From: Bradyrhizobium barranii subsp. barranii | Lineage (GTDB): Bacteria > Pseudomonadota > Alphaproteobacteria > Rhizobiales > Xanthobacteraceae | DNA: 64,000 nt | Assembly: GCF_017565645.3 (NCBI RefSeq) | Contig: NZ_CP086136.1 | Location: forward strand, 1,240,001-1,304,000 | Reading direction: 5' to 3' | In this document: one piece after another, positions 1-64,000 of the stretch | Position numbering within the stretch: position 1 is the stretch's first letter | Layout of the letters: each line of letters starts with the position of its first letter | Position numbers and translations under genes: made by a program | The notes under the pieces: model-generated | Databases searched by the model: none | What the model saw: only the letters and a program-made list of their open reading frames with translations | Told to the model about the DNA's origin: nothing

Positions 1-60
1 CGCATCAAGCGCGACACCATCGCGAACCGCCGCTTGCAGCATCAACTGCAGGTCACTTAA
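1..60 (+). CDS. C-terminal end of an unidentified reading frame cut by the window edge
   Basis: An open frame enters from the left edge and stops with TAA at 58-60, encoding 19 residues that end QLQVT. Nothing in so short a piece identifies a family. It lies inside the island end with nopT and an IS66 remnant, so a transposase tail is possible, but that is only inference from context. Confidence 0.2.
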   Translation, partial: RIKRDTIANRRLQHQLQVT

Positions 61-148
61 ACTCTAACCCTGATGAACCAGAGCCTCCCTTCTCAAAAAG
101 CCTGACCAGTCTCAAATTATCTGACGACGGACAAAAAGCTTCGAACGC

Positions 149-982
149 TCAGGACATCCTTTGTGTTACGACCGTCGATATATCACGTCGGTTCGGGTTC
201 CTGTAACGCTCGGCGAGACTCTTGAACACCTCCCCCATCTGATCTGACCGAACAGTAAACTCCCCATAGTTTGGGTCAAAGAGGGTCGTCATTCCATTCG
301 ATGTCGAGGTTGCGATTGTGTGTTTGCCACCTGCGGCGAAACGCAAGCCGAGCAAATAGACCGATGGATCGGCGGTGACTTCGTTCACTATTCGGGCAAT
401 GCGCGAAGATGAGCCAAAACTGTATCGCGTATGTTTGTCGGATGGCTCCAAACCCGCGCCACGCAACATTGCGCTTCTGGCCTGAAGGTTGTGAGAACCT
501 CCCACCCCGTCGTTTCGCAACTGATTCTTGATTTCTTCATACCGCTGCTGCCGCATTGCCGCCGAGGCATGGCTTTGAGTGCCCGGATGCAGCGCACTCA
601 TTCGGGCTGAGGGGCTGCTGTGGAGATTGAGCAGCCACTCCGCGGCCAAACCGACGCAGATACCGTCGACATTGGCCCGAGGCAATTCAGCAGTCCTGTA
701 TTCGAACAAAGCACGGATCGGCCTTGCCGGAGAGGATGGATCGGAATCGGATGATAAAGAGGATGCGCTTGGATCTAAGCGGCCTGGACTGTAAACGTTT
801 GCGTCCGAGGTATGTGGCCTGCTGCAGCAGCCGCCCATTTGGTCGAACAACTCCTCATCCGACAGGCTCTCCTGTTTGGCGCAATCCGTAAGTGCCTGCG
901 CAAAGTTGCCACTGTCCGCCGACTGGCTCGGTCCGTCAGCCCGATTGGAGCCTATGGATTGTCCACTAACTCGATTATACAT
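149..982 (-). CDS. nopT: NopT, YopT-type C58 cysteine protease, type III secreted effector
   Basis: A 277-residue protein of the YopT/AvrPphB peptidase family, injected into plant cells by the rhizobial type III secretion system. The catalytic triad is visible: Cys109 in DGICVGLAAEW, His221 in GGKHTIATST and Asp236 in LFDPNYGEF. Near residues 46-53 is FDQM followed by GGCC; in characterised NopT proteins an equivalent site is self-cleaved, exposing a Gly and Cys residues for myristoylation and palmitoylation that target the plant membrane. The variable N-terminal part (about 1-90) is Ser-rich, as expected for a secretion signal. A tts box lies about 50 bp upstream. The gene sits at the end of a genomic island, next to IS66 debris and a tRNA-Phe fragment. 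Family assignment is firm; host target and activity are inferred. Confidence 0.93.
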   Translation of the reverse strand: MYNRVSGQSIGSNRADGPSQSADSGNFAQALTDCAKQESLSDEELFDQMGGCCSRPHTSDANVYSPGRLDPSASSLSSDSDPSSPARPIRALFEYRTAELPRANVDGICVGLAAEWLLNLHSSPSARMSALHPGTQSHASAAMRQQRYEEIKNQLRNDGVGGSHNLQARSAMLRGAGLEPSDKHTRYSFGSSSRIARIVNEVTADPSVYLLGLRFAAGGKHTIATSTSNGMTTLFDPNYGEFTVRSDQMGEVFKSLAERYRNPNRRDISTVVTQRMS

Positions 983-1030
983 GATGGTTCGCCTGCCTCT
1001 TCAGCGCCCGTTTGCTCAGATCGAGTGCCG

Positions 1031-1055
1031 GCTAATGATGTTGCGACAAGCTGAC
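1031..1055 (-). promoter_or_regulatory. tts box upstream of nopT
   Basis: Read on the minus strand this begins GTCAGCTTGTCGCAAC, matching the conserved first half (GTCAGCTTnTCG) of the tts box bound by the regulator TtsI; the distal half is weaker but ends in TTAGC. The box ends 48 bp before the nopT start codon, a normal distance. A partial second GTCAGCTCGTC lies just upstream at 1057-1067. TtsI is induced by NodD and flavonoids, so symbiosis-dependent expression is expected. Confidence 0.75.
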
Positions 1056-1087
1056 GACGAGCTGACGAGCAGATAAGCCCGGAACTG

Positions 1088-1399
1088 TTATCGATCCATG
1101 TCCCGATGTTTGGCGAATATACGCTCGGCTTTGCGGTCGGCTGCATAGACATAGGCGATGCCGGCCGGATCGAGGTCGCCCCAGGACCTGTCGTCGGCGG
1201 CATAGGCCCAGAGCTGGCCGGTCTTGGTGCGCCCTCGACCGGGATCGAGCACCGGCGCCGTCGTCTCGTCGGCGAACAGCTTGGACCTCGCTCGAAGCAC
1301 CGCAAGAAGGCGCTCATGCAACGGGCGCAGATGGAAGGCGGCATTCCCAACCCAGTCCGCCAGTGTCGATCGATCGAGAGTGATAGAGCTGGCGGGCAT
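1088..1399 (-). pseudogene. IS66-family transposase (TnpC) internal fragment
   Basis: About 103 residues of an IS66-type transposase remain, including LDRSTLADWVG, FADETTAPVLDPG and the characteristic YAADRKAER segment. The intact protein is around 500 residues, so both ends are missing: the N-terminal part is absent upstream and the frame stops shortly after AADRKAER. No IS66 terminal inverted repeats or TnpA/TnpB partners are visible nearby. It is dead insertion-sequence debris, typical of the end of a symbiosis island. Confidence 0.85.
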
Positions 1400-1513
1400 A
1401 GATCATTGACCTGCAGATAGTTAGACAAAACTGCCCCATGTCATTGATGTTTGATAGCCAGTTAGATGGCGATAAGTGCTCTAAGCGATTGTCATTCCTC
1501 AAGAAACATCAGC

Positions 1514-1558
1514 CTGAAAATCGCAGTGTCGGTGGTTCGATTCCGCCCCTGGGCACCA
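1514..1558 (+). other. 3' fragment of tRNA-Phe(GAA), probable attachment site of the island
   Basis: The 45 bp reproduce the 3' part of tRNA-Phe: anticodon loop CTGAAAA (1514-1520), the 3' anticodon strand TCGCA, variable loop GTGTC, T stem-loop GGTGG-TTCGATT-CCGCC (1531-1547), acceptor strand CCTGGGC and ACCA ending at 1558. The 5' half (acceptor strand, D arm, 5' anticodon strand) is absent; the preceding bases cannot complete the fold. This is the usual footprint of tyrosine-integrase islands that enter the 3' end of a tRNA gene and leave a partial duplicate at the far end. Sequence left of it is island-like and sequence right of it looks chromosomal. It is not expected to yield a working tRNA. 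Confidence 0.85.
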
Positions 1559-1679
1559 TCCTGGTGTTTGCCCTCGTTCTCCGGCATCCGCTGACGCCAA
1601 TCTCTCCGGCCTATTCCAGGAATGCCACGCATCGTGGCTGAGCGCGAACCTTGGTTCAGCGGGCGCGGTGCTGCTGACG

Positions 1680-1823
1680 ATGCTCATTCATGGCTGCGCC
1701 CGCTTCAAGGCGGAATGCAACGATGATTTCCGCCCGCTCCAGGAGCCAAACCTCATCGTCGTCGCCATCGCGGTCGCCGTTCTGATGACGTTCTTCCAGT
1801 GGTTGATCACCACGGGCGGATGA
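1680..1823 (+). CDS. possible small membrane protein
   Basis: A 47-codon frame from an ATG at 1680 to TGA at 1821-1823. It carries a charged, Cys-containing N-terminal part and one clear hydrophobic span near the C-terminus (IVVAIAVAVLMTFF) ending WLITTGG. No ribosome-binding site is convincing, and the open frame extends upstream toward the tRNA fragment, so it could also be the surviving tail of a gene cut by island insertion. Family unknown. Confidence 0.3.
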   Translation: MLIHGCARFKAECNDDFRPLQEPNLIVVAIAVAVLMTFFQWLITTGG

Positions 1824-1938
1824 CGAGAGCGGCCGAATCAAGTTGCAGGGTTCGGCGATGCAACTTCAATCGGCGCGTGATATCCTCGTCTCGGGGGGAT
1901 GGAATGGACTGTCCCTCCGCATCTGGAAGGACATGGCC

Positions 1939-2442
1939 ATGACGTTGTCGTCACGCTTCGTTGCGCGTCCCGCTGTCACATTCCCATCGATTGCACTGTT
2001 GCTGTGCGGCCTGAGCGGCACGGCAATGTCTCAACCGACGCCCACCGAGACTCAGCTTCCCAGCATCACGGTCGACGCGCCGAGACAGGTGGCGAGGCCG
2101 CACAAGCCAACGCATCACGTGGCCATCCGCAGCACCGGGTATCGGACATCGCCAGTCACATCGCCAGCCACATCGACGGCCGCGGCGGCGCCGATGTCGG
2201 ATGCCGCGAGGCTCGCCAAGCTCGAACGCGAAACGAGCAGCTGTGCCGGCGGTTGCCAATCGAGCTTCAAGACGGGAAATCAGCCCTGGGTCGGCTGCAA
2301 CGCTTCGGGCGGCGTGTACTCCTTCACGTGCCGGAACGTCGGCAACTTCAAGACTTACGACGAGTGCAAGGAAGCCGGACGGGTCACCGGCTGGCGATCG
2401 GGCGAGACCTCGGCGTATTGCAGCAGCCTGGCGTTGAAGTAA
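1939..2442 (+). CDS. exported protein of unknown function with C-terminal Cys-rich region
   Basis: About 167 residues. The start at 1939 is preferred because GGAAGG lies 8 bases upstream and it puts a signal peptide at the N-terminus (hydrophobic FPSIALLLCGLSG, likely cleaved after AMSQ). The mature part begins with a Pro/Thr-rich linker containing LPSITVDAPR, then an Ala/Thr-rich stretch, and ends in a domain with six cysteines (SSCAGGCQSSF, VGCNASGG, FTCRNVG, DECKEAG, AYCSSLALK) that probably forms disulfides in the periplasm. The last codons and the following ~110 bp recur 2.4 kb downstream as a direct repeat. It is the first gene of core-type sequence after the island junction. Family not recognised. 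Confidence 0.72.
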   Translation: MTLSSRFVARPAVTFPSIALLLCGLSGTAMSQPTPTETQLPSITVDAPRQVARPHKPTHHVAIRSTGYRTSPVTSPATSTAAAAPMSDAARLAKLERETSSCAGGCQSSFKTGNQPWVGCNASGGVYSFTCRNVGNFKTYDECKEAGRVTGWRSGETSAYCSSLALK

Positions 2443-2558
2443 GGGGCGGCTGGGGTTGAGGAGGCTCGTCGGCTAGGCTAGCCTCCTCCGATCGGACTGG
2501 GCACAGTCGCCCGCGTATCGATAATCACGGCGTGATCGCCGGTACCTATCATCGCACG
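2429..2558 (+). repeat. direct repeat copy 1 (about 130 bp)
   Basis: Starts in the last codons of the preceding gene (encoding LALK and stop), continues through a hairpin (stem 2458-2466 with 2480-2488, GAGGAGGCT and AGCCTCCTC) and ends around ATCGCACG. A diverged copy lies at 4849-4977 in the same orientation. The hairpin is kept in both copies despite substitutions, so it may act as a transcription terminator although no T-run follows. Confidence 0.8.
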
Positions 2559-2697
2559 CTGCGGTTCCGGTCGAAAACGCGACCAAGCCCAATAATGCTC
2601 AGTAGCGCTCCGTCAGAACTTCGAACCGACACCTCGATTGTCGATGCGAGAGCGATCCGGTGGGCAACCTGCAAACCCGCAAGACGAAGTCTGCCTT

Positions 2698-3090
2698 CTA
2701 ACTCCCTTTGGGCCCGGGCGGTCCGATCGGGCCCGCAGGTCCGGCCGGCCCTGGAGGACCCGCTGGCCCGGGGAGGCCGCAATTCTGTATCACCACGTCT
2801 CTCGTATCTGGTCCGGACGTGATCTTCACGATACAAGTCGATGGAAACTCCGGTCCAATCCACCGAAATCCTCCGGTCGAAGTGCTCTCGACTTTCACGG
2901 TTTTGCTCGGACTGATCTTGATTTCCACGCTGGGCTCGCGGGGTCGTCTTACTCTTCCGACGATGACCAACTCGCCCTGCGATATGGTGGCGGTTGTTAT
3001 GAATATTTCCGCATGCGCGCTTTCAGTCGACGCAATTGCAAAGCCAGCAATAAGAGCTCCGACGGTGCCAAAAGGCTTTGCGAACATCAT
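2698..3090 (-). CDS. secreted protein with collagen-like Gly-X-Y tail
   Basis: A 130-residue precursor. Residues 1-27 form a signal peptide (LIAGFAIASTESAHA then EIF). The middle (about 28-104) is predicted beta-rich, with SPSKTVKVESTSTGGF and TCIVKITSG; two Cys residues bracket it. The C-terminal ~25 residues are an uninterrupted collagen-like Gly-X-Y run (GLPGPAGPPGPAGP and onward) ending PKGS. Such short runs occur in bacterial collagen-like proteins and could drive trimerisation. GGGGAGG lies upstream of two adjacent ATG codons (3090 and 3087); the second has better spacing. It is on the same strand as the next three small genes. Function unknown. Confidence 0.75.
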   Translation of the reverse strand: MMFAKPFGTVGALIAGFAIASTESAHAEIFITTATISQGELVIVGRVRRPREPSVEIKISPSKTVKVESTSTGGFRWIGPEFPSTCIVKITSGPDTRDVVIQNCGLPGPAGPPGPAGPAGPIGPPGPKGS

Positions 3091-3117
3091 GGGCCTCCCC
3101 GCTTCCCTCGCCGATGG

Positions 3118-3501
3118 TTAGGAGACCAGTTTGGTGCGAAGGCGCCCGTACTCGGTGTCGGTTATGGATCCCGATTTTTTGAGCTGATCGAGCTTGGAAA
3201 GCTCGTCGGCGACACTAAAGCCGACGATGTGCCGTAATTCCTCGCGCGCCCGCTGAGCCTGCTCAGCGCTGCGTTCCGCCATCCCCCTGCCTTGGGTGAT
3301 GAGGTAGGCAAAGATGCCGAGGTAGGAGGTCAGAACAAGTGCAAGCACCCACAGTGCCTTACCCCATCCGGAAATGTCGTGGCGCCTGAACAGGTCGCCA
3401 TAGATGACAATGAGCAGCCAGAACCAAACGACAAATGCGAATACAGCAATTATATCCATCAGGAAATTTCGATATGTGAATCCTTCCTGAGCGAAGAACA
3501 T
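3118..3501 (-). CDS. membrane protein with C-terminal SHOCT domain
   Basis: 127 residues from the ATG at 3501, chosen because AAGGAG precedes it. Two membrane spans are visible (about residues 15-35, IIAVFAFVVWFWLLIVIY, and 48-70, ALWVLALVLTSYLGIFAYLI), in the arrangement of PLD-nuclease N-terminal-like small membrane proteins. An Arg/Glu-rich helix follows, and the last ~30 residues (ELSKLDQLKKSGSITDTEY) match the SHOCT domain, a short motif often attached to membrane proteins. It lies 27 bp upstream of the collagen-like gene on the same strand, so the two may be co-transcribed. Role unknown. Confidence 0.78.
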   Translation of the reverse strand: MFFAQEGFTYRNFLMDIIAVFAFVVWFWLLIVIYGDLFRRHDISGWGKALWVLALVLTSYLGIFAYLITQGRGMAERSAEQAQRAREELRHIVGFSVADELSKLDQLKKSGSITDTEYGRLRTKLVS

Positions 3502-3568
3502 TGCGATCTCCTTATTGAGTTGCCGTTCTCGATCTTTTCTGTAAGCCAGTCGCACGGCCCGCGAAGGC

Positions 3569-3841
3569 TCAACGGCAGTACCGATGCGACACGCGGTGCG
3601 ACCTTCCGCTGGTCGAGCGGTACCAGCAGTTGCCGTTCCTCCAATAATATCGATGCCAATGTTGATGTCGCCGGTGGGCGCCCGCGATGGCTCCGGCCGT
3701 CGCCCCTATGGCGGCGCCGCGGCGACCACCAACAGCACCACCGATGACGGCACCTCGAAGCGCACTCTGAGCAAATGATTCGCTGGAAGGGACCATTCCT
3801 GCGAACGAGAGCAGGATGACGAACAGTGCAAGCTTTCGCAT
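3569..3841 (-). CDS. small exported glycine-zipper protein
   Basis: 90 residues from the ATG at 3841, which has AGGGAAGG upstream. A signal peptide (LALFVILLSFAGMVPSS, cleavage near SFAQ) is followed by a glycine-zipper helix (GAVIGGAVGGRRGAAIGA) like those that insert into or span outer-membrane or envelope layers, then a basic, Tyr/Trp/His-rich tail with two Cys. It lies between the SHOCT gene and the DUF3551 gene, all on the minus strand. No specific function can be named. Confidence 0.7.
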   Translation of the reverse strand: MRKLALFVILLSFAGMVPSSESFAQSALRGAVIGGAVGGRRGAAIGATAGAIAGAHRRHQHWHRYYWRNGNCWYRSTSGRSHRVSHRYCR

Positions 3842-3905
3842 CGGGGGCCTTCCCTTGATTGATCGCTTCTGCCATGCCGTGCCGCCGAATAGCTCCGAGC
3901 GGTGA

Positions 3906-4133
3906 TTAGCGCCGCCGCGGAGCGGCATAGCGCGGGTTGATGCCGCAATATGCGTTCGTGCCAGAAGCAGCAGCCAGGCATTGCGAGCGGGTGGCGAACT
4001 GACAATTGCCCGGAAAGCCCCAATTGCGACCTCGCAGGCAGTATCGATCCGCCTCGGCAGCTCGGACTGGCTCCAAAAAAGCAAGGAATACAGCGGCAGT
4101 GAGTAACGTCAGCATCGGAGCGACACGATCCAT
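3906..4133 (-). CDS. DUF3551 family small exported protein
   Basis: 75 residues with a signal peptide (LTLLTAAVFLAFLEPVRA) and a short mature domain of the DUF3551 type: YCLRGRNWGFPGNC, then CLAAASGTNAYCG near the C-terminus, with four conserved Cys that can pair. CGGAG lies just upstream of the ATG at 4133. DUF3551 proteins are abundant and multi-copy in Bradyrhizobiaceae, which supports the host assignment. Their function is not established. Confidence 0.82.
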   Translation of the reverse strand: MDRVAPMLTLLTAAVFLAFLEPVRAAEADRYCLRGRNWGFPGNCQFATRSQCLAAASGTNAYCGINPRYAAPRRR

Positions 4134-4202
4134 ATCGATCTCCGTGGATGGATGGAGGTGAATATACTGGCGGCGCGAGCGGAATACCGCCAGTAAAAGC
4201 CC

Positions 4203-4543
4203 TTGCCAGACGCTGGGGCGTTTATTGATGCTACCTGGCGCGAAAAGCGCTCATGCTATTCAGGCTCGGAACCGCTTGTAGGTAAACGTAACAATTGCCA
4301 TTGCGTGTCCTTGAATGCGGACCGCTGGCCGGATGACGTACGGCTTTCGGATATCGAGCCCCGTTTGATCTGCGCCGCCTGCGGCAGGCGGGCGCCGATG
4401 TCGCGCCAGATGGAGCCGCAGAGACATGGTTCGGGGAGAACGATCCTGAGGGCGTGGCGTTTGAATATGAGGTTCTGAACCGGATCGGCCGCAGGACTAT
4501 CTACGCCATGTTAGTAATCGTTGTGCTGCTGATCGACTGGTAG
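4203..4543 (+). pseudogene. decayed or frameshifted small gene, zinc-ribbon-like remnant
   Basis: The first frame (4203 to about 4388) contains DDVRLSDIEPRLICAACGRR, resembling small single-CxxC proteins frequent in Bradyrhizobium. A one-base shift near 4388 continues into GADVAPDGAAETWFGEN and on through FEYEVLNRIGRR to a hydrophobic end (MLVIVVLLIDW) stopping at 4541-4543. Two explanations remain: one gene with a lost base, or two adjacent remnants. No good ribosome-binding site is visible. The rest of the 4134-4700 gap shows nothing else recognisable. Confidence 0.3.
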
Positions 4544-4700
4544 ATTCTCGCACCGCTTTGAAGGAGTGAGACGTCGTCGCGCAAGGCCAATGAACCTTGC
4601 ATACTTGTAACGAGGCGGACACCGAAGCGCCTTCTGGGGTAAATGCTGGCGGAATGTGAGGGCTTATAAAAGCCGACCCTGGCCCACGGGATTTACTCCG

Positions 4701-4787
4701 ATGTTATTTCAAGCGGCGATTATTTGCCTGATCGTACTCAGCATCGGCGTTCTCGTCGCCCACGCGGTTGACGCTCTCAGAACGTAG
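4701..4787 (+). CDS. 28-residue single-span membrane peptide
   Basis: ATG at 4701 to TAG at 4785-4787 encodes MLFQAAIICLIVLSIG followed by VLVAHAVDALRT: a single hydrophobic helix with a short charged tail. A strong GC hairpin (4791-4814) begins 3 bases after the stop, which fits a short monocistronic transcript. Very short proteins of this shape recur in Bradyrhizobium genomes in my knowledge. No strong Shine-Dalgarno sequence is visible, so support is moderate. Confidence 0.5.
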   Translation: MLFQAAIICLIVLSIGVLVAHAVDALRT

Positions 4788-4790
4788 CGA

Positions 4791-4814
4791 GCCCGCCAGC
4801 GTGAACCGGCGGGC
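4791..4814 (+). terminator. stem-loop terminator after the 28-residue gene
   Basis: GCCCGCC at 4791-4797 pairs with GGCGGGC at 4808-4814 around a 10-base loop; the downstream tract (CTCCATCTCGGTCTTCTC) is pyrimidine-rich rather than a pure T-run. Confidence 0.6.
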
Positions 4815-4848
4815 CTCCATCTCGGTCTTCTCAGTTCACGCCCAGAGT

Positions 4849-4977
4849 CTGGCGTTGAAGTAGATGCGGCTGGGGTTGAGGAGGTTCGTCCGCTGGGCAG
4901 CCTCCTCCGATCGGACTGGGGTACAGTCGCCCGCGCATCGATCATCACGGCGTGATCGCCGATACATGTCATCGCAC
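4849..4977 (+). repeat. direct repeat copy 2 (about 129 bp)
   Basis: Diverged second copy of 2429-2558, again starting with codons for LALK and a stop (TAG here, TAA in copy 1) although no gene body precedes it. The hairpin is retained (4878-4886 with 4899-4907) with one G-T pair. The piece of coding sequence suggests a lost paralogue of the gene at 1939 or a segmental duplication. Confidence 0.8.
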
Positions 4978-5024
4978 CGGCATGTCGCTCTCGCTCATAC
5001 GAGCTGTTCGTCCGCTTGCGTCTT

Positions 5025-7144
5025 CTATCGCCCCGCCTTCGCCAAGCCCGCCAGGCTCGCCGCCAGCTCATCGCTTCGGAACGGCTTCGTCAGCCGCGAC
5101 AGGTCCGGCGTGATGCCTTCGTTGTTGGCGTAGCCTGACACGACGAGGATCTGGAGCTCGGGATATTGATTGCGCAGCGCGAGGCCGAGGTCTGTGCCGC
5201 TCATGCCGGGCATCAAATGGTCGGTGACGAGCAGGTTCGGCCGCAGGCCTTCCCTGACGCGCTGAAGCGCGTCCTCCGCCGAGGCGGCTTCGACGACGTT
5301 GTAGCCGAGCTCGCCCAGCATCTCGGCGGTGCTCATGCGCACCAGCGGTTCGTCATCCACCAGCAGAGCCGTGCCGACGGGCTGTGGCCGCAGTTTTGAT
5401 TGCGGGACGGCATCAATGGCGCTCGCGACGGCGTGGCTGACCGGCAGCCACAGCTCGACCGTCGTCCCCGCGCCCACGGCGCTCCTGATCGTCAGCGCGC
5501 CGCCGAGCTGTGACGCAAGGCCGTGGACCATCGAGAGACCGAGACCGGTGCCTCGCCCGACGCCCTTGGTCGAGAAGAACGGTTCGACGGCGTGGGCCAG
5601 CGTGAACTCGTCCATGCCGATGCCGGTATCGGCGACGGAGATGCAGACATAGGCGCCCGGTGCCAATTCCGAATTGTGAGAGTCTCCAACCGTCCGGGCC
5701 TTCGCCGAGATGCGCAGCTTGCCGCCGCCGGGCATGGCATCCCTGGCGTTCACGCTGAGGTTCAGGATCGCCATCTCGATCTGGTTGGGATCAGCCATGG
5801 CCGCAGGAAGGTCTTCCGGCGTGTCCACCGTCACCTGGATTTGCGGTCCGGTCGTGCTCGAGATCAGGTCTCCCATCTCGGCAACGAGGAGACCGATGTT
5901 GACGGGAATGGCCTGAAGCGGTTGCCGGCGCGCGAAAGCGAGCAGGCGCTGAACCAGCGTCTTGGCGCGCTCGGCCGCCTGTGCCGCGCCGGCGATGAGG
6001 CGATGCTCGCGCTCGCCGCCGATGCCCTTGCGCTGAAACAGGTCGAGCAGGCCGACGATCGGCGTGAGCAGATTGTTGAAGTCGTGCGCGACGCCGCCCG
6101 TGAGCTGGCCCATGGCCTCCATCTTCTGGGCCTGGCGGAGCGCCTCCTCGGCCTGCGCGAGTCGCGCCTGCTCCTCCAGGCGATCCGTCACGTCGACCCC
6201 GGTCAGGAACGCGCCGATCCGCGTGCCGTCCGGAGCGCGCAGCGCCTCGAACTTCATCTCGTAGACGCGGCGGTCGAACCGGGGATCGCCGAACTCATCG
6301 ATGTTGGTGAAGGCTTCGCCGGCCAGCGCCCGGCTCCAGATCGCGGTCGCCGCAGCGAGATGCTCGGGCCGGTCGGCCAGAAATTCGTGCAGGGAATCGC
6401 CGATCTGCGGCCGCCTGCCGTAGATGCGCTGATAGGCATCGGCGCAGGACGTGTTGATCGCCAGCCAGCGATAATCGCGATCGAGCGCCTGGATCTGTCC
6501 GTCGGTGGTTTCCACGATCGTCGCCAGCAAATGACGCTCGGCGGTGCGTTCGGCGACGCGCTGCTCGAGGGTCGTGGTCAGCTCCCTGTATCGCGCTTCG
6601 CTCGCCCGCAGCCGCGTCTCGCCCAGTACGCGCTCCGTCGTCTCGGACACGATGCAAAGCACTCCGCCGACCGAGCCGTCATCGTCCCGTACGGCCGAGT
6701 AGGAGACGTCCCAGTAGCTGGTTTCGCCGTAGCCGTGGCGCTCGACGTAGAACGGACGATCCTTGGCGGCGAATGTCTTTCTGGTTCGGCGCACGCCCGA
6801 CAGGAGCGGTTCGAGATCGTCCCACAGCTCCCCCCAGTTTTCGATCGCGGGGCGACCGAGGGCGCGGGGATGATTGGCGCCGATGCCCGGGGCGTAGGCG
6901 TCATTGTAGAGCGGACGAAGTCGGGCCCCCAGAACAGGACGATCTGGGCTTGCGCGGCCAGCAGCATGCTGACCGTCGTTTTCAGCGCCTGAGACCAATC
7001 GCGGGGATGACCGAGCGGTGAATCCGACCAGTCGCGGGCGCTCATCATCGCGCCCAGCTTGCCCCCGTCAGCGAGGAAGCCCAATTCAATCGACCGCCGA
7101 GCAGCCTTCTCAGACAGCACCGGATCCCCCGCTACGCGCGACAC
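5025..7144 (-). pseudogene. hybrid histidine kinase with PAS domains and receiver (one-base frameshift)
   Basis: A two-component sensor of about 700 residues. From the N-terminus: a region with DWSDSPLGHPRDW and FWGPDF typical of PAS-type kinases, a second PAS/PAC block with DVTDRLEEQ, a coiled linker, the phosphoacceptor box [11 protein letters not shown], ATPase boxes (NLSVNARDAMPGG, VADTGIGM, GRGTGLGLSMV) and a C-terminal receiver (LLVDDEPLVR, phosphoacceptor Asp in LVTDHLMPG, Lys in LTKPF). The first ~75 codons (7144 to about 6917) are in another frame from the rest; adding one base in the GTCCGCTC context (6906-6916) restores FVRLYNDAY. All catalytic boxes are intact, so this may be an assembly indel. 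It is monocistronic, with no partner regulator next to it. Confidence 0.82.
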
Positions 7145-7287
7145 GGGCGTCCTTGCCCATTCGAGCCGGCTTTCGAGGGCTCGTGCTCAAGCGCAGATAA
7201 CACCCGGCGCGCGCTCTGGTTCCATTCCAGTCGATTCCCGCCGTCCTTGTGCTATTGCTGCTCCCCGCAACTTGACGCGAGGTTCCC

Positions 7288-7950
7288 ATGCTCCCCATTC
7301 CCGCCGACATCTTCACCGAGCCCGAGGACGTCTCGCCCGACGGCCTTGCCAATCTCGGCCCACTCCGCCGGCTCGCAGGGAGCTGGCAGGCGGACAAGGG
7401 CATCGACATCAATCCGAAGGCGGAGGGGCCGGAGCGGCGGACCTTCATCGAGCGCATCCGCATGGACCCGATCGACCCGCAGGCCAACGGGCCGCAGCTG
7501 TTTTACGGGCTGCGCTATCACATCCACATCAACACGCCCGAGGAAGACATCACCTTCCACGACCAGGTCGGCTACTGGCTGTGGGAGCCCGCGACCGGGC
7601 TGATCATGCAGACGCTCGCGATTCCGCGCGGACAGGTCTTGCTCGCCTCGGGCAAGGCCGGGCCGGATGACAGGAAGATATCGGTCACGGCGAAGCGCGG
7701 CGACACGGCTTACGGAATCTGCTCGACCGATTTCCTGGAACAGGCCTTCCGCACCGATTCCTATCGCTGCGACATCACCTTCAACGATGACGGAAGCTGG
7801 AGCTATCTGATCCAGACCGAGTTGTTCGTGCGCGGCGCGCCGTTCAATCATCACGACAGCAACACGCTGAAGCTCGTCGCGCCGCCAAAGCTCAATCCGC
7901 TGGCGGTGATCGTGAAGGATCGCGCCGGGCGCGATGGATCAGCGGCCTGA
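7288..7950 (+). CDS. heme-binding beta-barrel (nitrobindin-like, FABP-fold) protein
   Basis: 220 residues, cytoplasmic, no signal peptide. The fold family is suggested by LGPLRRLAGSWQADKG at about 24-39, corresponding to the N-terminal Gly-x-Trp strand of nitrobindin/THAP4-like barrels, by alternating beta strands (FYGLRYHIHI, VGYWLWEP) and by a late His pair in FNHHDSNTL, where the family carries its heme-ligand His. The start at 7288 has GCGAGG upstream. The next gene starts 19 bp after the stop, so the two are probably co-transcribed. Heme binding is inferred from family resemblance, and the Gly-x-Trp motif is not a perfect match. Confidence 0.68.
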   Translation: MLPIPADIFTEPEDVSPDGLANLGPLRRLAGSWQADKGIDINPKAEGPERRTFIERIRMDPIDPQANGPQLFYGLRYHIHINTPEEDITFHDQVGYWLWEPATGLIMQTLAIPRGQVLLASGKAGPDDRKISVTAKRGDTAYGICSTDFLEQAFRTDSYRCDITFNDDGSWSYLIQTELFVRGAPFNHHDSNTLKLVAPPKLNPLAVIVKDRAGRDGSAA

Positions 7951-7969
7951 AGCGTACCCGGAGAATTGC

Positions 7970-8680
7970 ATGAAGCCCTACGTCATTTGCCTGATGCATT
8001 CCAGCCTGGACGGCCGCACGCATCCCAGCCGCTGGCGGCCGAAGGGGGCGGGCACAGACTGGTTCGAGAAGATCCATGACGAACTCGGCGGCCACGCCTG
8101 GGTGATCGGCCGCGTCACCGGCTCCGAGTTCGCCAAGGGCAAGCCCTATCCCGAAACGGCGGGCGAGACATTTCCCCGCCAAAGCTGGTTCGCGCGGCGC
8201 GATGCCAAAACCTACGGCGTGGTGCTCGATGCACAGGGCAAGATCGGCTGGGGCCGGTCCGACATCGGCGGCGATCCGATCGTGGTGGTGCTGACCGAGA
8301 ACGTGCCGGATTCGCATCTGGCGGGGCTGCGCGGCGAGGGTGTGTCCTATATCTTCGCCGGCAAGTCCGAGATCGACCTGGCGCTGACGCTGGACATCCT
8401 CAATCGCGAGTTAGGGGTGAAGCGCCTGCTGGTGGAGGGCGGCGGCGTCGCCAATGGCGCCTTCCTGCGCGCCGGCCTCATCGACGAATTCAACCTGATC
8501 CTCAGCCCCGCGATCGATGGCGCCAAGGGCGCACCCTTCGTGTTCGATTCGACGGACGCGGACAGCGACAAGCGCGCGCCGCTCGCCGCAATGACGCTGG
8601 AGAGCACGCGCGACCTCGGCGGTGGCGTTCTGCTGCTGCGGTATCTGATCAAGAACGACCCGCAAGCGATGCCCAAGTAA
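7970..8680 (+). CDS. RibD C-terminal / dihydrofolate-reductase-like oxidoreductase
   Basis: 236 residues from the ATG at 7970 (GGAG upstream). It matches the RibD reductase domain: N-terminal CLMHSSLDGRT, then VIGRVTGSEF, and near the C-terminus the nucleotide-binding LLVEGGGVANGAFL followed by IDEFNLILSPAIDG. In riboflavin synthesis this domain reduces a pyrimidine ribose with NADPH, but there is no attached deaminase domain and no rib gene nearby, so the substrate is unknown. It sits between the nitrobindin-like gene and the amine oxidase, 9 bp before the latter. Confidence 0.82.
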   Translation: MKPYVICLMHSSLDGRTHPSRWRPKGAGTDWFEKIHDELGGHAWVIGRVTGSEFAKGKPYPETAGETFPRQSWFARRDAKTYGVVLDAQGKIGWGRSDIGGDPIVVVLTENVPDSHLAGLRGEGVSYIFAGKSEIDLALTLDILNRELGVKRLLVEGGGVANGAFLRAGLIDEFNLILSPAIDGAKGAPFVFDSTDADSDKRAPLAAMTLESTRDLGGGVLLLRYLIKNDPQAMPK

Positions 8681-8689
8681 GGCATCGGC

Positions 8690-9954
8690 ATGGGACAATT
8701 GGAGCACATCGTCATCGTCGGTGCCGGCGCGGCCGGGCTGATGGCGGCGCGCGAGCTGGCACGTGCGGGCAGGACGGTCACGATCCTGGAGGCGCGCGAG
8801 CGCTGCGGCGGGCGCATCGATCCGCTGCCGGCGTCGGAGTTCGGCTACCCCGCCGATGGCGGCGCCGAATTCGTCCATGGTGAGGCGCCGGTCACGCGCA
8901 AGCTGGTGCGCGAGGCGGGACTGTCGCTGCAGGAGATCGAAGGCACCCAGTGGAGTTTTGACGGCACGAGGCTCTCGCACGAACACCGTCACGATCCGCA
9001 CGAGGCAGAGCTGTACGCCGCGCTGGGGGCGTTGAAGGATGACCTCACGGTTGCCGATTTCCTGCGCCGTCATTTTGCCGACCCCGAGTATGTTCAGCTG
9101 CGCCATTCGATCGAGCGCATGGTCGAGGGCTACGACGCCGCAGACCCCGAGCGCGCCTCGACGCTGGCGCTGCGCGAAGAATGGATGGACGGCGGGCATC
9201 ACACCCAGGCGCGCATCGTCGGCGGCTACGGCGCGCTGATCGATTTTCTGGCGCGCGAGTGCCGCGGGCTTGGCGTGACGTTTCGCTTCGGCTGCGCGGT
9301 GTCGGCGATCGAGGAGACGGGCGGTGCGCTGGCCGTCCGCTGGGCCGGCGGCGACGCGCATGGCTGCGATCGCGCGATCCTCACCGTTCCGTTGCCGTTG
9401 CTGCGCGAGATCGCGCTTCCGGGACGCGCACGCGCGAAGGCTGCGGCAACTGACGATATCGGCTTCGGCAGCGTGATAAAGATCCTGCTGCGGTTCGCGC
9501 GGCCGTGGTGGCGCGAGCGAAACGAAGATCTCGCGGACATGACCTTCCTGCTGTCGGACCAGTCGATCCCGGTGTGGTGGACGCGGCATCCGGACCAGCA
9601 TCCCGTGTTCACCGGCTGGTTCGGCGGGCCGCGGACGGCCGAGCTTGCGAAGCTCGATCGGCAGGGGTTGATCGATGCCGGGGTCGATTCGCTTGCGGCC
9701 ATCTTCGGCGTGTCGCGGGACGACATCGCGCGCGATCTCGTGGCGGCTGCGGCGACCAACTGGCTGCACGATCCCTTCGCCCGCGGCGCCTATTCCTGGG
9801 CGACGCCGCGGACGCGCGAGGCCCGATCCTCGCGCGCGCCGACGGTCCGGTGCTGTTCTCCGGCGAAGCACTCTATCGCGGCCGCGACATGGGGACGGTC
9901 GAGGCGGCGCTGGCGAGCGGGCTGGAGACTGCGGAGATGATTTTGCGGGGATGA
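8690..9954 (+). pseudogene. FAD-dependent amine oxidase (one-base frameshift near the C-terminus)
   Basis: Flavin amine oxidase family. The N-terminal Rossmann motif VIVGAGAAGLMAARE (about 8-22) binds the ADP part of FAD, followed by EARERCGGRI. The substrate region holds GYDAADPERAS and the C-terminal FAD-binding segment should read VLFSGEALYRGRDMGTVEAAL. That last part is out of frame with the rest: the shift falls near 9817, after WATPRTREA, and one added base joins the two. Without it the protein ends at 9940 with a nonsense Arg-rich tail and lacks the FAD-contacting end. Either a recent inactivation or an assembly indel. The third gene of a likely operon from 7288. Confidence 0.8.
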
Positions 9955-9957
9955 AAA

Positions 9958-9980
9958 AAGGCCCGCACAAGGCGGGCCTT
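9958..9980 (-). terminator. rho-independent terminator of the His/Tyr/Gly-rich protein gene
   Basis: A perfect 9-bp stem (AAGGCCCGC with GCGGGCCTT, loop 9967-9971). On the minus strand it is followed by a T-run at 9953-9957, placing it 5 bp after the stop of the minus-strand gene ending at 9986. It may also serve the convergent amine oxidase gene. Confidence 0.85.
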
Positions 9981-9985
9981 ATCGC

Positions 9986-10309
9986 TCACCAGCGGCCGCC
10001 GCCGAAGCTGAACGTCACGCCGGGACCTCCGCCACCATAATAGCCGTACGGTCCGCCGCCGTAATAGCCGTGGTGCCGCGGGTAATAGCCGTAGCTCCGG
10101 TAGTGCGGACGATAGTAGCCGTGGTGGTGATGGCGCCATTGGTGATGGCGATGGCCGTGGTGGTGGTGGTGCCTGTGCTGCGCGCTGATGTCGGTGGACT
10201 GGCCGGCTGGCGCGTTCTGCTTCGCGCTGGCCTTGCCCGCCGCGTTGGCCGTGGATCCGCCGGCGAGCGCCGCTGCACCCACAGCCATCGCGACAAAGAG
10301 ATACTTCAT
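9986..10309 (-). CDS. exported His/Tyr/Gly-rich protein
   Basis: 107 residues: signal peptide (LFVAMAVGAAALAGGSTANA) then a low-complexity mature part with a His block (QHRHHHHHGHRHHQW), a Tyr/His/Arg section and a Gly/Tyr C-terminus ending GVTFSFGGGRW. His-rich exported proteins of this sort can bind metals, but no catalytic motif is present and the role is not known. It is monocistronic with its own strong terminator. Another Gly/Tyr-rich exported protein lies at 48513. Confidence 0.72.
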   Translation of the reverse strand: MKYLFVAMAVGAAALAGGSTANAAGKASAKQNAPAGQSTDISAQHRHHHHHGHRHHQWRHHHHGYYRPHYRSYGYYPRHHGYYGGGPYGYYGGGGPGVTFSFGGGRW

Positions 10310-10430
10310 GTCATCACTCCAGTTGAGAAGTCGCGTGATAACAGATGGCTGTCCGCTGCGTTCCGGCCAGTGCGGGCGTCGAAACGACGCAGACGAAATT
10401 CCGATCGACGTGTGAATGATGTGGCGCGAT

Positions 10431-11006
10431 CTATTGTCGCATCGTTTCGAGCGAAGCGATCACGTCGGCGGCGCTGACGATGCGCGCAAATTCGCCGTTG
10501 AGATTCGACAGCGTCATCGCATGAATTTCTTCAGCCGAATGCTTGTCGCCATCTGGTCCGATCCGGTCGAAGGTCCAGGTCGCATCGCGCACGAGGCTCG
10601 CGTCGAAACCGAGATTGCCGGCCATCCGCGTCGTCGTCTCGACGCAATGATTGGTGGTGGCGCCGCAGATCACGAGCGTCGTGATGTTGTCTGCGCGCAG
10701 GCGCGTCTCGAGATCGGTGCCGATGAAGGCGCTGTTGACGCGCTTGACGATCACCGCCTCGCCCGGCGCTTCGCGCGCCTCGTCCTTGACCGCGTAGCCG
10801 GAACGCGACGGCAGGAACGTCGAGTTCGGCTTTGTGCCCTCGTGGCGGATGTGGAAGATCGGCGCGCCGCGCTTCCTGAATGCGGCGAGCAGATCGGCGA
10901 TGTGCGCCACCGCGTCCGGATTGTTGCGCCGCTTGCCCGCCGCCTCCCATTCGTCGAACGCGCGCTGAACGTCGACGACGACGAGGGCGGGAAGGGGGCT
11001 GATCAT
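10431..11006 (-). CDS. cysteine hydrolase (isochorismatase-like family)
   Basis: 191 residues with the full isochorismatase-fold triad: Asp12 in VVVDVQRAF, Lys88 in VIVKRVNSAF and Cys121 in CGATTNHCVETT, the last with the usual cis-peptide context. These enzymes cleave amide or ester bonds in small metabolites (nicotinamide, N-carbamoyl amines, isochorismate); the substrate cannot be told from sequence. No tight operon partners. A short palindromic repeat lies just upstream. Confidence 0.88.
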   Translation of the reverse strand: MISPLPALVVVDVQRAFDEWEAAGKRRNNPDAVAHIADLLAAFRKRGAPIFHIRHEGTKPNSTFLPSRSGYAVKDEAREAPGEAVIVKRVNSAFIGTDLETRLRADNITTLVICGATTNHCVETTTRMAGNLGFDASLVRDATWTFDRIGPDGDKHSAEEIHAMTLSNLNGEFARIVSAADVIASLETMRQ

Positions 11007-11097
11007 GAGGAGCGGCTTTCAGACTTGCTTGCTGCGCGAAGTATGCGGGGCGACCGACATGACAGGCAATGTCGATTTTCCCTCGTTTCGCGACAGC

Positions 11098-11158
11098 TCT
11101 CGTGCCCCGGCTCTACGGAGCAGCGCTACGCGCTGCGCCGCATCCGGGACACGGAGAG
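11098..11158. repeat. intergenic palindromic repeat fragment
   Basis: GTGCCCCGGCTCTACGGAGC followed by an Ala/Arg-like GC tract and CCGGGACAC forms an imperfect inverted repeat of the kind scattered between genes here (compare 23241, 53395). No coding potential of its own; it overlaps the degraded frame downstream of the DUF3088 gene. Confidence 0.45.
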
Positions 11159-11174
11159 CTGCGCGAGTGGGCCC

Positions 11175-11521
11175 TCACGGATGCGGGTCGGGAAACCCGT
11201 GGCGTTCGGAGAGCGCGGCGAGGATCGCGTCCTTGTCGGCAATGAAGGTGCGGTCGTGGTGGCTACCGTCTGGTGCGGCGACGTCGTCCCGTCGGCCAGC
11301 ACGAGCAGCGGCAGCGACTGGTTCTCTTCGCCGACCAGCGCGATCACCGACAGCCTTGGGCGCGGCCATGCGATCCGCTCAACGTCGAGCTTTTCGGCGA
11401 GCTGCGGAAACGAGGCGAGCACGCCCTCGATCAGCGCGCAATGCCAGCAATAGAAGCGCTGGCCCGGAAAGGCGGGATCCTCGAAACCAGGGCGCAGCAG
11501 AAACAGGCGGTCGCGCGTCAT
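11175..11521 (-). pseudogene. DUF3088 domain protein (one-base frameshift)
   Basis: The start at 11521 follows GGAGCG and gives MTRDRLFLLRPGFEDP, then FYCWHCALIEGVL with a CxxC pair, IAWPRPRLSVIALVG and LPLLVLADG, all characteristic of DUF3088. After LADG the frame is lost at about 11300; the neighbouring frame carries the rest (HHDRTFIADKDAILAALSER to GFPDPHP, stop at 11175). One added base in the GACGGGACGAC context repairs it. The CxxC and thioredoxin-like look suggest a redox fold, but function is not established. Confidence 0.72.
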
Positions 11522-11576
11522 GAATCGCTCCAAAGCATGGCGCGATCATACATGCCGGCAGCAGCGGATGATGCCG

Positions 11577-12155
11577 TTACTTGAACGGATCCTGGATCGA
11601 TGGCGACGATTGCCGGATGCGGCGTACGCTCACCGGCTTGCCGTCGGAGACGAACAGCAGCTCGTACCGGCGGCCCTCGCTGTCGGTCGCCGTGCAGGTG
11701 ACGTCGGTGACCTTCCTTGCGGCGAAATTGCCGGTCTGGCGGCAGACGCCGGTCGAGGTCTGCTCGCCCGGCACCGGCAGGCCGTCGACCTTGGGTCGGT
11801 CCTTGGAATTGAGCAGCATGCGGTCGATTCGCAGCTCGTAGGAATTGTCGTCCGCGCGCTGGCCGTTCTCGCCGGAGAACGACACGACGTGGTTGGCGTC
11901 GGAGGGGTCGTCGACGGCGACTGCGAAATTGACCCGGCCCTTGTCGCCATGGGCGTAAGCCACTGTCTTGCAAGCGAAGGTGCGCCCCGCAACCTTCAGC
12001 GTCTTGCAGTGGCCCGACATCAGCGCCAGCAGGTCGATAAAGGCGTTTTGCGCCGGCGGGTTGTTGACGGGAATGGGCGCGGAAGACTCGGCGAAACAAG
12101 GGCTTGCGAGAGTCGCGAGGGCCGCGGCGAGGACCGGTCGGCGGAGGCGCATCAT
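11577..12155 (-). CDS. exported protein of unknown function
   Basis: 192 residues from the ATG at 12155 (a second ATG follows directly). The N-terminus is a clear signal peptide (LRRPVLAAALATLASPCFA, then ESSAP). The mature part has four Cys (GHCKTLKVAG, TFACKTVAY, GVCRQTG, VTCTATD) likely paired in the periplasm, and a repeated beta pattern such as VNFAVAVDD and YELRIDRMLL. No known domain can be named. It stands alone between the DUF3088 gene and the TTC38-like gene. Confidence 0.7.
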   Translation of the reverse strand: MMRLRRPVLAAALATLASPCFAESSAPIPVNNPPAQNAFIDLLALMSGHCKTLKVAGRTFACKTVAYAHGDKGRVNFAVAVDDPSDANHVVSFSGENGQRADDNSYELRIDRMLLNSKDRPKVDGLPVPGEQTSTGVCRQTGNFAARKVTDVTCTATDSEGRRYELLFVSDGKPVSVRRIRQSSPSIQDPFK

Positions 12156-12354
12156 CAGGCTCGTATGCCAGGGGGCCACGGCGGCGGGAAAGCTCCGCTC
12201 AACAACGAGCGAACCACAAATTGGTTGCGATCCCGTTTGTTCAGCTAAACCCGACTGGAATACCACCGCACCACCCATCGGCGATTCATCCGATCGCCCC
12301 ATCCCGTCCTAGCAGGCCACTTGCTGCCAGACCGATGTTTTTTTCGTGGCAGAG

Positions 12355-13671
12355 CTAGACGGTCGCCGCCTGCCAGCGCGCATCGCGCAAGGACGGCCGG
12401 CGGTGCAGGCGGGCATCGAGCAGCGCGCGGGCGCGGGGCAGCTCGCCGCTGCGCATGAGCGCGACGATGTAGGTATCCTCGATCAGTTCGCGCTGGGCAT
12501 GGCTGCCGCCGATGCGCACGACCTCGCCGAGGACGGGCGCGAGCGTTTGCACGCATGAGGTGTAATCCTCGCGGGCAAAGGCCACGAGCGCACGGCAGAT
12601 CGCCGGCACCACGGGACCGGCCGGCAGCTTGCCGTCGCCGAGCCGCTGCTCGATCGCCGCGAGGCGCGCGGCGAGCGCCTCCTGGTTCTGCGTCGCCGCA
12701 GCGAACAGCGCCATGTGGACGTCGGCAAACGGCAGACTCGATTTCGGAAACAGTTTTTGCGCGGTGGCATCGGCCTCGAGCCAGAGCGCTTCCGGCACGG
12801 CGTGGCCGTAAGCCGACAGGCGCCAGAGCAGTGAGGCGCCGTCGGTGACGACGTTGAGCGGCGGCGCCTTCGTGGCGGAGGGCCGAAGCTCGTCGGCATA
12901 GATCGCAAGCGCGCGCGCCGCATCGCCATGCTCGAGCGCGCCGAGCGCCTGGTGCCAGCGGATATGGCCGTGCAGGATGCCGGTGCGGTCGTAAGAGGGG
13001 ATCCACTCGTCGACGAGACGATCAGCCGCGTCGATCGAGCCGTCCTCGAACATCGCATGCAGCACGGCGTGCGCGGCGTGGGCGTTCTGACGGCGCAGGT
13101 CGAAGCCACGCTCGGTGACGCCGCGACCGCGCGCGACGTCGCCATTCTCGGTCATGGCCCAGCCGGACATGGTGAGAAACCACCAGTCCTCGCCATAATG
13201 CTGCGCGACGCGCTCGCACAGCTCGTGCCGGGCGCGGTCGTGATCGGGCATGCCGGAGAACGCGAACAGGCCGAACGCGCCGAGCGGCAGCGACAGCACC
13301 ACAGCGTCGCGCGGCCACGCGTCGATGTGCTTCAGCGTCGATGCGATCGCCTCGGGCAGCCGGCCCTCGATCGCAAGCGCCAGCGTCTCGACATGCGAGC
13401 GCTCGCGTTCCGTGCCGCGTTTCGCTGTGAGCTCGCGCGCGCGTGCCGCCTTCTGCCGGGCGAGATCGCCCTGCTGATAGAAGGCATGCACGCGGGCGCG
13501 GGCGATATGGGGCAGCGCGAAATCCGGATCGGCCGCAATCGCGCGTTCCAGCGCCTCCGCCGTGCCGGTCCAGCCGGCCAGCATGAGATCGACGCCTTCG
13601 CGATAGGCGCTTGCCGCCTCGTGCGAAGACGTCGAGAGCGAAAGGCCGTAGCGGTCTTCGTGCGCCGTCAT
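12355..13671 (-). CDS. TTC38-like tetratricopeptide repeat protein
   Basis: 438 residues, cytoplasmic, alpha-helical throughout. The N-terminal pattern YREGVDLMLAGWTGTAEALE with AIAADPDFALPHIARA, then HVETLALAIEGRLPEAIA and HGHIRWHQALGALEHGDAA, matches the TTC38 family (TPR protein 38), found in bacteria and animals. Function is not known; TPR superhelices generally bind other proteins. It ends 29 bases after the aldo/keto reductase gene context on the same strand: the reductase stop (13684) lies just 12 bp from this start, so the two are probably one transcript. Confidence 0.85.
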   Translation of the reverse strand: MTAHEDRYGLSLSTSSHEAASAYREGVDLMLAGWTGTAEALERAIAADPDFALPHIARARVHAFYQQGDLARQKAARARELTAKRGTERERSHVETLALAIEGRLPEAIASTLKHIDAWPRDAVVLSLPLGAFGLFAFSGMPDHDRARHELCERVAQHYGEDWWFLTMSGWAMTENGDVARGRGVTERGFDLRRQNAHAAHAVLHAMFEDGSIDAADRLVDEWIPSYDRTGILHGHIRWHQALGALEHGDAARALAIYADELRPSATKAPPLNVVTDGASLLWRLSAYGHAVPEALWLEADATAQKLFPKSSLPFADVHMALFAAATQNQEALAARLAAIEQRLGDGKLPAGPVVPAICRALVAFAREDYTSCVQTLAPVLGEVVRIGGSHAQRELIEDTYIVALMRSGELPRARALLDARLHRRPSLRDARWQAATV

Positions 13672-13683
13672 CGTCTTCAGCTC

Positions 13684-14706
13684 TCAAGCCGTCCGCGCGC
13701 GGCGTCCCTCGATCGGATAGGCGGGGTCGTTGTAGCCCGGCGTCGAGGGATGGCCCGGCACGACCAGCCGGTCGATCAGCGCCTCGTCATCCGCCGTGAA
13801 GCGGTAGTCGAGCGCGCGGATGTAGCCGTCCCACTGCTCCTCGGTGCGTGGGCCGGCGACGATCGAGCTGACAAAGGTGGAGTTCAGCACCCAGGCGACC
13901 GCGAACTGGCCGGCGGTGATGCCTTTCGTCTCGGCGTGGGTCTTGATCTCCTGCGCGAGCTGGAGCGATTCCGGCCGCCATTCGGTCTGCATCATGCGGG
14001 TGTCGTTGCGGCCGGCGCGTGTCTCCTTGTCCGGCGCGGCGTCGGGCTTGTACTTGCCGGTGAGCACGCCGCGCGCCAGCGGGCTGTAGGGCACGATGCC
14101 GAGGCCATAATAGGAGCACGCCGGGAAGTGCTCGACCTCGGGCATGCGGTTCATGGCGTTGTAATAAGGCTGGCTCACCGCGGGCCGGTCGATGCCGAGC
14201 CGGTCGCAGATGTTGCAGATCTCGGCGACGCGCCAGGCGCGGTAGTTCGAGACGCCGAAATAGCGCACCTTGCCGGCGCGGATCAAATCGCCCATCGCGC
14301 GCACCGTTTCCTCCAGCGGCGTCGCATGGTCTTCCTTGTGCAGATAGTAGATGTCGATGTGGTCGGTGCCGAGCCGCTTCAGGCTCTCATCGGCGGCCTG
14401 CAACACCCAGCGCCGCGACAGGCCGACACGGTTGGGATCGTCGCCCATACCAGTGTTCATGGGGTTGGCGAGTTTCGTGGCGAGCACCCAGGCGTGCCGG
14501 TTGTTGCCGATCGCGCGGCCGACCACCTCCTCGGAGCCGCCCTTCGAATAGGCATCCGCCGTGTCGATGAAATTGATCCCGGCCTCATGCGCCTTGGCGA
14601 TGATCCGATTTGATGCGGCTTCATCGGTCGGCCCGCCGAACATCATGGTGCCCAGACAGATCGGCGAAACTTTCAGGCCGGTGCGGCCGAGCTGGCGGTA
14701 TTGCAT
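13684..14706 (-). CDS. aldo/keto reductase
   Basis: 340 residues from the ATG at 14706. NADPH-dependent oxidoreductase of the AKR superfamily with a TIM barrel. The catalytic set is visible: Asp48 and Tyr53 in FIDTADAYSKGG, Lys78 in VLATKLANP and the His in IYYLHKEDHATP. The C-terminal cofactor region contains VAWVLNSTFVSSIVAGPR. Substrate is unknown. A short spacing to the TTC38-like gene suggests co-transcription. Upstream lie two palindromic repeats (14757, 14870). Confidence 0.92.
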   Translation of the reverse strand: MQYRQLGRTGLKVSPICLGTMMFGGPTDEAASNRIIAKAHEAGINFIDTADAYSKGGSEEVVGRAIGNNRHAWVLATKLANPMNTGMGDDPNRVGLSRRWVLQAADESLKRLGTDHIDIYYLHKEDHATPLEETVRAMGDLIRAGKVRYFGVSNYRAWRVAEICNICDRLGIDRPAVSQPYYNAMNRMPEVEHFPACSYYGLGIVPYSPLARGVLTGKYKPDAAPDKETRAGRNDTRMMQTEWRPESLQLAQEIKTHAETKGITAGQFAVAWVLNSTFVSSIVAGPRTEEQWDGYIRALDYRFTADDEALIDRLVVPGHPSTPGYNDPAYPIEGRRARTA

Positions 14707-14756
14707 GGGCTGTTTCCTCAACGCTATCGAAGCTGGCAGCATAGCCAGCTAATTCC

Positions 14757-14836
14757 GTCATTGCGAGCGCAGCGAAGCAATCCAGAGATGCATCCGCGGA
14801 AAGATACTGGATTGCTTCGCTGCGCTCGCAATGACG
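14757..14836. repeat. 80-bp palindromic intergenic repeat
   Basis: CGTCATTGCGAGCGCAGCG followed by AAGCAATCCAG reappears inverted as CTGGATTGCTTCGCTGCGCTC and onward at the other end: arms of about 30 bp around a ~20 bp centre. It can fold into one long hairpin. This is a REP-type or MITE-like element, not a gene. Confidence 0.85.
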
Positions 14837-14869
14837 AGATTGGGGAGGGCGCTTGCCGCACTCTCAGCT

Positions 14870-14972
14870 GTCATCGCCCGCGAAGGCGGGCGATCCAGTA
14901 TTCCAGAGACGGCTGTGATTGAGCCGAGAGGCTGCGGCGTACTGGGTCGCCCGGTCAAGCCGGGCGACGACA
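14870..14972 (-). repeat. about 103-bp dispersed palindromic element, copy A
   Basis: Its reverse complement matches 17432-17535 along most of its length, including GTACGCCGCAGCCTCTCG and CTGGAATACTGGATC. Each end is itself a small hairpin (CGCCCGCGAAGGCGGGCG and GCCCGGTCAAGCCGGGC). It behaves as a dispersed, non-coding repeat unit. Confidence 0.8.
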
Positions 14973-15012
14973 GCGGTGGGTGTAGTTAGAGCGGCAGCCC
15001 GACCGCGCGACG

Positions 15013-15450
15013 CTACCCCGGCCCCTTCAAGATCTTGAACACGCCATTCGCCATCACGATGCAGCGACCACCCACCGTCACTTCGGTGCTCATGAAGATG
15101 AGGCTGCGCGTCGAGCGCACCACGCGCGGGCGGGAGATCAGGATGTCGCCGATCTGGCCGGCCTCGACGAAATGGGTATCGAGCTGCACCGTCGCCATGA
15201 ACTCCTTGCCGGAAACGTAACGGGCGGTCATGCCGCAGGTGCGGTCCGCGAACGTCATCATCACGCCGCCCTGGACCATGCCGCGGCGATTGTGGTGCTT
15301 GTCCTCGGTGGCGAGCGCGAATTCGTAATGGCCGTCGACCTCGCGCTCCCACAAGGGGCCGATCAGGTGCAGGAAGCCCGTGGTCTCCAGGATGCTCCAG
15401 CCGTCCGATTTGAGCCTTGCGGCGGCCTTGTTGGTCATGTCGTCGTCCAT
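15013..15450 (-). CDS. PaaI-type hotdog thioesterase
   Basis: 145 residues with a hotdog fold. The core motif is HNRRGMVQGGVMMTFADRTCG (given here over positions 53-73), equivalent to the HGG(A)xxxxxD helix of PaaI-like acyl-CoA thioesterases, with the catalytic acidic residue at the Asp of FADRT. Strands follow (FMATVQLDTHFVE, LIFMSTEVTVG). It hydrolyses acyl-CoA; the preferred acyl chain is unknown. Divergent from the Nudix gene that starts 59 bp away. Confidence 0.85.
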   Translation of the reverse strand: MDDDMTNKAAARLKSDGWSILETTGFLHLIGPLWEREVDGHYEFALATEDKHHNRRGMVQGGVMMTFADRTCGMTARYVSGKEFMATVQLDTHFVEAGQIGDILISRPRVVRSTRSLIFMSTEVTVGGRCIVMANGVFKILKGPG

Positions 15451-15509
15451 TGCTGCGCGGGCGTTGCGAGCTCATTTCATCGGGGCCTGACGTGGTGTAG
15501 TCAAGCATC

Positions 15510-16136
15510 ATGAGACCGTTCGACGATGCCACACGGCGGAATATCGCGGCTGCCTGCGCGGCCTTCACGCGCCTGCCGGAGGATGATGCGCCGGCCGCAT
15601 TGAAACGCGCCGCGGTGGCGGTCGCGCTGACCGCGGCGAGTGACGGCGATGACACCGCATTCCTGCTCACGCTGCGCGCGTCACACCTGCGCGCCCATCG
15701 CGGCCAATGGGCCTTGCCGGGTGGCCGCTGCGATGCCGGCGAGACGCCGGTCGAGGCGGCGCTGCGCGAGCTTGATGAGGAGCTTGGCCTCCGCCTCACG
15801 CACGCGGAGGTGCTCGGCACGCTCGATGATTATCCGACCCGCTCCGGCTATCTGATCACGCCGGTGGTGGTCTGGACGGCCGACAGTGCCGCGATCCGGC
15901 CGAACCCGGATGAGGTCGCCTCGGTCCACCACATCGCGCTCGCCACGATCGAGCATGAAGACGCGTTCGACTTCATCGCGATTCCCGAAAGCTCCCGCCG
16001 CGTGATCCGCTTCCATCACGAGACGAGCCTGATTCACGCGCCGACCGCGGCGCTGATCTACCAGTTCCGCGAGGTGCTGGCGGGACGTCACACCCGGGTC
16101 ACCGAGCTGGAACAACCGGTGTTCGCCTGGAAGTGA
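15510..16136 (+). CDS. CoA-pyrophosphatase-type Nudix hydrolase
   Basis: 208 residues. The Nudix box is complete: GGRCDAGETPVEAALRELDE then ELGL, with the metal-binding REL..EE pattern. Upstream is LRASHLRAHRGQWALPGG, which carries the residues typical of the CoA-pyrophosphatase (NudL/PCD1) subgroup. It splits CoA and derivatives to 4'-phosphopantetheine and 3',5'-ADP. It is divergent from a thioesterase gene, a neighbour that fits CoA metabolism, though shared regulation is only inference. Confidence 0.88.
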   Translation: MRPFDDATRRNIAAACAAFTRLPEDDAPAALKRAAVAVALTAASDGDDTAFLLTLRASHLRAHRGQWALPGGRCDAGETPVEAALRELDEELGLRLTHAEVLGTLDDYPTRSGYLITPVVVWTADSAAIRPNPDEVASVHHIALATIEHEDAFDFIAIPESSRRVIRFHHETSLIHAPTAALIYQFREVLAGRHTRVTELEQPVFAWK

Positions 16137-16192
16137 CGATGGTAAACGGCGCGTTAACGTGACGGTTACCGGATGCCTGCTAAGAGGGCAGC

Positions 16193-17407
16193 ATGCATCA
16201 TTCGATTCGAAAACATCTCGCGCTGGTTCCATTCGCGCTCGTTCTGCTCGCGCCCGCCGCGCGCGGCGGCGAGGCCGACGCGCTGCCGCCGGCCGTCCGC
16301 GATGCCAACGCCCAGTTGCTGTCGAAGTTTTTTGCGCAGGGTGGCGCGTCGCCGGCCGTGCTCGAATATCGGCGCAAGCTGCAGGAATATCAGGCGGCGC
16401 GCGCGGCCTTCGACGAGGAGGCGGGTGCCTATTGGAGCCAGATCTCCGAGAAGCGGAAAGGCCGCAACGCCAAGCGGCGCAGCGGACAGCAGGTCACGCT
16501 CGACGATTATGTGCTGCAGCATCCGCCGCTCTATAACGGGCCGAAGCGGCCGGTGAATCCGGAGCCGGAGGAAACGCCGGAGCGTCCGACCAGAAAGCCG
16601 ATACCGGTGGTCGCCGATCTCCTGCAGGCGGCGCGGGAGCTCTATCAGTTCACGCCGCAGCGGCCGTCCAGCGAGGTCGAGTTCAAGCGCGCCTATGCGC
16701 GCTACGCGCTCGCCTCGGGGCTGACGCGCGAGCAGGCGGTGCGGGTCTATTCGTTCGAGACCGGCGGCACCGGCAATTACGACGTGCAGGCGGGTATTGA
16801 GCATGGCGGCAAGCGCGCGATCTCGACCGCGATGGGCTACAACCAGCTCCTGACCACCAACAGCGTCGAGCTGCTGGCCGAGCAGGGCCATGAACTCATC
16901 CGCGCGCTTTCCGACAAGGTGGCGCGGACGTCCGGGCCGGCGCGCCAGCCGCTCGAGCACAAGCTTGCCGTGCTGAAGAAGATGGTGGCGCAGGCGAAAT
17001 CGGTGCCGGACACCTGGTCGGAGCACGAGAAGATCGGCAACACCGCGCAGGGCTGGGCCATGCATGCCATGGTGCTGGACATCGATATCGGCCCGATGCT
17101 GCAAACCCATAAGCTTTTGACTTCGGTGCTGTTCGCGCGCACCAAGGGCTACACCCGGCCGCTCACCGCCGCCGAGCTCGAGATGATGAACCTCACCGGC
17201 GACGGCACCGGCCTCGACATGGTGACGATGCCGCAGGCGATGCGCGAGCAGGTGCCGACCTCGAACTTCTTCCAGCGCGGCGGCTACGAGCGCAACCCGG
17301 TCGCGATCCGCCACAACACGGTGGCCAAGCTGCTGGCGGTGACGGATACGCGGATGGACTCGAACAGCAACAATGCCGGCGCACGGGAGCTGGCGGGGGC
17401 GTTCTAG
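16193..17407 (+). CDS. exported protein with a possible lysozyme-like domain
   Basis: 404 residues. A signal peptide (LALVPFALVLLAPAARGG) leads a charged coiled region (about 45-110). The centre (about 160-220) contains YALASGLTREQAVRVYSFET, GGTGNYDVQAG and KRAISTAMGYNQLL; this Glu followed by a Gly-rich turn and a later A-x-G-x-N-Q-L-L helix resembles the layout of lytic transglycosylases, where the Glu is catalytic. The remainder is helical. The match is by eye and not strong enough to name the enzyme. Monocistronic; a dispersed repeat follows. Confidence 0.65.
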   Translation: MHHSIRKHLALVPFALVLLAPAARGGEADALPPAVRDANAQLLSKFFAQGGASPAVLEYRRKLQEYQAARAAFDEEAGAYWSQISEKRKGRNAKRRSGQQVTLDDYVLQHPPLYNGPKRPVNPEPEETPERPTRKPIPVVADLLQAARELYQFTPQRPSSEVEFKRAYARYALASGLTREQAVRVYSFETGGTGNYDVQAGIEHGGKRAISTAMGYNQLLTTNSVELLAEQGHELIRALSDKVARTSGPARQPLEHKLAVLKKMVAQAKSVPDTWSEHEKIGNTAQGWAMHAMVLDIDIGPMLQTHKLLTSVLFARTKGYTRPLTAAELEMMNLTGDGTGLDMVTMPQAMREQVPTSNFFQRGGYERNPVAIRHNTVAKLLAVTDTRMDSNSNNAGARELAGAF

Positions 17408-17431
17408 TCCTCGCTGCCACATCCTCCGCTG

Positions 17432-17535
17432 TCATGCCCCGGCTTGACCGGGGCATCCAGTACGCCGCAGCCTCTCGATTGAAGCACAACGGCCTCTGGA
17501 ATACTGGATCACCCGCCTTCGCGGGTGATGACACC
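17432..17535 (+). repeat. about 104-bp dispersed palindromic element, copy B
   Basis: Inverted relative of 14870-14972. Both ends carry small hairpins (GCCCCGGCTTGACCGGGGC and ACCCGCCTTCGCGGGT), with the shared central GTACGCCGCAGCCTCTCG. It separates the convergent genes ending at 17407 and 17560. Confidence 0.8.
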
Positions 17536-17559
17536 GAATGCTTGGGTTGGCCGTCGCCC

Positions 17560-17871
17560 CTACTGATCCGACCCGAACTTGAACTTGCCGTCGCCTTCGA
17601 GATACGGGCCGCTGCGCATGTAGAGCTGGCCGTTGTGGCCGATGAAGAACAGCGTGCCTTTCGGCACCTTCTTGGCGCCCTTCAGGAGTTCACCGGCATT
17701 GCTGGTGCCCATCTTGTAGGAGAAGGTCTTGCCGTCCTTGTCATAGGCATAGCCGGTGTCGGGCTTGAGCTCCCAGGGCGTTGCCGCGGTCTGCGCCAAT
17801 GCGGGTGCGCTGAACGCGCCGAGCGCTGCAGTGAGTGCAAGTGCAAATGTCTTCGTTGAAAATGCCATCAT
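17560..17871 (-). CDS. small exported protein of unknown function
   Basis: 103 residues; signal peptide FALALTAALGAFSAPALAQ and a compact ~80-residue mature part with WELKPDTGYAYDKDGKTFSY and KVPKGTLFFIGHNGQLYM, ending GKFKFGSDQ. It reads like a single beta domain. No Cys and no known family that I can assign. GAGGATGGG precedes two adjacent ATG codons. Confidence 0.72.
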   Translation of the reverse strand: MMAFSTKTFALALTAALGAFSAPALAQTAATPWELKPDTGYAYDKDGKTFSYKMGTSNAGELLKGAKKVPKGTLFFIGHNGQLYMRSGPYLEGDGKFKFGSDQ

Positions 17872-18065
17872 CCCATCCTCCCCATCGTTGGGGTTGCCAT
17901 CTTGAACAAATCACGAACGGCGTTTACAGGTCAATTTGCGAAAGCGCCGCAGCGCATCACGTCCTGCCCAGCAGTTTGTGATTTTCCCTTCGTCCCCGCG
18001 CGACTATGTTCCGCTTTCAGTCTAGAACGCAATTCGACAAAAATATTGGTAGGGGGATGATTCGG

Positions 18066-18545
18066 ATGAACCATGTCGTTAAAGCCTGCTCAGCCGCCGC
18101 GCTGTTGGTGACGACGCTGGCACCCGCCGCCTGGGCGGATGACTACCAGCTCAGCCACAACCAGCGGATTTCGTGCAGCCGTGGCCTCGCCCCGGGCAAG
18201 CTGAACACCGCGACCTGCAAGTCCTACACTTACCTGTTCAATACCAAGACCTCGGAATATTTCCGCTGCCAGGTCTCGCTCGCGCTGACCCGCGACAACA
18301 AGGAAGTCATCAACGTCCAGACCGACGGCGGTTGTACCAAGAAGCCGCGCATCTTCGAGACCGACGGCCACTATGATTTCGACGCCACCGAGACCGAGCC
18401 GCCGAACACCAACTCGTTCTTCGGCCCCGGCGGCTACTCGGTCTGGGCTGCCGATGTCACCGCGCAGAAGGTGCGCGGCTGCATCATCATCTCGTCCGGC
18501 CTCGGCTCCGACATCTCCAAGTGCCTGGACATGACCTTCCAATAA
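18066..18545 (+). CDS. exported protein of unknown function
   Basis: 159 residues from the ATG at 18066, with AGGGGG 9 bases upstream. Signal peptide KACSAAALLVTTLAPAAWA, then a mature domain with six Cys (ISCSRGL, ATCKSYTYLF, FRCQVSLAL, GGCTKKPRIF, RGCIIISSG, SKCLDMTFQ) suited to disulfides. Predominantly beta. Family not recognised; role unknown. It stands alone upstream of the TRAP operon. Confidence 0.7.
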   Translation: MNHVVKACSAAALLVTTLAPAAWADDYQLSHNQRISCSRGLAPGKLNTATCKSYTYLFNTKTSEYFRCQVSLALTRDNKEVINVQTDGGCTKKPRIFETDGHYDFDATETEPPNTNSFFGPGGYSVWAADVTAQKVRGCIIISSGLGSDISKCLDMTFQ

Positions 18546-18754
18546 GGGCTTGCCAGCAAGAGCCTGCCAGTAAGGCTTGCCAGCGCGGCGAGACACGCGC
18601 CAGACCCTGACTGCGCCACCTCGCCGCACCCGCGGGTTCCCCAAAAATCGAGCCGGGTCAGCCGTTTACCGCAGTCCTGTTGTGACTTTTGGATGGGTTG
18701 ACCCGCTTCCCCCATCCGGCCAATTTCCCGGCCGGTTTGGGGAGTACAACAACC

Positions 18755-19702
18755 ATGAAACGGACGATTTTCGGCGCGGCCGCGGCTCTTGCCCTGGCGG
18801 CGTCGGCACCTTGCGCGCATGCGCAATCCTTCATCAACGTGCTGACCGGCGGCACCTCCGGCGTCTACTATCCGCTCGGGGTCGCGATCGGAAAGATCTA
18901 CGGCGACAAGATTCCGAACGTGAAGACGCAGGTGCAGGCCACCAAGGCGTCGGTCGAGAACCTGATCCTGCTCCAGCAGGGCCGCGGTGAAATTGCGTTC
19001 ACGCTGGGTGACTCGCTCAAAGCCGCCTGGGAGGGCGACGAGGAAGCCGGCTTCAAGACCAAGCTGGACAAGCTGCGCACCATCGGCGCGATCTATCCGA
19101 ACTACATCCAGATTGTCGCGACCGCCGAATCGGGCATCAAGACGCTCGCAGATCTCAAGGGCAAGAGCCTCTCGGTCGGCGCGCCGAAGTCGGGCACCGA
19201 GCTCAATTCCCGTGCGATCCTCGCGGCCGCAGGTATGACCTATAAGGACCTCGGCAAGGTCGAATATCTGCCGTTCGCCGAATCCGTCGATCTCATGAAG
19301 AACCGCCAGTTGGGCGCGACGCTTCAATCGGCCGGCCTTGGCGTCGCCTCGCTGAAGGATCTCTCGAGTTCGGCCTCGATCACCGTGGTGTCGGTGCCGA
19401 AGGAGACCATCGACAAGATCGGCCCGCCCTTCATCTCGGCAATCATTCCGGCCAATACCTATACCGGCCAGGACAAGGACGTGCCGACCGCGGCCGTGGT
19501 CAACTATCTCGTGACGAGCTCCGCGGTGTCGGACGACCTCGCCTACCAGATGACCAAGCTGATCTTCGAGTCGCTGCCCGAATTGCAGAACGCCCATGCC
19601 GCGGGCAAGGAGATCAAGCTCGAGACGGCCGCCACCGGCAGCCCGGTTCCGCTGCACCCCGGCGCGATCCGCTACTACAAGGAAAAAGGGCTGATCAAGT
19701 AG
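18755..19702 (+). CDS. TAXI-family TRAP transporter solute-binding protein
   Basis: 315 residues from the ATG at 18755 (GGGAG upstream). Signal peptide AAAALALAASAPCAHA; mature N-terminus FINVLTGGTSGVYYPLG is the hallmark of TAXI (TRAP-associated extracytoplasmic immunogenic) proteins, which capture solutes such as dicarboxylates or glutamate in the periplasm. Further family segments are YIQIVATAESGIKTLADLKG and SVGAPKSGTELNSR. It delivers substrate to the fused permease encoded 184 bp downstream. Substrate is unknown. A palindromic intergenic repeat separates the two genes. Confidence 0.93.
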   Translation: MKRTIFGAAAALALAASAPCAHAQSFINVLTGGTSGVYYPLGVAIGKIYGDKIPNVKTQVQATKASVENLILLQQGRGEIAFTLGDSLKAAWEGDEEAGFKTKLDKLRTIGAIYPNYIQIVATAESGIKTLADLKGKSLSVGAPKSGTELNSRAILAAAGMTYKDLGKVEYLPFAESVDLMKNRQLGATLQSAGLGVASLKDLSSSASITVVSVPKETIDKIGPPFISAIIPANTYTGQDKDVPTAAVVNYLVTSSAVSDDLAYQMTKLIFESLPELQNAHAAGKEIKLETAATGSPVPLHPGAIRYYKEKGLIK

Positions 19703-19714
19703 TCAGCTTTCGCT

Positions 19715-19832
19715 ATCGGACGTCATGGCCGGGCAAAAGCGCGAAGCGCGTCTTCGCGCAGATGTCCCGGCCATCCACGTTCTAAGGCTAGGCGAGAAAG
19801 TCCGTGGATGCCCGGGACAAGCCCGAGCATGA
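19715..19832. repeat. palindromic intergenic repeat
   Basis: ATGGCCGGGCAAAAGCGCG and TGCCCGGGACAAGCCCGAGC frame a region that also contains CATCCACG/CGTGGATG arms. It is a mosaic inverted repeat between the TAXI protein and permease genes; it could attenuate transcription between them. Confidence 0.6.
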
Positions 19833-19886
19833 CGGTCTGGAGACGCTGTGCAATGTTAAAAGCGCTGGACGGTTGGGGACATATCG

Positions 19887-21995
19887 ATGTTGCAGGCAGA
19901 GGGCTCCGCAGGGCCTATCAAGGTTGAATTCGACAATTTCGAGCACGGTTTTCCGGAAGGTTTTGGTCCGGGCTGGTGGGGCACGCTCGCCTACTGGATC
20001 GGCATCGCCTTCGCCACCTTCCAGCTCTATGTCGCCGCCTTCAACTATCTGCCGAGCCAGGTGGTGCGCGGCGTCCATGTCGGCTTCCTCGTTCTCCTCA
20101 CCTTCGGCCTGATCGCCAACTTTACCGCGAAGAGCGATGTCGGCCGTACGCTCGGCTGGGTGATCGGCGGCGCCGGCTTCTTCTGCGGCCTCTATCAATG
20201 GATCTTCTATGCCGACCTGATTGCGCGCGACGGCGATCCGACACGGCTCGATCTAGCGGTCGGCACGCTGCTCGCGGTGCTGATCTTCGAGGGCACGCGG
20301 CGCCTGATGGGCGCGGCGCTGCCGCTGATGTGCGGCGCGTGTCTTCTCTACTGTTTCTTCGGGCAGTACCTTCCGTCGCCGCTCAACCATCGCGGCTATG
20401 ATTTCGACCAGATCGTCACGCATCTGTCGTTCGGCACCGAAGGTTTTTACGGCGTGCCGATCTACGTCTCGGCGACCTACATCTTCCTGTTCATCCTGTT
20501 CGGCTCGTTCCTGGAGCGCGCCGGCATGATCCAGCTGTTCACCGACGTTTCTCTTGGGCTATTTGGCAGGACCCGCGGCGGCCCCGCCAAGGTCGCGGTG
20601 TTCGCCTCGGGCATGATGGGCACGATCTCCGGCTCCGGCGTCGCCAACGTCGTCACCGTCGGCCAGTTCACGATTCCGCTGATGATCAGGTTCGGCTATC
20701 GCCGCGCCTTTGCGGCGGGCGTCGAGGCGACGGCCTCGATGGGCGGCCAGATCATGCCGCCGGTGATGGGCGCGGTCGCCTTCATCATGGCGGAGACGCT
20801 CGGCGTCCAGTACTCGGAAATCGTCAAGGCGGCGGCGATCCCCGCCATCCTCTATTTCGCTTCAGCGTTCTGGATGGTGCATCTGGAAGCCGGCAAGCAC
20901 GGTCTCGTCGGCATGAAGCGCTCGGAGATCCCGAGCGCCTGGAAGGCGCTGGTGACGCGCTGGTACCTCGTGCTGCCGCTCGCCGCGCTCGTCTACATGC
21001 TGTTCGAGGGCTTTACGCCGCTCTATGCTGGCAGCATGGGCCTTGCGCTCACGGTGACGCTGATCCTGGGCGCCAGCATCACGGCCGGCGCCTCCTCGAT
21101 GGTCGTCCGCTCCATCTTCTGGATCGGACTTGCGCTCGTCGTCGGCGCGCTGTCGCGCGACGGTCTCCAGATCGTGCCGGTCGCGAGCGTCGTCGTCGGG
21201 CTTATCGTGATCACGGCGTTCGTGCGCGGCGGGTTCGCGGCCTTGCGCGAATGCCGCAATGCGCTGGCCGAGAGTGCGAAGTCGGCGATCACGGTGGGTA
21301 TGGCCTGCGCCATCGTCGGCGTCATCATCGGCATGATGTCGCAGACCGGCGTCGGCACCATTTTTGGCAGCTGGGTGATCGGTCTCGGCGAGAAGAGCCT
21401 GTTCCTGGCGCTGATCATGACCATGCTGCTGTCGATCCTGCTCGGCACCGGCATTCCGACCATCCCGACCTACATCATCACCGCCGCGCTCGCTGCGCCC
21501 GCGCTGGCGAAGCTCGGCGTGCCCTTGATCGCGAGCCACATGTTCGCGTTCTATTACGGCATCATGGCCGACCTCTCGCCGCCGGTGGCACTCGCCGCAT
21601 TGGCGGCGGCACCGATCGCGAAGGAGAATCCGGACAAGATCGGCTGGGAGGCGATGCGTATCGCGCTGGCGGGTTATGTCATCCCCTTCATCTTCGTCTA
21701 TTCGCCGGCGCTGATGCTGCAGACCGGCGATCCCATGGCGGCCAAGCTCGGCTTCTATGGTGCGGTGGCGCTCGCGACCTTCAAGGCGCTGGTGGCGATT
21801 GGCCTGTTCGGCATGGTCGCGATCGGCTTCCTGTTCACGCGCATGACGCTGCTCGAACGCGTGCTCGCGCTCGGAGCCGCGCTGTGCCTGCTCGGCGATT
21901 TCGCCTTCAGCGATACCGCCGGCTTCGTGCTTTCCGCCGCGCTGTTGCTGTGGCAATGGCGGCAGCGTCCGCCCGCCGTCGTCGAAGCCGCGTGA
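19887..21995 (+). CDS. fused TRAP transporter permease (DctQM type)
   Basis: 702 residues with about 16-18 hydrophobic spans. The N-terminal ~180 residues (four to five spans, for example YWIGIAFATFQLYVAAF) correspond to the small DctQ subunit, and the rest to the large DctM subunit, with family segments such as GSGVANVVTVGQFTIPLM, EATASMGGQIMPPVMGA and GTGIPTIPTYIITAALAAPA. Such fusions pair with TAXI binding proteins and use an ion gradient. It lies in an operon with the binding protein and a DUF1850 gene that overlaps its stop. Confidence 0.93.
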   Translation: MLQAEGSAGPIKVEFDNFEHGFPEGFGPGWWGTLAYWIGIAFATFQLYVAAFNYLPSQVVRGVHVGFLVLLTFGLIANFTAKSDVGRTLGWVIGGAGFFCGLYQWIFYADLIARDGDPTRLDLAVGTLLAVLIFEGTRRLMGAALPLMCGACLLYCFFGQYLPSPLNHRGYDFDQIVTHLSFGTEGFYGVPIYVSATYIFLFILFGSFLERAGMIQLFTDVSLGLFGRTRGGPAKVAVFASGMMGTISGSGVANVVTVGQFTIPLMIRFGYRRAFAAGVEATASMGGQIMPPVMGAVAFIMAETLGVQYSEIVKAAAIPAILYFASAFWMVHLEAGKHGLVGMKRSEIPSAWKALVTRWYLVLPLAALVYMLFEGFTPLYAGSMGLALTVTLILGASITAGASSMVVRSIFWIGLALVVGALSRDGLQIVPVASVVVGLIVITAFVRGGFAALRECRNALAESAKSAITVGMACAIVGVIIGMMSQTGVGTIFGSWVIGLGEKSLFLALIMTMLLSILLGTGIPTIPTYIITAALAAPALAKLGVPLIASHMFAFYYGIMADLSPPVALAALAAAPIAKENPDKIGWEAMRIALAGYVIPFIFVYSPALMLQTGDPMAAKLGFYGAVALATFKALVAIGLFGMVAIGFLFTRMTLLERVLALGAALCLLGDFAFSDTAGFVLSAALLLWQWRQRPPAVVEAA

Positions 21996-22369
21996 GCCTC
22001 TGCCTCGCAACAGCTGGAGTCGTGAAAGCGCTGGCGCTTTCCGCCTTCACGCTGGTGTGGACGCATTCGATCGCGAAGGTGGAGTGGCAGGAAGACTGGC
22101 GCGTCACCCCCGCCGGCCTCGAGCTGGTGCAGGCCCGCGTCAAGGGCACCGGTCCCGGCATGGAGCCGCCGCCCGAGGCGCGGCTCGTCGACGGCTGGTT
22201 TCAATGGCAGCCGCAGCGTGCGCCGATGCAGGAGGTCGTGCTTGGCAATTCCGGCGCGGCCGGGGAATGGCGGCTATGCCATGATGGAAGCTGCCGGACT
22301 CTTTCGGAGATTGTCGGGCATCCCATCGGTGCTAACGTCACCACGATGAAGGTCTGTAACGATCCGTAG
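21992..22369 (+). CDS. DUF1850 domain protein
   Basis: 125 residues if it starts at the GTG at 21992, which overlaps the TGA of the permease gene (GTGA), a normal translational coupling. A GTG at 22022 is an alternative. A signal-like hydrophobic N-terminus (ALALSAFTLVW) is followed by a small domain with WTHSIAKVEWQEDWRV and DGWFQWQPQRAPMQEVVLGN, the conserved core of DUF1850. Genes of this family often follow TAXI-TRAP permeases, so a role in the transporter is likely though unproven. Confidence 0.82.
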   Translation: MSLCLATAGVVKALALSAFTLVWTHSIAKVEWQEDWRVTPAGLELVQARVKGTGPGMEPPPEARLVDGWFQWQPQRAPMQEVVLGNSGAAGEWRLCHDGSCRTLSEIVGHPIGANVTTMKVCNDP

Positions 22370-22415
22370 CTCGCCACGCCCGGGCTACAATTAACAACAA
22401 CACGGGAGACACGCG

Positions 22416-23222
22416 ATGGATCGGCTCAAGGGCAAGGTTGCGATGGTGGTGGGCGCCGGCTCGATCGGGCCCGGCTGGGGCAACGGCAAGGCGACCGCGG
22501 TGACCTTTGCGCGCGAGGGCGCGCAGGTGTTTTGCGTCGATCGCAACGGTGCTGCAGCCGAGGAGACCGCGAAGATCATCACGGGTGAGGGCGGCAATGC
22601 GACTGCCTTCACCGCGGACGTCTCGCGCGCGAGCGAGATTGAGGCGATGGTGGCGACTTGCCTGAAGGCCCATGGCCGCATCGACGTGCTCGACAATAAT
22701 GCCGGCATCGCCGAGATGGGCAGCGTGGTTGACCTCGCCGAAGAGAGCTGGGACCGCGTCTTCACCGTCAACCTCAAGAGCGCCTATCTCGCCATGAAGC
22801 AGGTCATCCCCGTGATGGTGAAGCAGGGCGGCGGCTCGATCATCAACATCTCCTCGATCGCCTCGATTCGCCATGTCGGGATTTCCTATGTCAGCTACAA
22901 CGCCAGCAAAGCGGCGATGAACCAGTTGACGCGCTCCACCGCGGTCGAGTTCGCGAAGAACCATGTGCGGGTGAATGCAATCCTGCCCGGCCTGATGAAG
23001 ACGCCGATGGTGGAGCATTCCGCGGGTCTCGCGAACAGCTACGCCAAGGGCGACGTCGAAGCGATGTGGCGCGCCCGCGATGCGCAGGTGCCGATGGGGC
23101 ACATGGGCGAGGCCTGGGACGTCGCCAATGCCGCGCTGTTCCTGGCGTCGGACGAGTCGAAATATGTGACGGGGATCGAGCTGGTGGTGGACGGCGGGAT
23201 CACGTGCAAGGCGGGGGCTTAA
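22416..23222 (+). CDS. short-chain dehydrogenase/reductase
   Basis: 268 residues, classical SDR fold. Nucleotide-binding glycines sit in GAGSIGPGWGNGKA (13-26), NNAG at 94-97, catalytic Ser in ISSIAS (about 145-150) and the active-site pair Tyr161/Lys165 in YNASK. The C-terminus FLASDESKYVTGIELVVDGG is typical. The longer than usual glycine loop is a mild oddity. NAD(P)-dependent; the substrate is unknown. It starts 46 bp after the TRAP operon, so it may be read through with it and act on the imported compound, which is inference. Confidence 0.9.
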   Translation: MDRLKGKVAMVVGAGSIGPGWGNGKATAVTFAREGAQVFCVDRNGAAAEETAKIITGEGGNATAFTADVSRASEIEAMVATCLKAHGRIDVLDNNAGIAEMGSVVDLAEESWDRVFTVNLKSAYLAMKQVIPVMVKQGGGSIINISSIASIRHVGISYVSYNASKAAMNQLTRSTAVEFAKNHVRVNAILPGLMKTPMVEHSAGLANSYAKGDVEAMWRARDAQVPMGHMGEAWDVANAALFLASDESKYVTGIELVVDGGITCKAGA

Positions 23223-23240
23223 GGCGCCTCATACTCCACT

Positions 23241-23387
23241 GTCGTCCCGGGGCGCGCAAAGCGCGAACCCGGGACCCATAGCCACAGGACAGAGTTGTTT
23301 TGCTAAGCTGTAACTCCGAGCCTTCGTAACCACGCCGGCCTGTGGCTATGGATCCCGGATCTGCGCTGCGCCTGTCCGGGACGACAT
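23241..23387. repeat. about 147-bp palindromic intergenic repeat
   Basis: Outer arms GTCGTCCCGGGGCGCGC and GCCTGTCCGGGACGAC pair, and inner arms CCATAGCCACAGG and CCTGTGGCTATGG pair perfectly. It separates convergent genes. Confidence 0.8.
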
Positions 23388-23394
23388 CGGAGAA

Positions 23395-24165
23395 CTACTG
23401 CGCCAGCGCCAGAATCCCGCCGGCAAACGAATGCCACGCGGCACTCTCGCTGATCGGCCAGTTCAGCACCTTCACCGCCAGCAGCGCGAGCGTGCCGTAA
23501 ATGTAGACCGGCTGCACGCGGCCATCGGTGCGCCAGTCGCGCACCATGGCGACGACGAGCAGGAGCGAAGCGACCACGGCGGGGGCGATCGTGACGGGCA
23601 CCGGCGGCGGGCCGGGCGGTCCCGGAGGCGCGAGGAAGGTAATGAACCAGCGCGCGATCGCGGCATCGAGGATCGAGACCGCGGCAAGCAGCATCAGGCG
23701 CTTGTGAATCTCGGGCCTTCGCGTGTTGATGATTGCGAGCACGAACACCACCGCGAAGAACGCGATGCCGCTCATCGGCACGATCGAGAAGCCGATGCCG
23801 GCATCCTTCTGCCCAAGTGCGGCGGCGTGCTGCATCACATGCACGGAGGCGAGGAAGCCGAAGATCGTCATCGCGGTCGCAAGCGACACGCCGGCAACCC
23901 CGAGCGCGCGGTGATTGACCACGCGGCCCGACGCCGCGAGCCAGGTCTGGATCACGAAATAGAGAGACCAGGTGAAGAACAGGAGCCCGTGAAAATGAAT
24001 GACCGGGCTCGCCGAAAACGTCCGCTGCGCGAGCGGTACGAAATAGGTCGGCGCGAAGCCGAGAAACGCGGTGGCTGCGCAGGCCAGTGCCATATTGAGA
24101 TAAAAATATCGTGCAGGCGACGCATCACGCGCGCGTACACGACGGTCGTCGATCAAGGTCGTCAT
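23395..24165 (-). CDS. seven-span membrane protein with conserved histidines
   Basis: 256 residues with about seven hydrophobic helices. His residues lie at or near membrane faces (PVIHFHGLLFF, VVNHRALG, HVMQHAAAL, RPEIHKRLML), a pattern seen in heme-binding or DUF2306-like membrane proteins. A Pro-rich loop (APPGPPGPPPVPV) joins spans five and six. I cannot assign a confirmed family. It lies between a convergent SDR gene and a same-strand antiporter gene 86 bp upstream. Confidence 0.7.
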   Translation of the reverse strand: MTTLIDDRRVRARDASPARYFYLNMALACAATAFLGFAPTYFVPLAQRTFSASPVIHFHGLLFFTWSLYFVIQTWLAASGRVVNHRALGVAGVSLATAMTIFGFLASVHVMQHAAALGQKDAGIGFSIVPMSGIAFFAVVFVLAIINTRRPEIHKRLMLLAAVSILDAAIARWFITFLAPPGPPGPPPVPVTIAPAVVASLLLVVAMVRDWRTDGRVQPVYIYGTLALLAVKVLNWPISESAAWHSFAGGILALAQ

Positions 24166-24251
24166 CTGGAATGAGTCTGGAGAGGCGGTGTTTGGTTCAA
24201 GCTCCTAACCACCTGGATAGGCCGGCACGCCGCTCAACGCTCGAGCGGAGT

Positions 24252-25829
24252 TTAACCGCCGGCGCTCAATTCTGCGCGATCGAGCTCTTCCTCGATCCGG
24301 TGAAACGCGTCGTCGCCGATCACCTCGGTATCGCGAAGGCCGAGGATCGATTTGCGCGCGGCCTCGATGGCGCGGCGGCGCAGCGGATCGGCGGGCAACT
24401 CGCCGTTGGCGATGCCGCCGTGCGGGTCGTCGTCGGCCTGCATCAGGATGGCGCGGTATTCGAGCCGCAGGATTTCCGCTTCCTCCGACGGATCGTCCTC
24501 GATCGCATCGAGCGCGGCGCGATAGGCGACTGCGCGGGCGCGCGCGACCTCGATACCGACGGGATCGTCGTCCTTGAGGCCGAAGGCGAGGATCAGCGGC
24601 CGCAGCGTCAGGCCCTGGATGACCAGCGAGCCCAGCACCACCGCAAAGGCGATGAAGACGATGAAGTCGCGGTAGGGGAAGTTTTCCGGCAGGGCGAAGG
24701 CGGTGGCGAGCGTGACGAGACCGCGCATGCCGCACCAGGAGATGATGAGGCCGCCCTTCGGCGAGGCGACCTGCTTGGGATCTTTCGGGTGATAGAGCCC
24801 GTGCGCGATCAGGACGCGCAGCGTCGCGCGGTAGAACGTGATCCAGGCAAGCCGCACCAGGACCACCGTGAGCAGGATCCAGGCTGCGGCCACGCAATAT
24901 TCCCAGCGCACCTCCGCGTCCAACCGCGTCCAGATCGGCCGCATCTGCATGCCGATCAGCATGAAGGCGAGCACGTTGAGCACGAACACCATCGTCTCCC
25001 AGACCGCATAGGACGGCACCCGCAACCGCGCCGGCATGCGCGCCCCCGCCGTGCGCGCGACGGTGATGGCGTAGACGACGATGGTGAGGATGCCGGAGAG
25101 GCCGAGATGCTCGGCTGCGATCCAGACCATGAAGGTGGTGGCGAACTGCACGATGATCGCGCTCGGCGCTTCCTTCACGCGTTCCAGGAACAGCGGGATG
25201 ATGCGCCCGGCCAAAAGACCGGCGAGGACGCTGCCGACCAGCCCGAGTGCAATCGTCGGCGCGACCTCGCTCCATTTCAGATGCTCCATGACGACGGCGC
25301 CGACCGCGATGCGATAGATCAGGAGCGCGCTGGCGTCGTTGAGCAGGCTCTCGCCTTCCAGGACCTTCACCATGCGATAGGGCAGCTTGACCTGGCTCAG
25401 GATTGCAACCGCTGCCGCGGCATCCGGCGGGGCCACGATGGCGCCGAGCGCAATGGCGGCGGCCCAGGGCATGTCAGGCATCAGCCGGTGCGCGACGAAG
25501 GCCACGCCGACCGTGGTCAGGCCGACCGCGGCGACCACCAGGGTCGAGACCGGAACCCAGTTGTTGCGGAGATCGCGCAGCGAGGTGTCGAAGGCGGCAT
25601 CCATCAGCACCGGTGCGACAAAAAGTGCCAAGGCCAGGTCGGGTTCGAGCGTCCAGGAGGGGCTGTTCGGCACGAACGCGATCAGCGCGCCGCCGATGGC
25701 GAGAAAGGTCGGGTAGGGGACCTTGATCCGCCGCGCCAGCGCCGATAATGCAACGGCGCCGAGCAGAAGCACGGTGATCCATTCGAATGTCGACACGTTG
25801 ATCCCCGAAACCGATTTTGGCTGTGCCAC
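24252..25829 (-). CDS. Na+/H+ antiporter, CPA1 (NhaP-type)
   Basis: 525 residues. About 12 membrane helices span residues 15-415; a ~110-residue acidic cytoplasmic tail follows. The ion-site motif GESLLNDASALLIYRIAVG (with the ND pair) and the upstream APPDAAAAVAIL are diagnostic of CPA1 exchangers, and MRGLVTLATAFALP is the conserved late helix. It exchanges Na+ (or K+) for protons across the inner membrane and supports pH or salt homeostasis. The tail is likely regulatory. Confidence 0.93.
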   Translation of the reverse strand: MAQPKSVSGINVSTFEWITVLLLGAVALSALARRIKVPYPTFLAIGGALIAFVPNSPSWTLEPDLALALFVAPVLMDAAFDTSLRDLRNNWVPVSTLVVAAVGLTTVGVAFVAHRLMPDMPWAAAIALGAIVAPPDAAAAVAILSQVKLPYRMVKVLEGESLLNDASALLIYRIAVGAVVMEHLKWSEVAPTIALGLVGSVLAGLLAGRIIPLFLERVKEAPSAIIVQFATTFMVWIAAEHLGLSGILTIVVYAITVARTAGARMPARLRVPSYAVWETMVFVLNVLAFMLIGMQMRPIWTRLDAEVRWEYCVAAAWILLTVVLVRLAWITFYRATLRVLIAHGLYHPKDPKQVASPKGGLIISWCGMRGLVTLATAFALPENFPYRDFIVFIAFAVVLGSLVIQGLTLRPLILAFGLKDDDPVGIEVARARAVAYRAALDAIEDDPSEEAEILRLEYRAILMQADDDPHGGIANGELPADPLRRRAIEAARKSILGLRDTEVIGDDAFHRIEEELDRAELSAGG

Positions 25830-25871
25830 AAGCTAGCACCAATCCGGCCGTATGATGGATAGTGCACCCTC

Positions 25872-25917
25872 AAGGCAAGGCTCAAGCCAAGATTCAAGCC
25901 AAGATCCAAGCCAAGAC
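25872..25917. repeat. 12-bp tandem repeat upstream of a TPR gene
   Basis: CAAGCCAAGATT is repeated about three and a half times with single changes (variants ending ATC and ACT). It lies between divergent promoters of the antiporter and TPR-DUF1311 genes and may vary in copy number. Confidence 0.75.
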
Positions 25918-25935
25918 TTTCCGACTGCAGCAAGC

Positions 25936-26703
25936 ATGCGTTCTCAAAATCTCATTCGATTGTCCGGTGCGGTGGCGCTCTGTGCGCTTTCGCTTGGGGC
26001 GGCCCATGCCGCGACCGGCGGCGAGCCCGCCGCCGTCGTGCAGGTCGATGTCGCGCCGTGCCTCGCTGCTGCTGCTGCCGCCGACGACATGGACAAGGCC
26101 GGCCCCGCCTGCGCGTCCGTCATCGACAACGAGAAGACGGCCAAGGTGGACCTGGTCAAGGCGCTGGTCGCGCGCGGCGCGCTTTATGCGCGGCATGATC
26201 AGGTCGACCGCGCGATCGCCGACGACAGCCGTGCTCTTCAGCTCGATCCGACCCTGGCCGACCTCTTCAACGCCCGCGGCGAGCTCTGGCTGAAGAAGGG
26301 CGACAAGCCGAAGGCGGTGCAGGATTTCGGCGCCGCGCTGAAGATCGATCCGAACCACGAGAGGGCCAAGGCCAATCACAAGGCGATGGCGCGCGAGCTC
26401 GAGCGGATCGGCGCGCAGATGGCTGTGGCTGGCAAGCCAAGCTTCAATTGCAAGAGTGCGACCCGGGCGGTCGAGAAGGCGATCTGCGCCAACCGCGAGC
26501 TCGCCGATCTCGATCGGGAGATTTTTGCATCGAATGCCCGCGTGATCCGGGAGGCGCGCAATCCTGCGGAAGCCAAGGCGCTTCAGCGCGAGCAGGACGA
26601 GTTCATTGCCCGCCGCAATGCCGGATTTGGCCGGCCGGGCTACGATCTGAAGAAGACGATGCAGGAGCGGCTGCAGCGGATCAACGGGGTGGACGGGTAT
26701 TGA
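25936..26703 (+). CDS. exported TPR protein with C-terminal DUF1311 (LprI-like) domain
   Basis: 255 residues from the ATG at 25936, which places a signal peptide at the start (LIRLSGAVALCALSLGAAHA). Residues ~75-160 hold two TPR units (ALYARHDQVDRAIADDSRAL, LKKGDKPKAVQDFGAALKI). The C-terminal ~85 residues (FNCKSATRAVEKAICAN to GFGRPGYDLKK) are a DUF1311 domain with a Cys pair, a family that includes the lysozyme inhibitor LprI. A longer ATG at 25852 would read through the tandem repeat and is less likely. It is paralogous to the next gene, 129 bp downstream. Confidence 0.78.
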   Translation: MRSQNLIRLSGAVALCALSLGAAHAATGGEPAAVVQVDVAPCLAAAAAADDMDKAGPACASVIDNEKTAKVDLVKALVARGALYARHDQVDRAIADDSRALQLDPTLADLFNARGELWLKKGDKPKAVQDFGAALKIDPNHERAKANHKAMARELERIGAQMAVAGKPSFNCKSATRAVEKAICANRELADLDREIFASNARVIREARNPAEAKALQREQDEFIARRNAGFGRPGYDLKKTMQERLQRINGVDGY

Positions 26704-26831
26704 GGGCTTCGTTCGCCTCTCCCCGCAAGCGGGGAGAGGGAGCGATACGCCCGTGCGTCCCTAACAGGCCCGAATTCCATTCCTCGCCCGCCGCGACAAT
26801 GGTGAAAACCTGATGTCACGGAGTCTTCCTG

Positions 26832-28217
26832 ATGTGCGGCACGCGTTCTTCCGCGCAAATGTTCCCGTTTGCCAAAATCCCGCTTCGCGCCTTCCTGCTC
26901 AGCGCCGCGATGAGCCTTGTCCTCGCCGCTCCGGCCTCTGCTGCCGTCGATTGCGTGATGGGCAGCAAGACTGCGCCGGCCGAACTGATCACGGCGTGCG
27001 GCGCCATCATCGACCAGACCACCAATTCGAGCTCCGACCGCGCCGCCGCGCTGCTGGTGCGCGCCGACGCCAATGCGCGAACCTCAGGCGGCCTCACGCA
27101 GGCGCTGCGGGATATCGACCGCGCCATCGCGCTGGACGGCAAGAACGCAAAGGCCTGGCGCCTGCGCGGCGACCTGCTGCGCGAGGCCGGCGGCGATCTC
27201 AACCGTGCCGCGGCTGATCTCAGCAAGGCCATCGAACTCGATCCGCAGGACGCGGAAGCCTACGAGCTGCGCGGCGTCGTCTACACCAATCAGCGCCGGC
27301 TCGACCGCGCGCTCGCCGATTACGATCAGGCGATCAAGCTGAAGCCGGATGATGCGCAGGCCTGGTCCGACCGCGGCGTGAACTATTATCTCGGCGGTGA
27401 CAACGAGAAGGCGATCCGTGATCTCAGCGAGGCGCTGCGGCTCGATCCGAACCGGCCGCGCGCCTACACCAATCGCAGCGCGGCCTACAAGAAGCTCGGC
27501 CAGCTCGACAAGGCGGTCGCCGATGACGGCGAGGCGATCAGGCTCGATCCGAAGGTCCCCGAATATTACGACAATCGTGGCCTGGTGCTGGCCGCGATGG
27601 GTGAGTACGACAAGGCGATCGCCGACTACGACCAGGCGCTGCGGCTGGCGCCGCGGCCGAACTTCTTCACCAACCGCGGCGATTCCTACCAGCTCAAAGG
27701 CGAGCTTGGCGCGGCGCTCAGCGACTACGAGGCTGCGCTCAAGATCGATCCGAATTTCGCGCAGACCTTCAACAACCGCGCGGTGCTCTACAAGAAGATG
27801 GGCGAGCGCAAGAAGGCGCTGGCCGATTACGAGACGGCGCTGAAGCTCGATCCCGGCAACGAGAACGCGGCCAACGGCCGCCGCAGCATGATCGCCGAGA
27901 TCGCGAAGTTCGGCGCCGAGCCGCTGCGTCCGCTCGCGGCGAATTCCGGCAACGGCCCGTCGTTCGATTGCGCCACGGCAAAGCGCGAGGTCGAGAAGGT
28001 GATCTGCGCCGATCCGCAACTCGGCGTGCTCGATCGCCAGATCGCCGAGACCTATGAGCGGGTGCTGAAGGCCACGAAAGGCCGTTCGGCCGGCGACCTC
28101 CGCAAGACCCAGCGCGATTTCCTCGCCACGCGGAATGCGAGCTTCGGCCGGCCCGGCTATGATCTGAGGAAGGTTATGCAGGATCGCCTGCAGCGGCTGA
28201 ATGCGATGGAGAGTTGA
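26832..28217 (+). CDS. exported multi-TPR protein with C-terminal DUF1311 domain
   Basis: 461 residues with GGAG 8 bases before the ATG at 26832. Signal peptide ending APASAAV. About nine TPR repeats run from residue ~70 to ~350 (for example ALADYDQAIKLKPDDAQAWS, KAIADYDQALRLAP), then a DUF1311 domain (FDCATAKREVEKVICAD to FGRPGYDLRKVM) closes the protein, the same end as its smaller neighbour. Both Cys of the domain are kept. The TPR scaffold probably binds periplasmic partners; whether the end domain inhibits lysozyme is unknown. Confidence 0.82.
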   Translation: MCGTRSSAQMFPFAKIPLRAFLLSAAMSLVLAAPASAAVDCVMGSKTAPAELITACGAIIDQTTNSSSDRAAALLVRADANARTSGGLTQALRDIDRAIALDGKNAKAWRLRGDLLREAGGDLNRAAADLSKAIELDPQDAEAYELRGVVYTNQRRLDRALADYDQAIKLKPDDAQAWSDRGVNYYLGGDNEKAIRDLSEALRLDPNRPRAYTNRSAAYKKLGQLDKAVADDGEAIRLDPKVPEYYDNRGLVLAAMGEYDKAIADYDQALRLAPRPNFFTNRGDSYQLKGELGAALSDYEAALKIDPNFAQTFNNRAVLYKKMGERKKALADYETALKLDPGNENAANGRRSMIAEIAKFGAEPLRPLAANSGNGPSFDCATAKREVEKVICADPQLGVLDRQIAETYERVLKATKGRSAGDLRKTQRDFLATRNASFGRPGYDLRKVMQDRLQRLNAMES

Positions 28218-28235
28218 GGCGCCTCGACGCGCACA

Positions 28236-28355
28236 CTGCGTTCCCTCCCCCCCTTGCGGGGGAGGGTTAGGGAGAGGGGTGGCCACAAACTCTAGACCGA
28301 GTTCGTGGCCACCCCTCTCTCCCGCTCTCCCCCGCAAGGGGGAGAGGGCTAACCT
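28236..28355. repeat. long palindromic intergenic repeat
   Basis: Nested inverted arms: CCCTCCCCCCCTTGCGGGGG and its mirrored CCCCCGCAAGGGGGAGAGGG, with an inner perfect pair AGAGGGGTGGCCAC and GTGGCCACCCCTCT around CTCTAGACCGAG. The rest of the 28218-28549 gap shows nothing else. Confidence 0.8.
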
Positions 28356-28549
28356 TTGTCGTGGCTCCAGCTTGCTGCGATGGCCTTTCTTCCCTCCCTC
28401 CCAAAGACCCATCCTTTTCAGCTTGAACCGCGGCCCGTTCCCGGGAAAATACCTCTCAAACAACGCCGGCACTTGATCCCTGTCATGGCGGGACGCTCGT
28501 CCTGTCGGTCAGGTCAAGGCCAGGCGAATAAAGGGATGGGAGCGCGGGA

Positions 28550-30460
<1,911 letters not shown>

Positions 30461-30477
30461 GGCGATCTCCGCTGTCG

Positions 30478-30640
30478 TCACCCGCGAAAGCGGGTGATCC
30501 AGTACGCCGCGGCCGGAGTTGTGTGACCACCCAATGACCGCCGCGGAGTACTGGATTCCGCGCCTGCCGCCTACGCTAAAGCTTCGGCGCCCCTGGACCT
30601 CAACCCCGGCGAAGCCTTGGCGTAGCCGGGTCGCGGGGAA
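30478..30640. repeat. palindromic intergenic repeat (degenerate)
   Basis: Begins TCACCCGCGAAAGCGGGTGA then ATCCAGTACGCCGCGG, related to the ends of the dispersed element at 14870 and 17432, and continues with a shuffled GC-rich tract including GAGTACTGGATTCC. No coding content. Confidence 0.6.
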
Positions 30641-30723
30641 TGACAGCGCGTGGGGAACGACGCCCAGGGACTTACAATCTCCTCATTCCGGGCTAAACAG
30701 GGCCGGCCAACAGGGGACCTCGT

Positions 30724-30993
30724 ATGCCACTCGCCACCGCGCAGCGCCTGCTTGTCGCCGTGCTGCTCGCCGTCGCTGTCTCCGCCTGCTCCGCGCGCTA
30801 CCAGACGCCGGTGGCGGTGGGCGGTGACGATGACGACGCGGTCTGTCAGAGTCGCGGCTATGCGCAGGGCTCACCCGAATACGTGGCCTGCCGCAAGGAC
30901 CGCGACGTCCAGCGCAACGCTGCCACCGCCCGGTCCGACCGCCGTCAGCGCGATCTCGGCGAGTACATGCTGAACCATCCCGAGCGGCCTTGA
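30724..30993 (+). CDS. small lipoprotein of unknown function
   Basis: 89 residues. The lipobox VAVSAC places the lipidated Cys at 22 after a hydrophobic signal (LLVAVLLAVAVS). The mature peptide is short and charged: an acidic patch (GGDDDDAV), two more Cys (VCQSRGY, VACRKDRD) spaced 17 apart, and a basic end with RQRDLGEYMLNHPERP. Predicted to sit in the inner leaflet of the outer membrane or outer face of the inner membrane. No known family. It is the last core-type gene before the AT-richer block. Confidence 0.72.
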   Translation: MPLATAQRLLVAVLLAVAVSACSARYQTPVAVGGDDDDAVCQSRGYAQGSPEYVACRKDRDVQRNAATARSDRRQRDLGEYMLNHPERP

Positions 30994-31848
30994 CCCTTAC
31001 GAGAGCCACGAAGACCGTTCCAGGTCGGCCGGCGGATGTTTTTGGAGCGACTCGCCCCTGGTGACGCGAGACCGGGAGAGCATGCCGTCCTATGCGAGAA
31101 GCTGTCACCCTCTGGCAACCGTCGGGTCTCTCGGATATCTCAAGTCTGACCGATGGAGTAAGCGGCTAGAGGGGCGCAGATGGTTAATTTGCTTCGAGAT
31201 GCAGAGATCGAAGGTTTGTTGCAAGCGACGCCATCGTTGATCGAGAATTTTGACGCTAGCCGGCTAGCGGCAGGAAAATCTCCGGTGAAAGGTGCGACGC
31301 TCGATCTTGCGGTTGGCGACATCTTCGTGCCGGGAGCAAAAGTCAACAGACTTGGGGGATTGGAACGTCCCCGATCTCATTTGTCACTGAAGTGCGGACA
31401 AACTGCAATCTTACGAAGTTCCGAAAAGATTCATATGCCCAAGGATGTTGCGGGAATTGGGTTTCCGCCCTCTACAAGCGCATCGCTCGCTGGCCTTTTA
31501 AGTACCAATCCCGGGCACATTGATCCCGACTACGTCGGCTATCTGCATCTTACCGTCGTCAACATGGGGAAGGAGAATTTCCCCATTGCTCGTGGTGATA
31601 GAATGATGCGGGTGATGTTCTTCCAACTCGACGGTGACGCGCAGCGGAAGCTCGGTGAACTGCCGCCGCCTCTTACTGAGGAACTCTTGGGACGACTTTC
31701 ACACGACTTTCTTGACATTGACGATCGAGCAAAGAAGGCTGAAGAAGTCAGGCTCCGCTCGTGGCAACTTTGGGCCAGCTTCTTCGGTGCAGCATTAACC
31801 GTCGCTCTAACATTTGGATATCAATTGTTCATAGGCCAGCGTGATCTA

Positions 31849-32965
31849 GTACCCGGAATCAGAGCTGAGTGATACGGCGGCCTTTGAAACGGCGTTGACG
31901 GACCTTTTTCTTGGTCCAGACGAAGGGCTCGGCTCTGTCGTTGTATGCGTTGACGTAGGCATCGATGTGTTCCTGAAGCTGCTTGAGGCTCGTGAAGGAG
32001 GTGCCGCTGAGCGACTGCCCCTGCAAGATGGAAAACCATACTTCGACCTGATTGAGCCATGACGCACTTGTCGGCGTGAAATGAAATTGCACGTTGGGGT
32101 GGGCCTTGAGCCAGTCCTCGTTCTTTTTATGGGTGTTGAGGTTGTCGAGGATGACGTGAAGCTTGCGGTTCGGAAAAGCCGCGGTGACGCTGTTCATGAA
32201 ATCGAGAAACTCGACGCGGCGCCGGCGTTTTGAATGGGGCGCGATGATCTTTCCGGTGGCGACTTCGAGCGCCGCAAACAATGTTGTGGTGCCATGCCGC
32301 TTGTAATCGTGGCTTTGGCCGGTCAAGGCGCGGCCATTGGGCAACTTCAGATAACCCTGCGCTCGCTCCAAAGCCTGGATCGAGGGCTTCTCGTCCACGC
32401 ACAGCACAATGGCCTTCGCCGGCGGCGCGACATAGAGGCCGACAACATCGGCGGCTTTGGCCGTAAAGTTCGGTCGTTGCTCTCGCACCAGGACTTGCGA
32501 GCCACCAGGTCAATCTTGTGGCTGCGCAGGAACCGCCAGACATATTGGACATCGACATCGCCCAGCGCCTCGGCCAGCAGGGGGCCGGTCCAGCGCGCAA
32601 ACCCTTGCGGTGGCGGCTTATCCAGCAGCTTCAGAATCCGCTTGTCGGTCGTCTTCGTATAGATCGGCTGCTTGCCAGGCCGCGGCTTGTCTTGCAGCCC
32701 TTCAAGGCCATGGTCGGCATAGCGATGCCGCCAAAGGCTGACAATCCGCGGCTGGACCCCAACTTCCTTGGCGATCGACCGGGTGCTGCGCCCATCCGCC
32801 GCCAACAGAACTATCCGCGCCCGCTTCAAATCGCGCTGCAACGTCACCGGTGAGCGACAGCACGCCTCAAGCACCTTGCGATCTTTCCTCGAAAGGTGGA
32901 CTTCTCTTGCTTCGGGTATCATCCCGACCTTGAATCACGACTCACGCTCCAAGAAAAGTGGGTAC
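31849..32965 (-). mobile_element. IS630-family insertion sequence inside the Dcd-like gene
   Basis: About 1117 bp. Both ends start GTACCC (reading inward) and a related GAG..GTGA stretch lies just inside each. It is flanked by TA dinucleotides (31847-31848 and 32966-32967), the target duplication made by IS630/Tc1-type elements. Removing the element plus one TA restores the interrupted reading frame exactly, so the insertion is simple and fairly recent. Confidence 0.9.
31859..32922 (-). pseudogene. IS630 transposase in two frames
   Basis: The upstream part (32922 to about 32472) carries the helix-turn-helix region (RSTRSIAKEVGVQPRIVSLW, ADHGLEGLQDKPRPG) and a Trp-rich linker. The downstream part, in another frame (to the stop at 31859), holds the DDE catalytic domain: Asp in VLCVDEKPSIQA, Asp in VILDNLNTHKK and Glu in NQVEVWFSILQG. 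The frames part in the GACCGAAC context near 32472, where one extra base gives a single protein. Some IS630 elements use programmed frameshifting, but no slippery heptamer is evident; a lost base fits better. Confidence 0.85.
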
Positions 32966-33128
32966 TAGTCTCGCAAGTGTCGAAAATGGAGGGGCGACTA
33001 AACACGCTTGGAGGATCATTGAATGTTAGCTCTTTCGATGACCAGATAAAGAAGCTAGGACTCTTGGAGGAGCGTCTGAAGATGCTCGAAGCAAAGAGTT
33101 CTGCGACAAAACGATCTGGACGACGGTG

Positions 33129-33881
33129 ATGCCAAAGTTATTTGTGTTAGCGAGGCCATCTTTCACGGATGAATTTGCGACATTTTTGGCCGAAGAGAAT
33201 GAGGTTTGGCGGTTTGCTGGAGGGAGCGCAGCAGAGCGACTTGTGGAGTTTGCTGGTCGTATCTGCTACATGTCGTTTGGCCGTCGGCAATCTCCCAAGC
33301 GCAATTCGGAATATATTGGCAATCTTATTCGTCAGGGTCACGAGAGTGTCTTAGAGCACGTTTCCTGGACTTTCTTGCTTTCGGACGTTACGCGTTCTTT
33401 CACTCATCAGTTGGTGCGCCATCGCGCAGGCTTTTCCTTTAGTCAGTTATCGCAGCAATACCACGATGAGAGTGACGCGAGGTCGATCGTTCCAGAAGGA
33501 TTAGATGACATCCCAGGAGCGACTGAGGTGTTTGAGCGCGCAGTCAATGCTTCGCGGGAGGCTTATAGACAGATTTTGGCAAAGCTGGCGTCCGAACCGG
33601 ATCAGTCCAAGGAATCTCTGCGAGCAATCCGGAGCGCTGCTCGAAGTGTGCTGCTCAATGCGACCGAAACAAAAATAGTAATAACGGCCAACGCTCGTGC
33701 GATCAGGCACTTCTTAGATGTCCGTGGCGCGATAGATGGCGATGTGGAAATGCGGCGGGTAGCGAAACTAATTTACGATGTACTTATCGAGGATGCCCCA
33801 GCACTCGTCGCCGACTTTGTTGAAGAGAAGCTGTCCGATGGTACTCCTCGAATAGTAAAGATCCGCCAGTTGACGAGTTAG
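33129..33881 (+). CDS. thyX: flavin-dependent thymidylate synthase ThyX
   Basis: 250 residues from the ATG at 33129, overlapping the TGA of the Dcd-like gene (TGATG), so translation is coupled. ThyX methylates dUMP to dTMP with methylene-tetrahydrofolate, FAD and NADPH. Family marks: HESVLEHVSW (71-80), then RHR at 97-99 within RHRAGFSFSQLSQQY. The usual spacing from RHR to the Ser of the motif is seven residues; here it is eight, a variant also consistent with the QLSQQY context. A C-terminal EMRRVAKLIYDVLIEDAP follows. The stop TAG at 33879-33881 touches the IS1380 end. The gene is AT-richer than the core and belongs to the accessory pair. Chromosomal ThyA is not visible in this window. Confidence 0.9.
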   Translation: MPKLFVLARPSFTDEFATFLAEENEVWRFAGGSAAERLVEFAGRICYMSFGRRQSPKRNSEYIGNLIRQGHESVLEHVSWTFLLSDVTRSFTHQLVRHRAGFSFSQLSQQYHDESDARSIVPEGLDDIPGATEVFERAVNASREAYRQILAKLASEPDQSKESLRAIRSAARSVLLNATETKIVITANARAIRHFLDVRGAIDGDVEMRRVAKLIYDVLIEDAPALVADFVEEKLSDGTPRIVKIRQLTS

Positions 33882-35499
33882 CCCGTCCTATTCGTGAGAG
33901 TGCGGCTTTTTGGCCCGATTGATGCGGCCGCACATCTTGTCTGACGAGGCGCACAGGATTGCCTTCGGCTTTTCACCGCCTGACGACCCGTACTTTGCAA
34001 CGCGCTTGAGGTATAGGTTGGGCGAACGGGGGGCGGACGCCCCGCCGGTCAAGGACCGAGCGGCAGCAACGCGCCTGGCAAGCCGCGGATCAGGTCGGCT
34101 TCGGGACATGCCGCGGCAAACGCAAGGCGAATGCGGCTCGTGGTCTCGACCACACGGGCAGCGATTTTCAAGAGACGAAGACGCAGCGTCGCGAACTCGG
34201 CAGCGGCCAATTCCCGGGCTTTGGGAATGGCGTCGCGCACGGTCAGCATCAGCCAATAAGCGGCCGTATGGAGCACGAGACGGACCTGGTTGGCGAGCGC
34301 CGAACGGCAGCTGGTGCGGTCGGAGGCGAGCTGTGTCTTATGCAGCTTGATCAGATTCTCTGCTTGGCCGCGCGCGCAATACAGGCTGTCGTAGATCCAC
34401 TCGGCCGAGCCGACATCGAGGCTGGTGACGACGAAGCGGATGTCGAGGCCGAGCATCGTCGCCTCAATACGGGCGACAGTGCGCCGTTCGCGATCCCAGG
34501 ACTTTGCCTTGTGGCGCGTCTCGGTATAGCCACGCAGAACCGGCAGGTTCTCGATGGCGCGTCGCGTGCGGATGTCGTCGGCGACCTCGTCGACTTTTCT
34601 GGCGAGAGGCTTGGTGCCGGACAGACCGAAGATGTAGTCGATGCCGTTGGTCTCGCACCACGCCATGGCCTCCGGCCGGGCATAGTGCCCGTCGCCACGG
34701 AACGTAATTTGCGTGTTGTGCCATCGCGTCCGGATATGCCGTACCAGGCGGCGCAGATGGGCACGCACCTCGACGCCGCCCGGCGTCTTGCCGGGCCGCA
34801 GCACGACGGCCACGGGCCGGCTCTTCTCCGTGTCGTAGACGTGGATCGGCAGGAAGCAGCGTTCGTCATAATGAGCGTTGAACAGCGAGAGCTGCTGATG
34901 GCCGTGGACGACGTCGCAGGTATCATCGATGTCGAGCGTGACGGATGCCGGCTCGTGGGGGTAGCTATCCATCCATGCGTCGACCAAAATGTAGGTCAGC
35001 CGGATCACGTCGCGCAGGCGCGGAGCATTCTCCAGCCGCGACAGCGTCGGCTGGGAACACAAATCCCGGCCCGTGTCCGGCAGCCGTCCGCAGGCCAGTT
35101 TGAATGCCGGATCGGACCTCAGATGATCGAGGTCGTCGGCGTCCTCGTAGCCGCAGCAGATCGCGAACATGCGAGCGCGGAGCATATCGACCAGGCTGTG
35201 CACGACCCGCGTCGGATCGCGCCGATCCGGGAACACCCGGGCCAGATTGTTGGCCAAACCGAGACGCCGCTCGGCCATCGCCAGAAGCATCACGCCCCCG
35301 TTCGAGGTTAGGCGCCCACCATCGAAGGCAGCTGTGACTTTCTTGGCGTGAACGGCTGGAAACGAGAAGGGCGGAATCGTATCGTCGGTCATGGCGGGCG
35401 TGGCGTTCGCGGTTGGAGGTGATGGGGTTGGCTTCGCAACCGAATCCTACGCCGCATCAGCGCTTTACCCCTCAGGCGCACTCTTACGAATAAGACGGG
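33882..35499 (-). mobile_element. IS1380-family insertion sequence abutting thyX
   Basis: About 1618 bp with inverted ends CCCGTCCTATTCGTGAGAG (33882) and, reading in from 35499, CCCGTCTTATTCGTAAGAG, two mismatches over about 23 bp. The flanks read TTAG at left and TTAA at right, close to a TTAA-type target but not an exact duplication. The left end begins one base after the thyX stop codon. Relative to the solo end at 35709 the right end has lost about 14 bp. Confidence 0.88.
34049..35392 (-). CDS. IS1380-family transposase
   Basis: 447 residues, full length for the family and unbroken. Conserved parts: HAKKVTAAFDGGRLTSNGG near the start, SQPTLSRLEN, the first catalytic Asp region in ASVTLDIDDTCD, FRGDGHYARPEAM, and late ENLIKLHKTQLASDRTSC and AAYWLMLTVRDA. 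Cut-and-paste DDE enzyme that mobilises the enclosing element. Start at 35392. It could also mobilise the solo end just downstream. Confidence 0.93.
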   Translation of the reverse strand: MTDDTIPPFSFPAVHAKKVTAAFDGGRLTSNGGVMLLAMAERRLGLANNLARVFPDRRDPTRVVHSLVDMLRARMFAICCGYEDADDLDHLRSDPAFKLACGRLPDTGRDLCSQPTLSRLENAPRLRDVIRLTYILVDAWMDSYPHEPASVTLDIDDTCDVVHGHQQLSLFNAHYDERCFLPIHVYDTEKSRPVAVVLRPGKTPGGVEVRAHLRRLVRHIRTRWHNTQITFRGDGHYARPEAMAWCETNGIDYIFGLSGTKPLARKVDEVADDIRTRRAIENLPVLRGYTETRHKAKSWDRERRTVARIEATMLGLDIRFVVTSLDVGSAEWIYDSLYCARGQAENLIKLHKTQLASDRTSCRSALANQVRLVLHTAAYWLMLTVRDAIPKARELAAAEFATLRLRLLKIAARVVETTSRIRLAFAAACPEADLIRGLPGALLPLGP

Positions 35500-35708
35500 T
35501 TAAGTTGAAGAAAGATTGAGTGACTCCCGATCATTTCTGTGCCGAAACGTGGAGTCGCGGTCGTGCCGCGTCCAAAGAAACCGGCGCGAGCGGCCTATTA
35601 GACGCGGTAGGTGATCAGCCTCCGAAACGAGACTATCAAGCATGAAGAGATCGAGCGCGAGGCAGAGGTTTTATTTGTGTTGAATTCTTGCTTCTCGATA
35701 GTGGTCTG

Positions 35709-35848
35709 AAATCGTATCATCGGTCATGGCGGGCGTGGCGTTCGCGGTTGAAGGTGATGGGGTGGCTTCGCAACCGAATCCTACGCCGCATCAGCGCTTT
35801 ACACCACGCTCGCCAGCCTCTCAGGCGCCCTCTCGCGAATAAGACGGG
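35709..35848 (-). mobile_element. solo end of a second IS1380 copy
   Basis: About 140 bp matching the transposase start and terminal region of the complete element (35374-35499), ending in the same GACGGG terminus. Only about 15 bp of coding sequence remain. It is a deletion remnant; the 200 bp between the two copies (35504-35708) shows no gene. Confidence 0.82.
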
Positions 35849-35993
35849 TTAACGCGCACACAATTCGCCGGGAATGGACGCAATAGTACCGAAATATAAC
35901 GCACGGAATTATCCTGCCGCGCTATTCGCTCATTCGCGTTTCTCGTGACACATCGGCAACGCCACAACCGAATCGTGTCGCGTCAGTCCTGAT

Positions 35994-36007
35994 TTGATCG
36001 GCGTCAA
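35994..36007 (+). promoter_or_regulatory. FixK/FNR-type box upstream of the OmpW gene
   Basis: TTGATCGGCGTCAA is a perfect TTGA-N6-TCAA palindromic site for CRP/FNR regulators such as FixK2, the microaerobic activator of Bradyrhizobium. Its centre is about 83 bp upstream of the OmpW start, leaving room for a promoter at about 40 bp downstream of it. Confidence 0.75.
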
Positions 36008-36083
36008 ATCCATCACCATCCCCTTTCTGCTCTGACGCTGATGTCGCGCAACGACGCGCGAGAGATGGCTGAAGGGGAATGCA

Positions 36084-36830
36084 ATGAACGGAACGACAAA
36101 AAACCTGGCGCGGCTTGCGACGGTTGGCGCGATGCTCGTGGGGACTTTTGGCTCGGTACAGGCGGCCGATCTGCCTGTCTATAAGAAGGCACCGCCGCCG
36201 GTAGAAGCGTTCAATCCGTGGATGGTGCGTCTGCGCGTGCTTGGCGTGTTGCCGGATGCCGGTGGCTCAACCGTCAATGTCGCAGGCGTGCCGTCGCTGT
36301 CGTCGCCGAATTCCGGGCTCTCGATCAGCGACCAGGTCGTGCCCGAGCTCGACATCAGCTATTTCTTCACCAGGAACATCGCGGCCGAGCTGATCCTCGG
36401 CGTGACCAGGCACTCGATCAGCGGCAACGGCTCGCTCGCGAACCTGCCGATCGGCAAGACCACGCTGCTGCCGCCGACGCTGACCTTGCAATATCACTTC
36501 GACAATTTCGGCGCGTTCAAGCCGTATATCGGCGCCGGCGTGAACTACACCGTGTTCTTCAACAATTCGGCTGCCAATGCGCCAGCCGCCATCGTCGGTC
36601 CGCCCGCGATCGTTGCCACCACCACCAGCGTGCACGTCAGCAACGCCTGGGGCGGCGCCGTGCAGTTCGGCTTTGACTACATGCTCGACCGGCACTGGGG
36701 TCTCAACGTCGACGTCAAGAAGCTCTGGCTGCGGCCGGATTACTCAGCGACCGTCAGCGGCCTGCCGGTCACAGGCACCGCGCATATCGATCCGTGGCTG
36801 GTCGGTGGCGGTGTGACGTACAAGTTTTGA
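36084..36830 (+). CDS. OmpW-family outer membrane beta-barrel protein
   Basis: 248 residues. Signal peptide ending GSVQAADLPVYKK; then NPWMVRLRVLGVLPDAG, matching the first OmpW strand, ISYFFTRNIAAELILGVTRH, and the highly conserved LQYHFDNFGAFKPYIGAGVNY (positions ~138-158), ending in aromatic Phe (VGGGVTYKF), needed for assembly. Eight-strand barrel with a hydrophobic channel for small molecules. A FixK-type box upstream suggests induction under low oxygen, as reported for ompW genes in other bacteria. It is monocistronic. Confidence 0.93.
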   Translation: MNGTTKNLARLATVGAMLVGTFGSVQAADLPVYKKAPPPVEAFNPWMVRLRVLGVLPDAGGSTVNVAGVPSLSSPNSGLSISDQVVPELDISYFFTRNIAAELILGVTRHSISGNGSLANLPIGKTTLLPPTLTLQYHFDNFGAFKPYIGAGVNYTVFFNNSAANAPAAIVGPPAIVATTTSVHVSNAWGGAVQFGFDYMLDRHWGLNVDVKKLWLRPDYSATVSGLPVTGTAHIDPWLVGGGVTYKF

Positions 36831-36867
36831 CGCGTTGTTTGAAGACGAACTGTGGCCGCGGTTGACC

Positions 36868-37020
36868 CTGCGCTCCCTCCCCCCTTGCGGGGGAGGGCGG
36901 GGGAGAGGGGCAGCCCAGCAAAAGGCGCGAGAGAGCTTCGCCAGCCGCTTTGAATTGATGGAGGAAGTCCCCGTGGGGCAACCCCTCTTCCCAACCTTCC
37001 CCCGCAAGGGGGGAGGGGAC
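36868..37020. repeat. palindromic intergenic repeat
   Basis: Outer arms CCCTCCCCCCTTGCGGGGG and CCCCCGCAAGGGGGGAGGGG, with inner GAGAGGGGCAGCCC and GGGGCAACCCCTCTTCCC. Related to 28236. It lies downstream of the OmpW gene and may terminate its transcript. Confidence 0.7.
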
Positions 37021-37068
37021 TGCAGCTTGCGTGTGGCTGCATCTGTGCCGATCGCGAGGGTCTCCGCA

Positions 37069-37101
37069 AAACAAAAACGCGGCAGGTTTCCCCGCCGCGT
37101 T
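37069..37101 (-). terminator. rho-independent terminator of trcR
   Basis: On the minus strand an 8-bp stem AACGCGGC/GCCGCGTT (37094-37101 with 37076-37083) is followed by TTTGTTTT. It sits 35 bp after the trcR stop. Confidence 0.8.
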
Positions 37102-37136
37102 CAAATTGCGTTCGATGACGAATTGAGAGGGGAGCC

Positions 37137-37832
37137 TTACTCCTCCTCCTCGTCCTGCTTCTTGCCACCGAGCGTCTTCAGCTTGGCGAACACGGCGTCG
37201 ACGTTGAGGTCGTCGTTCGATCGCTCTGCCGGCTCGAACTCGTCCTTCTTGGTGGTTTCGGAGGCCGGCAGCAGGGTGGCGCCACCGTAGGATGCGTCGA
37301 TCGGCTTTTCCTTCGCAGCGCGCGCCACTTCGAAATCGAGCTCGATCTGCGAGCAAAGGCCAAGCGTCACCGGGTCGATCGGGGTCAGCTGGGAGGTGTT
37401 CCAGTGGGTACGGTCGCGAACGCTGGCGATGGTGCTCTTGGTGGTGCCGACCAGGCGCATGACCTGGGCGTCCTTGAGCTCCGGATGGCTGCGCAGCAGC
37501 CAGAGGATGGCGCTCGGGCGCTCGTGACGGCGGGAGACCGGGGTGTAGCGCGGGCCCTTGCGCTTGGGCTGGGGCGGCAGAATCACCTTGCTCTCCTGGA
37601 GGCGGAGTCGGTAGTCCGGGTTCCTCTCGCCCTTCTCGATCTCCTCGCGGGTCAACTGGCCGTTGGAGAGGGGATCCATGCCCTTGATGCCCTGAGCAGC
37701 GTCGCCGTCGGCGATCGCGCGCACCTCGAGGGGATGCATCTTGGTGAAATCGGCGACCTGGTCGAAGGTCAGCGCGGTGTTGTCGAGCAGCCAGACGGCG
37801 GTCGCCTTGGGCATCAGAGGTGCGTTGCTCAT
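37137..37832 (-). CDS. trcR: TrcR, cell-cycle transcriptional regulator (DUF1013)
   Basis: 231 residues from the ATG at 37832, with AAGGAG placed well upstream. It begins with PLMPKATAVWLLDNTALTFD and PLEVRAIADGD, a DNA-binding helix-turn-helix region of the DUF1013 family; GPRYTPVSRRHERPSAILWL and IASVRDRTHWN are other conserved parts. TrcR is an essential alphaproteobacterial regulator implicated with CtrA-era cell-cycle control. The C-terminus is acidic (GGKKQDEEEE). Monocistronic with its own terminator; divergent from ispH. Confidence 0.9.
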   Translation of the reverse strand: MSNAPLMPKATAVWLLDNTALTFDQVADFTKMHPLEVRAIADGDAAQGIKGMDPLSNGQLTREEIEKGERNPDYRLRLQESKVILPPQPKRKGPRYTPVSRRHERPSAILWLLRSHPELKDAQVMRLVGTTKSTIASVRDRTHWNTSQLTPIDPVTLGLCSQIELDFEVARAAKEKPIDASYGGATLLPASETTKKDEFEPAERSNDDLNVDAVFAKLKTLGGKKQDEEEE

Positions 37833-38097
37833 GGCAAATCTCCTTTGTGCTTCGCCCACCCCTCTGGAGGCGAAACCGGTGGTCATCAGCGATGACAGGG
37901 AATTCGCGCTATATAAGCCCGGAGGGGCTAGCCACGCAATGGTTCTGCTATAGATAGTGCCTTGACAGAGCCCGAAAGGGGGCCCAATTCCCTTGGAAGC
38001 GCCTGTAAAGTCCTAGCAGACCCACTAAAGCCCTATTCCATCCATTGACCGCCCCCGCCAGAAGGCGAAACGGGTGATTCGGTCCCGAGATCGCTCA

Positions 38098-39066
38098 ATG
38101 TCAGCCAAACCAGACCTCAAGATCGTGCTTTGTTCTCCCCGCGGCTTCTGCGCCGGGGTGGTCCGGGCGATCGACACCGTGGAACGGGCGCTCGATAAAT
38201 ACGGCGCCCCCGTCTATGTTCGCCACGAGATTGTGCACAACAAATACGTCGTCGACGGGTTGAAGAAGAAGGGCGCGATCTTCGTCGAGGAGCTCGCCGA
38301 AATCCCGGAAAACACCACCGCGCCGGTGGTGTTCTCGGCCCATGGCGTGCCGAAATCGGTCCCGGCCGACGCCACCTCCCGCAATTTGTTCTCGCTGGAT
38401 GCGACCTGCCCGCTGGTGACCAAGGTGCACCGCGAGGCCGCCATCCACTTCAAGCGCGGCCGCGAGATCTTCCTGATCGGCCATTCCCACCACCCCGAAG
38501 TGGTCGGCACGCTCGGCCAGCTTCCGGTCGGCGCCGTGACCCTGATCGAGACCGCCGAGGACGCCAAGACCATCGTCCCGAAGAACCCCGACAACATCGC
38601 CTTCGTGACTCAGACCACGCTGTCGATCGACGACACCGCAGAGATCGTGGCGCTGCTCAAGGAGCGCTTCCCGAATATCAACGGCCCGCACAAGGAAGAC
38701 ATCTGCTACGCCACCACCAACCGCCAGCTCGCGGTGAAGAAGGTGGCGCCGGTGGTCGACGCCCTGATCGTGGTCGGCGCTCCGAACTCGTCGAACTCGC
38801 AGCGCCTGCGCGAGGTCGCCGAGCGCGAAGGCTGCGGGATCGCAGTGCTGGCGCAGCGCGCCACCGACATCGACTGGACCAGGTTCGGCAACATCAAGAG
38901 CCTCGGCATCACCGCGGGCGCGTCCGCGCCGGAAGTGATCGTCGAGGAGATCATGGATGCGTTCGCCGAGCGCTACACGCTGCATGTGGAGACGGTCTCG
39001 GCCGCGGAAGAGAACGAGTTCTTCCCGCTGCCGCGCCAGGTGCGCCCCGAAGCCGCCGCCGAGTAG
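38098..39066 (+). CDS. ispH: 4-hydroxy-3-methylbut-2-enyl diphosphate reductase
   Basis: 322 residues, the last enzyme of the MEP isoprenoid pathway, making IPP and DMAPP. It holds a [4Fe-4S] cluster bound by three Cys: Cys18 in PRGFCAGV, Cys104 in [11 protein letters not shown], and the Cys in [11 protein letters not shown]. Further family residues: [19 protein letters not shown] and [11 protein letters not shown]. Start at 38098 chosen over the in-frame ATG at 38074 because the protein then begins at the family's usual place. First gene of ispH-thrB-rnhA; thrB starts 6 bp after its stop. Confidence 0.97.
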
Positions 39067-39072
39067 ACCTTT

Positions 39073-40056
39073 ATGGCGGTCTACACCGACGTTGCCGCCG
39101 ACGAGCTTGCGGATTTCCTGAAGCAATACGATCTCGGCGAGTTGCTCTCCTACAAGGGCATCGCCGAGGGCGTCGAGAACACCAACTTCCTGCTGCACAC
39201 GAGCAAAGGCTCGTTCATCCTCACGCTCTATGAGAAGCGCGTGGCGAAGAACGACCTGCCGTTCTTCCTCGCGCTGATGACGCATCTCGCTGAGCACGGC
39301 GTCACCTGCCCGCTGCCTGTGAAGGCCGGGGACGGCGAGGCGCTGCGCGAGCTGTCGGGCCGGCCGGCCGCGATCATCACCTTTCTCGAAGGCGTTTGGC
39401 CGCGCAAGCCGAACGTGGCCCATTGCGCCGGCGTCGGCGAGGGGCTGGCCAGGATGCATCTGGCCGGCGCCAATTTTGCGATCAAACGTGGCAATGCACT
39501 ATCGGTCTCCGGCTGGCGGCCGCTGTTCGACGCGGCGGCAAGCCGCGCCGATGAGGTCCAGCCGGGCCTGCATGCGTTTCTCGCCGCCGAGCTCGACTAT
39601 CTCTCGAGCGGGGTCTGGCCGACTGATCTGCCTGAAGGCGTGATCCACGCCGATCTCTTCAACGACAACGTCTTCTTCCTCGGCGACAAGCTCTCCGGCA
39701 TCATCGACTTCACCTTCGCCTGCAACGACATGCTGGCCTATGACGTCGCGATCTGCCTGAATGCCTGGTGTTTTGAGCCGGACCATTCGTTCAACGTCAC
39801 CAAGGCGCGCGCCTTCCTCAATGCCTATGGCCGTGTGCGAAAACTTTCCGAGGCGGAAGAAGCCGCGCTGCCGCTGCTCGCGCGCGGCGCCGCGATCCGC
39901 TTCCTGCTGACCCGCCTGGTCGACTGGCTCAACGTGCCTCCAGGAGCGCTGGTCAAGCCCAAGGACCCGCTGGAATATTTTCGCAAGCTGCGCTTCCACC
40001 AGAGCGTTTCCAGCGTGCGCGACTACGGGCTGATGCCGTCAGGACTGGTCGCGTGA
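39073..40056 (+). CDS. thrB: homoserine kinase (ThrB, APH-fold type)
   Basis: 327 residues of the alphaproteobacterial ThrB2-type kinase related to aminoglycoside phosphotransferases, unlike the GHMP kinase of E. coli. It phosphorylates homoserine in threonine synthesis. Marks: [18 protein letters not shown] near the N-terminus, catalytic [14 protein letters not shown] with Asp and Asn, and [18 protein letters not shown] for metal binding. It overlaps rnhA by 4 bp (GTGA). Confidence 0.95.
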
Positions 40057-40517
40057 GCGAGCTTCCCATTGTCACGATCTATACCGATGGCGCCTGCTCG
40101 GGAAATCCCGGGCCCGGCGGCTGGGGCGCGATCCTGAAGTTCGGCGACAAGGAAAAAGAGCTGAACGGCGGCGAACGCCACACCACCAACAACCAGATGG
40201 AATTGATGGCGGCGATCTCCGCGCTCGAAGCGCTGAAGAAGCCGTGCACCGTCGATCTCTATACCGACAGCCAGTATGTGCGGCAGGGCATCACCGGCTG
40301 GATCCACGGCTGGAAGCGCAACGGCTGGCGCACCGCCGACAAGAAGCCGGTGAAGAATGTCGAGCTATGGCAGCGCCTCGATGCGGCGCTGAAGCAGCAC
40401 GAGGTCCGTTGGCACTGGGTCAAGGGCCACGCCGGGCATCCCGAGAACGAGCGCGCGGATCAGCTGGCGCGGGACGGGATTGTGAAGGCGAGGACGCAGA
40501 CGCGGGTGGGGGAGTAG
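40053..40517 (+). CDS. rnhA: ribonuclease HI
   Basis: 154 residues, start GTG at 40053 overlapping the thrB stop. RNase H fold that cuts RNA in RNA-DNA hybrids. Active-site acids are in [15 protein letters not shown] (first Asp), [12 protein letters not shown] (Glu), LYTDSQYV (second Asp) and [10 protein letters not shown] (last Asp). The basic handle region is [17 protein letters not shown]. Housekeeping role in replication. Confidence 0.97.
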
Positions 40518-40547
40518 GCGACGCGCTGTCGGCGTCGCCCGGTTTCG

Positions 40548-40636
40548 TAGGGTGGGCAAAGCGAAGCGTGCCCACGGCTTTTTCTCAATCGAGGAAAGAT
40601 GGTGGGCACGGCGCTGACGCGCCTTTGCCCACCCTA
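40548..40636. repeat. palindromic intergenic repeat (GTAGGGTGGGCAAAG family)
   Basis: CGTAGGGTGGGCAAAGCG at one end and CGCCTTTGCCCACCCTACG at the other form perfect outer arms, with GTGCCCAC and GTGGGCAC nested inside. A separate family from the other repeats in the window. Confidence 0.85.
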
Positions 40637-40672
40637 CGGCACTTCCTGCTCGGAAGGAGCCGGGGCCTAAGC

Positions 40673-41158
40673 TTACAGCTGCCCCAGCAGCGTATCGCCG
40701 CCGGAGACCTCGACCTTGCCGGGCATCGCTTCGAGGTTCAGCTTCTTCACCACGCCGTCCTCGACCAGCATCGAATAGCGCTTGGAGCGGATGCCGAGGC
40801 CGTTGCCGGAGGCGTCCAGCTCCATGCCGATCGCCTTGGCGAAGTCGGCATTGCCGTCGGCGAGGAAGATCGCCTCGTCGCGCTGGTCGGTATCGCGCTT
40901 CCAGGCGTTCATGACGAAAGCGTCGTTGACGGAGACGATAGCGATGGTGTCGACGCCCTTGTCCTTCATGGCATAGGCGTTGAGGAAGATGCTCGGCAGA
41001 TGCATCTTGTGGCAGGTGCCGGTGTAGGCGCCAGGCACTGCGAACAGCGCCACTTTCTTGCCCTTGAAGATGTCGTCGGTGGTCTTCACCTGCGGACCCT
41101 CGGCCGTCATCACGCGGAATTTCGCCTCGGGCAGCTTGTCGCCAGTCTGGATCGCCAT
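40673..41158 (-). CDS. peroxiredoxin of the Prx5 type
   Basis: 161 residues from the ATG at 41158 (GGGAGACTG upstream). The peroxidatic Cys is Cys49 in VPGAYTGTCH, followed by HLPSIFLNAYAM, the Prx5 (AhpE-independent, PMP20-like) signature. There is no second typical resolving Cys, so it is probably a one-Cys enzyme using glutathione or glutaredoxin to reduce hydrogen peroxide and organic peroxides. Cytoplasmic. Confidence 0.93.
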   Translation of the reverse strand: MAIQTGDKLPEAKFRVMTAEGPQVKTTDDIFKGKKVALFAVPGAYTGTCHKMHLPSIFLNAYAMKDKGVDTIAIVSVNDAFVMNAWKRDTDQRDEAIFLADGNADFAKAIGMELDASGNGLGIRSKRYSMLVEDGVVKKLNLEAMPGKVEVSGGDTLLGQL

Positions 41159-41254
41159 CGTCAGTCTCCCTGAAAATCGGTCCCGCTTTTTAGACCGTGC
41201 GGCGGCGCTGCACAACATTGGCGGCGAGGGTCGCGGTCCTTCACCGTTATGTCA

Positions 41255-41809
41255 TCAGCCGGCAAAACCGCCGGCGTCGAGGAAGGCCTGTTCTTCCTCG
41301 GTGGTGGCGCGGTCGAGGAGGCGGTTGCGGTGGGGAAAGCGGCCGAACCGCTGGATGATGTCGGCGTGCTCCCGCGCGTATTTCAGGTTCTCGGCATTGT
41401 CGGTGTTCTGAAACAGCGCGACACAATTCAGCTGGTCGGGCAGGTGCTCGGAATGCATGAAGGGCAAATAGAGGAATTCGAGCAGGATGGGATCGATCCT
41501 GCGATCGACGCCCCGCGCGATGGCGCGGCGGGCGACGTCGCGCGCCGGCGCGTCGCTGGCAAAGGCTTCCGGCGTGCCGCGAAACATGTTGCGGGGAAAC
41601 TGGTCGAGCGCGATGACGAGCGCGAGCGCGCCCTCGTCGCTTTCCTCCCAGGAGGCCAGCTCGCCGGCGGTCGCCCGCTTCCATAGCGGAAGAAAGCGAC
41701 GCCTGACCTCCGCGTCGAAAGCGTCGCTGCGCTTGTACCAGCGCTCGCGGCCGGCCTCGCACCAGAAGGTGAGAATGCCTGATGGCGTGATGTCGCCGAC
41801 GTCAGTCAT
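41255..41809 (-). CDS. DUF924 family protein
   Basis: 184 residues, all-helical, TPR-like. Family marks ILTFWCEAGRERWYKRSDAF, ALVIALDQFPRNMFRGTP, FLYLPFMHSEHL and IIQRFGRFPHRNRLL identify DUF924, whose structure resembles TPR repeats and whose role is unknown. It starts 15 bp after the acyl-CoA ligase stop on the same strand. Confidence 0.9.
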   Translation of the reverse strand: MTDVGDITPSGILTFWCEAGRERWYKRSDAFDAEVRRRFLPLWKRATAGELASWEESDEGALALVIALDQFPRNMFRGTPEAFASDAPARDVARRAIARGVDRRIDPILLEFLYLPFMHSEHLPDQLNCVALFQNTDNAENLKYAREHADIIQRFGRFPHRNRLLDRATTEEEQAFLDAGGFAG

Positions 41810-41824
41810 GAACCAAAGACGGGC

Positions 41825-43510
41825 CTACGCCGCCTCCGCCTTCTTCTCGTCGCGGAGCTGCCGGCGCAGGATCTTGCCGACATTGGTCTTCGGCAGGTCG
41901 GCGCGGAATTCGATGTGCTTGGGCACCTTGTAGCCGGTGAGCTGCTCCTGACAGAACTTGATCACGGCTTCCGCGGTGAGGTTGGGATCCTTCTTCACCA
42001 CGAACGCTTTCACCGCCTCGCCCGACTTGGAATCGGGGATGCCGATCACGGCGCATTCGAGCACGCCCGGATTGCTCGCGATCACTTCCTCGATCTCGTT
42101 CGGATAGACGTTGAAGCCCGAGACCAGGATCATGTCCTTCTTGCGGTCGACGATCTTGGTGTAGCCCTTCTCGTCCATCACGCCGATGTCGCCGGTGCGG
42201 AAATAGCCGTCGGCGGTCATCACCTTGTCGGTCTCTTCCGGCCTGTTCCAGTAGCCCGACATCACCTGCGGGCCCTTGGCGCAGATCTCGCCGGGCTGGC
42301 CGAGCGGGACTTCGTTGCCGTCGTCGTCGCGGATCGAGATCCAGGTCGAAGGCACGGGGATGCCGATCGATCCCGAGAACTCGGTCGTGGTCGCGGGATT
42401 GCAGGTCAGTGTCGGCGAGGTCTCCGAGAGGCCGTAGCCTTCGGCGATGAAGCAGCCGGTCACCGCTTTCCACTGCTCGGCGACCGGGCGCTGCACCGCC
42501 ATGCCGCCTCCGTTCGAGATCTTCAGCTTGGAGAAGTCGAGCTTCTTGAAGTCGGGATGGTGCATCAACCCGTTGTAGAGCGTGTTCACGGCCGGGAAGC
42601 TGTTGACCTGGTACTTCGCCAGCTCCTTGACGAAGCCCGCGATGTCGCGCGGATTGGGGATCAGCAGATTGCAGCCGCCGGCGCGCACCGCGAGCAGGTA
42701 GCAGGCCGTCAGCGCGAAGATGTGATAGAGCGGCAGCGCGCAGACGATCATCAGCTGATCGACATGCGGCGGCGCGGCGAGTGCCGGCTGGAGCCAGGCG
42801 TCGTTCTGCAGCACGTTGGCGACGATGTTGCGGTGGAGCAGGGTGGCGCCCTTGGAGACGCCGGTGGTGCCGCCGGTATATTGCAGGAAGGCGACGTCGC
42901 CCGGCGACAGCTTCGGCTTGTTGAACGTCAGGCCGCGGCCGGCCGATATCGCGTCGTTGAAGGACGCCGCACCCGGCAGCGACCAGGCCGGCACCATCTT
43001 CTTGACGCGGCGGACGACGACGTTGACGATCATGCCCTTGAAGCCGAGCAGGTCGCCCATGCTGCCGACGATGACATGCTTGACTTGCGTCTTCGCGATC
43101 ACCTGCTCGACCGTGTGGGCGAAATTCTCCAGCACGATGATGGCTTCGGCGCCGGAATCCTTGAGCTGATGCTCGAGCTCGCGCGGCGTGTAGAGCGGGT
43201 TGACGTTGACCACCGCGAAACCGGCGCGCAGCACGGCAGCGGTCGCGACCGGATATTGCAGCACGTTCGGCATCATGATCGCGACGCGGGCGCCACGTTG
43301 CAGGCCACGGCCCTGTAAATAGGAGGCGAGCGCCAGCGACATCTGGTCGAGGTCGCGATAGCTGATCGCCTTGTCCATGCAGATGAATGCCTTGCGGTCG
43401 GCGAACTTGGCGAAGCTCTCCTCCAGAAGGTCGACCAGCGATGCGTATTGGGTCGGCTCGATATCAGCAGGGACGCCGGGCGGATATTGCTTGAGCCAGA
43501 TGCGCTCCAT
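41825..43510 (-). CDS. long-chain fatty acid-CoA ligase (FadD-type)
   Basis: 561 residues, ANL family. ATP-binding QYTGGTTGVSKGATLLHRN, the acyl-pocket motif EGYGLSETSP, the hinge YFRTGDIGVMDEKGY and the C-terminal Lys in TNVGKILRRQLR are all present. The N-terminus IWLKQYPPGVPADIEP and length match E. coli-type FadD. It activates long-chain fatty acids at the inner membrane for beta-oxidation or lipid use. Likely in one transcript with the DUF924 gene. Confidence 0.93.
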   Translation of the reverse strand: MERIWLKQYPPGVPADIEPTQYASLVDLLEESFAKFADRKAFICMDKAISYRDLDQMSLALASYLQGRGLQRGARVAIMMPNVLQYPVATAAVLRAGFAVVNVNPLYTPRELEHQLKDSGAEAIIVLENFAHTVEQVIAKTQVKHVIVGSMGDLLGFKGMIVNVVVRRVKKMVPAWSLPGAASFNDAISAGRGLTFNKPKLSPGDVAFLQYTGGTTGVSKGATLLHRNIVANVLQNDAWLQPALAAPPHVDQLMIVCALPLYHIFALTACYLLAVRAGGCNLLIPNPRDIAGFVKELAKYQVNSFPAVNTLYNGLMHHPDFKKLDFSKLKISNGGGMAVQRPVAEQWKAVTGCFIAEGYGLSETSPTLTCNPATTTEFSGSIGIPVPSTWISIRDDDGNEVPLGQPGEICAKGPQVMSGYWNRPEETDKVMTADGYFRTGDIGVMDEKGYTKIVDRKKDMILVSGFNVYPNEIEEVIASNPGVLECAVIGIPDSKSGEAVKAFVVKKDPNLTAEAVIKFCQEQLTGYKVPKHIEFRADLPKTNVGKILRRQLRDEKKAEAA

Positions 43511-43701
43511 GGAAAACTCCCCTCAATTTACCAGAGCCCGTTGTGTCTCGGGCTTGCCTCATTGCGGCCAGTATCGAGCCTGCCGGAACGGGTGGCAAGC
43601 CGGTCGAGGCTTAGGACAAAGGTCCGGGAGTGGCTACTGGAATTGTCGCAAGCCGTTCTGCCGCAGGTGCGAAGCGCGGGTGCGGCTTGCGATGGGGGCC
43701 G

Positions 43702-45171
43702 TTAACTGTTGTTGGCCGGCTTGGCGGCGGGCTTGGTCGCCGCCTTGGGCTTGGCGGGCTTGGCCGCCTGATCGCCGCTTGCCGAAGGCTTCTCGGCGGG
43801 TTTCGCCGCCGCACCGTGCTTGGCCGCGGCATGCTTGGTCCCGGCCGGCTTCGCCGCGGACTTGGTATCGCTTTTGGCGTCAGGCTTGGCGGCATCCGGC
43901 TTTGCCGCCGCCGTCTTGGCATCCTTCGGCTTGTCGGTTGGCTTGTCGGCCGCATCAGGCTTCCTGGCGACGCGCGACTTCTTGCCACGCGGCTTTGGCG
44001 TGGCCTGCTGGTCGGCATCGGCCGCGACCGCCGCGATCAGGGCGGTGCCGGTGCGGGTCGGGCCGGTATAGACCAGCACGGGCTCGGCCGCAGCCGGGGC
44101 GGAGGCCATCAGCTCGGAGGCCTTCATCAGGGGCGGCTGAAGGCCCGCGGTGAAGAAGGTGACCTGGGCTTCGCCGCCGGTGGCGGAGGCCGATCCGGAG
44201 GTGCCGCCATTGGCGGCGATCAGTGCGTCGTCATCGTCGCTGGCTGGCCGCTTGCGATGACCGCCGCACATGTCCTCGCGCAGGTTCGGCGGCGAAGCGT
44301 CGACCGGCACCAGCTTGTCGACGGTGCCGAGCGAGGGGCGGAGCCAAGTGAGATTGTCCTGGCTGAAGCCGCGTTCGAGCAGCTGCGCGGCCTTCACCGC
44401 ACGCGCAGTGCCGGAGTTGGCGCCGAGCACGACGGCGATCAGCCGTCGGCCGTTGCGCGTGGCCGACGCCACGAGATTGTAGCCGGAGGCGCAGATGAAG
44501 CCGGTCTTGAAACCGTCGGCGCCGGGATAGCGGCCGATCAGCTTGTTGAAATTACCGGTGACGCGCTTGCCGAAGCGGATTGCCGGGATGTGCACGAAAT
44601 ATTCGTATTCCGGCAGGTCGCGCAGGAACGAGCGCGCGAGAATGCCGAGGTCGCGCGCGGACGTGATCTGGCCGTCAGCGGGCAGGCCGTTCGGATTGAC
44701 GTAGCTCGTCTGCGTCATGCCGAGCTTCTGCGCGGTATCGTTCATCATCGCCGAGAAGCCGTCGATCGAGCCGCCGACGCCTTCGGCGAGCACCACGGCC
44801 ATGTCGTTCGCCGACTTCACCATCATCATCTTCAGCGCGTTGTCGACGGTGAGCTGCGTTCCCGGACGGAACCCCATCTTCGACGGCGATTGCGAAGCCG
44901 CCGTCGGCGACACCGTGATCAGCGTGTCGAGCGTGAGCCTGCCGTCCTTCACCGCCTTCAGCGTCACGTAGGCCGTCATGATCTTGGTGACGGAGGCCGG
45001 ATACCACGGAATGGTCGCGTTCTCCGCCTGCAGCACCTTGCCGCTGTCGGCTTCGATCAGCAGCAGTGCTTCGGCGCCCGCCGTGCGCGGCGCAAGCAGC
45101 ACCGCGGATGTGAGGGCCGCAGCGAACAGGTTGAACAGGGACTTGCGAAGCAGCGGGCGAAGGGCGTGCAC
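43702..45171 (-). CDS. D-alanyl-D-alanine carboxypeptidase (peptidase S11) with long Ala/Lys/Pro tail
   Basis: 489 residues. Signal peptide (LFAAALTSAVLLAPRTAGA) then the three active motifs: SVTK (in WYPASVTKIMTAY), SAN (MMMVKSANDMAV) and KTG (GADGFKTGFICASG). It trims pentapeptide side chains of peptidoglycan. Beyond about residue 310, instead of the usual membrane-anchor helix, there is a low-complexity tail of Ala, Lys and Pro ending AAKPANNS, which may bind the acidic cell wall or DNA-like polyanions. It lies behind ndvA on the same strand. Confidence 0.93.
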   Translation of the reverse strand: MHALRPLLRKSLFNLFAAALTSAVLLAPRTAGAEALLLIEADSGKVLQAENATIPWYPASVTKIMTAYVTLKAVKDGRLTLDTLITVSPTAASQSPSKMGFRPGTQLTVDNALKMMMVKSANDMAVVLAEGVGGSIDGFSAMMNDTAQKLGMTQTSYVNPNGLPADGQITSARDLGILARSFLRDLPEYEYFVHIPAIRFGKRVTGNFNKLIGRYPGADGFKTGFICASGYNLVASATRNGRRLIAVVLGANSGTARAVKAAQLLERGFSQDNLTWLRPSLGTVDKLVPVDASPPNLREDMCGGHRKRPASDDDDALIAANGGTSGSASATGGEAQVTFFTAGLQPPLMKASELMASAPAAAEPVLVYTGPTRTGTALIAAVAADADQQATPKPRGKKSRVARKPDAADKPTDKPKDAKTAAAKPDAAKPDAKSDTKSAAKPAGTKHAAAKHGAAAKPAEKPSASGDQAAKPAKPKAATKPAAKPANNS

Positions 45172-45347
45172 TATCCGATTCCGGTCCTTGGAGACCCGCC
45201 GGTTCCGGTCGGCTCTCGTGATCTGATGTTCGGTTCTGAAATCCGGCGCCGCCGCTTGCGGCGTCGCAAACCTATACCGGCTCGTGCGTCGAGAACAGGG
45301 GTTTCGGCCGGGTATTCCGTGATGAAATAGGCCGAATTTCGACGATG

Positions 45348-47144
45348 CTATGGGGACTTGACCGCGGTCGCCGCAGCCTCAGCGGCCGTCACGCTGGCCC
45401 GTGCATTTTCCTGAACCATGAACTGGGCCCTGGCGAGTTCGGCAAAATGGCCGCCTTTGGCCACGAGTTCATCGAAAGTTCCGCTTTCGATCACCCGGCC
45501 GTTCTCGAACACCAGGATCCGCGTGGCATTGCGGATGGTGGAGAGACGGTGGGCGATCACGAACGTGGTGCGTCCCTTCATCACTTCGTCGAGAGCGGCG
45601 TTCACCTTGGCCTCGGTGACGGCGTCGAGCGCGGAGGTGGCCTCGTCCAGGATCAGGATCGGCGGATCCTTCAGCAGCGCGCGGGCGATCGACAGCCGCT
45701 GGCGTTCGCCGCCGGAGAGCATGCGGCCGCGCTCGCCGGCATTGGTCTCGAAGCCGCCGCTGCGCTCGATGAATTCGAGCGCCTGCGCGCGCTCCGCGGC
45801 CTTGCGCATCTCCGCTTCGGTCGCATCCGGTTTGCCGACGTGCAAATTCTCCGCGATCGAGCGGTTGAACAGCAGCGCCTCCTGGAACACCACGCCGATG
45901 TTCCGGCGCAGCGACGTCAGCGTCACGCCGCGGACGTCCATGCCGTCGATCCTGATGAAGCCCGACTGCGGATCGAAGGCGCGATGCAGAAGCGCGATCG
46001 CCGTCGACTTGCCGGCGCCGGTCGCGCCGACCAGCGCGATGGTCTGGCCGGGCAGCGCGGTGAAGGAGAGGTCCTCGACCGCCGGCCGCTTGCCGTCATA
46101 GGAGAAGGTGACGTCGTTGAATTCGACGAGGCCGGAGAGCCGCCCGGCATCGATCGCGTCGGGCCGGTCGTGGACCGTGGGTACGGCATCGAGCACGTTG
46201 AAGAACTCGCGCAGGCGCGGGGCTTCCATGAACACGTTGTTGATGAAGCTCACGACCTGCTCGAGCTTCTGGATCAGCAGCGTCGCGAAGCTCACGAACA
46301 TCACGATCTCGCCGACGGAGGTGAGCCCCTGGTCGTGTAGCGCGATGCCGAGCGCGAAGATCGCGAGCACCGTGATCGTCGTGGAGGCGCGCGTGATGAC
46401 GGTGACGAGCGCCCACCACGACAGCACCGGCATCTGCGCCGCCAGCAGCTCGTCGGCGACGGAGCGCAAGCCCTTCACCTCGGATTCGACGCGCACGAAG
46501 CTCTGTACCAGCGCGACGTTGCCGAGCGCGTCGGAGGCGCGCGCGGAGAGCTCGCTATATTGCTCCTCGACCGCCATCTGCATGCCGAAGGTCTTGCGCA
46601 CGACGAAGGTGGTCAGCACGGTGAAGACGATGCAGAGCACGAAAAGCAGGATCGCGAGCCGCCAGTTCAGGTAGAGCGACAGCGGCAGCAGCACCACGAC
46701 CGACAGGATCGCGGCAAAGTGCTCGCGGAAGAAGCCGAGCCACAATCGCCACAGCGCATCGGTGCCGTTGAGCATCACCTTCATCAGCCGGCCCGAATGG
46801 GTGCCTGAGTGGAAGGTCAGCGGCAGCTGCAGAATGTGCTCGAAATAGTCGGTCAGCACCGCCTGGCGCTGGCGGTGCGAGAGCCGGTCGGCCTGCAACG
46901 CCACGATCGCGCTGCAGCCGATGGTGAACAGCCCGAACGCCACCCAGGCCAGCAGGAACGGCCAGGCCGAATTCGACCCGGCGACCGCCTTGCCGGAGAG
47001 CACGTCGACGATCCGGCCGAACAGCACGGGCTCGGCGAATTGCGAGGCGGCGAGCAGCAGATTGGCGAACGCCAGCAGCCAGCCCAGCCGCGCCTCCTTG
47101 CCGAGCAGCTCAAGAACGCGGGTGTAGAGGCTGAAAATGGACAT
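45348..47144 (-). CDS. ndvA: NdvA-type beta-glucan ABC exporter
   Basis: 598 residues: an N-terminal six-helix exporter domain (about 1-320) fused to an ATPase. Walker A is [12 protein letters not shown], the signature [17 protein letters not shown] and Walker [14 protein letters not shown]. Sequence and architecture match NdvA/ChvA of rhizobia, which exports cyclic beta-glucan to the periplasm for osmotic adaptation and nodule development. Bradyrhizobium glucans are beta-1,3/1,6, so the substrate here would be that type, inferred. Same strand as a binding-protein gene 91 bp upstream; no ndvB is visible in the window. Confidence 0.92.
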
Positions 47145-47235
47145 GCGGGCGAGGAACTCAGGCGGATCGAACGAGGTGAGCCCATATTCTAATCAGGGAT
47201 CGCCCGCGAGATACAGCGGAAGCTGCCGGTTTTGC

Positions 47236-48285
47236 TCAGTTGATCAGCCGTCCCGCGACCGGCGGCAGGAACCGGTCGTCGAAGATATCGCCCGCCGCCG
47301 GCCGTTTGCGGAATTTGAAATCCTGGGCGATCTGGTCGATCGAGCGGTCCAGGCGCGCCGGGTCGATGCCGCCGAGGCCGTTGCGCTTGACCTCGTCGGT
47401 CAGGATGTTGTCGATGAGCACGCTGCGCAGGCGTTCCCGCTCGAGGTCGCGGTCGCCGTCGTCGATCCGGCTCGTGGCTTCGTCCGCCGCACGGGCCGGC
47501 TCTTTGATGGTCGCGTTGACGCCGGCGATCAATGCGCGGACGAATCCCTTCACGGCGTCGGGCTTCGCGGCGGCGAAAGCGGGGTTGGCCACCACGGCGA
47601 AGCCGTAGGCTTCGCAGCCATAGTCGGCATAGCGGAGTACCACGAGATCGCCGCCGGGCACGCCGCGGTCGCGCAGGTTCACCGCCGAGAGATAGCTGAA
47701 GCCGGCGACGGCATCGACCTGGCCCGCGGAGAGGAGCGGCTCGCGGACCGCGGCGCTGATCTTGTGGAATTTCACTTGCGACGCGTTGATGCCGTTCTGC
47801 TGCGCCAGCGCCGGCCACAGCCGCATCGACAGATCGCCGTCGGCGACGCCGACGGTCTTGCCGTCGAGGTCGGGCAGCAAGTGAATGCCGCGGCTCCTCC
47901 GCGCGACGATCGCGTAAGGCGCGCGATTGAACAACACGAACACGGCTTTGACCGGCGCGGCATCGTCCTTGTCGCGAAAGCGGATCAGCTCGTTGATGTC
48001 GACGAGCGCGAGCTCGCTATCGCCCTTGGCGACGCGCGCGAGCGCCTCTGGCGATCCGGCTGCGCTATTGAAGGACACGTTGAGACGCTCGGCGCCGAAA
48101 TTACCGTCCTTCGCGGCGAGGAAGAACGGCGCCATGCTCGCATCGACAGGACGATCGAATGTGAAGTGGATGGCAGTGGACGGCGCAGCAGTCTCGGCCG
48201 CGCTGACGTCGCGCGCAGCCAGCGCGGCGAGCGAGATTGCAATGGCCAGCAGGCCGCGAAGGGCGATCGTCTTGAATGCAAACAT
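47236..48285 (-). CDS. periplasmic substrate-binding protein of the NMT1/SsuA type
   Basis: 349 residues from the ATG at 48285. Signal peptide ALRGLLAIAISLAALAARDVSA. Marks of the nitrate/sulfonate/taurine/thiamine-precursor binding family: DASMAPFFLAAKDGNFGAE, SGSPEALARVAKG-like helix, KTVGVADGDLSMRLWPAL and VDAVAGFSYLSAV. No permease or ATPase of that class is adjacent; the next gene is ndvA, an exporter. It may partner with a transporter elsewhere. Ligand unknown. Confidence 0.82.
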   Translation of the reverse strand: MFAFKTIALRGLLAIAISLAALAARDVSAAETAAPSTAIHFTFDRPVDASMAPFFLAAKDGNFGAERLNVSFNSAAGSPEALARVAKGDSELALVDINELIRFRDKDDAAPVKAVFVLFNRAPYAIVARRSRGIHLLPDLDGKTVGVADGDLSMRLWPALAQQNGINASQVKFHKISAAVREPLLSAGQVDAVAGFSYLSAVNLRDRGVPGGDLVVLRYADYGCEAYGFAVVANPAFAAAKPDAVKGFVRALIAGVNATIKEPARAADEATSRIDDGDRDLERERLRSVLIDNILTDEVKRNGLGGIDPARLDRSIDQIAQDFKFRKRPAAGDIFDDRFLPPVAGRLIN

Positions 48286-48380
48286 CAGTCGCGCCGGTCC
48301 CGCATTGTTGTGGTTTCGTGACGCTCGCAGCGCCGGCCAGCGACGAGCCTGCGCGCGCCAACATGAACGGCGGATGAGCG

Positions 48381-48407
48381 GGGGTTGCGTCATGATCACG
48401 CAACCCC
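48381..48407. other. perfect inverted repeat in the divergent promoter region
   Basis: GGGGTTGCGT at 48381-48390 pairs exactly with ACGCAACCCC at 48398-48407 around CATGATC. A second hairpin (GTTGGGGTTC with GAACCCAAC) follows at about 48419-48439. They lie between divergent genes (48285 minus, 48513 plus) and could be operators or mRNA hairpins. Confidence 0.55.
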
Positions 48408-48512
48408 GTTCAGCTTCTGTTGGGGTTCGGGAACCCAACATGGGCTGCGGGTGTTTGAAAGACATGAGCCTGTCGTCAGGCACCATTCGAGGTCCCAAGG
48501 AGGGTCCAGGAC

Positions 48513-48887
48513 ATGTTTGACCGATTTTCGAGATTTGCCGGCCGCAAGGCCGTCTTTGCCACCGCCGCGGTGCTGGCGCTGACCGCGGTCGCCCCGACTG
48601 CCTCATACGCAGGCGGCCGCCACTGGCATGGCGGTGGCGGTGCTGCGGCTGCCGCGGCCTTTGCCGGCATCATCGGCACCGGCCTTGCGATCGCTGCGAC
48701 CCGTGACGCCTACGCTTATGATTACGGTCCGGGTCCGGGTTATGGCTATTACGGCGGCCCTGCCTATTACAGTGGCCCCGCCTACGGTCCTTACTACGGC
48801 CCGGGCCCGAACTACCAATATCAGCGCTATGGCGGCACGGCTCCGTCGGAGCTCTGTGGCCAGGGCTACATGCAGAACTGCTACTAG
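48513..48887 (+). CDS. exported Gly/Tyr/Pro-rich protein
   Basis: 124 residues with GGAGG upstream. Signal peptide (VFATAAVLALTAVAPTASYA), a His/Gly patch (GGRHWHGGGG), a membrane-like Ala-rich helix (AAAAAFAGIIGTGLAIAA), then a Tyr-Gly-Pro low-complexity part (YDYGPGPGYGYYGGP) and a short C-terminus with two Cys (ELCGQGYMQNCY). This layout recurs in Bradyrhizobium small envelope proteins; function unknown. Followed by a 15-bp tandem repeat and a strong terminator. Confidence 0.75.
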   Translation: MFDRFSRFAGRKAVFATAAVLALTAVAPTASYAGGRHWHGGGGAAAAAAFAGIIGTGLAIAATRDAYAYDYGPGPGYGYYGGPAYYSGPAYGPYYGPGPNYQYQRYGGTAPSELCGQGYMQNCY

Positions 48888-48890
48888 CCT

Positions 48891-48935
48891 TGGCTGCCAA
48901 GTCCTTGGCTACCAAGTCCCTGGCTACCAAGTCTT
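48891..48935. repeat. 15-bp tandem repeat
   Basis: TTGGCTACCAAGTCC repeated three times with minor changes, directly after the stop of the Gly/Tyr-rich gene. Each unit contains a TTGG...CCAA inverted pair, so single units may fold. Confidence 0.8.
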
Positions 48936-48941
48936 GACCAA

Positions 48942-48977
48942 AACAGGCCGTCGCGCTTGCCGCGGCGGCCTGTTTTT
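48942..48977 (+). terminator. rho-independent terminator
   Basis: A 14-bp stem (AACAGGCCGTCGCG with CGCGGCGGCCTGTT, one G-T pair) with loop CTTGC and a following T-run, ending the transcript of the Gly/Tyr-rich gene. Confidence 0.88.
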
Positions 48978-49035
48978 CGCTTTTAACCCTGCGCGTTAAC
49001 GCGCTCGCCATTGGTTTAGGGTAGTTTTGAGTACC

Positions 49036-49440
49036 ATGAGTGATTCGCTTGAGCGGCTATATCTGGCTGTGCTCGCGGCCAAGGATCTTGATCCGGCAAC
49101 ATCGCGTACCGCCCGGCTGTTTCAGCGTGGGCCATCCAAAATGGCGAAGAAACTGGCCGAAGAAGCCATTGAGGTCGTCATTGACGCGGTCAATGGCGAT
49201 AGCGAGGCCGTGATCCGGGAAAGCGCCGACCTGCTCTACAATCTCACGGTGCTCTGGGCCTCGGCCGGCGTGCGCCCGGAGGATGTCTGGCGCGAGATGG
49301 CGCGGCGGGAAGACATGCTCGGCATTGCCGAGAAGCTGCCGAAGTCGCCGATGAAGCTGCCCAAAGTCGCGTCACCGCGCGTTGCCGCCAGGCGGCCAAT
49401 TGTCGCGCTGGAAGGGCGCGTCTCGCGCAAGCGCCACTAA
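49036..49440 (+). CDS. hisE: HisE-like phosphoribosyl-ATP pyrophosphatase with basic tail
   Basis: 134 residues from the ATG at 49036. The MazG-like helical core (EEAIEVVIDAVNG and ESADLLYNLTVLW) holds the Mg2+-binding E-x-x-E and E-x-x-D residues used to release pyrophosphate from phosphoribosyl-ATP in histidine synthesis. Canonical HisE ends soon after the core at about 105 residues; here a ~30-residue basic tail follows (RRPIVALEGRVSRKRH). No other his genes adjoin it, so it could be a second HisE copy or a related pyrophosphohydrolase. Confidence 0.8.
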   Translation: MSDSLERLYLAVLAAKDLDPATSRTARLFQRGPSKMAKKLAEEAIEVVIDAVNGDSEAVIRESADLLYNLTVLWASAGVRPEDVWREMARREDMLGIAEKLPKSPMKLPKVASPRVAARRPIVALEGRVSRKRH

Positions 49441-49477
49441 AGCGCGATGAAACCGGAGCAAAGCGTCATCGCGCTTT
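49439..49477 (+). terminator. inverted repeat after the HisE-like gene
   Basis: A perfect 12-bp stem, AAAGCGCGATGA with TCATCGCGCTTT, around a 15-base loop that begins at the stop codon; ends TTTAGG. Confidence 0.7.
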
Positions 49478-49594
49478 AGGTTGTTGTTTGCGCGTGAACT
49501 TTCGGAAAACCGCGACACACTGTTCCGGATCACGCCAAATCGTCACAAAACTCGCGATGGACAAATCCGTCCCATGGTGCTTCATCGCGGCGCC

Positions 49595-50176
49595 ATGCTG
49601 AAACGTATCTACGACTGGTGCATCGACGCCGCCCACAAGCCCTACGCGCTCTGGATCATGGGAGCCGTGGCTTTCGCAGAAAGCTCCTTCTTTCCGGTCC
49701 CGCCGGATGTGATGCTGATCCCGATGTCGCTGGCGCGCCCGCAGCGCGCCTGGCTCTACGCCGCGGTCTGCACCGCGACCTCGGTGGTGGGCGGTCTGCT
49801 GGGCTACGCCATCGGTGCGCTGCTGTTTGACTCGGTCGGCCATTGGCTGATCCAGGTCTATGGCCTCGGCGACAAGGTCGATGCCTTCCGCGCCTCCTAT
49901 GCGGAGTGGGGCGCGGTGATCATCCTGCTCAAGGGCCTGACGCCGATCCCCTACAAGCTCGTCACCATCACCTCGGGCTTTGCCGGTTACAATATCGGCC
50001 TGTTCATCCTGTGCTCGATCGTCGCGCGCGGCGGCCGTTTCTTCATCGTCGCGATCCTGCTCAACCGCTATGGCGATTGGATCCGCGTCAGGATCGAGAA
50101 GCATCTCGGTCTCTGGGTGGCGCTCGGCGCCGCCGTGCTGGTGCTCGGCTTCGTCGTCGCGGTCAAGCTGATCTAG
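49595..50176 (+). CDS. YqaA/DedA-type membrane protein
   Basis: 193 residues from the ATG at 49595. Five to six hydrophobic spans. Marks of the SNARE-associated/DedA-like family: AFAESSFFPVPPDVMLIPM, WGAVIILLKGLTPIPYKLV with the proline, and SIVARGGRFFIVAILL with the Arg. Members scramble phospholipids or affect membrane charge and cell division; the substrate of this one is unknown. Starts at 49574 or 49595 are both possible; no ribosome-binding site decides. Confidence 0.85.
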   Translation: MLKRIYDWCIDAAHKPYALWIMGAVAFAESSFFPVPPDVMLIPMSLARPQRAWLYAAVCTATSVVGGLLGYAIGALLFDSVGHWLIQVYGLGDKVDAFRASYAEWGAVIILLKGLTPIPYKLVTITSGFAGYNIGLFILCSIVARGGRFFIVAILLNRYGDWIRVRIEKHLGLWVALGAAVLVLGFVVAVKLI

Positions 50177-50298
50177 GGAATGATCCGGACCCGAAGGGCC
50201 GCCTCAGCGCAACGTGTGAAGCCGTTCTCCGCAAAGATCATGTTCGCTCGATAACCGCGCGCTTTGCCGCTGCGCCGGGTTCGGCTACGGTTGCCGTC

Positions 50299-50838
50299 AT
50301 GATGGTTCGATCCGGCAATCCGGTCCTCCGACCGGGGACGCTGATATTTGCAGTGCTTTCGCTCCTGCTCGGTGCCGGCGGCACCGGCTGGCCGCAATCC
50401 GCGCCGCCGGCGCTCGGCTTGCGGGAGCAGGGACCGCAGACCGCGCCGCCGCCCTCGACATCGGCACCTTCATCGCCGCCGGCGCGCGAGGAAAATCCCG
50501 GGCTGATCAACGAAATGGGCAAGCTGTTCGACAAGCTGCCCTCGATCCTGCCACCGATCAAAAGCCCGAGCGAGACCATGAACGATCTGTCGCGGCTGGC
50601 GACGCCGTCGGCCATGGTGTCGGGGCGCATGGCCTGCCCCGCCTCGTCGAATGGCGCACCCGACTGCAAGCAGGCCGCCGACCAGCTCTGCCAGAGCAAG
50701 GGCTACAAGGAAGGCAAGAGCCTGAAAGCCGATTCCGCGGAAAAATGCTCGGCCAAGGTTCTGATCCCGGGCCGGCAACGCAAACCGGATGACTGCCGCA
50801 CCGATACCTTCGTCACCAGCGCGCTGTGCCAGAACTGA
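50299..50838 (+). CDS. exported protein of unknown function
   Basis: 179 residues. Signal peptide VLRPGTLIFAVLSLLLGAGG, a Pro/Ser-rich linker, then an amphipathic stretch (NEMGKLFDKLPSILPPIKSP) and a C-terminal domain with six Cys (MACPASSNG, PDCKQAADQLCQSKGY, EKCSAKVL, DDCRTDTF, ALCQN). Two adjacent ATG codons; the first is chosen. No family known to me. It starts 27 bp upstream of aspA's ribosome-binding region and may be co-transcribed. Confidence 0.72.
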   Translation: MMVRSGNPVLRPGTLIFAVLSLLLGAGGTGWPQSAPPALGLREQGPQTAPPPSTSAPSSPPAREENPGLINEMGKLFDKLPSILPPIKSPSETMNDLSRLATPSAMVSGRMACPASSNGAPDCKQAADQLCQSKGYKEGKSLKADSAEKCSAKVLIPGRQRKPDDCRTDTFVTSALCQN

Positions 50839-50865
50839 GGACGTAGCGCCAGCAAAGGAGCGCCC

Positions 50866-52266
<1,401 letters not shown>

Positions 52267-52421
52267 TGCCGCCCACGTTTGCGTAGCGAATTCCGCATGT
52301 TGGAATTGCGGTAACGGCATCCGCCACGGCGTCAAAACGCAATACTTGACAGTGGAAAGATTGCCTTGTTGGTATGGCCTCCACCTTTCGATTTGCTCGC
52401 CACCAAAGGATCGTTTCGCCT

Positions 52422-53384
52422 ATGTCCATGCCTGCCTTGTTCAAGGGGCGCTTGTCGATCCCCGTGATCGGTTCGCCGCTCTTCATCATCTCGGTGCCCG
52501 ATCTCGTGATCGCGCAGTGCAAGGCCGGTGTGGTCGGCTCGTTTCCGTCGCTGAACGCGCGGCCGCCGGAGCTGCTCGACGAATGGCTGGCGCGGATCAC
52601 CGAAGAGCTCGCGGCCTATGACCATCCCGACAAGCCGTCGGCGCCGTTCGCGGTGAACCAGATCGTGCACAAGTCGAACAACCGGCTCGATCACGACATG
52701 CAGCTCTGCGCCAAGTACAAGGTGCCGATGATCATCTCGTCGCTCGGCGCGCGCGAGGAGCTCAATCAAGCGGTGCACGGCTGGGGCGGCATCGTCTTCC
52801 ACGACGTGATCAACCAGAAGTTTGCCCACAAGGCGATCGAGAAGGGGGCCGATGGTCTGATCCTGGTTGCGGCCGGCGCCGGCGGCCACGCCGGCACGAT
52901 CTCGCCGCTGGCCTTCGTCGCAGAAACGCGAAAATGGTTCGATGGCCCGATCGCGCTGTCGGGTGCCATTGGCAACGGCAAGGCGATCCGCGCCGCGCGC
53001 ATCCTCGGCGCAGACTTCGCCTATATCGGCTCGGCCTTCATTGCGACCAAGGAAGCCAACGCGGTCGAGAAATACAAGGAGATGATCGCGGGCTCGACGG
53101 CCGACGACATCGTCTACTCGAACCTCTTCACCGGTGTGCACGGCAACTATCTGAAACCTTCGATCCTCGCGGCCGGCATGGATCCGGAAAACCTGCCGAC
53201 GTCCGATCCGTCCAAGATGAACTTCGGCACGGATGCCTCCGGCGAGCGCGCCAAGCCGAAAGCCTGGAAGGAGATCTGGGGTTCGGGCCAGGGCATCGGC
53301 AGCGTCGACGGCATCATCCCCGCCGCCGATCTGATCGCGCGCTTCAAGAAGGAATATGACGAAGCGATCGACCCGCCGCTCTAA
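52422..53384 (+). CDS. nitronate monooxygenase (copy 1)
   Basis: 320 residues from the ATG at 52422. FMN-dependent TIM barrel of the 2-nitropropane dioxygenase family: PVIGSPLFIISVPDL, AAGAGGHAGTISPLAF for FMN phosphate, GPIALSGAIGNGKAIRAA and FAYIGSAFIATKEA. It oxidises nitronates such as propionate-3-nitronate. A second copy lies at 56400. A palindromic repeat follows before the thioesterase gene. Confidence 0.9.
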   Translation: MSMPALFKGRLSIPVIGSPLFIISVPDLVIAQCKAGVVGSFPSLNARPPELLDEWLARITEELAAYDHPDKPSAPFAVNQIVHKSNNRLDHDMQLCAKYKVPMIISSLGAREELNQAVHGWGGIVFHDVINQKFAHKAIEKGADGLILVAAGAGGHAGTISPLAFVAETRKWFDGPIALSGAIGNGKAIRAARILGADFAYIGSAFIATKEANAVEKYKEMIAGSTADDIVYSNLFTGVHGNYLKPSILAAGMDPENLPTSDPSKMNFGTDASGERAKPKAWKEIWGSGQGIGSVDGIIPAADLIARFKKEYDEAIDPPL

Positions 53385-53394
53385 CCGCTCTCGT

Positions 53395-53520
53395 GTCCCG
53401 GACGCGCTGCAGCGTGCAACGCTGCTGCGCGGAGCCGGGACCCATCGCTGCAGCACATGGACCCCGGCTCTGCAGCGCACCGCTTACGCGCTGCACTGCG
53501 TCCGGGGAACGCCAGCCGAG
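53395..53520. repeat. palindromic intergenic repeat
   Basis: TGTCCCGGACGCGCTGCAGC at one end and CTGCACTGCGTCCGGGGA at the other, with an inner GGAGCCGGGACCC paired to GACCCCGGCTC. No gene. Confidence 0.75.
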
Positions 53521-53533
53521 ATATCGGGCAAAC

Positions 53534-54307
53534 ATGACCGCCATCTATCGCGTCGACGGCAACAACGTCGTCACCAGCCCCAATGCTGCCGGTCCGTGGG
53601 ACCGGCGCATGCAGCACGGCTCGGCGCCGTCTGCACTGGTGACGTGGGCGGCGGAACGCATTCCGACGCCGGTGCCGATGAATGTTGCGCGCGTCACCAT
53701 CGACTTGATGCGCCCGGTGCCGGTGGCGCCGCTCACGATCGAGAGCGAGGTTTTGCGCGAGGGGCGCAAGATCCAGCTCTGCGAGATCAAGTTGTTCGCC
53801 GACGGTGTTCAGGTCGTCGGTGCCACCGTGCTCAAGATCAAGCGGCAATCACAGCCTTTGCCGGACGACGTCAAGGAGTTGCCGGTCACGCTGCCGTCGC
53901 CCGAGGACTCGCTGGTCGAGGACGGCCATGGCGCGACCAGTCCGTTCGCAGGCATGGTCTCGATGCGCGCCGCGCGCGGCCGGTTCGGCCAGGCCGGGGC
54001 CGGCGCGATCTGGTTTCGCCTCGACCATCCGCTGGTCGAAGGCGAAGCGGTCTCGCAGGCGATGCGCGCCGTGGTCGCCGCCGACTTTTCCAACGGCACC
54101 GCCTCGACGCTCGACTTCCGTGCCTGGACCTACATTAATGCCGACCTCACCGTGAACCTGTCGCGCCAGCCGGTCGGCGAGTGGATCTTGCTCGACGGCG
54201 AATCCTGGATCGGCCCCTACGGCGCCGGCCTCGCGATGTCGCGGCTCGCGGATCGTCACGGCTATTTCGGCCGCGCGGTGCAGAGTCTGGTGATCGAAAA
54301 GCGCTAA
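53534..54307 (+). CDS. acyl-CoA thioesterase (double-hotdog, TesB-like)
   Basis: 257 residues from the ATG at 53534. Two hotdog halves: WDRRMQHGSAPSALVTWAAE with IDLMRPVPVAPLTIESEVLR in the first, and FDFRAWTY-like TLDFRAWTYINADLTVNLSR with GAGLAMSRLADRHG in the second, the last Asp and Gln/Ser region being the usual TesB active site. It hydrolyses acyl-CoA; chain length not known. Same strand as a nitronate monooxygenase gene, and near an acyl-CoA synthetase gene on the other strand, suggesting a fatty-acid module. Confidence 0.85.
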   Translation: MTAIYRVDGNNVVTSPNAAGPWDRRMQHGSAPSALVTWAAERIPTPVPMNVARVTIDLMRPVPVAPLTIESEVLREGRKIQLCEIKLFADGVQVVGATVLKIKRQSQPLPDDVKELPVTLPSPEDSLVEDGHGATSPFAGMVSMRAARGRFGQAGAGAIWFRLDHPLVEGEAVSQAMRAVVAADFSNGTASTLDFRAWTYINADLTVNLSRQPVGEWILLDGESWIGPYGAGLAMSRLADRHGYFGRAVQSLVIEKR

Positions 54308-54439
54308 GCGTGACGGCAAGCGCCGTGATCGCTCCTTGCGCCGATTGAACGGCAGACTTCCGCCGCCGCGGAAGGGATGCCCTGGTCGCGAACCTCTTCT
54401 TGTCCGGAGGTCTCTGCTCGACGCCAGCGTCCTGCCAGT

Positions 54440-54538
54440 TCAGCTGCCGTAGACGATCTTGATCTCCCACAGCAGGACGATGATAGCCGTGATCAACGTG
54501 ATCGCGGCCAACGCACTTTCCAAGGAAGCGACTCTCAT
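54440..54538 (-). CDS. 32-residue single-span membrane peptide
   Basis: ATG at 54538 to TGA at 54440-54442 encodes MRVASLESALAAITLITA and IIVLLWEIKIVYGS, one membrane helix with a short tail. GGAG lies 6 bases before the ATG, a good ribosome-binding site. It sits alone in a 420-bp gap (54308-54728) that otherwise shows no gene. Unknown function. Confidence 0.55.
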   Translation of the reverse strand: MRVASLESALAAITLITAIIVLLWEIKIVYGS

Positions 54539-54728
54539 TTGATACTCCGCTTCCCAGCCCCGTCAGCGGTCTAGTTGATTCGTTGATTCGCCTGCAATTG
54601 CGCGGACGGCGTGCCTGAAAAGTCCCTTCCGAGCTGTTGTTCGCGGGTCACAGCGACCGTAGAACCCCGGGGTCCGGCCGCGGGAATACGTGCGGTGCTA
54701 CCTGCCACAAGTTGCAGATCGGGGATGA

Positions 54729-56291
54729 CTACCCCACCATCCGGTCCCGTCCACTCCAGAAGCCCGCGCGCAGCACCTTCTTGTCGACCTTGCCGACGCC
54801 GGTCATCGGCAGCTGCTTGACGAACTGGATCCGCTTCGGTGCATGTGCCGAGCCTTTTCGCGTCCTCACCAGATTGATCAGCTCGTCCGGATCGGGCTTT
54901 GCCCCCTCGCGCGGCACGACGATCGCGGTGACGGCTTCGCCCCATTTCTCGTCGGGAATGCCGACGACCGCGACCATCGCGACATCCGCATGCTGCGACA
55001 GCACGTCCTCGACCTCGCGCGGAAAAATGTTGAAGCCGCCGGAGACGATCATGTCCTTCTTGCGGTCGAGGATGAACATGTAGCCGCGCTCGTCCTTGCG
55101 CGCGACGTCGCCGGTGTGGACCCAGCCATTCTTCAGCGTCTCGGCTGTGATGTCAGGCCGCTTCCAGTATTCGGCCATGGCATGCGGCGCGCGCACGCAG
55201 ATCTCGCCGGCTTCGCCCGTCTTCACTTCCTGGTCGTTGTCGTCGAGGATCCTGACCTCGCAGGCCGAGATCGGGAAGCCGCAGGACAGGAACAGCTCCG
55301 GCGTTTTTGGATCATGATCAGCCTTGCGCAGCACCGAAATCGGATAGCATTCGGTCTGCCCGTAAAGCTGCGAGAACACTGGCCCAATGCGTTCGATGCC
55401 CTCGACCAGCCGGCTCGGCGACATCGCGGATGCGCCATAGAGCACGAGCTCGAGCGAGGACAGATCAGTCTTGCTTAAGGCGGGATGATCGAGCAGCACA
55501 TAGATCATGGTCGGCACGAACAGCGTGAAATTGATGCGCTCGCGCGCGATCGTCGTCAGCACCGCCTCGGGATCGAAACCCTTCAGCATGTGCACGGTGC
55601 CCCCGCGCATCAGGGTCGGCACGACTTTCGTGCCGGCGACATGGCTGATCGGGGCGACCGCGAGATAGTGCGGGGTGTCCGGGATCTCGAAGTCGGCGAG
55701 GATCGCGGCAGCACCCCCGGCGTTCTCGCGGTGATAGCGCAGCGCGCCCTTGGATTTACCGGTCGTGCCGCCGGTGTAATTCAGCGTGGAGAGATCGTCG
55801 GGGCCGGCGAAGCAATGCGCGCTGGCATGGCCCTCGATCTCGATCGCCTGCAGGAGGTCGACGCCATAGTCGGCCGGTCCCGTGGTGAAGACCGCCTTGA
55901 GCCGGCTCGCACTCGCGGCGAGCTCGCCGCCGCGATCGCGGAAGGTGGCGGCATCGACCACCAGCATCTCAGCCTCGGAATCCTCGAGCTGGAAGAGCTG
56001 GTCTGCCCGCGATCCCAGCGGATGCAGCCAGGTGACGCAGAGCCTGGATAATTGCGCGGCGACACCGGCGCACCAGGTGTCGGCGCGGTTGGCGGTGAGA
56101 AATGCGACGCGCGCGCCGGGCTGCAATCCCAGCCGCATGAACACGGCCTGGATGCGTCCGATCAGGTCGGTGGTGCCCTGATAGCTCAGCGATCCACCGG
56201 GCCAGGCGAAAGCGGTGCGGCCGGGATAGCGCGACAGTGCCCGCAGCGTCTGCGCGCAAGTCGGGGACGATGCGTGGAGCGGATCGGACAT
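54729..56291 (-). CDS. AMP-dependent acyl-CoA synthetase
   Basis: 520 residues from the ATG at 56291, giving a normal N-terminus; longer in-frame extensions overlap the divergent gene and are unlikely. ANL family: LNYTGGTTGKSKGALRYH, LYGQTECYPISVL, WVHTGDVARKDERGYMFI and a C-terminal TGVGKVDKKVLR with the catalytic Lys. It activates an acid of unknown structure to its CoA ester. Divergent from a nitronate monooxygenase (start 56400). Confidence 0.9.
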   Translation of the reverse strand: MSDPLHASSPTCAQTLRALSRYPGRTAFAWPGGSLSYQGTTDLIGRIQAVFMRLGLQPGARVAFLTANRADTWCAGVAAQLSRLCVTWLHPLGSRADQLFQLEDSEAEMLVVDAATFRDRGGELAASASRLKAVFTTGPADYGVDLLQAIEIEGHASAHCFAGPDDLSTLNYTGGTTGKSKGALRYHRENAGGAAAILADFEIPDTPHYLAVAPISHVAGTKVVPTLMRGGTVHMLKGFDPEAVLTTIARERINFTLFVPTMIYVLLDHPALSKTDLSSLELVLYGASAMSPSRLVEGIERIGPVFSQLYGQTECYPISVLRKADHDPKTPELFLSCGFPISACEVRILDDNDQEVKTGEAGEICVRAPHAMAEYWKRPDITAETLKNGWVHTGDVARKDERGYMFILDRKKDMIVSGGFNIFPREVEDVLSQHADVAMVAVVGIPDEKWGEAVTAIVVPREGAKPDPDELINLVRTRKGSAHAPKRIQFVKQLPMTGVGKVDKKVLRAGFWSGRDRMVG

Positions 56292-56399
56292 ATGTTTCCC
56301 CGTTGCCTTGTCATCGGCTTTTGACGTGCCAATGTTTGTGCGCAACGCTAGCACAGGGAAGGCGGGATGGAACGACAAAGCCCGTGCAAGGAGGCGTGA

Positions 56400-57365
56400 G
56401 TGACATCCGATCGACTGCAACACTTCCGCGATCGTCTCGCTCTGCCTCTGATCGCGGCGCCAATGTTTCTGGTGTCGGGCGTCGAGCTCATGGTCGCGGC
56501 CTGTCGCAATGGCGTGATCGGAAGCTTCCCCACCGTGAATTGCCGCAGCACGGAACAGCTCGAGGCGTGGTTCACGGAGATCGAAACGCGACTGCGGCAA
56601 CACGAAGATCACACCGGTCGCAAGGCCGCGCCGCTTTGCCCGAACCTGATCGTGCATCGCTCCAACGCGCGGCTGGAGCAGGATCTCGCCGTGCTGCTGC
56701 GACACAAGCCGGAGATCGTCATCACCTCTGTTGGATCGCCCGCGCCGGTGTTGAAGCCGCTGCACGATGCCGGCGCGCTGGTGCTGGCGGACGTGGCCTC
56801 GATCCGCCACGCCCGGCGCGCGGCGGAAGCCGGCGCCGACGGGCTGGTGCTGCTCACCGCGGGCGCAGGCGGGCAGACCGGCTGGCTCAATCCGTTCGCG
56901 TTCGTCCGCGCGGTGCGCGCATTCTTTGACGGCATCATCGTGCTCGCCGGAGGGATCAGCGACGGCCGCGCGCTGCATGCGGCTGGAGTCCTCGGCTGCG
57001 ATCTCGGCTACATGGGCACGAAATTCATCGCGACGCGCGAGAGCATGGCGGACGAGCGCCACAAGGACATGCTGGTCGACAGCAGCGCCGACGACATCCT
57101 GCTCACCACCGCGTTCACGGGGTTGCAGACCAGCATGCTGAAGCCGTCGATCGTGGCTGCGGGCCTCGATCCCGACGATCTACCGGCGCGGGGCGCGATC
57201 GACATCGGCAAGGACATTGACGTCGACGCACGCGAAAACCGCCCGAAACGCTGGCGCGATATCTGGAGCGGGGGACACGCGACATCGGGCGTGACCGACG
57301 TGATGGCGGTCGACGATCTCGTGGCGCGGACCCTTGCCGAATATCGCGAAGCGGGCGGGCGGTAG
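56400..57365 (+). CDS. nitronate monooxygenase (copy 2)
   Basis: 321 residues; start GTG at 56400 with AAGGAGG 5 bases upstream. Same family as the gene at 52422: LIAAPMFLVSGVELM, TAGAGGQTGWLNPFAF, GIIVLAGGISDGRALHAA and LGYMGTKFIATRESM. The catalytic His region LTAGAGGQ differs slightly from copy 1 (AAGAGGHA): copy 2 has Gln where copy 1 has His, which may alter activity. Divergent from the acyl-CoA synthetase gene. Confidence 0.9.
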   Translation: MTSDRLQHFRDRLALPLIAAPMFLVSGVELMVAACRNGVIGSFPTVNCRSTEQLEAWFTEIETRLRQHEDHTGRKAAPLCPNLIVHRSNARLEQDLAVLLRHKPEIVITSVGSPAPVLKPLHDAGALVLADVASIRHARRAAEAGADGLVLLTAGAGGQTGWLNPFAFVRAVRAFFDGIIVLAGGISDGRALHAAGVLGCDLGYMGTKFIATRESMADERHKDMLVDSSADDILLTTAFTGLQTSMLKPSIVAAGLDPDDLPARGAIDIGKDIDVDARENRPKRWRDIWSGGHATSGVTDVMAVDDLVARTLAEYREAGGR

Positions 57366-57535
57366 GCGGCGTCTTTCCCCTCGCCGCCGCTTGTGGGGGA
57401 GGGAGAGGAGGAGCCGTCGCTCCCGATCACAGTTAATCGAGCGCTCCTCCGCGGCCCCGTACTTAACGGCAGATTAACCAACGCCCGCCAAGAATCCCCC
57501 TCACGGCCGCCAATCAGGACCGAGAGGGACAGGCG

Positions 57536-57784
57536 ATGGACTTCGATTTTCTCAATAGCAAGACAGCCGCGACGCTGGACGAAATCCGGGTCCGCGTGGC
57601 CCATGCTCTGGCCCGTCATCCGCTGTGCCGCAACGTGCGCTTCGACATCCTCAGCGTCCCCCGCACCCGCCGGGGCGGCAATTGGACGGTGACGCTGCAA
57701 TCGGTCGAGCCGCGCGCGGTCTGGGAGGCCTCCGAGATCGTCGCCGACATCCAGGATGCCTACGACCTGGCGCTAGCTGCCTGA
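57536..57784 (+). CDS. small cytoplasmic protein of unknown function
   Basis: 82 residues, no signal peptide or membrane span. Helical N-terminus (NSKTAATLDEIRVRVAHALA) then a beta-like segment CRNVRFDILSVPRT and RRGGNWTVTLQSV before a helix to the end. GGGACAGG precedes the ATG. No family known to me. Confidence 0.68.
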   Translation: MDFDFLNSKTAATLDEIRVRVAHALARHPLCRNVRFDILSVPRTRRGGNWTVTLQSVEPRAVWEASEIVADIQDAYDLALAA

Positions 57785-57885
57785 TTTCCTTGAGATTTCG
57801 GGGCATGTCGCCACAGTCCGCGCGATTGCCGTCGCGATGGCTCGGTTAAGCCTTATTTACCGCCCAGTTTCCGGGCACTCGTCAC

Positions 57886-58623
57886 GTGGACTTGAAGCTG
57901 GGCCTGGAGAGACGTTTGTCCAAAGCCATCACCATCGTCGTGCTGACCTGTTTCCTCGTCCTCGGCGCCGCCACCACCGCCATCCTCGGCCGTGACAGCG
58001 TGCCCAGCGTCAGCGCGGAGATGATCACGCAGGCCCCGCCGCCCAAGCAGCTTTCGACAAATCGCGCCGCCAAGGCCGACCGTCTGGTTCCGACGCTGGC
58101 ACTGGCCTCGGCCGCGATCGATCCGGTCCAGGTCTCTGCCGACAAGCTCTCACAGGCGCCGGTGCTGACCGAGCCGCTGCGCCAGGCGTTTGCCGCCGCG
58201 ACGCCCGCCGATTTCCCGATGCCCAAGGCGAGTGTGCATGAAGCGCCTGCCGCCGCAGAAGCTCCCGTCGAAGCTCCGGCCAAGCCGAAGGTCGCCGCCA
58301 AGCCGCAGCCGCAGAAAAACTATTCGTTGCTGTCCGACGTGCAGATCGCAGGCATCAGGGATCGCCTGAAACTATCGTCGTCGCAGGAATATTACTGGCC
58401 CTCGGTCGAGACCGCGCTGCGCAATGTCGTCCGCAAGATCTCCGCGAACAAGCTCTCCAATCCGAACGCGCCGGGCGTGCCGATCGATCCGAACTGCGAC
58501 GAGGTCCAGCAGTTGAAGTCGGCCGCAATGCCGCTGCTGTTCCAGCTGCGCGAGGATCAGAAGGAAGAAGTGCGCAAGCTCGCCCGCATCATCGGGCTCG
58601 AAAAAGTCGCGCAGCAGATCTGA
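57886..58623 (+). CDS. exported protein with Spy-like C-terminal helical domain
   Basis: 245 residues with a GTG start. An N-terminal membrane-type helix (ITIVVLTCFLVLGAATTAIL) anchors or exports it, a Pro/Ala-rich linker follows (AEAPVEAPAKPKVAAKPQP), and the C-terminal ~105 residues are helical (KNYSLLSDVQIAGIRDRLKL, LLFQLREDQKEEVRKLAR), resembling LTxxQ/Spy-type envelope stress proteins. The match is by pattern. Starts 101 bp after the previous gene. Confidence 0.68.
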   Translation: MDLKLGLERRLSKAITIVVLTCFLVLGAATTAILGRDSVPSVSAEMITQAPPPKQLSTNRAAKADRLVPTLALASAAIDPVQVSADKLSQAPVLTEPLRQAFAAATPADFPMPKASVHEAPAAAEAPVEAPAKPKVAAKPQPQKNYSLLSDVQIAGIRDRLKLSSSQEYYWPSVETALRNVVRKISANKLSNPNAPGVPIDPNCDEVQQLKSAAMPLLFQLREDQKEEVRKLARIIGLEKVAQQI

Positions 58624-58710
58624 CGCGCAAGTTCCTCCGGGAACTGCGCCCTGCATCGGGAACATCCGGCAATCGACAAACGTTGCCCGCTCCAAAGAGG
58701 GAGTGGACCA

Positions 58711-59394
58711 ATGCGCGCCTCGACAGCTTATTTCGTCGGTGCAGGAACGATCGTCGCGGCCATCGCCATTGGTCTCGGTGGCGGCATCGTCGCCGGCAAT
58801 ATCATGAATCCGGTCGCGCCCAAGCTGGGGCCGGACACGAGCAAGATGGCGCAGCGCGCTGAAGCCGCTAAACCCGCGATGACGGACGCGCCTTCCGAGC
58901 GCTTGCAATATCTCACCGGCTCGCAAGCCTTCGGCGCCATGATCGGCGCGCCGGCGCAGGCCGAAGCCAAATCCGAATCCGCAAAGTCCGACACGCAGGC
59001 AAGCCAAGCGAACGCCGAGCCGCCAGCGCCGCAGCCTTCCCAGGCAGCCGCGGCCGAGCCGCCCAAGCCGGCACCGGCATCGCCTCCGCAGGTCGCAAAG
59101 CCTGCCGAGCAGCAGGCATCGACAGAGCCGCCATCCTCACCCGACAACGCCTATGCCAAGGCCAGGGATTCCGATGTGAAGCGCGCCGCGTCCGAACGGC
59201 GCCGCATGGAGCGCCGCGAGCGCTGGGCCGAGCGCCGGCACTACGATCCCCGCGAGCCGCGTGGCATACGCGACCGCACCGATTGGGATGACGTCGCGCG
59301 CAACATCCGCGAAGATTCCGATGCGCGCGATGTCGCGAGCCGGCCGCGCGGCGGCTTGCCGCAGATCAGGCTGTTCGGGTCTGACGACGATTAG
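58711..59394 (+). CDS. membrane-anchored protein with Pro/Ala linker and basic tail
   Basis: 227 residues; GAGGGAG upstream of the ATG. One N-terminal helix (FVGAGTIVAAIAIGLGGG), then a low-complexity Pro/Ala/Gln region (about 80-150), and a charged, Arg-rich C-terminus (RRRMERRERWAERRHYD, RDRTDWDDVARNIRED). Likely envelope-facing. No family recognised. Confidence 0.68.
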   Translation: MRASTAYFVGAGTIVAAIAIGLGGGIVAGNIMNPVAPKLGPDTSKMAQRAEAAKPAMTDAPSERLQYLTGSQAFGAMIGAPAQAEAKSESAKSDTQASQANAEPPAPQPSQAAAAEPPKPAPASPPQVAKPAEQQASTEPPSSPDNAYAKARDSDVKRAASERRRMERRERWAERRHYDPREPRGIRDRTDWDDVARNIREDSDARDVASRPRGGLPQIRLFGSDDD

Positions 59395-59524
59395 CGCCGA
59401 TCCTCGCCGTCGCGCACGCGATCGTGAGCGACGGTTCGTTCTGCGGACGCGCTTGCCTCGAATTTCAACTTCCAGACGATCTCCGTTCAATGCATGATTG
59501 GCGTGGCTAGCCAAAGGCCGCGTC

Positions 59525-59746
59525 ATGGGCGTAGCGCTGTTAGCTTGGGGTCGCTTCTTCGCGCCGGACCGCGAAGGCGTCATCGTGCCGACGCCGGTTG
59601 ATAGAGCCGGCATTGCCTGGCTGCTCCACTTTCTCGCGCGACACGCGCGGAATGGCGGCTTCATCGCGCTGCAATTGCCCTCGAAGGCGGACGGCGGGGC
59701 GGCCTTCTCGACTGACCTCACTTATCTCGCATTGCAAACCTTTTAG
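59525..59746 (+). CDS. possible small protein, weak support
   Basis: 73 codons from an ATG at 59525, with GVALLAWGRFFAPDREG and IAWLLHFLARHARNGGF. No clear ribosome-binding site and an antisense frame of similar length overlaps, so it may not be real. It ends 8 bp before the MntP-like gene. Confidence 0.3.
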   Translation: MGVALLAWGRFFAPDREGVIVPTPVDRAGIAWLLHFLARHARNGGFIALQLPSKADGGAAFSTDLTYLALQTF

Positions 59747-59754
59747 AGGTTTCC

Positions 59755-60221
59755 ATGTCGATACATCTGTTGTGGACGTCCGCGGACAGTCTCATCGTGG
59801 CCTTTGCACTCGCATTCATCGTTCCGCAACGGCATGTGCTGCCGCTCATTCTGATGTTCGGCGCTTGCGATGCGCTGGGTTCCGCGCTCGGCGTCACGAT
59901 GCCGGTCGCGGGCGGGCTCGCAGCGATCCTGTTGATCGCGTGCGGCGCATCGCTGGTGGTGCGCCACCCCATCGCGCAACGTCTTTTGAATGCGTCGGGT
60001 GGTTCTATGTGCTGCCACCGCTGCTGGCGATCGACAATTTCGTGTCGCGTACGCCTGATGCGCCGGCCGTTGCCGCACTGTCGAGCGCGATCATGGCCGG
60101 GCTCGGCTTTGCCTGCGGAGCCGTCGTGTCGCGCGGGTGGCGCGCAGGCTTGCGCGACGTACGACCGCTTGCAGCGGCTTGCCTGATTGCGGCAGGAAGC
60201 CTCCTCGCCTACGGAGCCTGA
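59755..60221 (+). pseudogene. MntP-like small membrane protein (one-base frameshift)
   Basis: About 155 residues when repaired. The N-terminal half (LLWTSADSLIVAFALAFIVP, LILMFGACDALGSALGVTM) and, in the neighbouring frame, WFYVLPPLLAIDNFVSRTPD and LAAACLIAAGSLLAYGA make four to five spans with Asp-containing helices, similar to MntP-type manganese efflux or related cation proteins. The break is at GCGTCGGGTGG near 59999; one extra G restores it. The next gene starts 2 bp after the stop, so the pair is coupled. Confidence 0.6.
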
Positions 60222-60223
60222 CC

Positions 60224-62110
60224 ATGGTCGCCTCCGTCACGACCCGCAGCTACGACCGTGCCCGTACCGGTACGAACAATTCCGAGACGGTGCTGACGGC
60301 GACCGCCGTCCGCACCAGGGGCATCGTCAAACTCTTCAGCCTTCCGATTCCCGACGATCCCAGGCTCGAGGCGCAGCCGCTGGCGGTCGGCGGCGTGCAC
60401 ATGGCAGACGGCAAGACCCGCGACCTGATCTTCCAGGCCAGCATGGGCAACTGGGTCTATGCATTCGACGCTGTGACCGGCGAGAAGATCTGGGCGACCA
60501 ACCTCGGACGTCCCATCGTCGGAACGAGGGCGATCGACGGCCACATGACCAACGTCCATTGGGGCATTCTCTCGACCCCGGTGATCGACGAGGGGGCGGG
60601 CATTCTCTATGCCTGCGCCTGGATCAGCGACGACGGCAGCGTCGTCAAGGGGCAGCATTTCCTCGCCGCGCTGCGGATCCGCGACGGCTCGAAGGTGCAC
60701 GGGCTGCTGAACCTGGAGGGCGCGGTCTACACGCCGCCGAACGGCCTGCCGGTGCAGAAATTCGTCTCGGCCCAGCGCAAGCAGCGCAGCGCCCTGACGC
60801 TGACGCGGAACCACGTGCTGATTCCCTTCGGCACGATCGCCGAGACGTCGAAGACGGCGCGCGGCTGGCTGCTCGCGGTCGACGTCCATGCCTGGCGGCT
60901 CGCTGCGTCGTGGTGCTCCACCGTGACCGGCTCCGGCGGCGGGCTGTGGCAGAGCGGGGCCGGCCCGGCCCTCGCTCCCGACGGTTCAATCTACGTCATC
61001 ACCGGCAACGGAGCGTTCTCGCCGCAGCATGGCGATTTCGGCGAGAGCATCGTGCGGCTCGCCTTGCACACCGGAAGCCATGCGCATTTCGAGGTCATGT
61101 CGTGGTGGGCGCCATGGACCGACGCCAACCGGGTCGGCGCGGCCGCGGACGCAGCAGCCGCCGACGACAATGACGAACTGGCGTTGCCGTCGAATGTTTC
61201 CCTGCCCTCCGTGATCGCGCATGCAAGGCGCATGGGAATGACGCTGAAGCCTCGGTATGCGCGCGAGATGCCGCATGTCGCGGTCACCTCGGGTCGCAGT
61301 GCAACCGATGCGCAGATCGCGCCGGTCGTGGCGCATCACATGGAGGCGATGAACGAGTCGATGTGGGGCGACCAGGATTTCGGTTCCGGCGGTCCGGTCT
61401 ACGTCGCCTCCGCCCATGCCATTCTGGCCGCGGGCAAGGACGGCATCCTCTACACCGGCAATGCCAATGCGCTCGGCAAGACGCAGCCGGGCGAACTTGC
61501 GGCCGGCCATTTCGCGGCGAACTACAACAGGCTTCTCATGCCGCCGATCCTGTACACGTATTTCGATCCCGCCGTGCCGCCGGCGCCGGCGTCACCGATG
61601 GAGCTGAACGTGTTTCCCGGCGGCGCGACGCGGCATCTGCATGGCACGCCGCTGCTGTTCCAGTCCGCCACCCACGGCACCATGCATTTCGTCGGCGGCG
61701 AGAACAGCGCCTTGCGGGCCTGGTCGATTGCGGCCGACGGGAGAACGACCTATCTCGCCGGGGGCAACGAGATCGCCTCGCCGCAATCGCCGCGTCCGCC
61801 GGGCGGCATGCCCGGCTGGAGCATCACGCTTGCCGCCAACAACGGCACCGATGGCATCATCGTGGCGATGGTGCCCTATCAGGACAGCAACATGATTCTC
61901 AGTCCGGGCCGCTTCCTGGTCTACGACGCGCAGAATTTCGCCACCAATCCGGATGGCTCCAAACGGCTCCAGGTGATCTGGGACAGCGAGGACTGGGGGC
62001 CGGAGCACGCCTTCATGCATCCCAAGTTCAACCGTCCGATCGTCTGGAAAGGCCGCATCTATCGCCCGACTTATGACGGCCGCATCGACGTCTATGGCCT
62101 GACGAACTAG
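60224..62110 (+). CDS. PQQ-like beta-propeller repeat protein
   Basis: 628 residues from the ATG at 60224. Propeller blades with Trp and aspartate-glycine turns: SMGNWVYAFDAVTGEKIW, WLLAVDVHAWRLAASWCS, GPALAPDGSIYVITGNG and HAILAAGKDGILYTGNANAL. No signal peptide, although homologous quinoproteins are periplasmic, and the metal-binding acids of PQQ dehydrogenases are not clear, so enzyme activity is unsure. It is translated right behind the MntP-like gene (2-bp gap). Confidence 0.8.
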   Translation: MVASVTTRSYDRARTGTNNSETVLTATAVRTRGIVKLFSLPIPDDPRLEAQPLAVGGVHMADGKTRDLIFQASMGNWVYAFDAVTGEKIWATNLGRPIVGTRAIDGHMTNVHWGILSTPVIDEGAGILYACAWISDDGSVVKGQHFLAALRIRDGSKVHGLLNLEGAVYTPPNGLPVQKFVSAQRKQRSALTLTRNHVLIPFGTIAETSKTARGWLLAVDVHAWRLAASWCSTVTGSGGGLWQSGAGPALAPDGSIYVITGNGAFSPQHGDFGESIVRLALHTGSHAHFEVMSWWAPWTDANRVGAAADAAAADDNDELALPSNVSLPSVIAHARRMGMTLKPRYAREMPHVAVTSGRSATDAQIAPVVAHHMEAMNESMWGDQDFGSGGPVYVASAHAILAAGKDGILYTGNANALGKTQPGELAAGHFAANYNRLLMPPILYTYFDPAVPPAPASPMELNVFPGGATRHLHGTPLLFQSATHGTMHFVGGENSALRAWSIAADGRTTYLAGGNEIASPQSPRPPGGMPGWSITLAANNGTDGIIVAMVPYQDSNMILSPGRFLVYDAQNFATNPDGSKRLQVIWDSEDWGPEHAFMHPKFNRPIVWKGRIYRPTYDGRIDVYGLTN

Positions 62111-62114
62111 CTGC

Positions 62115-62240
62115 TGTCCCTCTCCCTTCTTCGCGGGAGAGGGTGGCTCGCGGCAGAGCGTCTCTGCTCTTGGTGCGTCGAAGCAACTCTCATCCGCCTT
62201 GCCATCGGCAAGGCACCTTCTCCCACAGGGGGGAAGAAGA
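62115..62240. repeat. GC-rich intergenic repeat mosaic
   Basis: Contains CTCTCCCTTCTTCGCGGGAGAGG and TTGCCATCGGCAAGG hairpins, of the same loose class as 28236 and 36868. It separates convergent genes. Confidence 0.55.
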
Positions 62241-62465
62241 TCACCCGCCGTGCGACTCCACCACCTTGCGGCAGGCGTCCGAGAGCTTTGTCTTGTTCTC
62301 GCGCAGGCAGGCATTCATCTGCGGCGGCTTGCCGATATGTTCGGCGCAGAATTTGCCGGCGTCGCTGCGGCAGGCCATCTGCTCTTGCGGCGTCGGACCG
62401 GATTGCGCAGCGGCGGGCAGGATGGCGGCAGCGAGCAGCAGCGCGGCAAGAACTGAAGTCCTCAT
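62241..62465 (-). CDS. small exported Cys-rich-repeat protein
   Basis: 74 residues from the ATG at 62465 (GAGGTG upstream). Signal peptide VLAALLLAAAILPAAAQ; mature domain CRSDAGKFCAEHIGKPPQMN with CLRENKTKLSDACRKVV, four Cys in a Cys-rich (GLG1-like) repeat pattern common in alphaproteobacterial small periplasmic proteins. Role unknown. Confidence 0.82.
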   Translation of the reverse strand: MRTSVLAALLLAAAILPAAAQSGPTPQEQMACRSDAGKFCAEHIGKPPQMNACLRENKTKLSDACRKVVESHGG

Positions 62466-62691
62466 GAGACACCTCTTTGGGATTGTGACGGGTCCCGCTG
62501 GGATCGGGTGAGCCGGACCATCTCGCGGAGGGCCGTTGCCGGTCCATGCCATGTTCATGGCATCGGCTCGCCCGCCGCACCCCCATCTTCATGGCATGTA
62601 TCCGCGCGCCGTCTTTTGCCATTCAGGCTGCACGTCGGCTGCGAGACCCGGTGATTGCATCGGGGCGCCGAACGGGAAGCAGGAGAGCAAG

Positions 62692-62973
62692 ATGTCGAAA
62701 AACGTGGGAGCGCTGAGCGCCGGCCTGACGGTCATGATGCTCGCGGGTGCGGCGATGGTGTCGCTGGGCACGAGCCCGGCGCAGGCGGTGGTCTATTGCA
62801 AGACGGTCGGCGTGCCCAAGGGCTGCGTGGTGCGGCCGGCCGGGGCGGTGGTGGTCGCGCCGGCCGCCGCGGTCGCGGTGGCGACGCCCGGTGTCGGCGC
62901 GCCCGGCATCGGCGTCCGTGCGGGGACGCCGATGAATCGCGGAGGCCCGGTCAATCGCGTCGGCGTGCGCTGA
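62692..62973 (+). CDS. small exported Ala/Val/Gly-rich protein
   Basis: 93 residues from the ATG at 62692, which has AGGAG 6 bases upstream. Signal peptide GLTVMMLAGAAMVSLGTSPAQA; two Cys follow (VVYCKTVGVPKGCVVRP), then Val/Ala/Gly low complexity and an Arg-containing end. A short, probably disulfide-linked envelope peptide. Family unknown. Confidence 0.75.
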   Translation: MSKNVGALSAGLTVMMLAGAAMVSLGTSPAQAVVYCKTVGVPKGCVVRPAGAVVVAPAAAVAVATPGVGAPGIGVRAGTPMNRGGPVNRVGVR

Positions 62974-63110
62974 CGATCTCGTTTGATTGAGTTGATTGCA
63001 TCGCTTCGGGCGAAAGGATGACCTGCGGACGAACCCTCCGTCCTCCGCATGACGATAATCCGGCCCGTTCCCTCTCTCCGTGCGTCCCACACGTTCGGGG
63101 AGGGGGCTTT

Positions 63111-64000
63111 TCAGCCCGTGGCGGCGGCGTCGCTATCGGGAAAGGTTTTCGGCAGTTGCAGCCGTACGCGCGTCCCCGAGGAATCCGAGGCCAGATCCAG
63201 CACCGCGCCGCAGCGCGCGGCGCGGCTTCGCATGTTGCGCAGACCCCGCGCGGTCTGGCCTGCACTCCCGGCTTCGCCGTTGCCGGACAGGGCAAAGCCC
63301 ATGCCGTCGTCCGCAACGCTGATCACGCCACACGGCCGGTCACCATCTCCTCGGCCATCGTCGAGCGTCTCGATGGTAACAACGATATGGCGCGCCTGCG
63401 CGTGCTTGACCGCGTTGGTCACGGCCTCGTCGAGGATGCGCACGATCTGGATGACGTGCCATGGCCGCAGTTCGGGATGCAGCGGCAGGCCCTGCGGCGT
63501 CGCCACGTGCCATCCGAGGGCGACGTCGTGCGGCCGCAATTGTGCCGCCGCGCGCTCGCGCCAGGAGCCGAGCGCAAGCATCAGGTCGCCGCCGATGTCG
63601 TCCATGGAATCGATGACGAGGCGAAGATCCTTCAGCGCGGCGCGCGCCGCATCCGTGATGGTCGCGCCCTCGTGTCCGCGCTCGGAGAGCGCGACGATGC
63701 TGACGAGCTGACCGCCGAGGCCGTCATGCAGGTCGCGCATCAAGCGCGTGCGCTCGTTGGCGAGTGCGGCGGCACGGGCGCGCTCTTCTTCGCGGGCGAA
63801 GCTTGCCTTCAGCCGCTCCTCGGCCTCGCGCACGCGTGCGATGAGTTGGCCGGCGAAGCTGTCGACCTCGTTGAGCGCGCGGGCGAAGCGCCAGGTCAGT
63901 CCGGCGCCTATCGCCACCAGCATCGCGGAATAGGACAGCCGCGTGACGAAGGTGCGATCGTCCGGCACGAACTCGAACGCCGAGAGCATGTCGTGAAACC
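63111..64000 (-). CDS. sensor histidine kinase, HisKA_3 type, N-terminus cut by the window edge
   Basis: At least 296 residues, running off the right edge with no stop seen upstream. A membrane helix (SYSAMLVAIGAGLTWRFA) leads a coiled region and the phosphoacceptor helix LMRDLHDGLGGQLVSIVAL of NarX/NreB-type kinases. The ATPase domain has DEAVTNAVKHAQARH, VADDGMGFAL and GLRNMRSRAARCGA. It would phosphorylate a NarL-type response regulator, not visible here; the N-terminal sensor part lies outside the window. Confidence 0.9.
   Translation of the reverse strand, partial: FHDMLSAFEFVPDDRTFVTRLSYSAMLVAIGAGLTWRFARALNEVDSFAGQLIARVREAEERLKASFAREEERARAAALANERTRLMRDLHDGLGGQLVSIVALSERGHEGATITDAARAALKDLRLVIDSMDDIGGDLMLALGSWRERAAAQLRPHDVALGWHVATPQGLPLHPELRPWHVIQIVRILDEAVTNAVKHAQARHIVVTIETLDDGRGDGDRPCGVISVADDGMGFALSGNGEAGSAGQTARGLRNMRSRAARCGAVLDLASDSSGTRVRLQLPKTFPDSDAAATG

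Follow-up and report, generated by a model that had tools for sequence, protein, structure and literature searches.

An island carrying an interrupted gene pair

The window, the whole stretch of 64,000 nucleotides of Bradyrhizobium barranii subsp. barranii that was analysed, carries at 31180..33881 a gene for a Dcd-like membrane protein followed by a thyX gene. An earlier note on this DNA had given these coordinates and this gene content, and both were confirmed when the sequence was read again. The same holds for the TGATG overlap (33127-33131), in which the stop codon of the first gene (TGA, 33127-33129) shares a base with the start codon of the second (ATG, 33129-33131). The features of the locus are as follows.

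30995..35903, unstranded: acquired AT-rich island, ~4.9 kb, recognised because it is missing from relatives
31180..31848 (+): 5' portion (223 codons) of the gene for the Dcd-like membrane protein, encoding a domain of Dcd/dUTPase fold (residues ~7-150), a linker and the hydrophobic span, from PF22769 (6e-11), PF00692 (3.4e-7) and family alignments
31780..31836 (+): residues 201-219, predicted to span the membrane with a borderline hydropathy of 1.54; at the same place in intact relatives
31849..32965 (-): IS630-type insertion interrupting the Dcd-like gene, with GTACCC at its ends and a duplicated TA on either side (31847-31848 and 32966-32967)
32968..33129 (+): 3' portion of the gene for the Dcd-like membrane protein, ending in the TGA; helical tail, coiled coil by eye; frame matches the C-terminus of the relative P0002
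33129..33881 (+): thyX, a family member belonging to the SQQY clade, from PF02511 (5e-47), TIGR02170 (over cut-off) and trees
33417..33461 (+): ThyX substrate-recognition segment, RHRAGFSFSQLSQQY; Gln110 (33456-33458) is at the position of Arg107 of the M. tuberculosis enzyme
34049..35392 (-): another transposase, of the DDE_Tnp_1_4 type (PF13701, 3e-167), within the island and downstream of the pair

The island is absent from all 11 same-genus loci fetched (L211-L221). In eight of them the match to the window runs to ~30994 and, 6-51 bases on, continues from ~35901-35943 onward; in L212, L216 and L221 it also runs to ~30994 and, 27-309 bases on, continues from ~37063-37070 onward. The GC content is 0.52 for the Dcd-like gene and 0.51 for thyX, against 0.64 for the whole window. 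The block had been described as AT-rich, IS-bounded and recently acquired; its composition and the relatives without it bear out the first and the last of these, whilst the second needs refining, since the IS630-type element lies inside the first gene and does not merely flank it. No tRNA gene was found at the island site (26000-40000).

The IS630-type element is recognised by its DDE_3 (7e-22) and HTH domains, encoded in two frames that overlap. It leaves codons 1-223 of the Dcd-like gene on one side and the tail on the other, and both halves match intact relatives such as P0002. Because the element truncates the membrane protein, the module in this genome is probably dead.

The Dcd-like protein and its ThyX partner

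The protein read from 31180 reaches the Pfam cut-off for DCD and, truncated as it is by the IS element, scores 45.5 bits against the NCBIfam dCTP-deaminase equivalog (TIGR02274), below the cut-off of 92.8. Its family resembles dCTP deaminase (Dcd) in fold, as judged by profile, and in N-terminal layout, many members having a motif-1-like QPxSxDLxxG, but differs from it in the residues of the active site. The column of the motif-3 strand which we take to be the position of the catalytic Glu holds Thr, Cys or Tyr in 32 of 32 aligned members, and RSSLAR, which we take as the dCTP deaminase signature, is replaced in all 32, mostly by FPPS or FPPA. The likeness to dUTPase (Dut) is similarly partial. 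Motif 3 (NPGxxDPxY/FxG) is kept throughout the 32, with the Asp that is presumably catalytic in dUTPase, whereas the motif-2 Arg is found in a single member (E. coli, L209) and the motif-4 Gln in none. By eye, no Gly-rich motif-5 tail was seen in the family alignment; there the family enters the hydrophobic span, which is followed by the helical tail. The missing motifs rule out identity with an ordinary deaminase or dUTPase. The earlier observation that the catalytic Glu and GRSSLAR are lacking is thus right for the whole family, and the domain did not turn out to be an ordinary active deaminase. Since the motif-3 Asp is kept, weak catalysis may persist.

The hydropathy value of 1.54 is the best for any 19 residues of the window's own protein. 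In relatives the corresponding value ranges from 1.37 to 2.86. A value of at least 1.6 is found in 27 of 30 full-length proteins, and the three that fall short (P0002, P0007 and P0009) are closely related to the window protein. Because an ordinary dUTPase has a maximum of 1.41 within its own fold, a membrane span in the window's own branch is likely but borderline. Of the fold, span and coiled coil originally proposed, the first is supported by the Pfam profiles and the second is likely, whilst the third was judged by eye from the sequence.

The second gene was rightly called a flavin thymidylate synthase, as it exceeds the cut-off over the whole profile (141.2 bits for TIGR02170, cut-off 87.9; 160.6 bits for PF02511, Thy1, cut-off 24.8). 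We take the ThyX signature to be RHRx7S together with the conserved Arg of SxR[YF]. All 18 linked ThyX have Gln at the Arg position of SxRY, giving SQQY, and all 18 have one residue more between RHR and Ser (RHRx8S). They keep RHR, and the Ser and Tyr of the motif are invariant, as is the equivalent of Arg199. The Arg is present in all eight comparison ThyX read for the motif, and in two more. The extra residue does not single out linked ThyX, since L112, L114, L120 and L122 combine RHRx8S with Arg; among the sequences compared, only the Gln does so. Compared with usual ThyX, the linked enzymes are therefore set apart by SQQY, by the extra residue (shared with these few SxR[YF] relatives), by the Dcd-like partner, and by being additional to another thymidylate-synthase-family gene.

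The equivalence of Gln110 and Arg107 comes from a HMMER alignment to 3gwc. In PolB the equivalent of the replaced residue, Arg98, touches the pyrimidine O4 and the phosphate (PMC5003785).

In the trees, the SQQY ThyX group in a single clade (24 rows, support 100/100), and eight SxR[YF] relatives lie outside it. One tree left out L062, where the frame was read short, and the window ThyX had no settled placement within the clade. Among the 120 ThyX matches listed of 6368, 118 are SQQY by pattern, one is SQHY, and one, which starts RHK, reads SQQY when printed. Three gamma-class ThyX match at E 1e-28. In L083, Dcd/dUTPase-like frames adjoin a two-domain ThyX.

Linkage, spread and neighbourhood of the pair

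A thyX gene adjoins the Dcd-like gene in 17 of 21 other genome loci, from four phyla. Three of the remaining four end within the Dcd-like gene, and the fourth, L051, is a truncated fragment with no thyX in the 5.3 kb that follow, so that linkage is 17 of 18 among genome loci with DNA beyond the gene. This is mirrored in viral contigs searched from the ThyX side, where the Dcd-like gene was found in 4/4 SQQY loci with upstream DNA and in 0/9 SxR[YF] loci. The co-occurrence called for in the earlier note is thus seen from both directions, and we rejected chance neighbours as an explanation. The distances of the two proteins co-vary over 17 loci (r 0.62; 0 of 20000 permutations as high); here thyX starts were chosen by hand, the Dcd-like proteins of the window and L041 were partial, and L039, a split gene, was left out. 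An overlap of 4 or 11 bases between the two genes is seen in seven of 13 same-strand loci measured, and dN/dS is low in both where measurable.

Some related membrane Dcd-fold proteins have other neighbours. L058-L061 show no thyX in the fetched flanks; ThyA and PfkB genes adjoin in L052, a cytidine/dCMP-deaminase-like gene in L059 and a MazG_C gene in L061. The ThyA-linked form has one further relative, which is cut off, and a search for further relatives of the L059 form found none.

The pair occurs in distant phyla yet not in near relatives. In the host's own class it is patchy (2/385 genomes, both with the partner gene). In its own family, 261 of 391 genomes match at E 0.001, the best beyond the window's own match being 3e-8; we take these matches to be ordinary Dut/Dcd, and a dUTPase motif is present by pattern in 13 of the 29 other loci fetched. 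Metagenomic Dcd-like proteins also exist, one cluster (P0156) representing 364 contigs. Carriage by plasmids or named phages was considered and set aside: neither collection gave a Dcd-like match (queries P0002 and L118). Judged from the loci compared, the pair moves jointly between distant bacteria and prophages.

A role as housekeeping thyX was rejected, because the hosts tested hold other thymidylate-synthase-family genes: 16/16 host genomes and also G000 (17 in all). In four host genomes the other thymidylate synthase is of the two-domain form only, and the canonical motif was not found there.

Some P2-like prophages carry the pair after the integrase; one of them is in E. coli TUM12355 (L209), with the Dcd-like gene at 11927-12712 and thyX at 12715-13482. 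(Slot loci L180 and L189, which have the pair, are the very contigs of L119 and L115 and are not additional cases.) In four of 80 sister P2-like loci the first gene in this slot belongs to the PADLOC dCTPase family; the one scanned with PADLOC gave dCTPase at 2.5e-146. Like the pair as we read it, this is a nucleotide enzyme for defence. It differs in being a single protein with a zinc-deaminase domain (a dCMP-deaminase domain in the one scanned), of another fold, with no ThyX and no membrane part. Because the commonest cargo families have no known function, the slot is not proved a defence site.

The neighbours of the pair match 78 PADLOC families, compared with five for controls, a count of families and not of proteins, in which methyltransferase models overlap. 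Test frames came from 15 loci and controls from 12 genomes; 113 of the 120 control frames picked were used, leaving out one of 1873 aa (L103) and six from L105. The L105 controls start ~10 kb from its pair and those of L095 are on another contig. Several of the genes right beside the pair are ordinary metabolic ones: HflX (L042), GcvP (L045), ketopantoate reductase (L047) and ThiC (L036). The pair itself matched no family among the 5027 models of PADLOC-DB 2.0.0 (threshold E 0.001 for P0002 and for the ThyX of the window, E 0.01 for the Dcd-like protein from E. coli). The context expected of a defence module was found, in that the pair is mobile, patchy and located in defence neighbourhoods or prophage cargo sites, the slot also holding many genes without known function.

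A candidate nucleotide-based module and its alternatives

Known phage defences based on nucleotides comprise active deaminases, dGTPases and a small number of signal systems. What the earlier note observed is confirmed by the sequence, the profiles and the relatives. Its structural claims (an inactive-looking fold, a likely anchor, coupling to thyX and recent acquisition) all hold, and its suggestion of a phage-related role has gained support from context, namely the prophage slot shared with a dCTPase-type defence gene and the defence-like neighbours, so that its interpretation as a whole is supported in part. The literature searched gave no account of the pair being tried against phages or assayed for binding or enzyme activity.

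With middling confidence, we favour the view that the pair is one mobile unit, most likely a nucleotide-based anti-phage (or anti-mobile-element) module in which the product of the altered ThyX is sensed by its partner. We infer that the ThyX-family enzyme, with Gln where a studied relative contacts the pyrimidine O4, would make a changed pyrimidine deoxynucleotide, or act on one present during infection. The Dcd/dUTPase-fold domain, in which the motif-3 hairpin is kept and the catalytic and phosphate-binding residues are lost, would be the sensor that binds this nucleotide. Through the conserved linker the signal would reach the hydrophobic span and the tail, and these may act at the membrane to arrest the growth of an infected cell. 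On this evidence the pair looks like defence of a kind so far undescribed. Were it to work in this way, pyrimidine deoxynucleotides from the thymidylate-synthase fold would join the known immune signals, and redundant ThyX genes would have a direct and testable reason.

The strongest alternative, in our estimate an unlikely one, is that the pair directly starves or unbalances phage DNA synthesis through the dNTP pool, with no signal molecule, while the Dcd-like part would do no more than hold the enzyme at the membrane or regulate it there. This would liken it to known dCTP-deaminase or dGTPase defence, and is in keeping with the slot shared with the PADLOC dCTPase family and with the Acidobacteria, where a NUDIX-family gene joins the cluster in five of six loci and a MazG-like gene (below the Pfam cut-off) in four. 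However, ThyX produces a DNA precursor and does not destroy it, the Dcd-like part is without the deaminase and phosphate motifs, and such a module would need no membrane anchor.

Still less probable is accessory metabolism, in which a spare mobile thymidylate synthase would raise dTMP and the Dcd-like protein would place it at the membrane or control it through nucleotide binding. The tested hosts already own a gene of this family, the Arg-to-Gln change marks the clade that has the partner, and the partner is beside none of the nine SxR[YF] viral ThyX. These points count against a reading that the intact ThyX profile, with its invariant Ser, Tyr and Arg199 equivalent, and the frequency of ThyX in phages (1004 of 50697 records) would otherwise suit.

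We are doubtful that the pair is a toxin-antitoxin system, with the membrane protein a putative toxin restrained by ThyX or its product, an idea that overlaps with our favoured one. There are two overlapping genes and a small membrane protein, and the breaks fall in the Dcd-like gene whilst ThyX stays open (an IS in the window, split frames in L039 and L041, a short gene in L051); but in draft MAGs a split frame may simply reflect an error in the sequence, and a large enzyme would be an unusual antitoxin. A nucleoside modification pathway (natural product or DNA modification) is very improbable, for although PolB of polyoxin biosynthesis offers a precedent for a shifted ThyX substrate (PMC5003785) and the neighbours in L052, L059 and L061 would fit, BLAST clustering around the pair gave no further recurring gene outside the Acidobacteria, and the two-gene form is commonest.

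Returning to the sensing module, its further-reaching form is one that we regard as rather unlikely: a new immune signalling in which a specificity-switched ThyX makes a non-self deoxynucleotide during infection, for example 5-methyl-dCMP from dCMP or another C5-changed nucleotide, and its detection by a dead membrane dUTPase/Dcd-fold receptor leads that receptor to kill the cell or arrest it. If so, the L052, L059 and L061 relatives would make this a class with one receptor scaffold and exchangeable nucleotide enzymes. A receptor-like fold with a probable anchor is in any case tied to an active-site-altered thymidylate synthase in four phyla and in prophages, and the copy in the E. coli P2-like prophage makes the pair open to tests in laboratory strains.

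We know of no protein family common to the pair and the Kongming system (KomA/KomB/KomC). The resemblance is of proposed logic only, from nucleotide-altering enzyme to nucleotide-binding sensor to effector, and Kongming works through purine dITP and NAD depletion (PMC12948488). A 'thymidylate synthase' domain has also been validated in phage defence in a DefensePredictor system, which the pair resembles in this domain; a figure legend there lists TS with the abbreviations dNMPk, 5hmdUk, NMAD, TM and CC (PMC13092281).

The inserted and interrupted gene pair

The pair and its transposable elements occupy the following positions in the window.

31180 onward, + strand: 5′ part of the Dcd-like gene (Pfam DCD 6e-11, dUTPase 3.4e-7)
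31849–32965: IS630-type element, splitting the Dcd-like gene; GTACCC ends, TA duplicated
33129–33881, + strand: thyX (Pfam Thy1 5e-47)
34049–35392: second transposase, downstream of thyX

The earlier note's overlapping genes for a Dcd-fold protein and a ThyX were confirmed by the sequence, where the stop TGA of the first overlaps the ATG of the second (TGATG), by Pfam and by NCBIfam, with ThyX above its cut-off. Both flanks of the IS element align to intact relatives without any joining, for example to the relative's protein P0002 (80% identical). The block had also been described as AT-rich and IS-bounded. The first holds (GC 52% for the Dcd-like gene and 51% for thyX, against 64% for the window), but the IS630-type element actually lies inside the first gene, with the second transposase downstream.

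A same-genus search with window positions 30300–31000 as query covered 60 genomes, from which 12 loci were fetched, including that of the 11.4 Mb host assembly itself. In eight of the 11 others the match runs to ∼30994 and, after 6–51 bases, continues from ∼35901–35943 onward; in L212, L216 and L221 it likewise runs to ∼30994 and continues after 27–309 bases from ∼37063–37070. Because all 11 lack any match to the sequence between the two flanks, 30995–35903 is read as an insertion here, in agreement with the proposal that the block was acquired. The stretch at 30463–30665 is an interspersed repeat-like sequence, for which eight more matches are listed in the same genome and many in relatives. 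Further upstream, 25852–26703 and 26832–28217 encode adjoining repeat-rich proteins, apparently a tandem duplication, with similar C-terminal Cys-containing domains that we take to be LprI-like.

Linkage of the Dcd-like gene and thyX

The co-occurrence on which the earlier note's coupling depends is seen among homologues in both directions. Of 21 genome loci encoding the Dcd-like protein, 17 have thyX close by, in hosts from Acidobacteriota, Verrucomicrobiota, Actinomycetota and Pseudomonadota. In 14 it follows immediately in the same orientation; in three, all from Acidobacteria, it is on the opposite strand ∼0.7–2 kb away, with other genes between. Three of the four loci in which no thyX was seen (L034, L036, L050) end inside the Dcd-like gene, and the fourth, L051, holds at its contig start a fragment that breaks off after ∼50 residues; the 5.3 kb beyond it contain no thyX. 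Spacing in 13 same-strand loci is an overlap of four bases (five loci) or 11 (two), or a gap of 9–47 (five) or 223 bases (one). In metagenomic lists, the longest contigs of six Dcd-like proteins have the same size as that of a ThyX match (19529, 7828, 2170, 1718, 1977 and 118385 bases), which suggests that the two are on the same contigs.

In reverse, five ThyX loci in viral contigs carry the motif SQQY, with Gln at the pyrimidine-contacting position where Arg is usual (SxR[YF]). One begins at the contig edge, and in all four with upstream DNA the gene immediately before thyX is the Dcd-like one (E 1e-56 to 1e-58); no such partner was found in nine SxR[YF] viral loci, nor in L114, which comes from the Acidobacteria sample. 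Among 385 genomes of the window's own class, SQQY ThyX occurs in two (the host's and that of L044), both with the partner, and a third, weaker match reads SQRY. The centre genome holds the only SQQY match among 297 genomes of the Acidobacteria phylum and, for the gamma class, the only strong match among 350, where three further matches stand at 1e-28. The distances of the two proteins co-vary (r = 0.62, 0 of 20000 permutations, 17 loci).

Active sites of the two proteins and thymidylate synthase redundancy

The protein search returned 25 matches, one being the window's own protein, and 47 were obtained with the E. coli member as query. The layout of full-length members (261–298 aa) is the Dcd/dUTPase domain, then in most a linker R-L-S-x-D-F, followed by a hydrophobic stretch and a helical tail resembling, by eye, a coiled coil. 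The hydropathy peak of the C-terminal half is 1.37–2.86 in 30 full-length proteins (≥1.6 in 27). The window's protein reaches 1.54, and the values for its close kin are 1.53 (P0002), 1.40 (P0007) and 1.37 (P0009); a peak of 1.41 is seen inside the fold of one ordinary dUTPase. The predicted membrane span is therefore clear in the distant members but borderline in the window's own branch.

The roles of dUTPase motifs 2, 3 and 4 and of the dCTP deaminase Glu are general background. In an alignment of 32 family proteins with two ordinary dUTPases, the family shares motif 3 (NPGxxDPxY/FxG) throughout, whereas the motif-4 Gln is found in none and the motif-2 Arg only in the E. coli member. The family also differs from dCTP deaminase: the catalytic Glu reported missing from the window's protein is absent from all 32, and that protein falls below the NCBIfam dCTP-deaminase cut-off. 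The domain is thus more likely to bind than to catalyse, although weak activity is possible because the motif-3 Asp is kept. A direct effect of the pair on the dNTP pool is the first rival reading.

Diverged or differently partnered membrane Dcd-fold proteins were also seen: one on a phage contig with portal and tail genes (L052:7865–10508), where its neighbours are a PfkB kinase and a thymidylate synthase of the ThyA type rather than ThyX; a diverged one beside a cytidine/dCMP-deaminase-like gene (L059:1432–2790); and another beside a MazG_C gene (L061, whole, 2816 bases).

RHRxGFxxSQLSQQY is present in all 18 linked ThyX proteins (the window and 17 loci), and its last Gln aligns with Arg107 of M. 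tuberculosis ThyX. Arg98 of PolB lies in the corresponding S-x-R-Y segment and contacts pyrimidine O4 and phosphate (PMC5003785), and T. maritima Arg90 is described as conserved, near the catalytic Tyr91 (PMC11940539). We infer that the Gln alters base preference. In a first tree of 18 rows the SQQY clade had support 100/97; a later tree with eight relatives of the SxR[YF] type, the nearer viral ones among them, groups the 24 SQQY rows in a single clade (100/100), with a partly unresolved internal order and several long branches outside. Horizontal transfer is favoured because the pair is spread over four phyla and absent from near relatives. In the seven of 12 comparisons with estimable dS, dN/dS was 0.04–0.19, at a dS (1.6–3.5) near saturation.

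A second rival reading makes the pair an accessory dTMP supply. Among 16 of the 17 linked host genomes (that of L032 left out), ThyA is present in 10, and each of the remaining six has another gene of the ThyX family; the virus contig L052, 17th record of the ThyA search, also has ThyA. In five Acidobacteria hosts the further gene is a two-domain frame of 476–587 aa, in which the canonical ThyX motif was not found by pattern; one of them, G776, has an SxRF form as well. In the sixth host, G783, it is a canonical SARY ThyX. The window's genome has ThyA, and the window's ThyX as sole ThyX.

Mobile surroundings and a possible role in defence

At 1e-10, PADLOC matched 78 families among 113 neighbour frames against five for the 113 controls, which come from 12 of the same genomes; this is an indication only, because families rather than proteins are counted and methyltransferase models overlap. 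In L038 a Schlafen-helicase defence candidate (PDC-S41, 2e-134) adjoins thyX and has the same orientation; in L046 the pair is preceded by a conjugation coupling protein and flanked by a CARF protein; and a radical-SAM neighbour in L043 is viperin-like for PADLOC (8.5e-19) and a SPASM domain for Pfam. A NUDIX-family gene (PF00293, 1e-18 in L035) recurs in five of six Acidobacteria loci (L032, L035, L037, L038, L041), four of which also have a weak MazG match, below the Pfam cut-off, in a further gene. Ordinary metabolic genes were also seen as neighbours in L036, L042, L045 and L047.

We consider a nucleotide sensor-and-enzyme defence module the most likely reading of the pair, with the judgement evenly balanced. 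The pairing, the pattern of lost and kept motifs, the Gln throughout the clade, the redundancy, the mobility and the prophage slot are shown; in the proposed mechanism the Dcd-like domain would bind a nucleotide as sensor, and the signal would lead to an effect at the membrane and so to protection. A toxin–antitoxin system and, last, a nucleoside-modification pathway are the other rivals. We know of no protein in common between the pair and Kongming. The logic of the proposed defence module is nonetheless similar (PMC12948488). A literature search on ThyX or thymidylate synthase in defence contexts gave, judged from listings, no paper evidently describing the pair. PMC13092281 reports a validated defence system that includes a thymidylate synthase domain, and lists both dUTPase and MazG as domains with a predicted role in defence; that system may be this pair or another, which is a strong caution on whether the pair is new.

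In the viral loci L115, L117, L118 and L119 the order is repressor, P2-like integrase (presumed names, read from sequence), Dcd-like gene and thyX, with little or nothing after. The annotated order in E. coli TUM12355, the one pair-bearing genome among 5426 complete genomes, is repressor CI, site-specific integrase, ‘dCTP deaminase domain-containing protein’ and thyX. At another variable site of this prophage (L209:3784–6120), between replication and portal genes, lies the PADLOC candidate PDC-S06 (AAA_13). PMC9122126 describes a cos-side hotspot of P2, a different place from the integrase slot, and one in Vibrionaceae between repressor and integrase.

Of at least 595 relatives of the integrase, the best 80 were examined for the gene that comes first after it: this belongs to family c1 in 22, c2 in 19, c4 in seven, c0 in six, c5 in four and c7 in three; it is the pair in two (the contigs of L115 and L119) and a once-seen family in seven, while seven contigs end there and three have no nearby frame. 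By look, c0 is another integrase. At 0.01 no PADLOC model matches the c1, c2, c4 or c7 representatives, and Pfam gives nothing for c1, c2 and c7 and two weak matches below cut-off for c4. The slot thus carries large families without assigned function alongside c5, the PADLOC dCTPase (2.5e-146, one member scanned).
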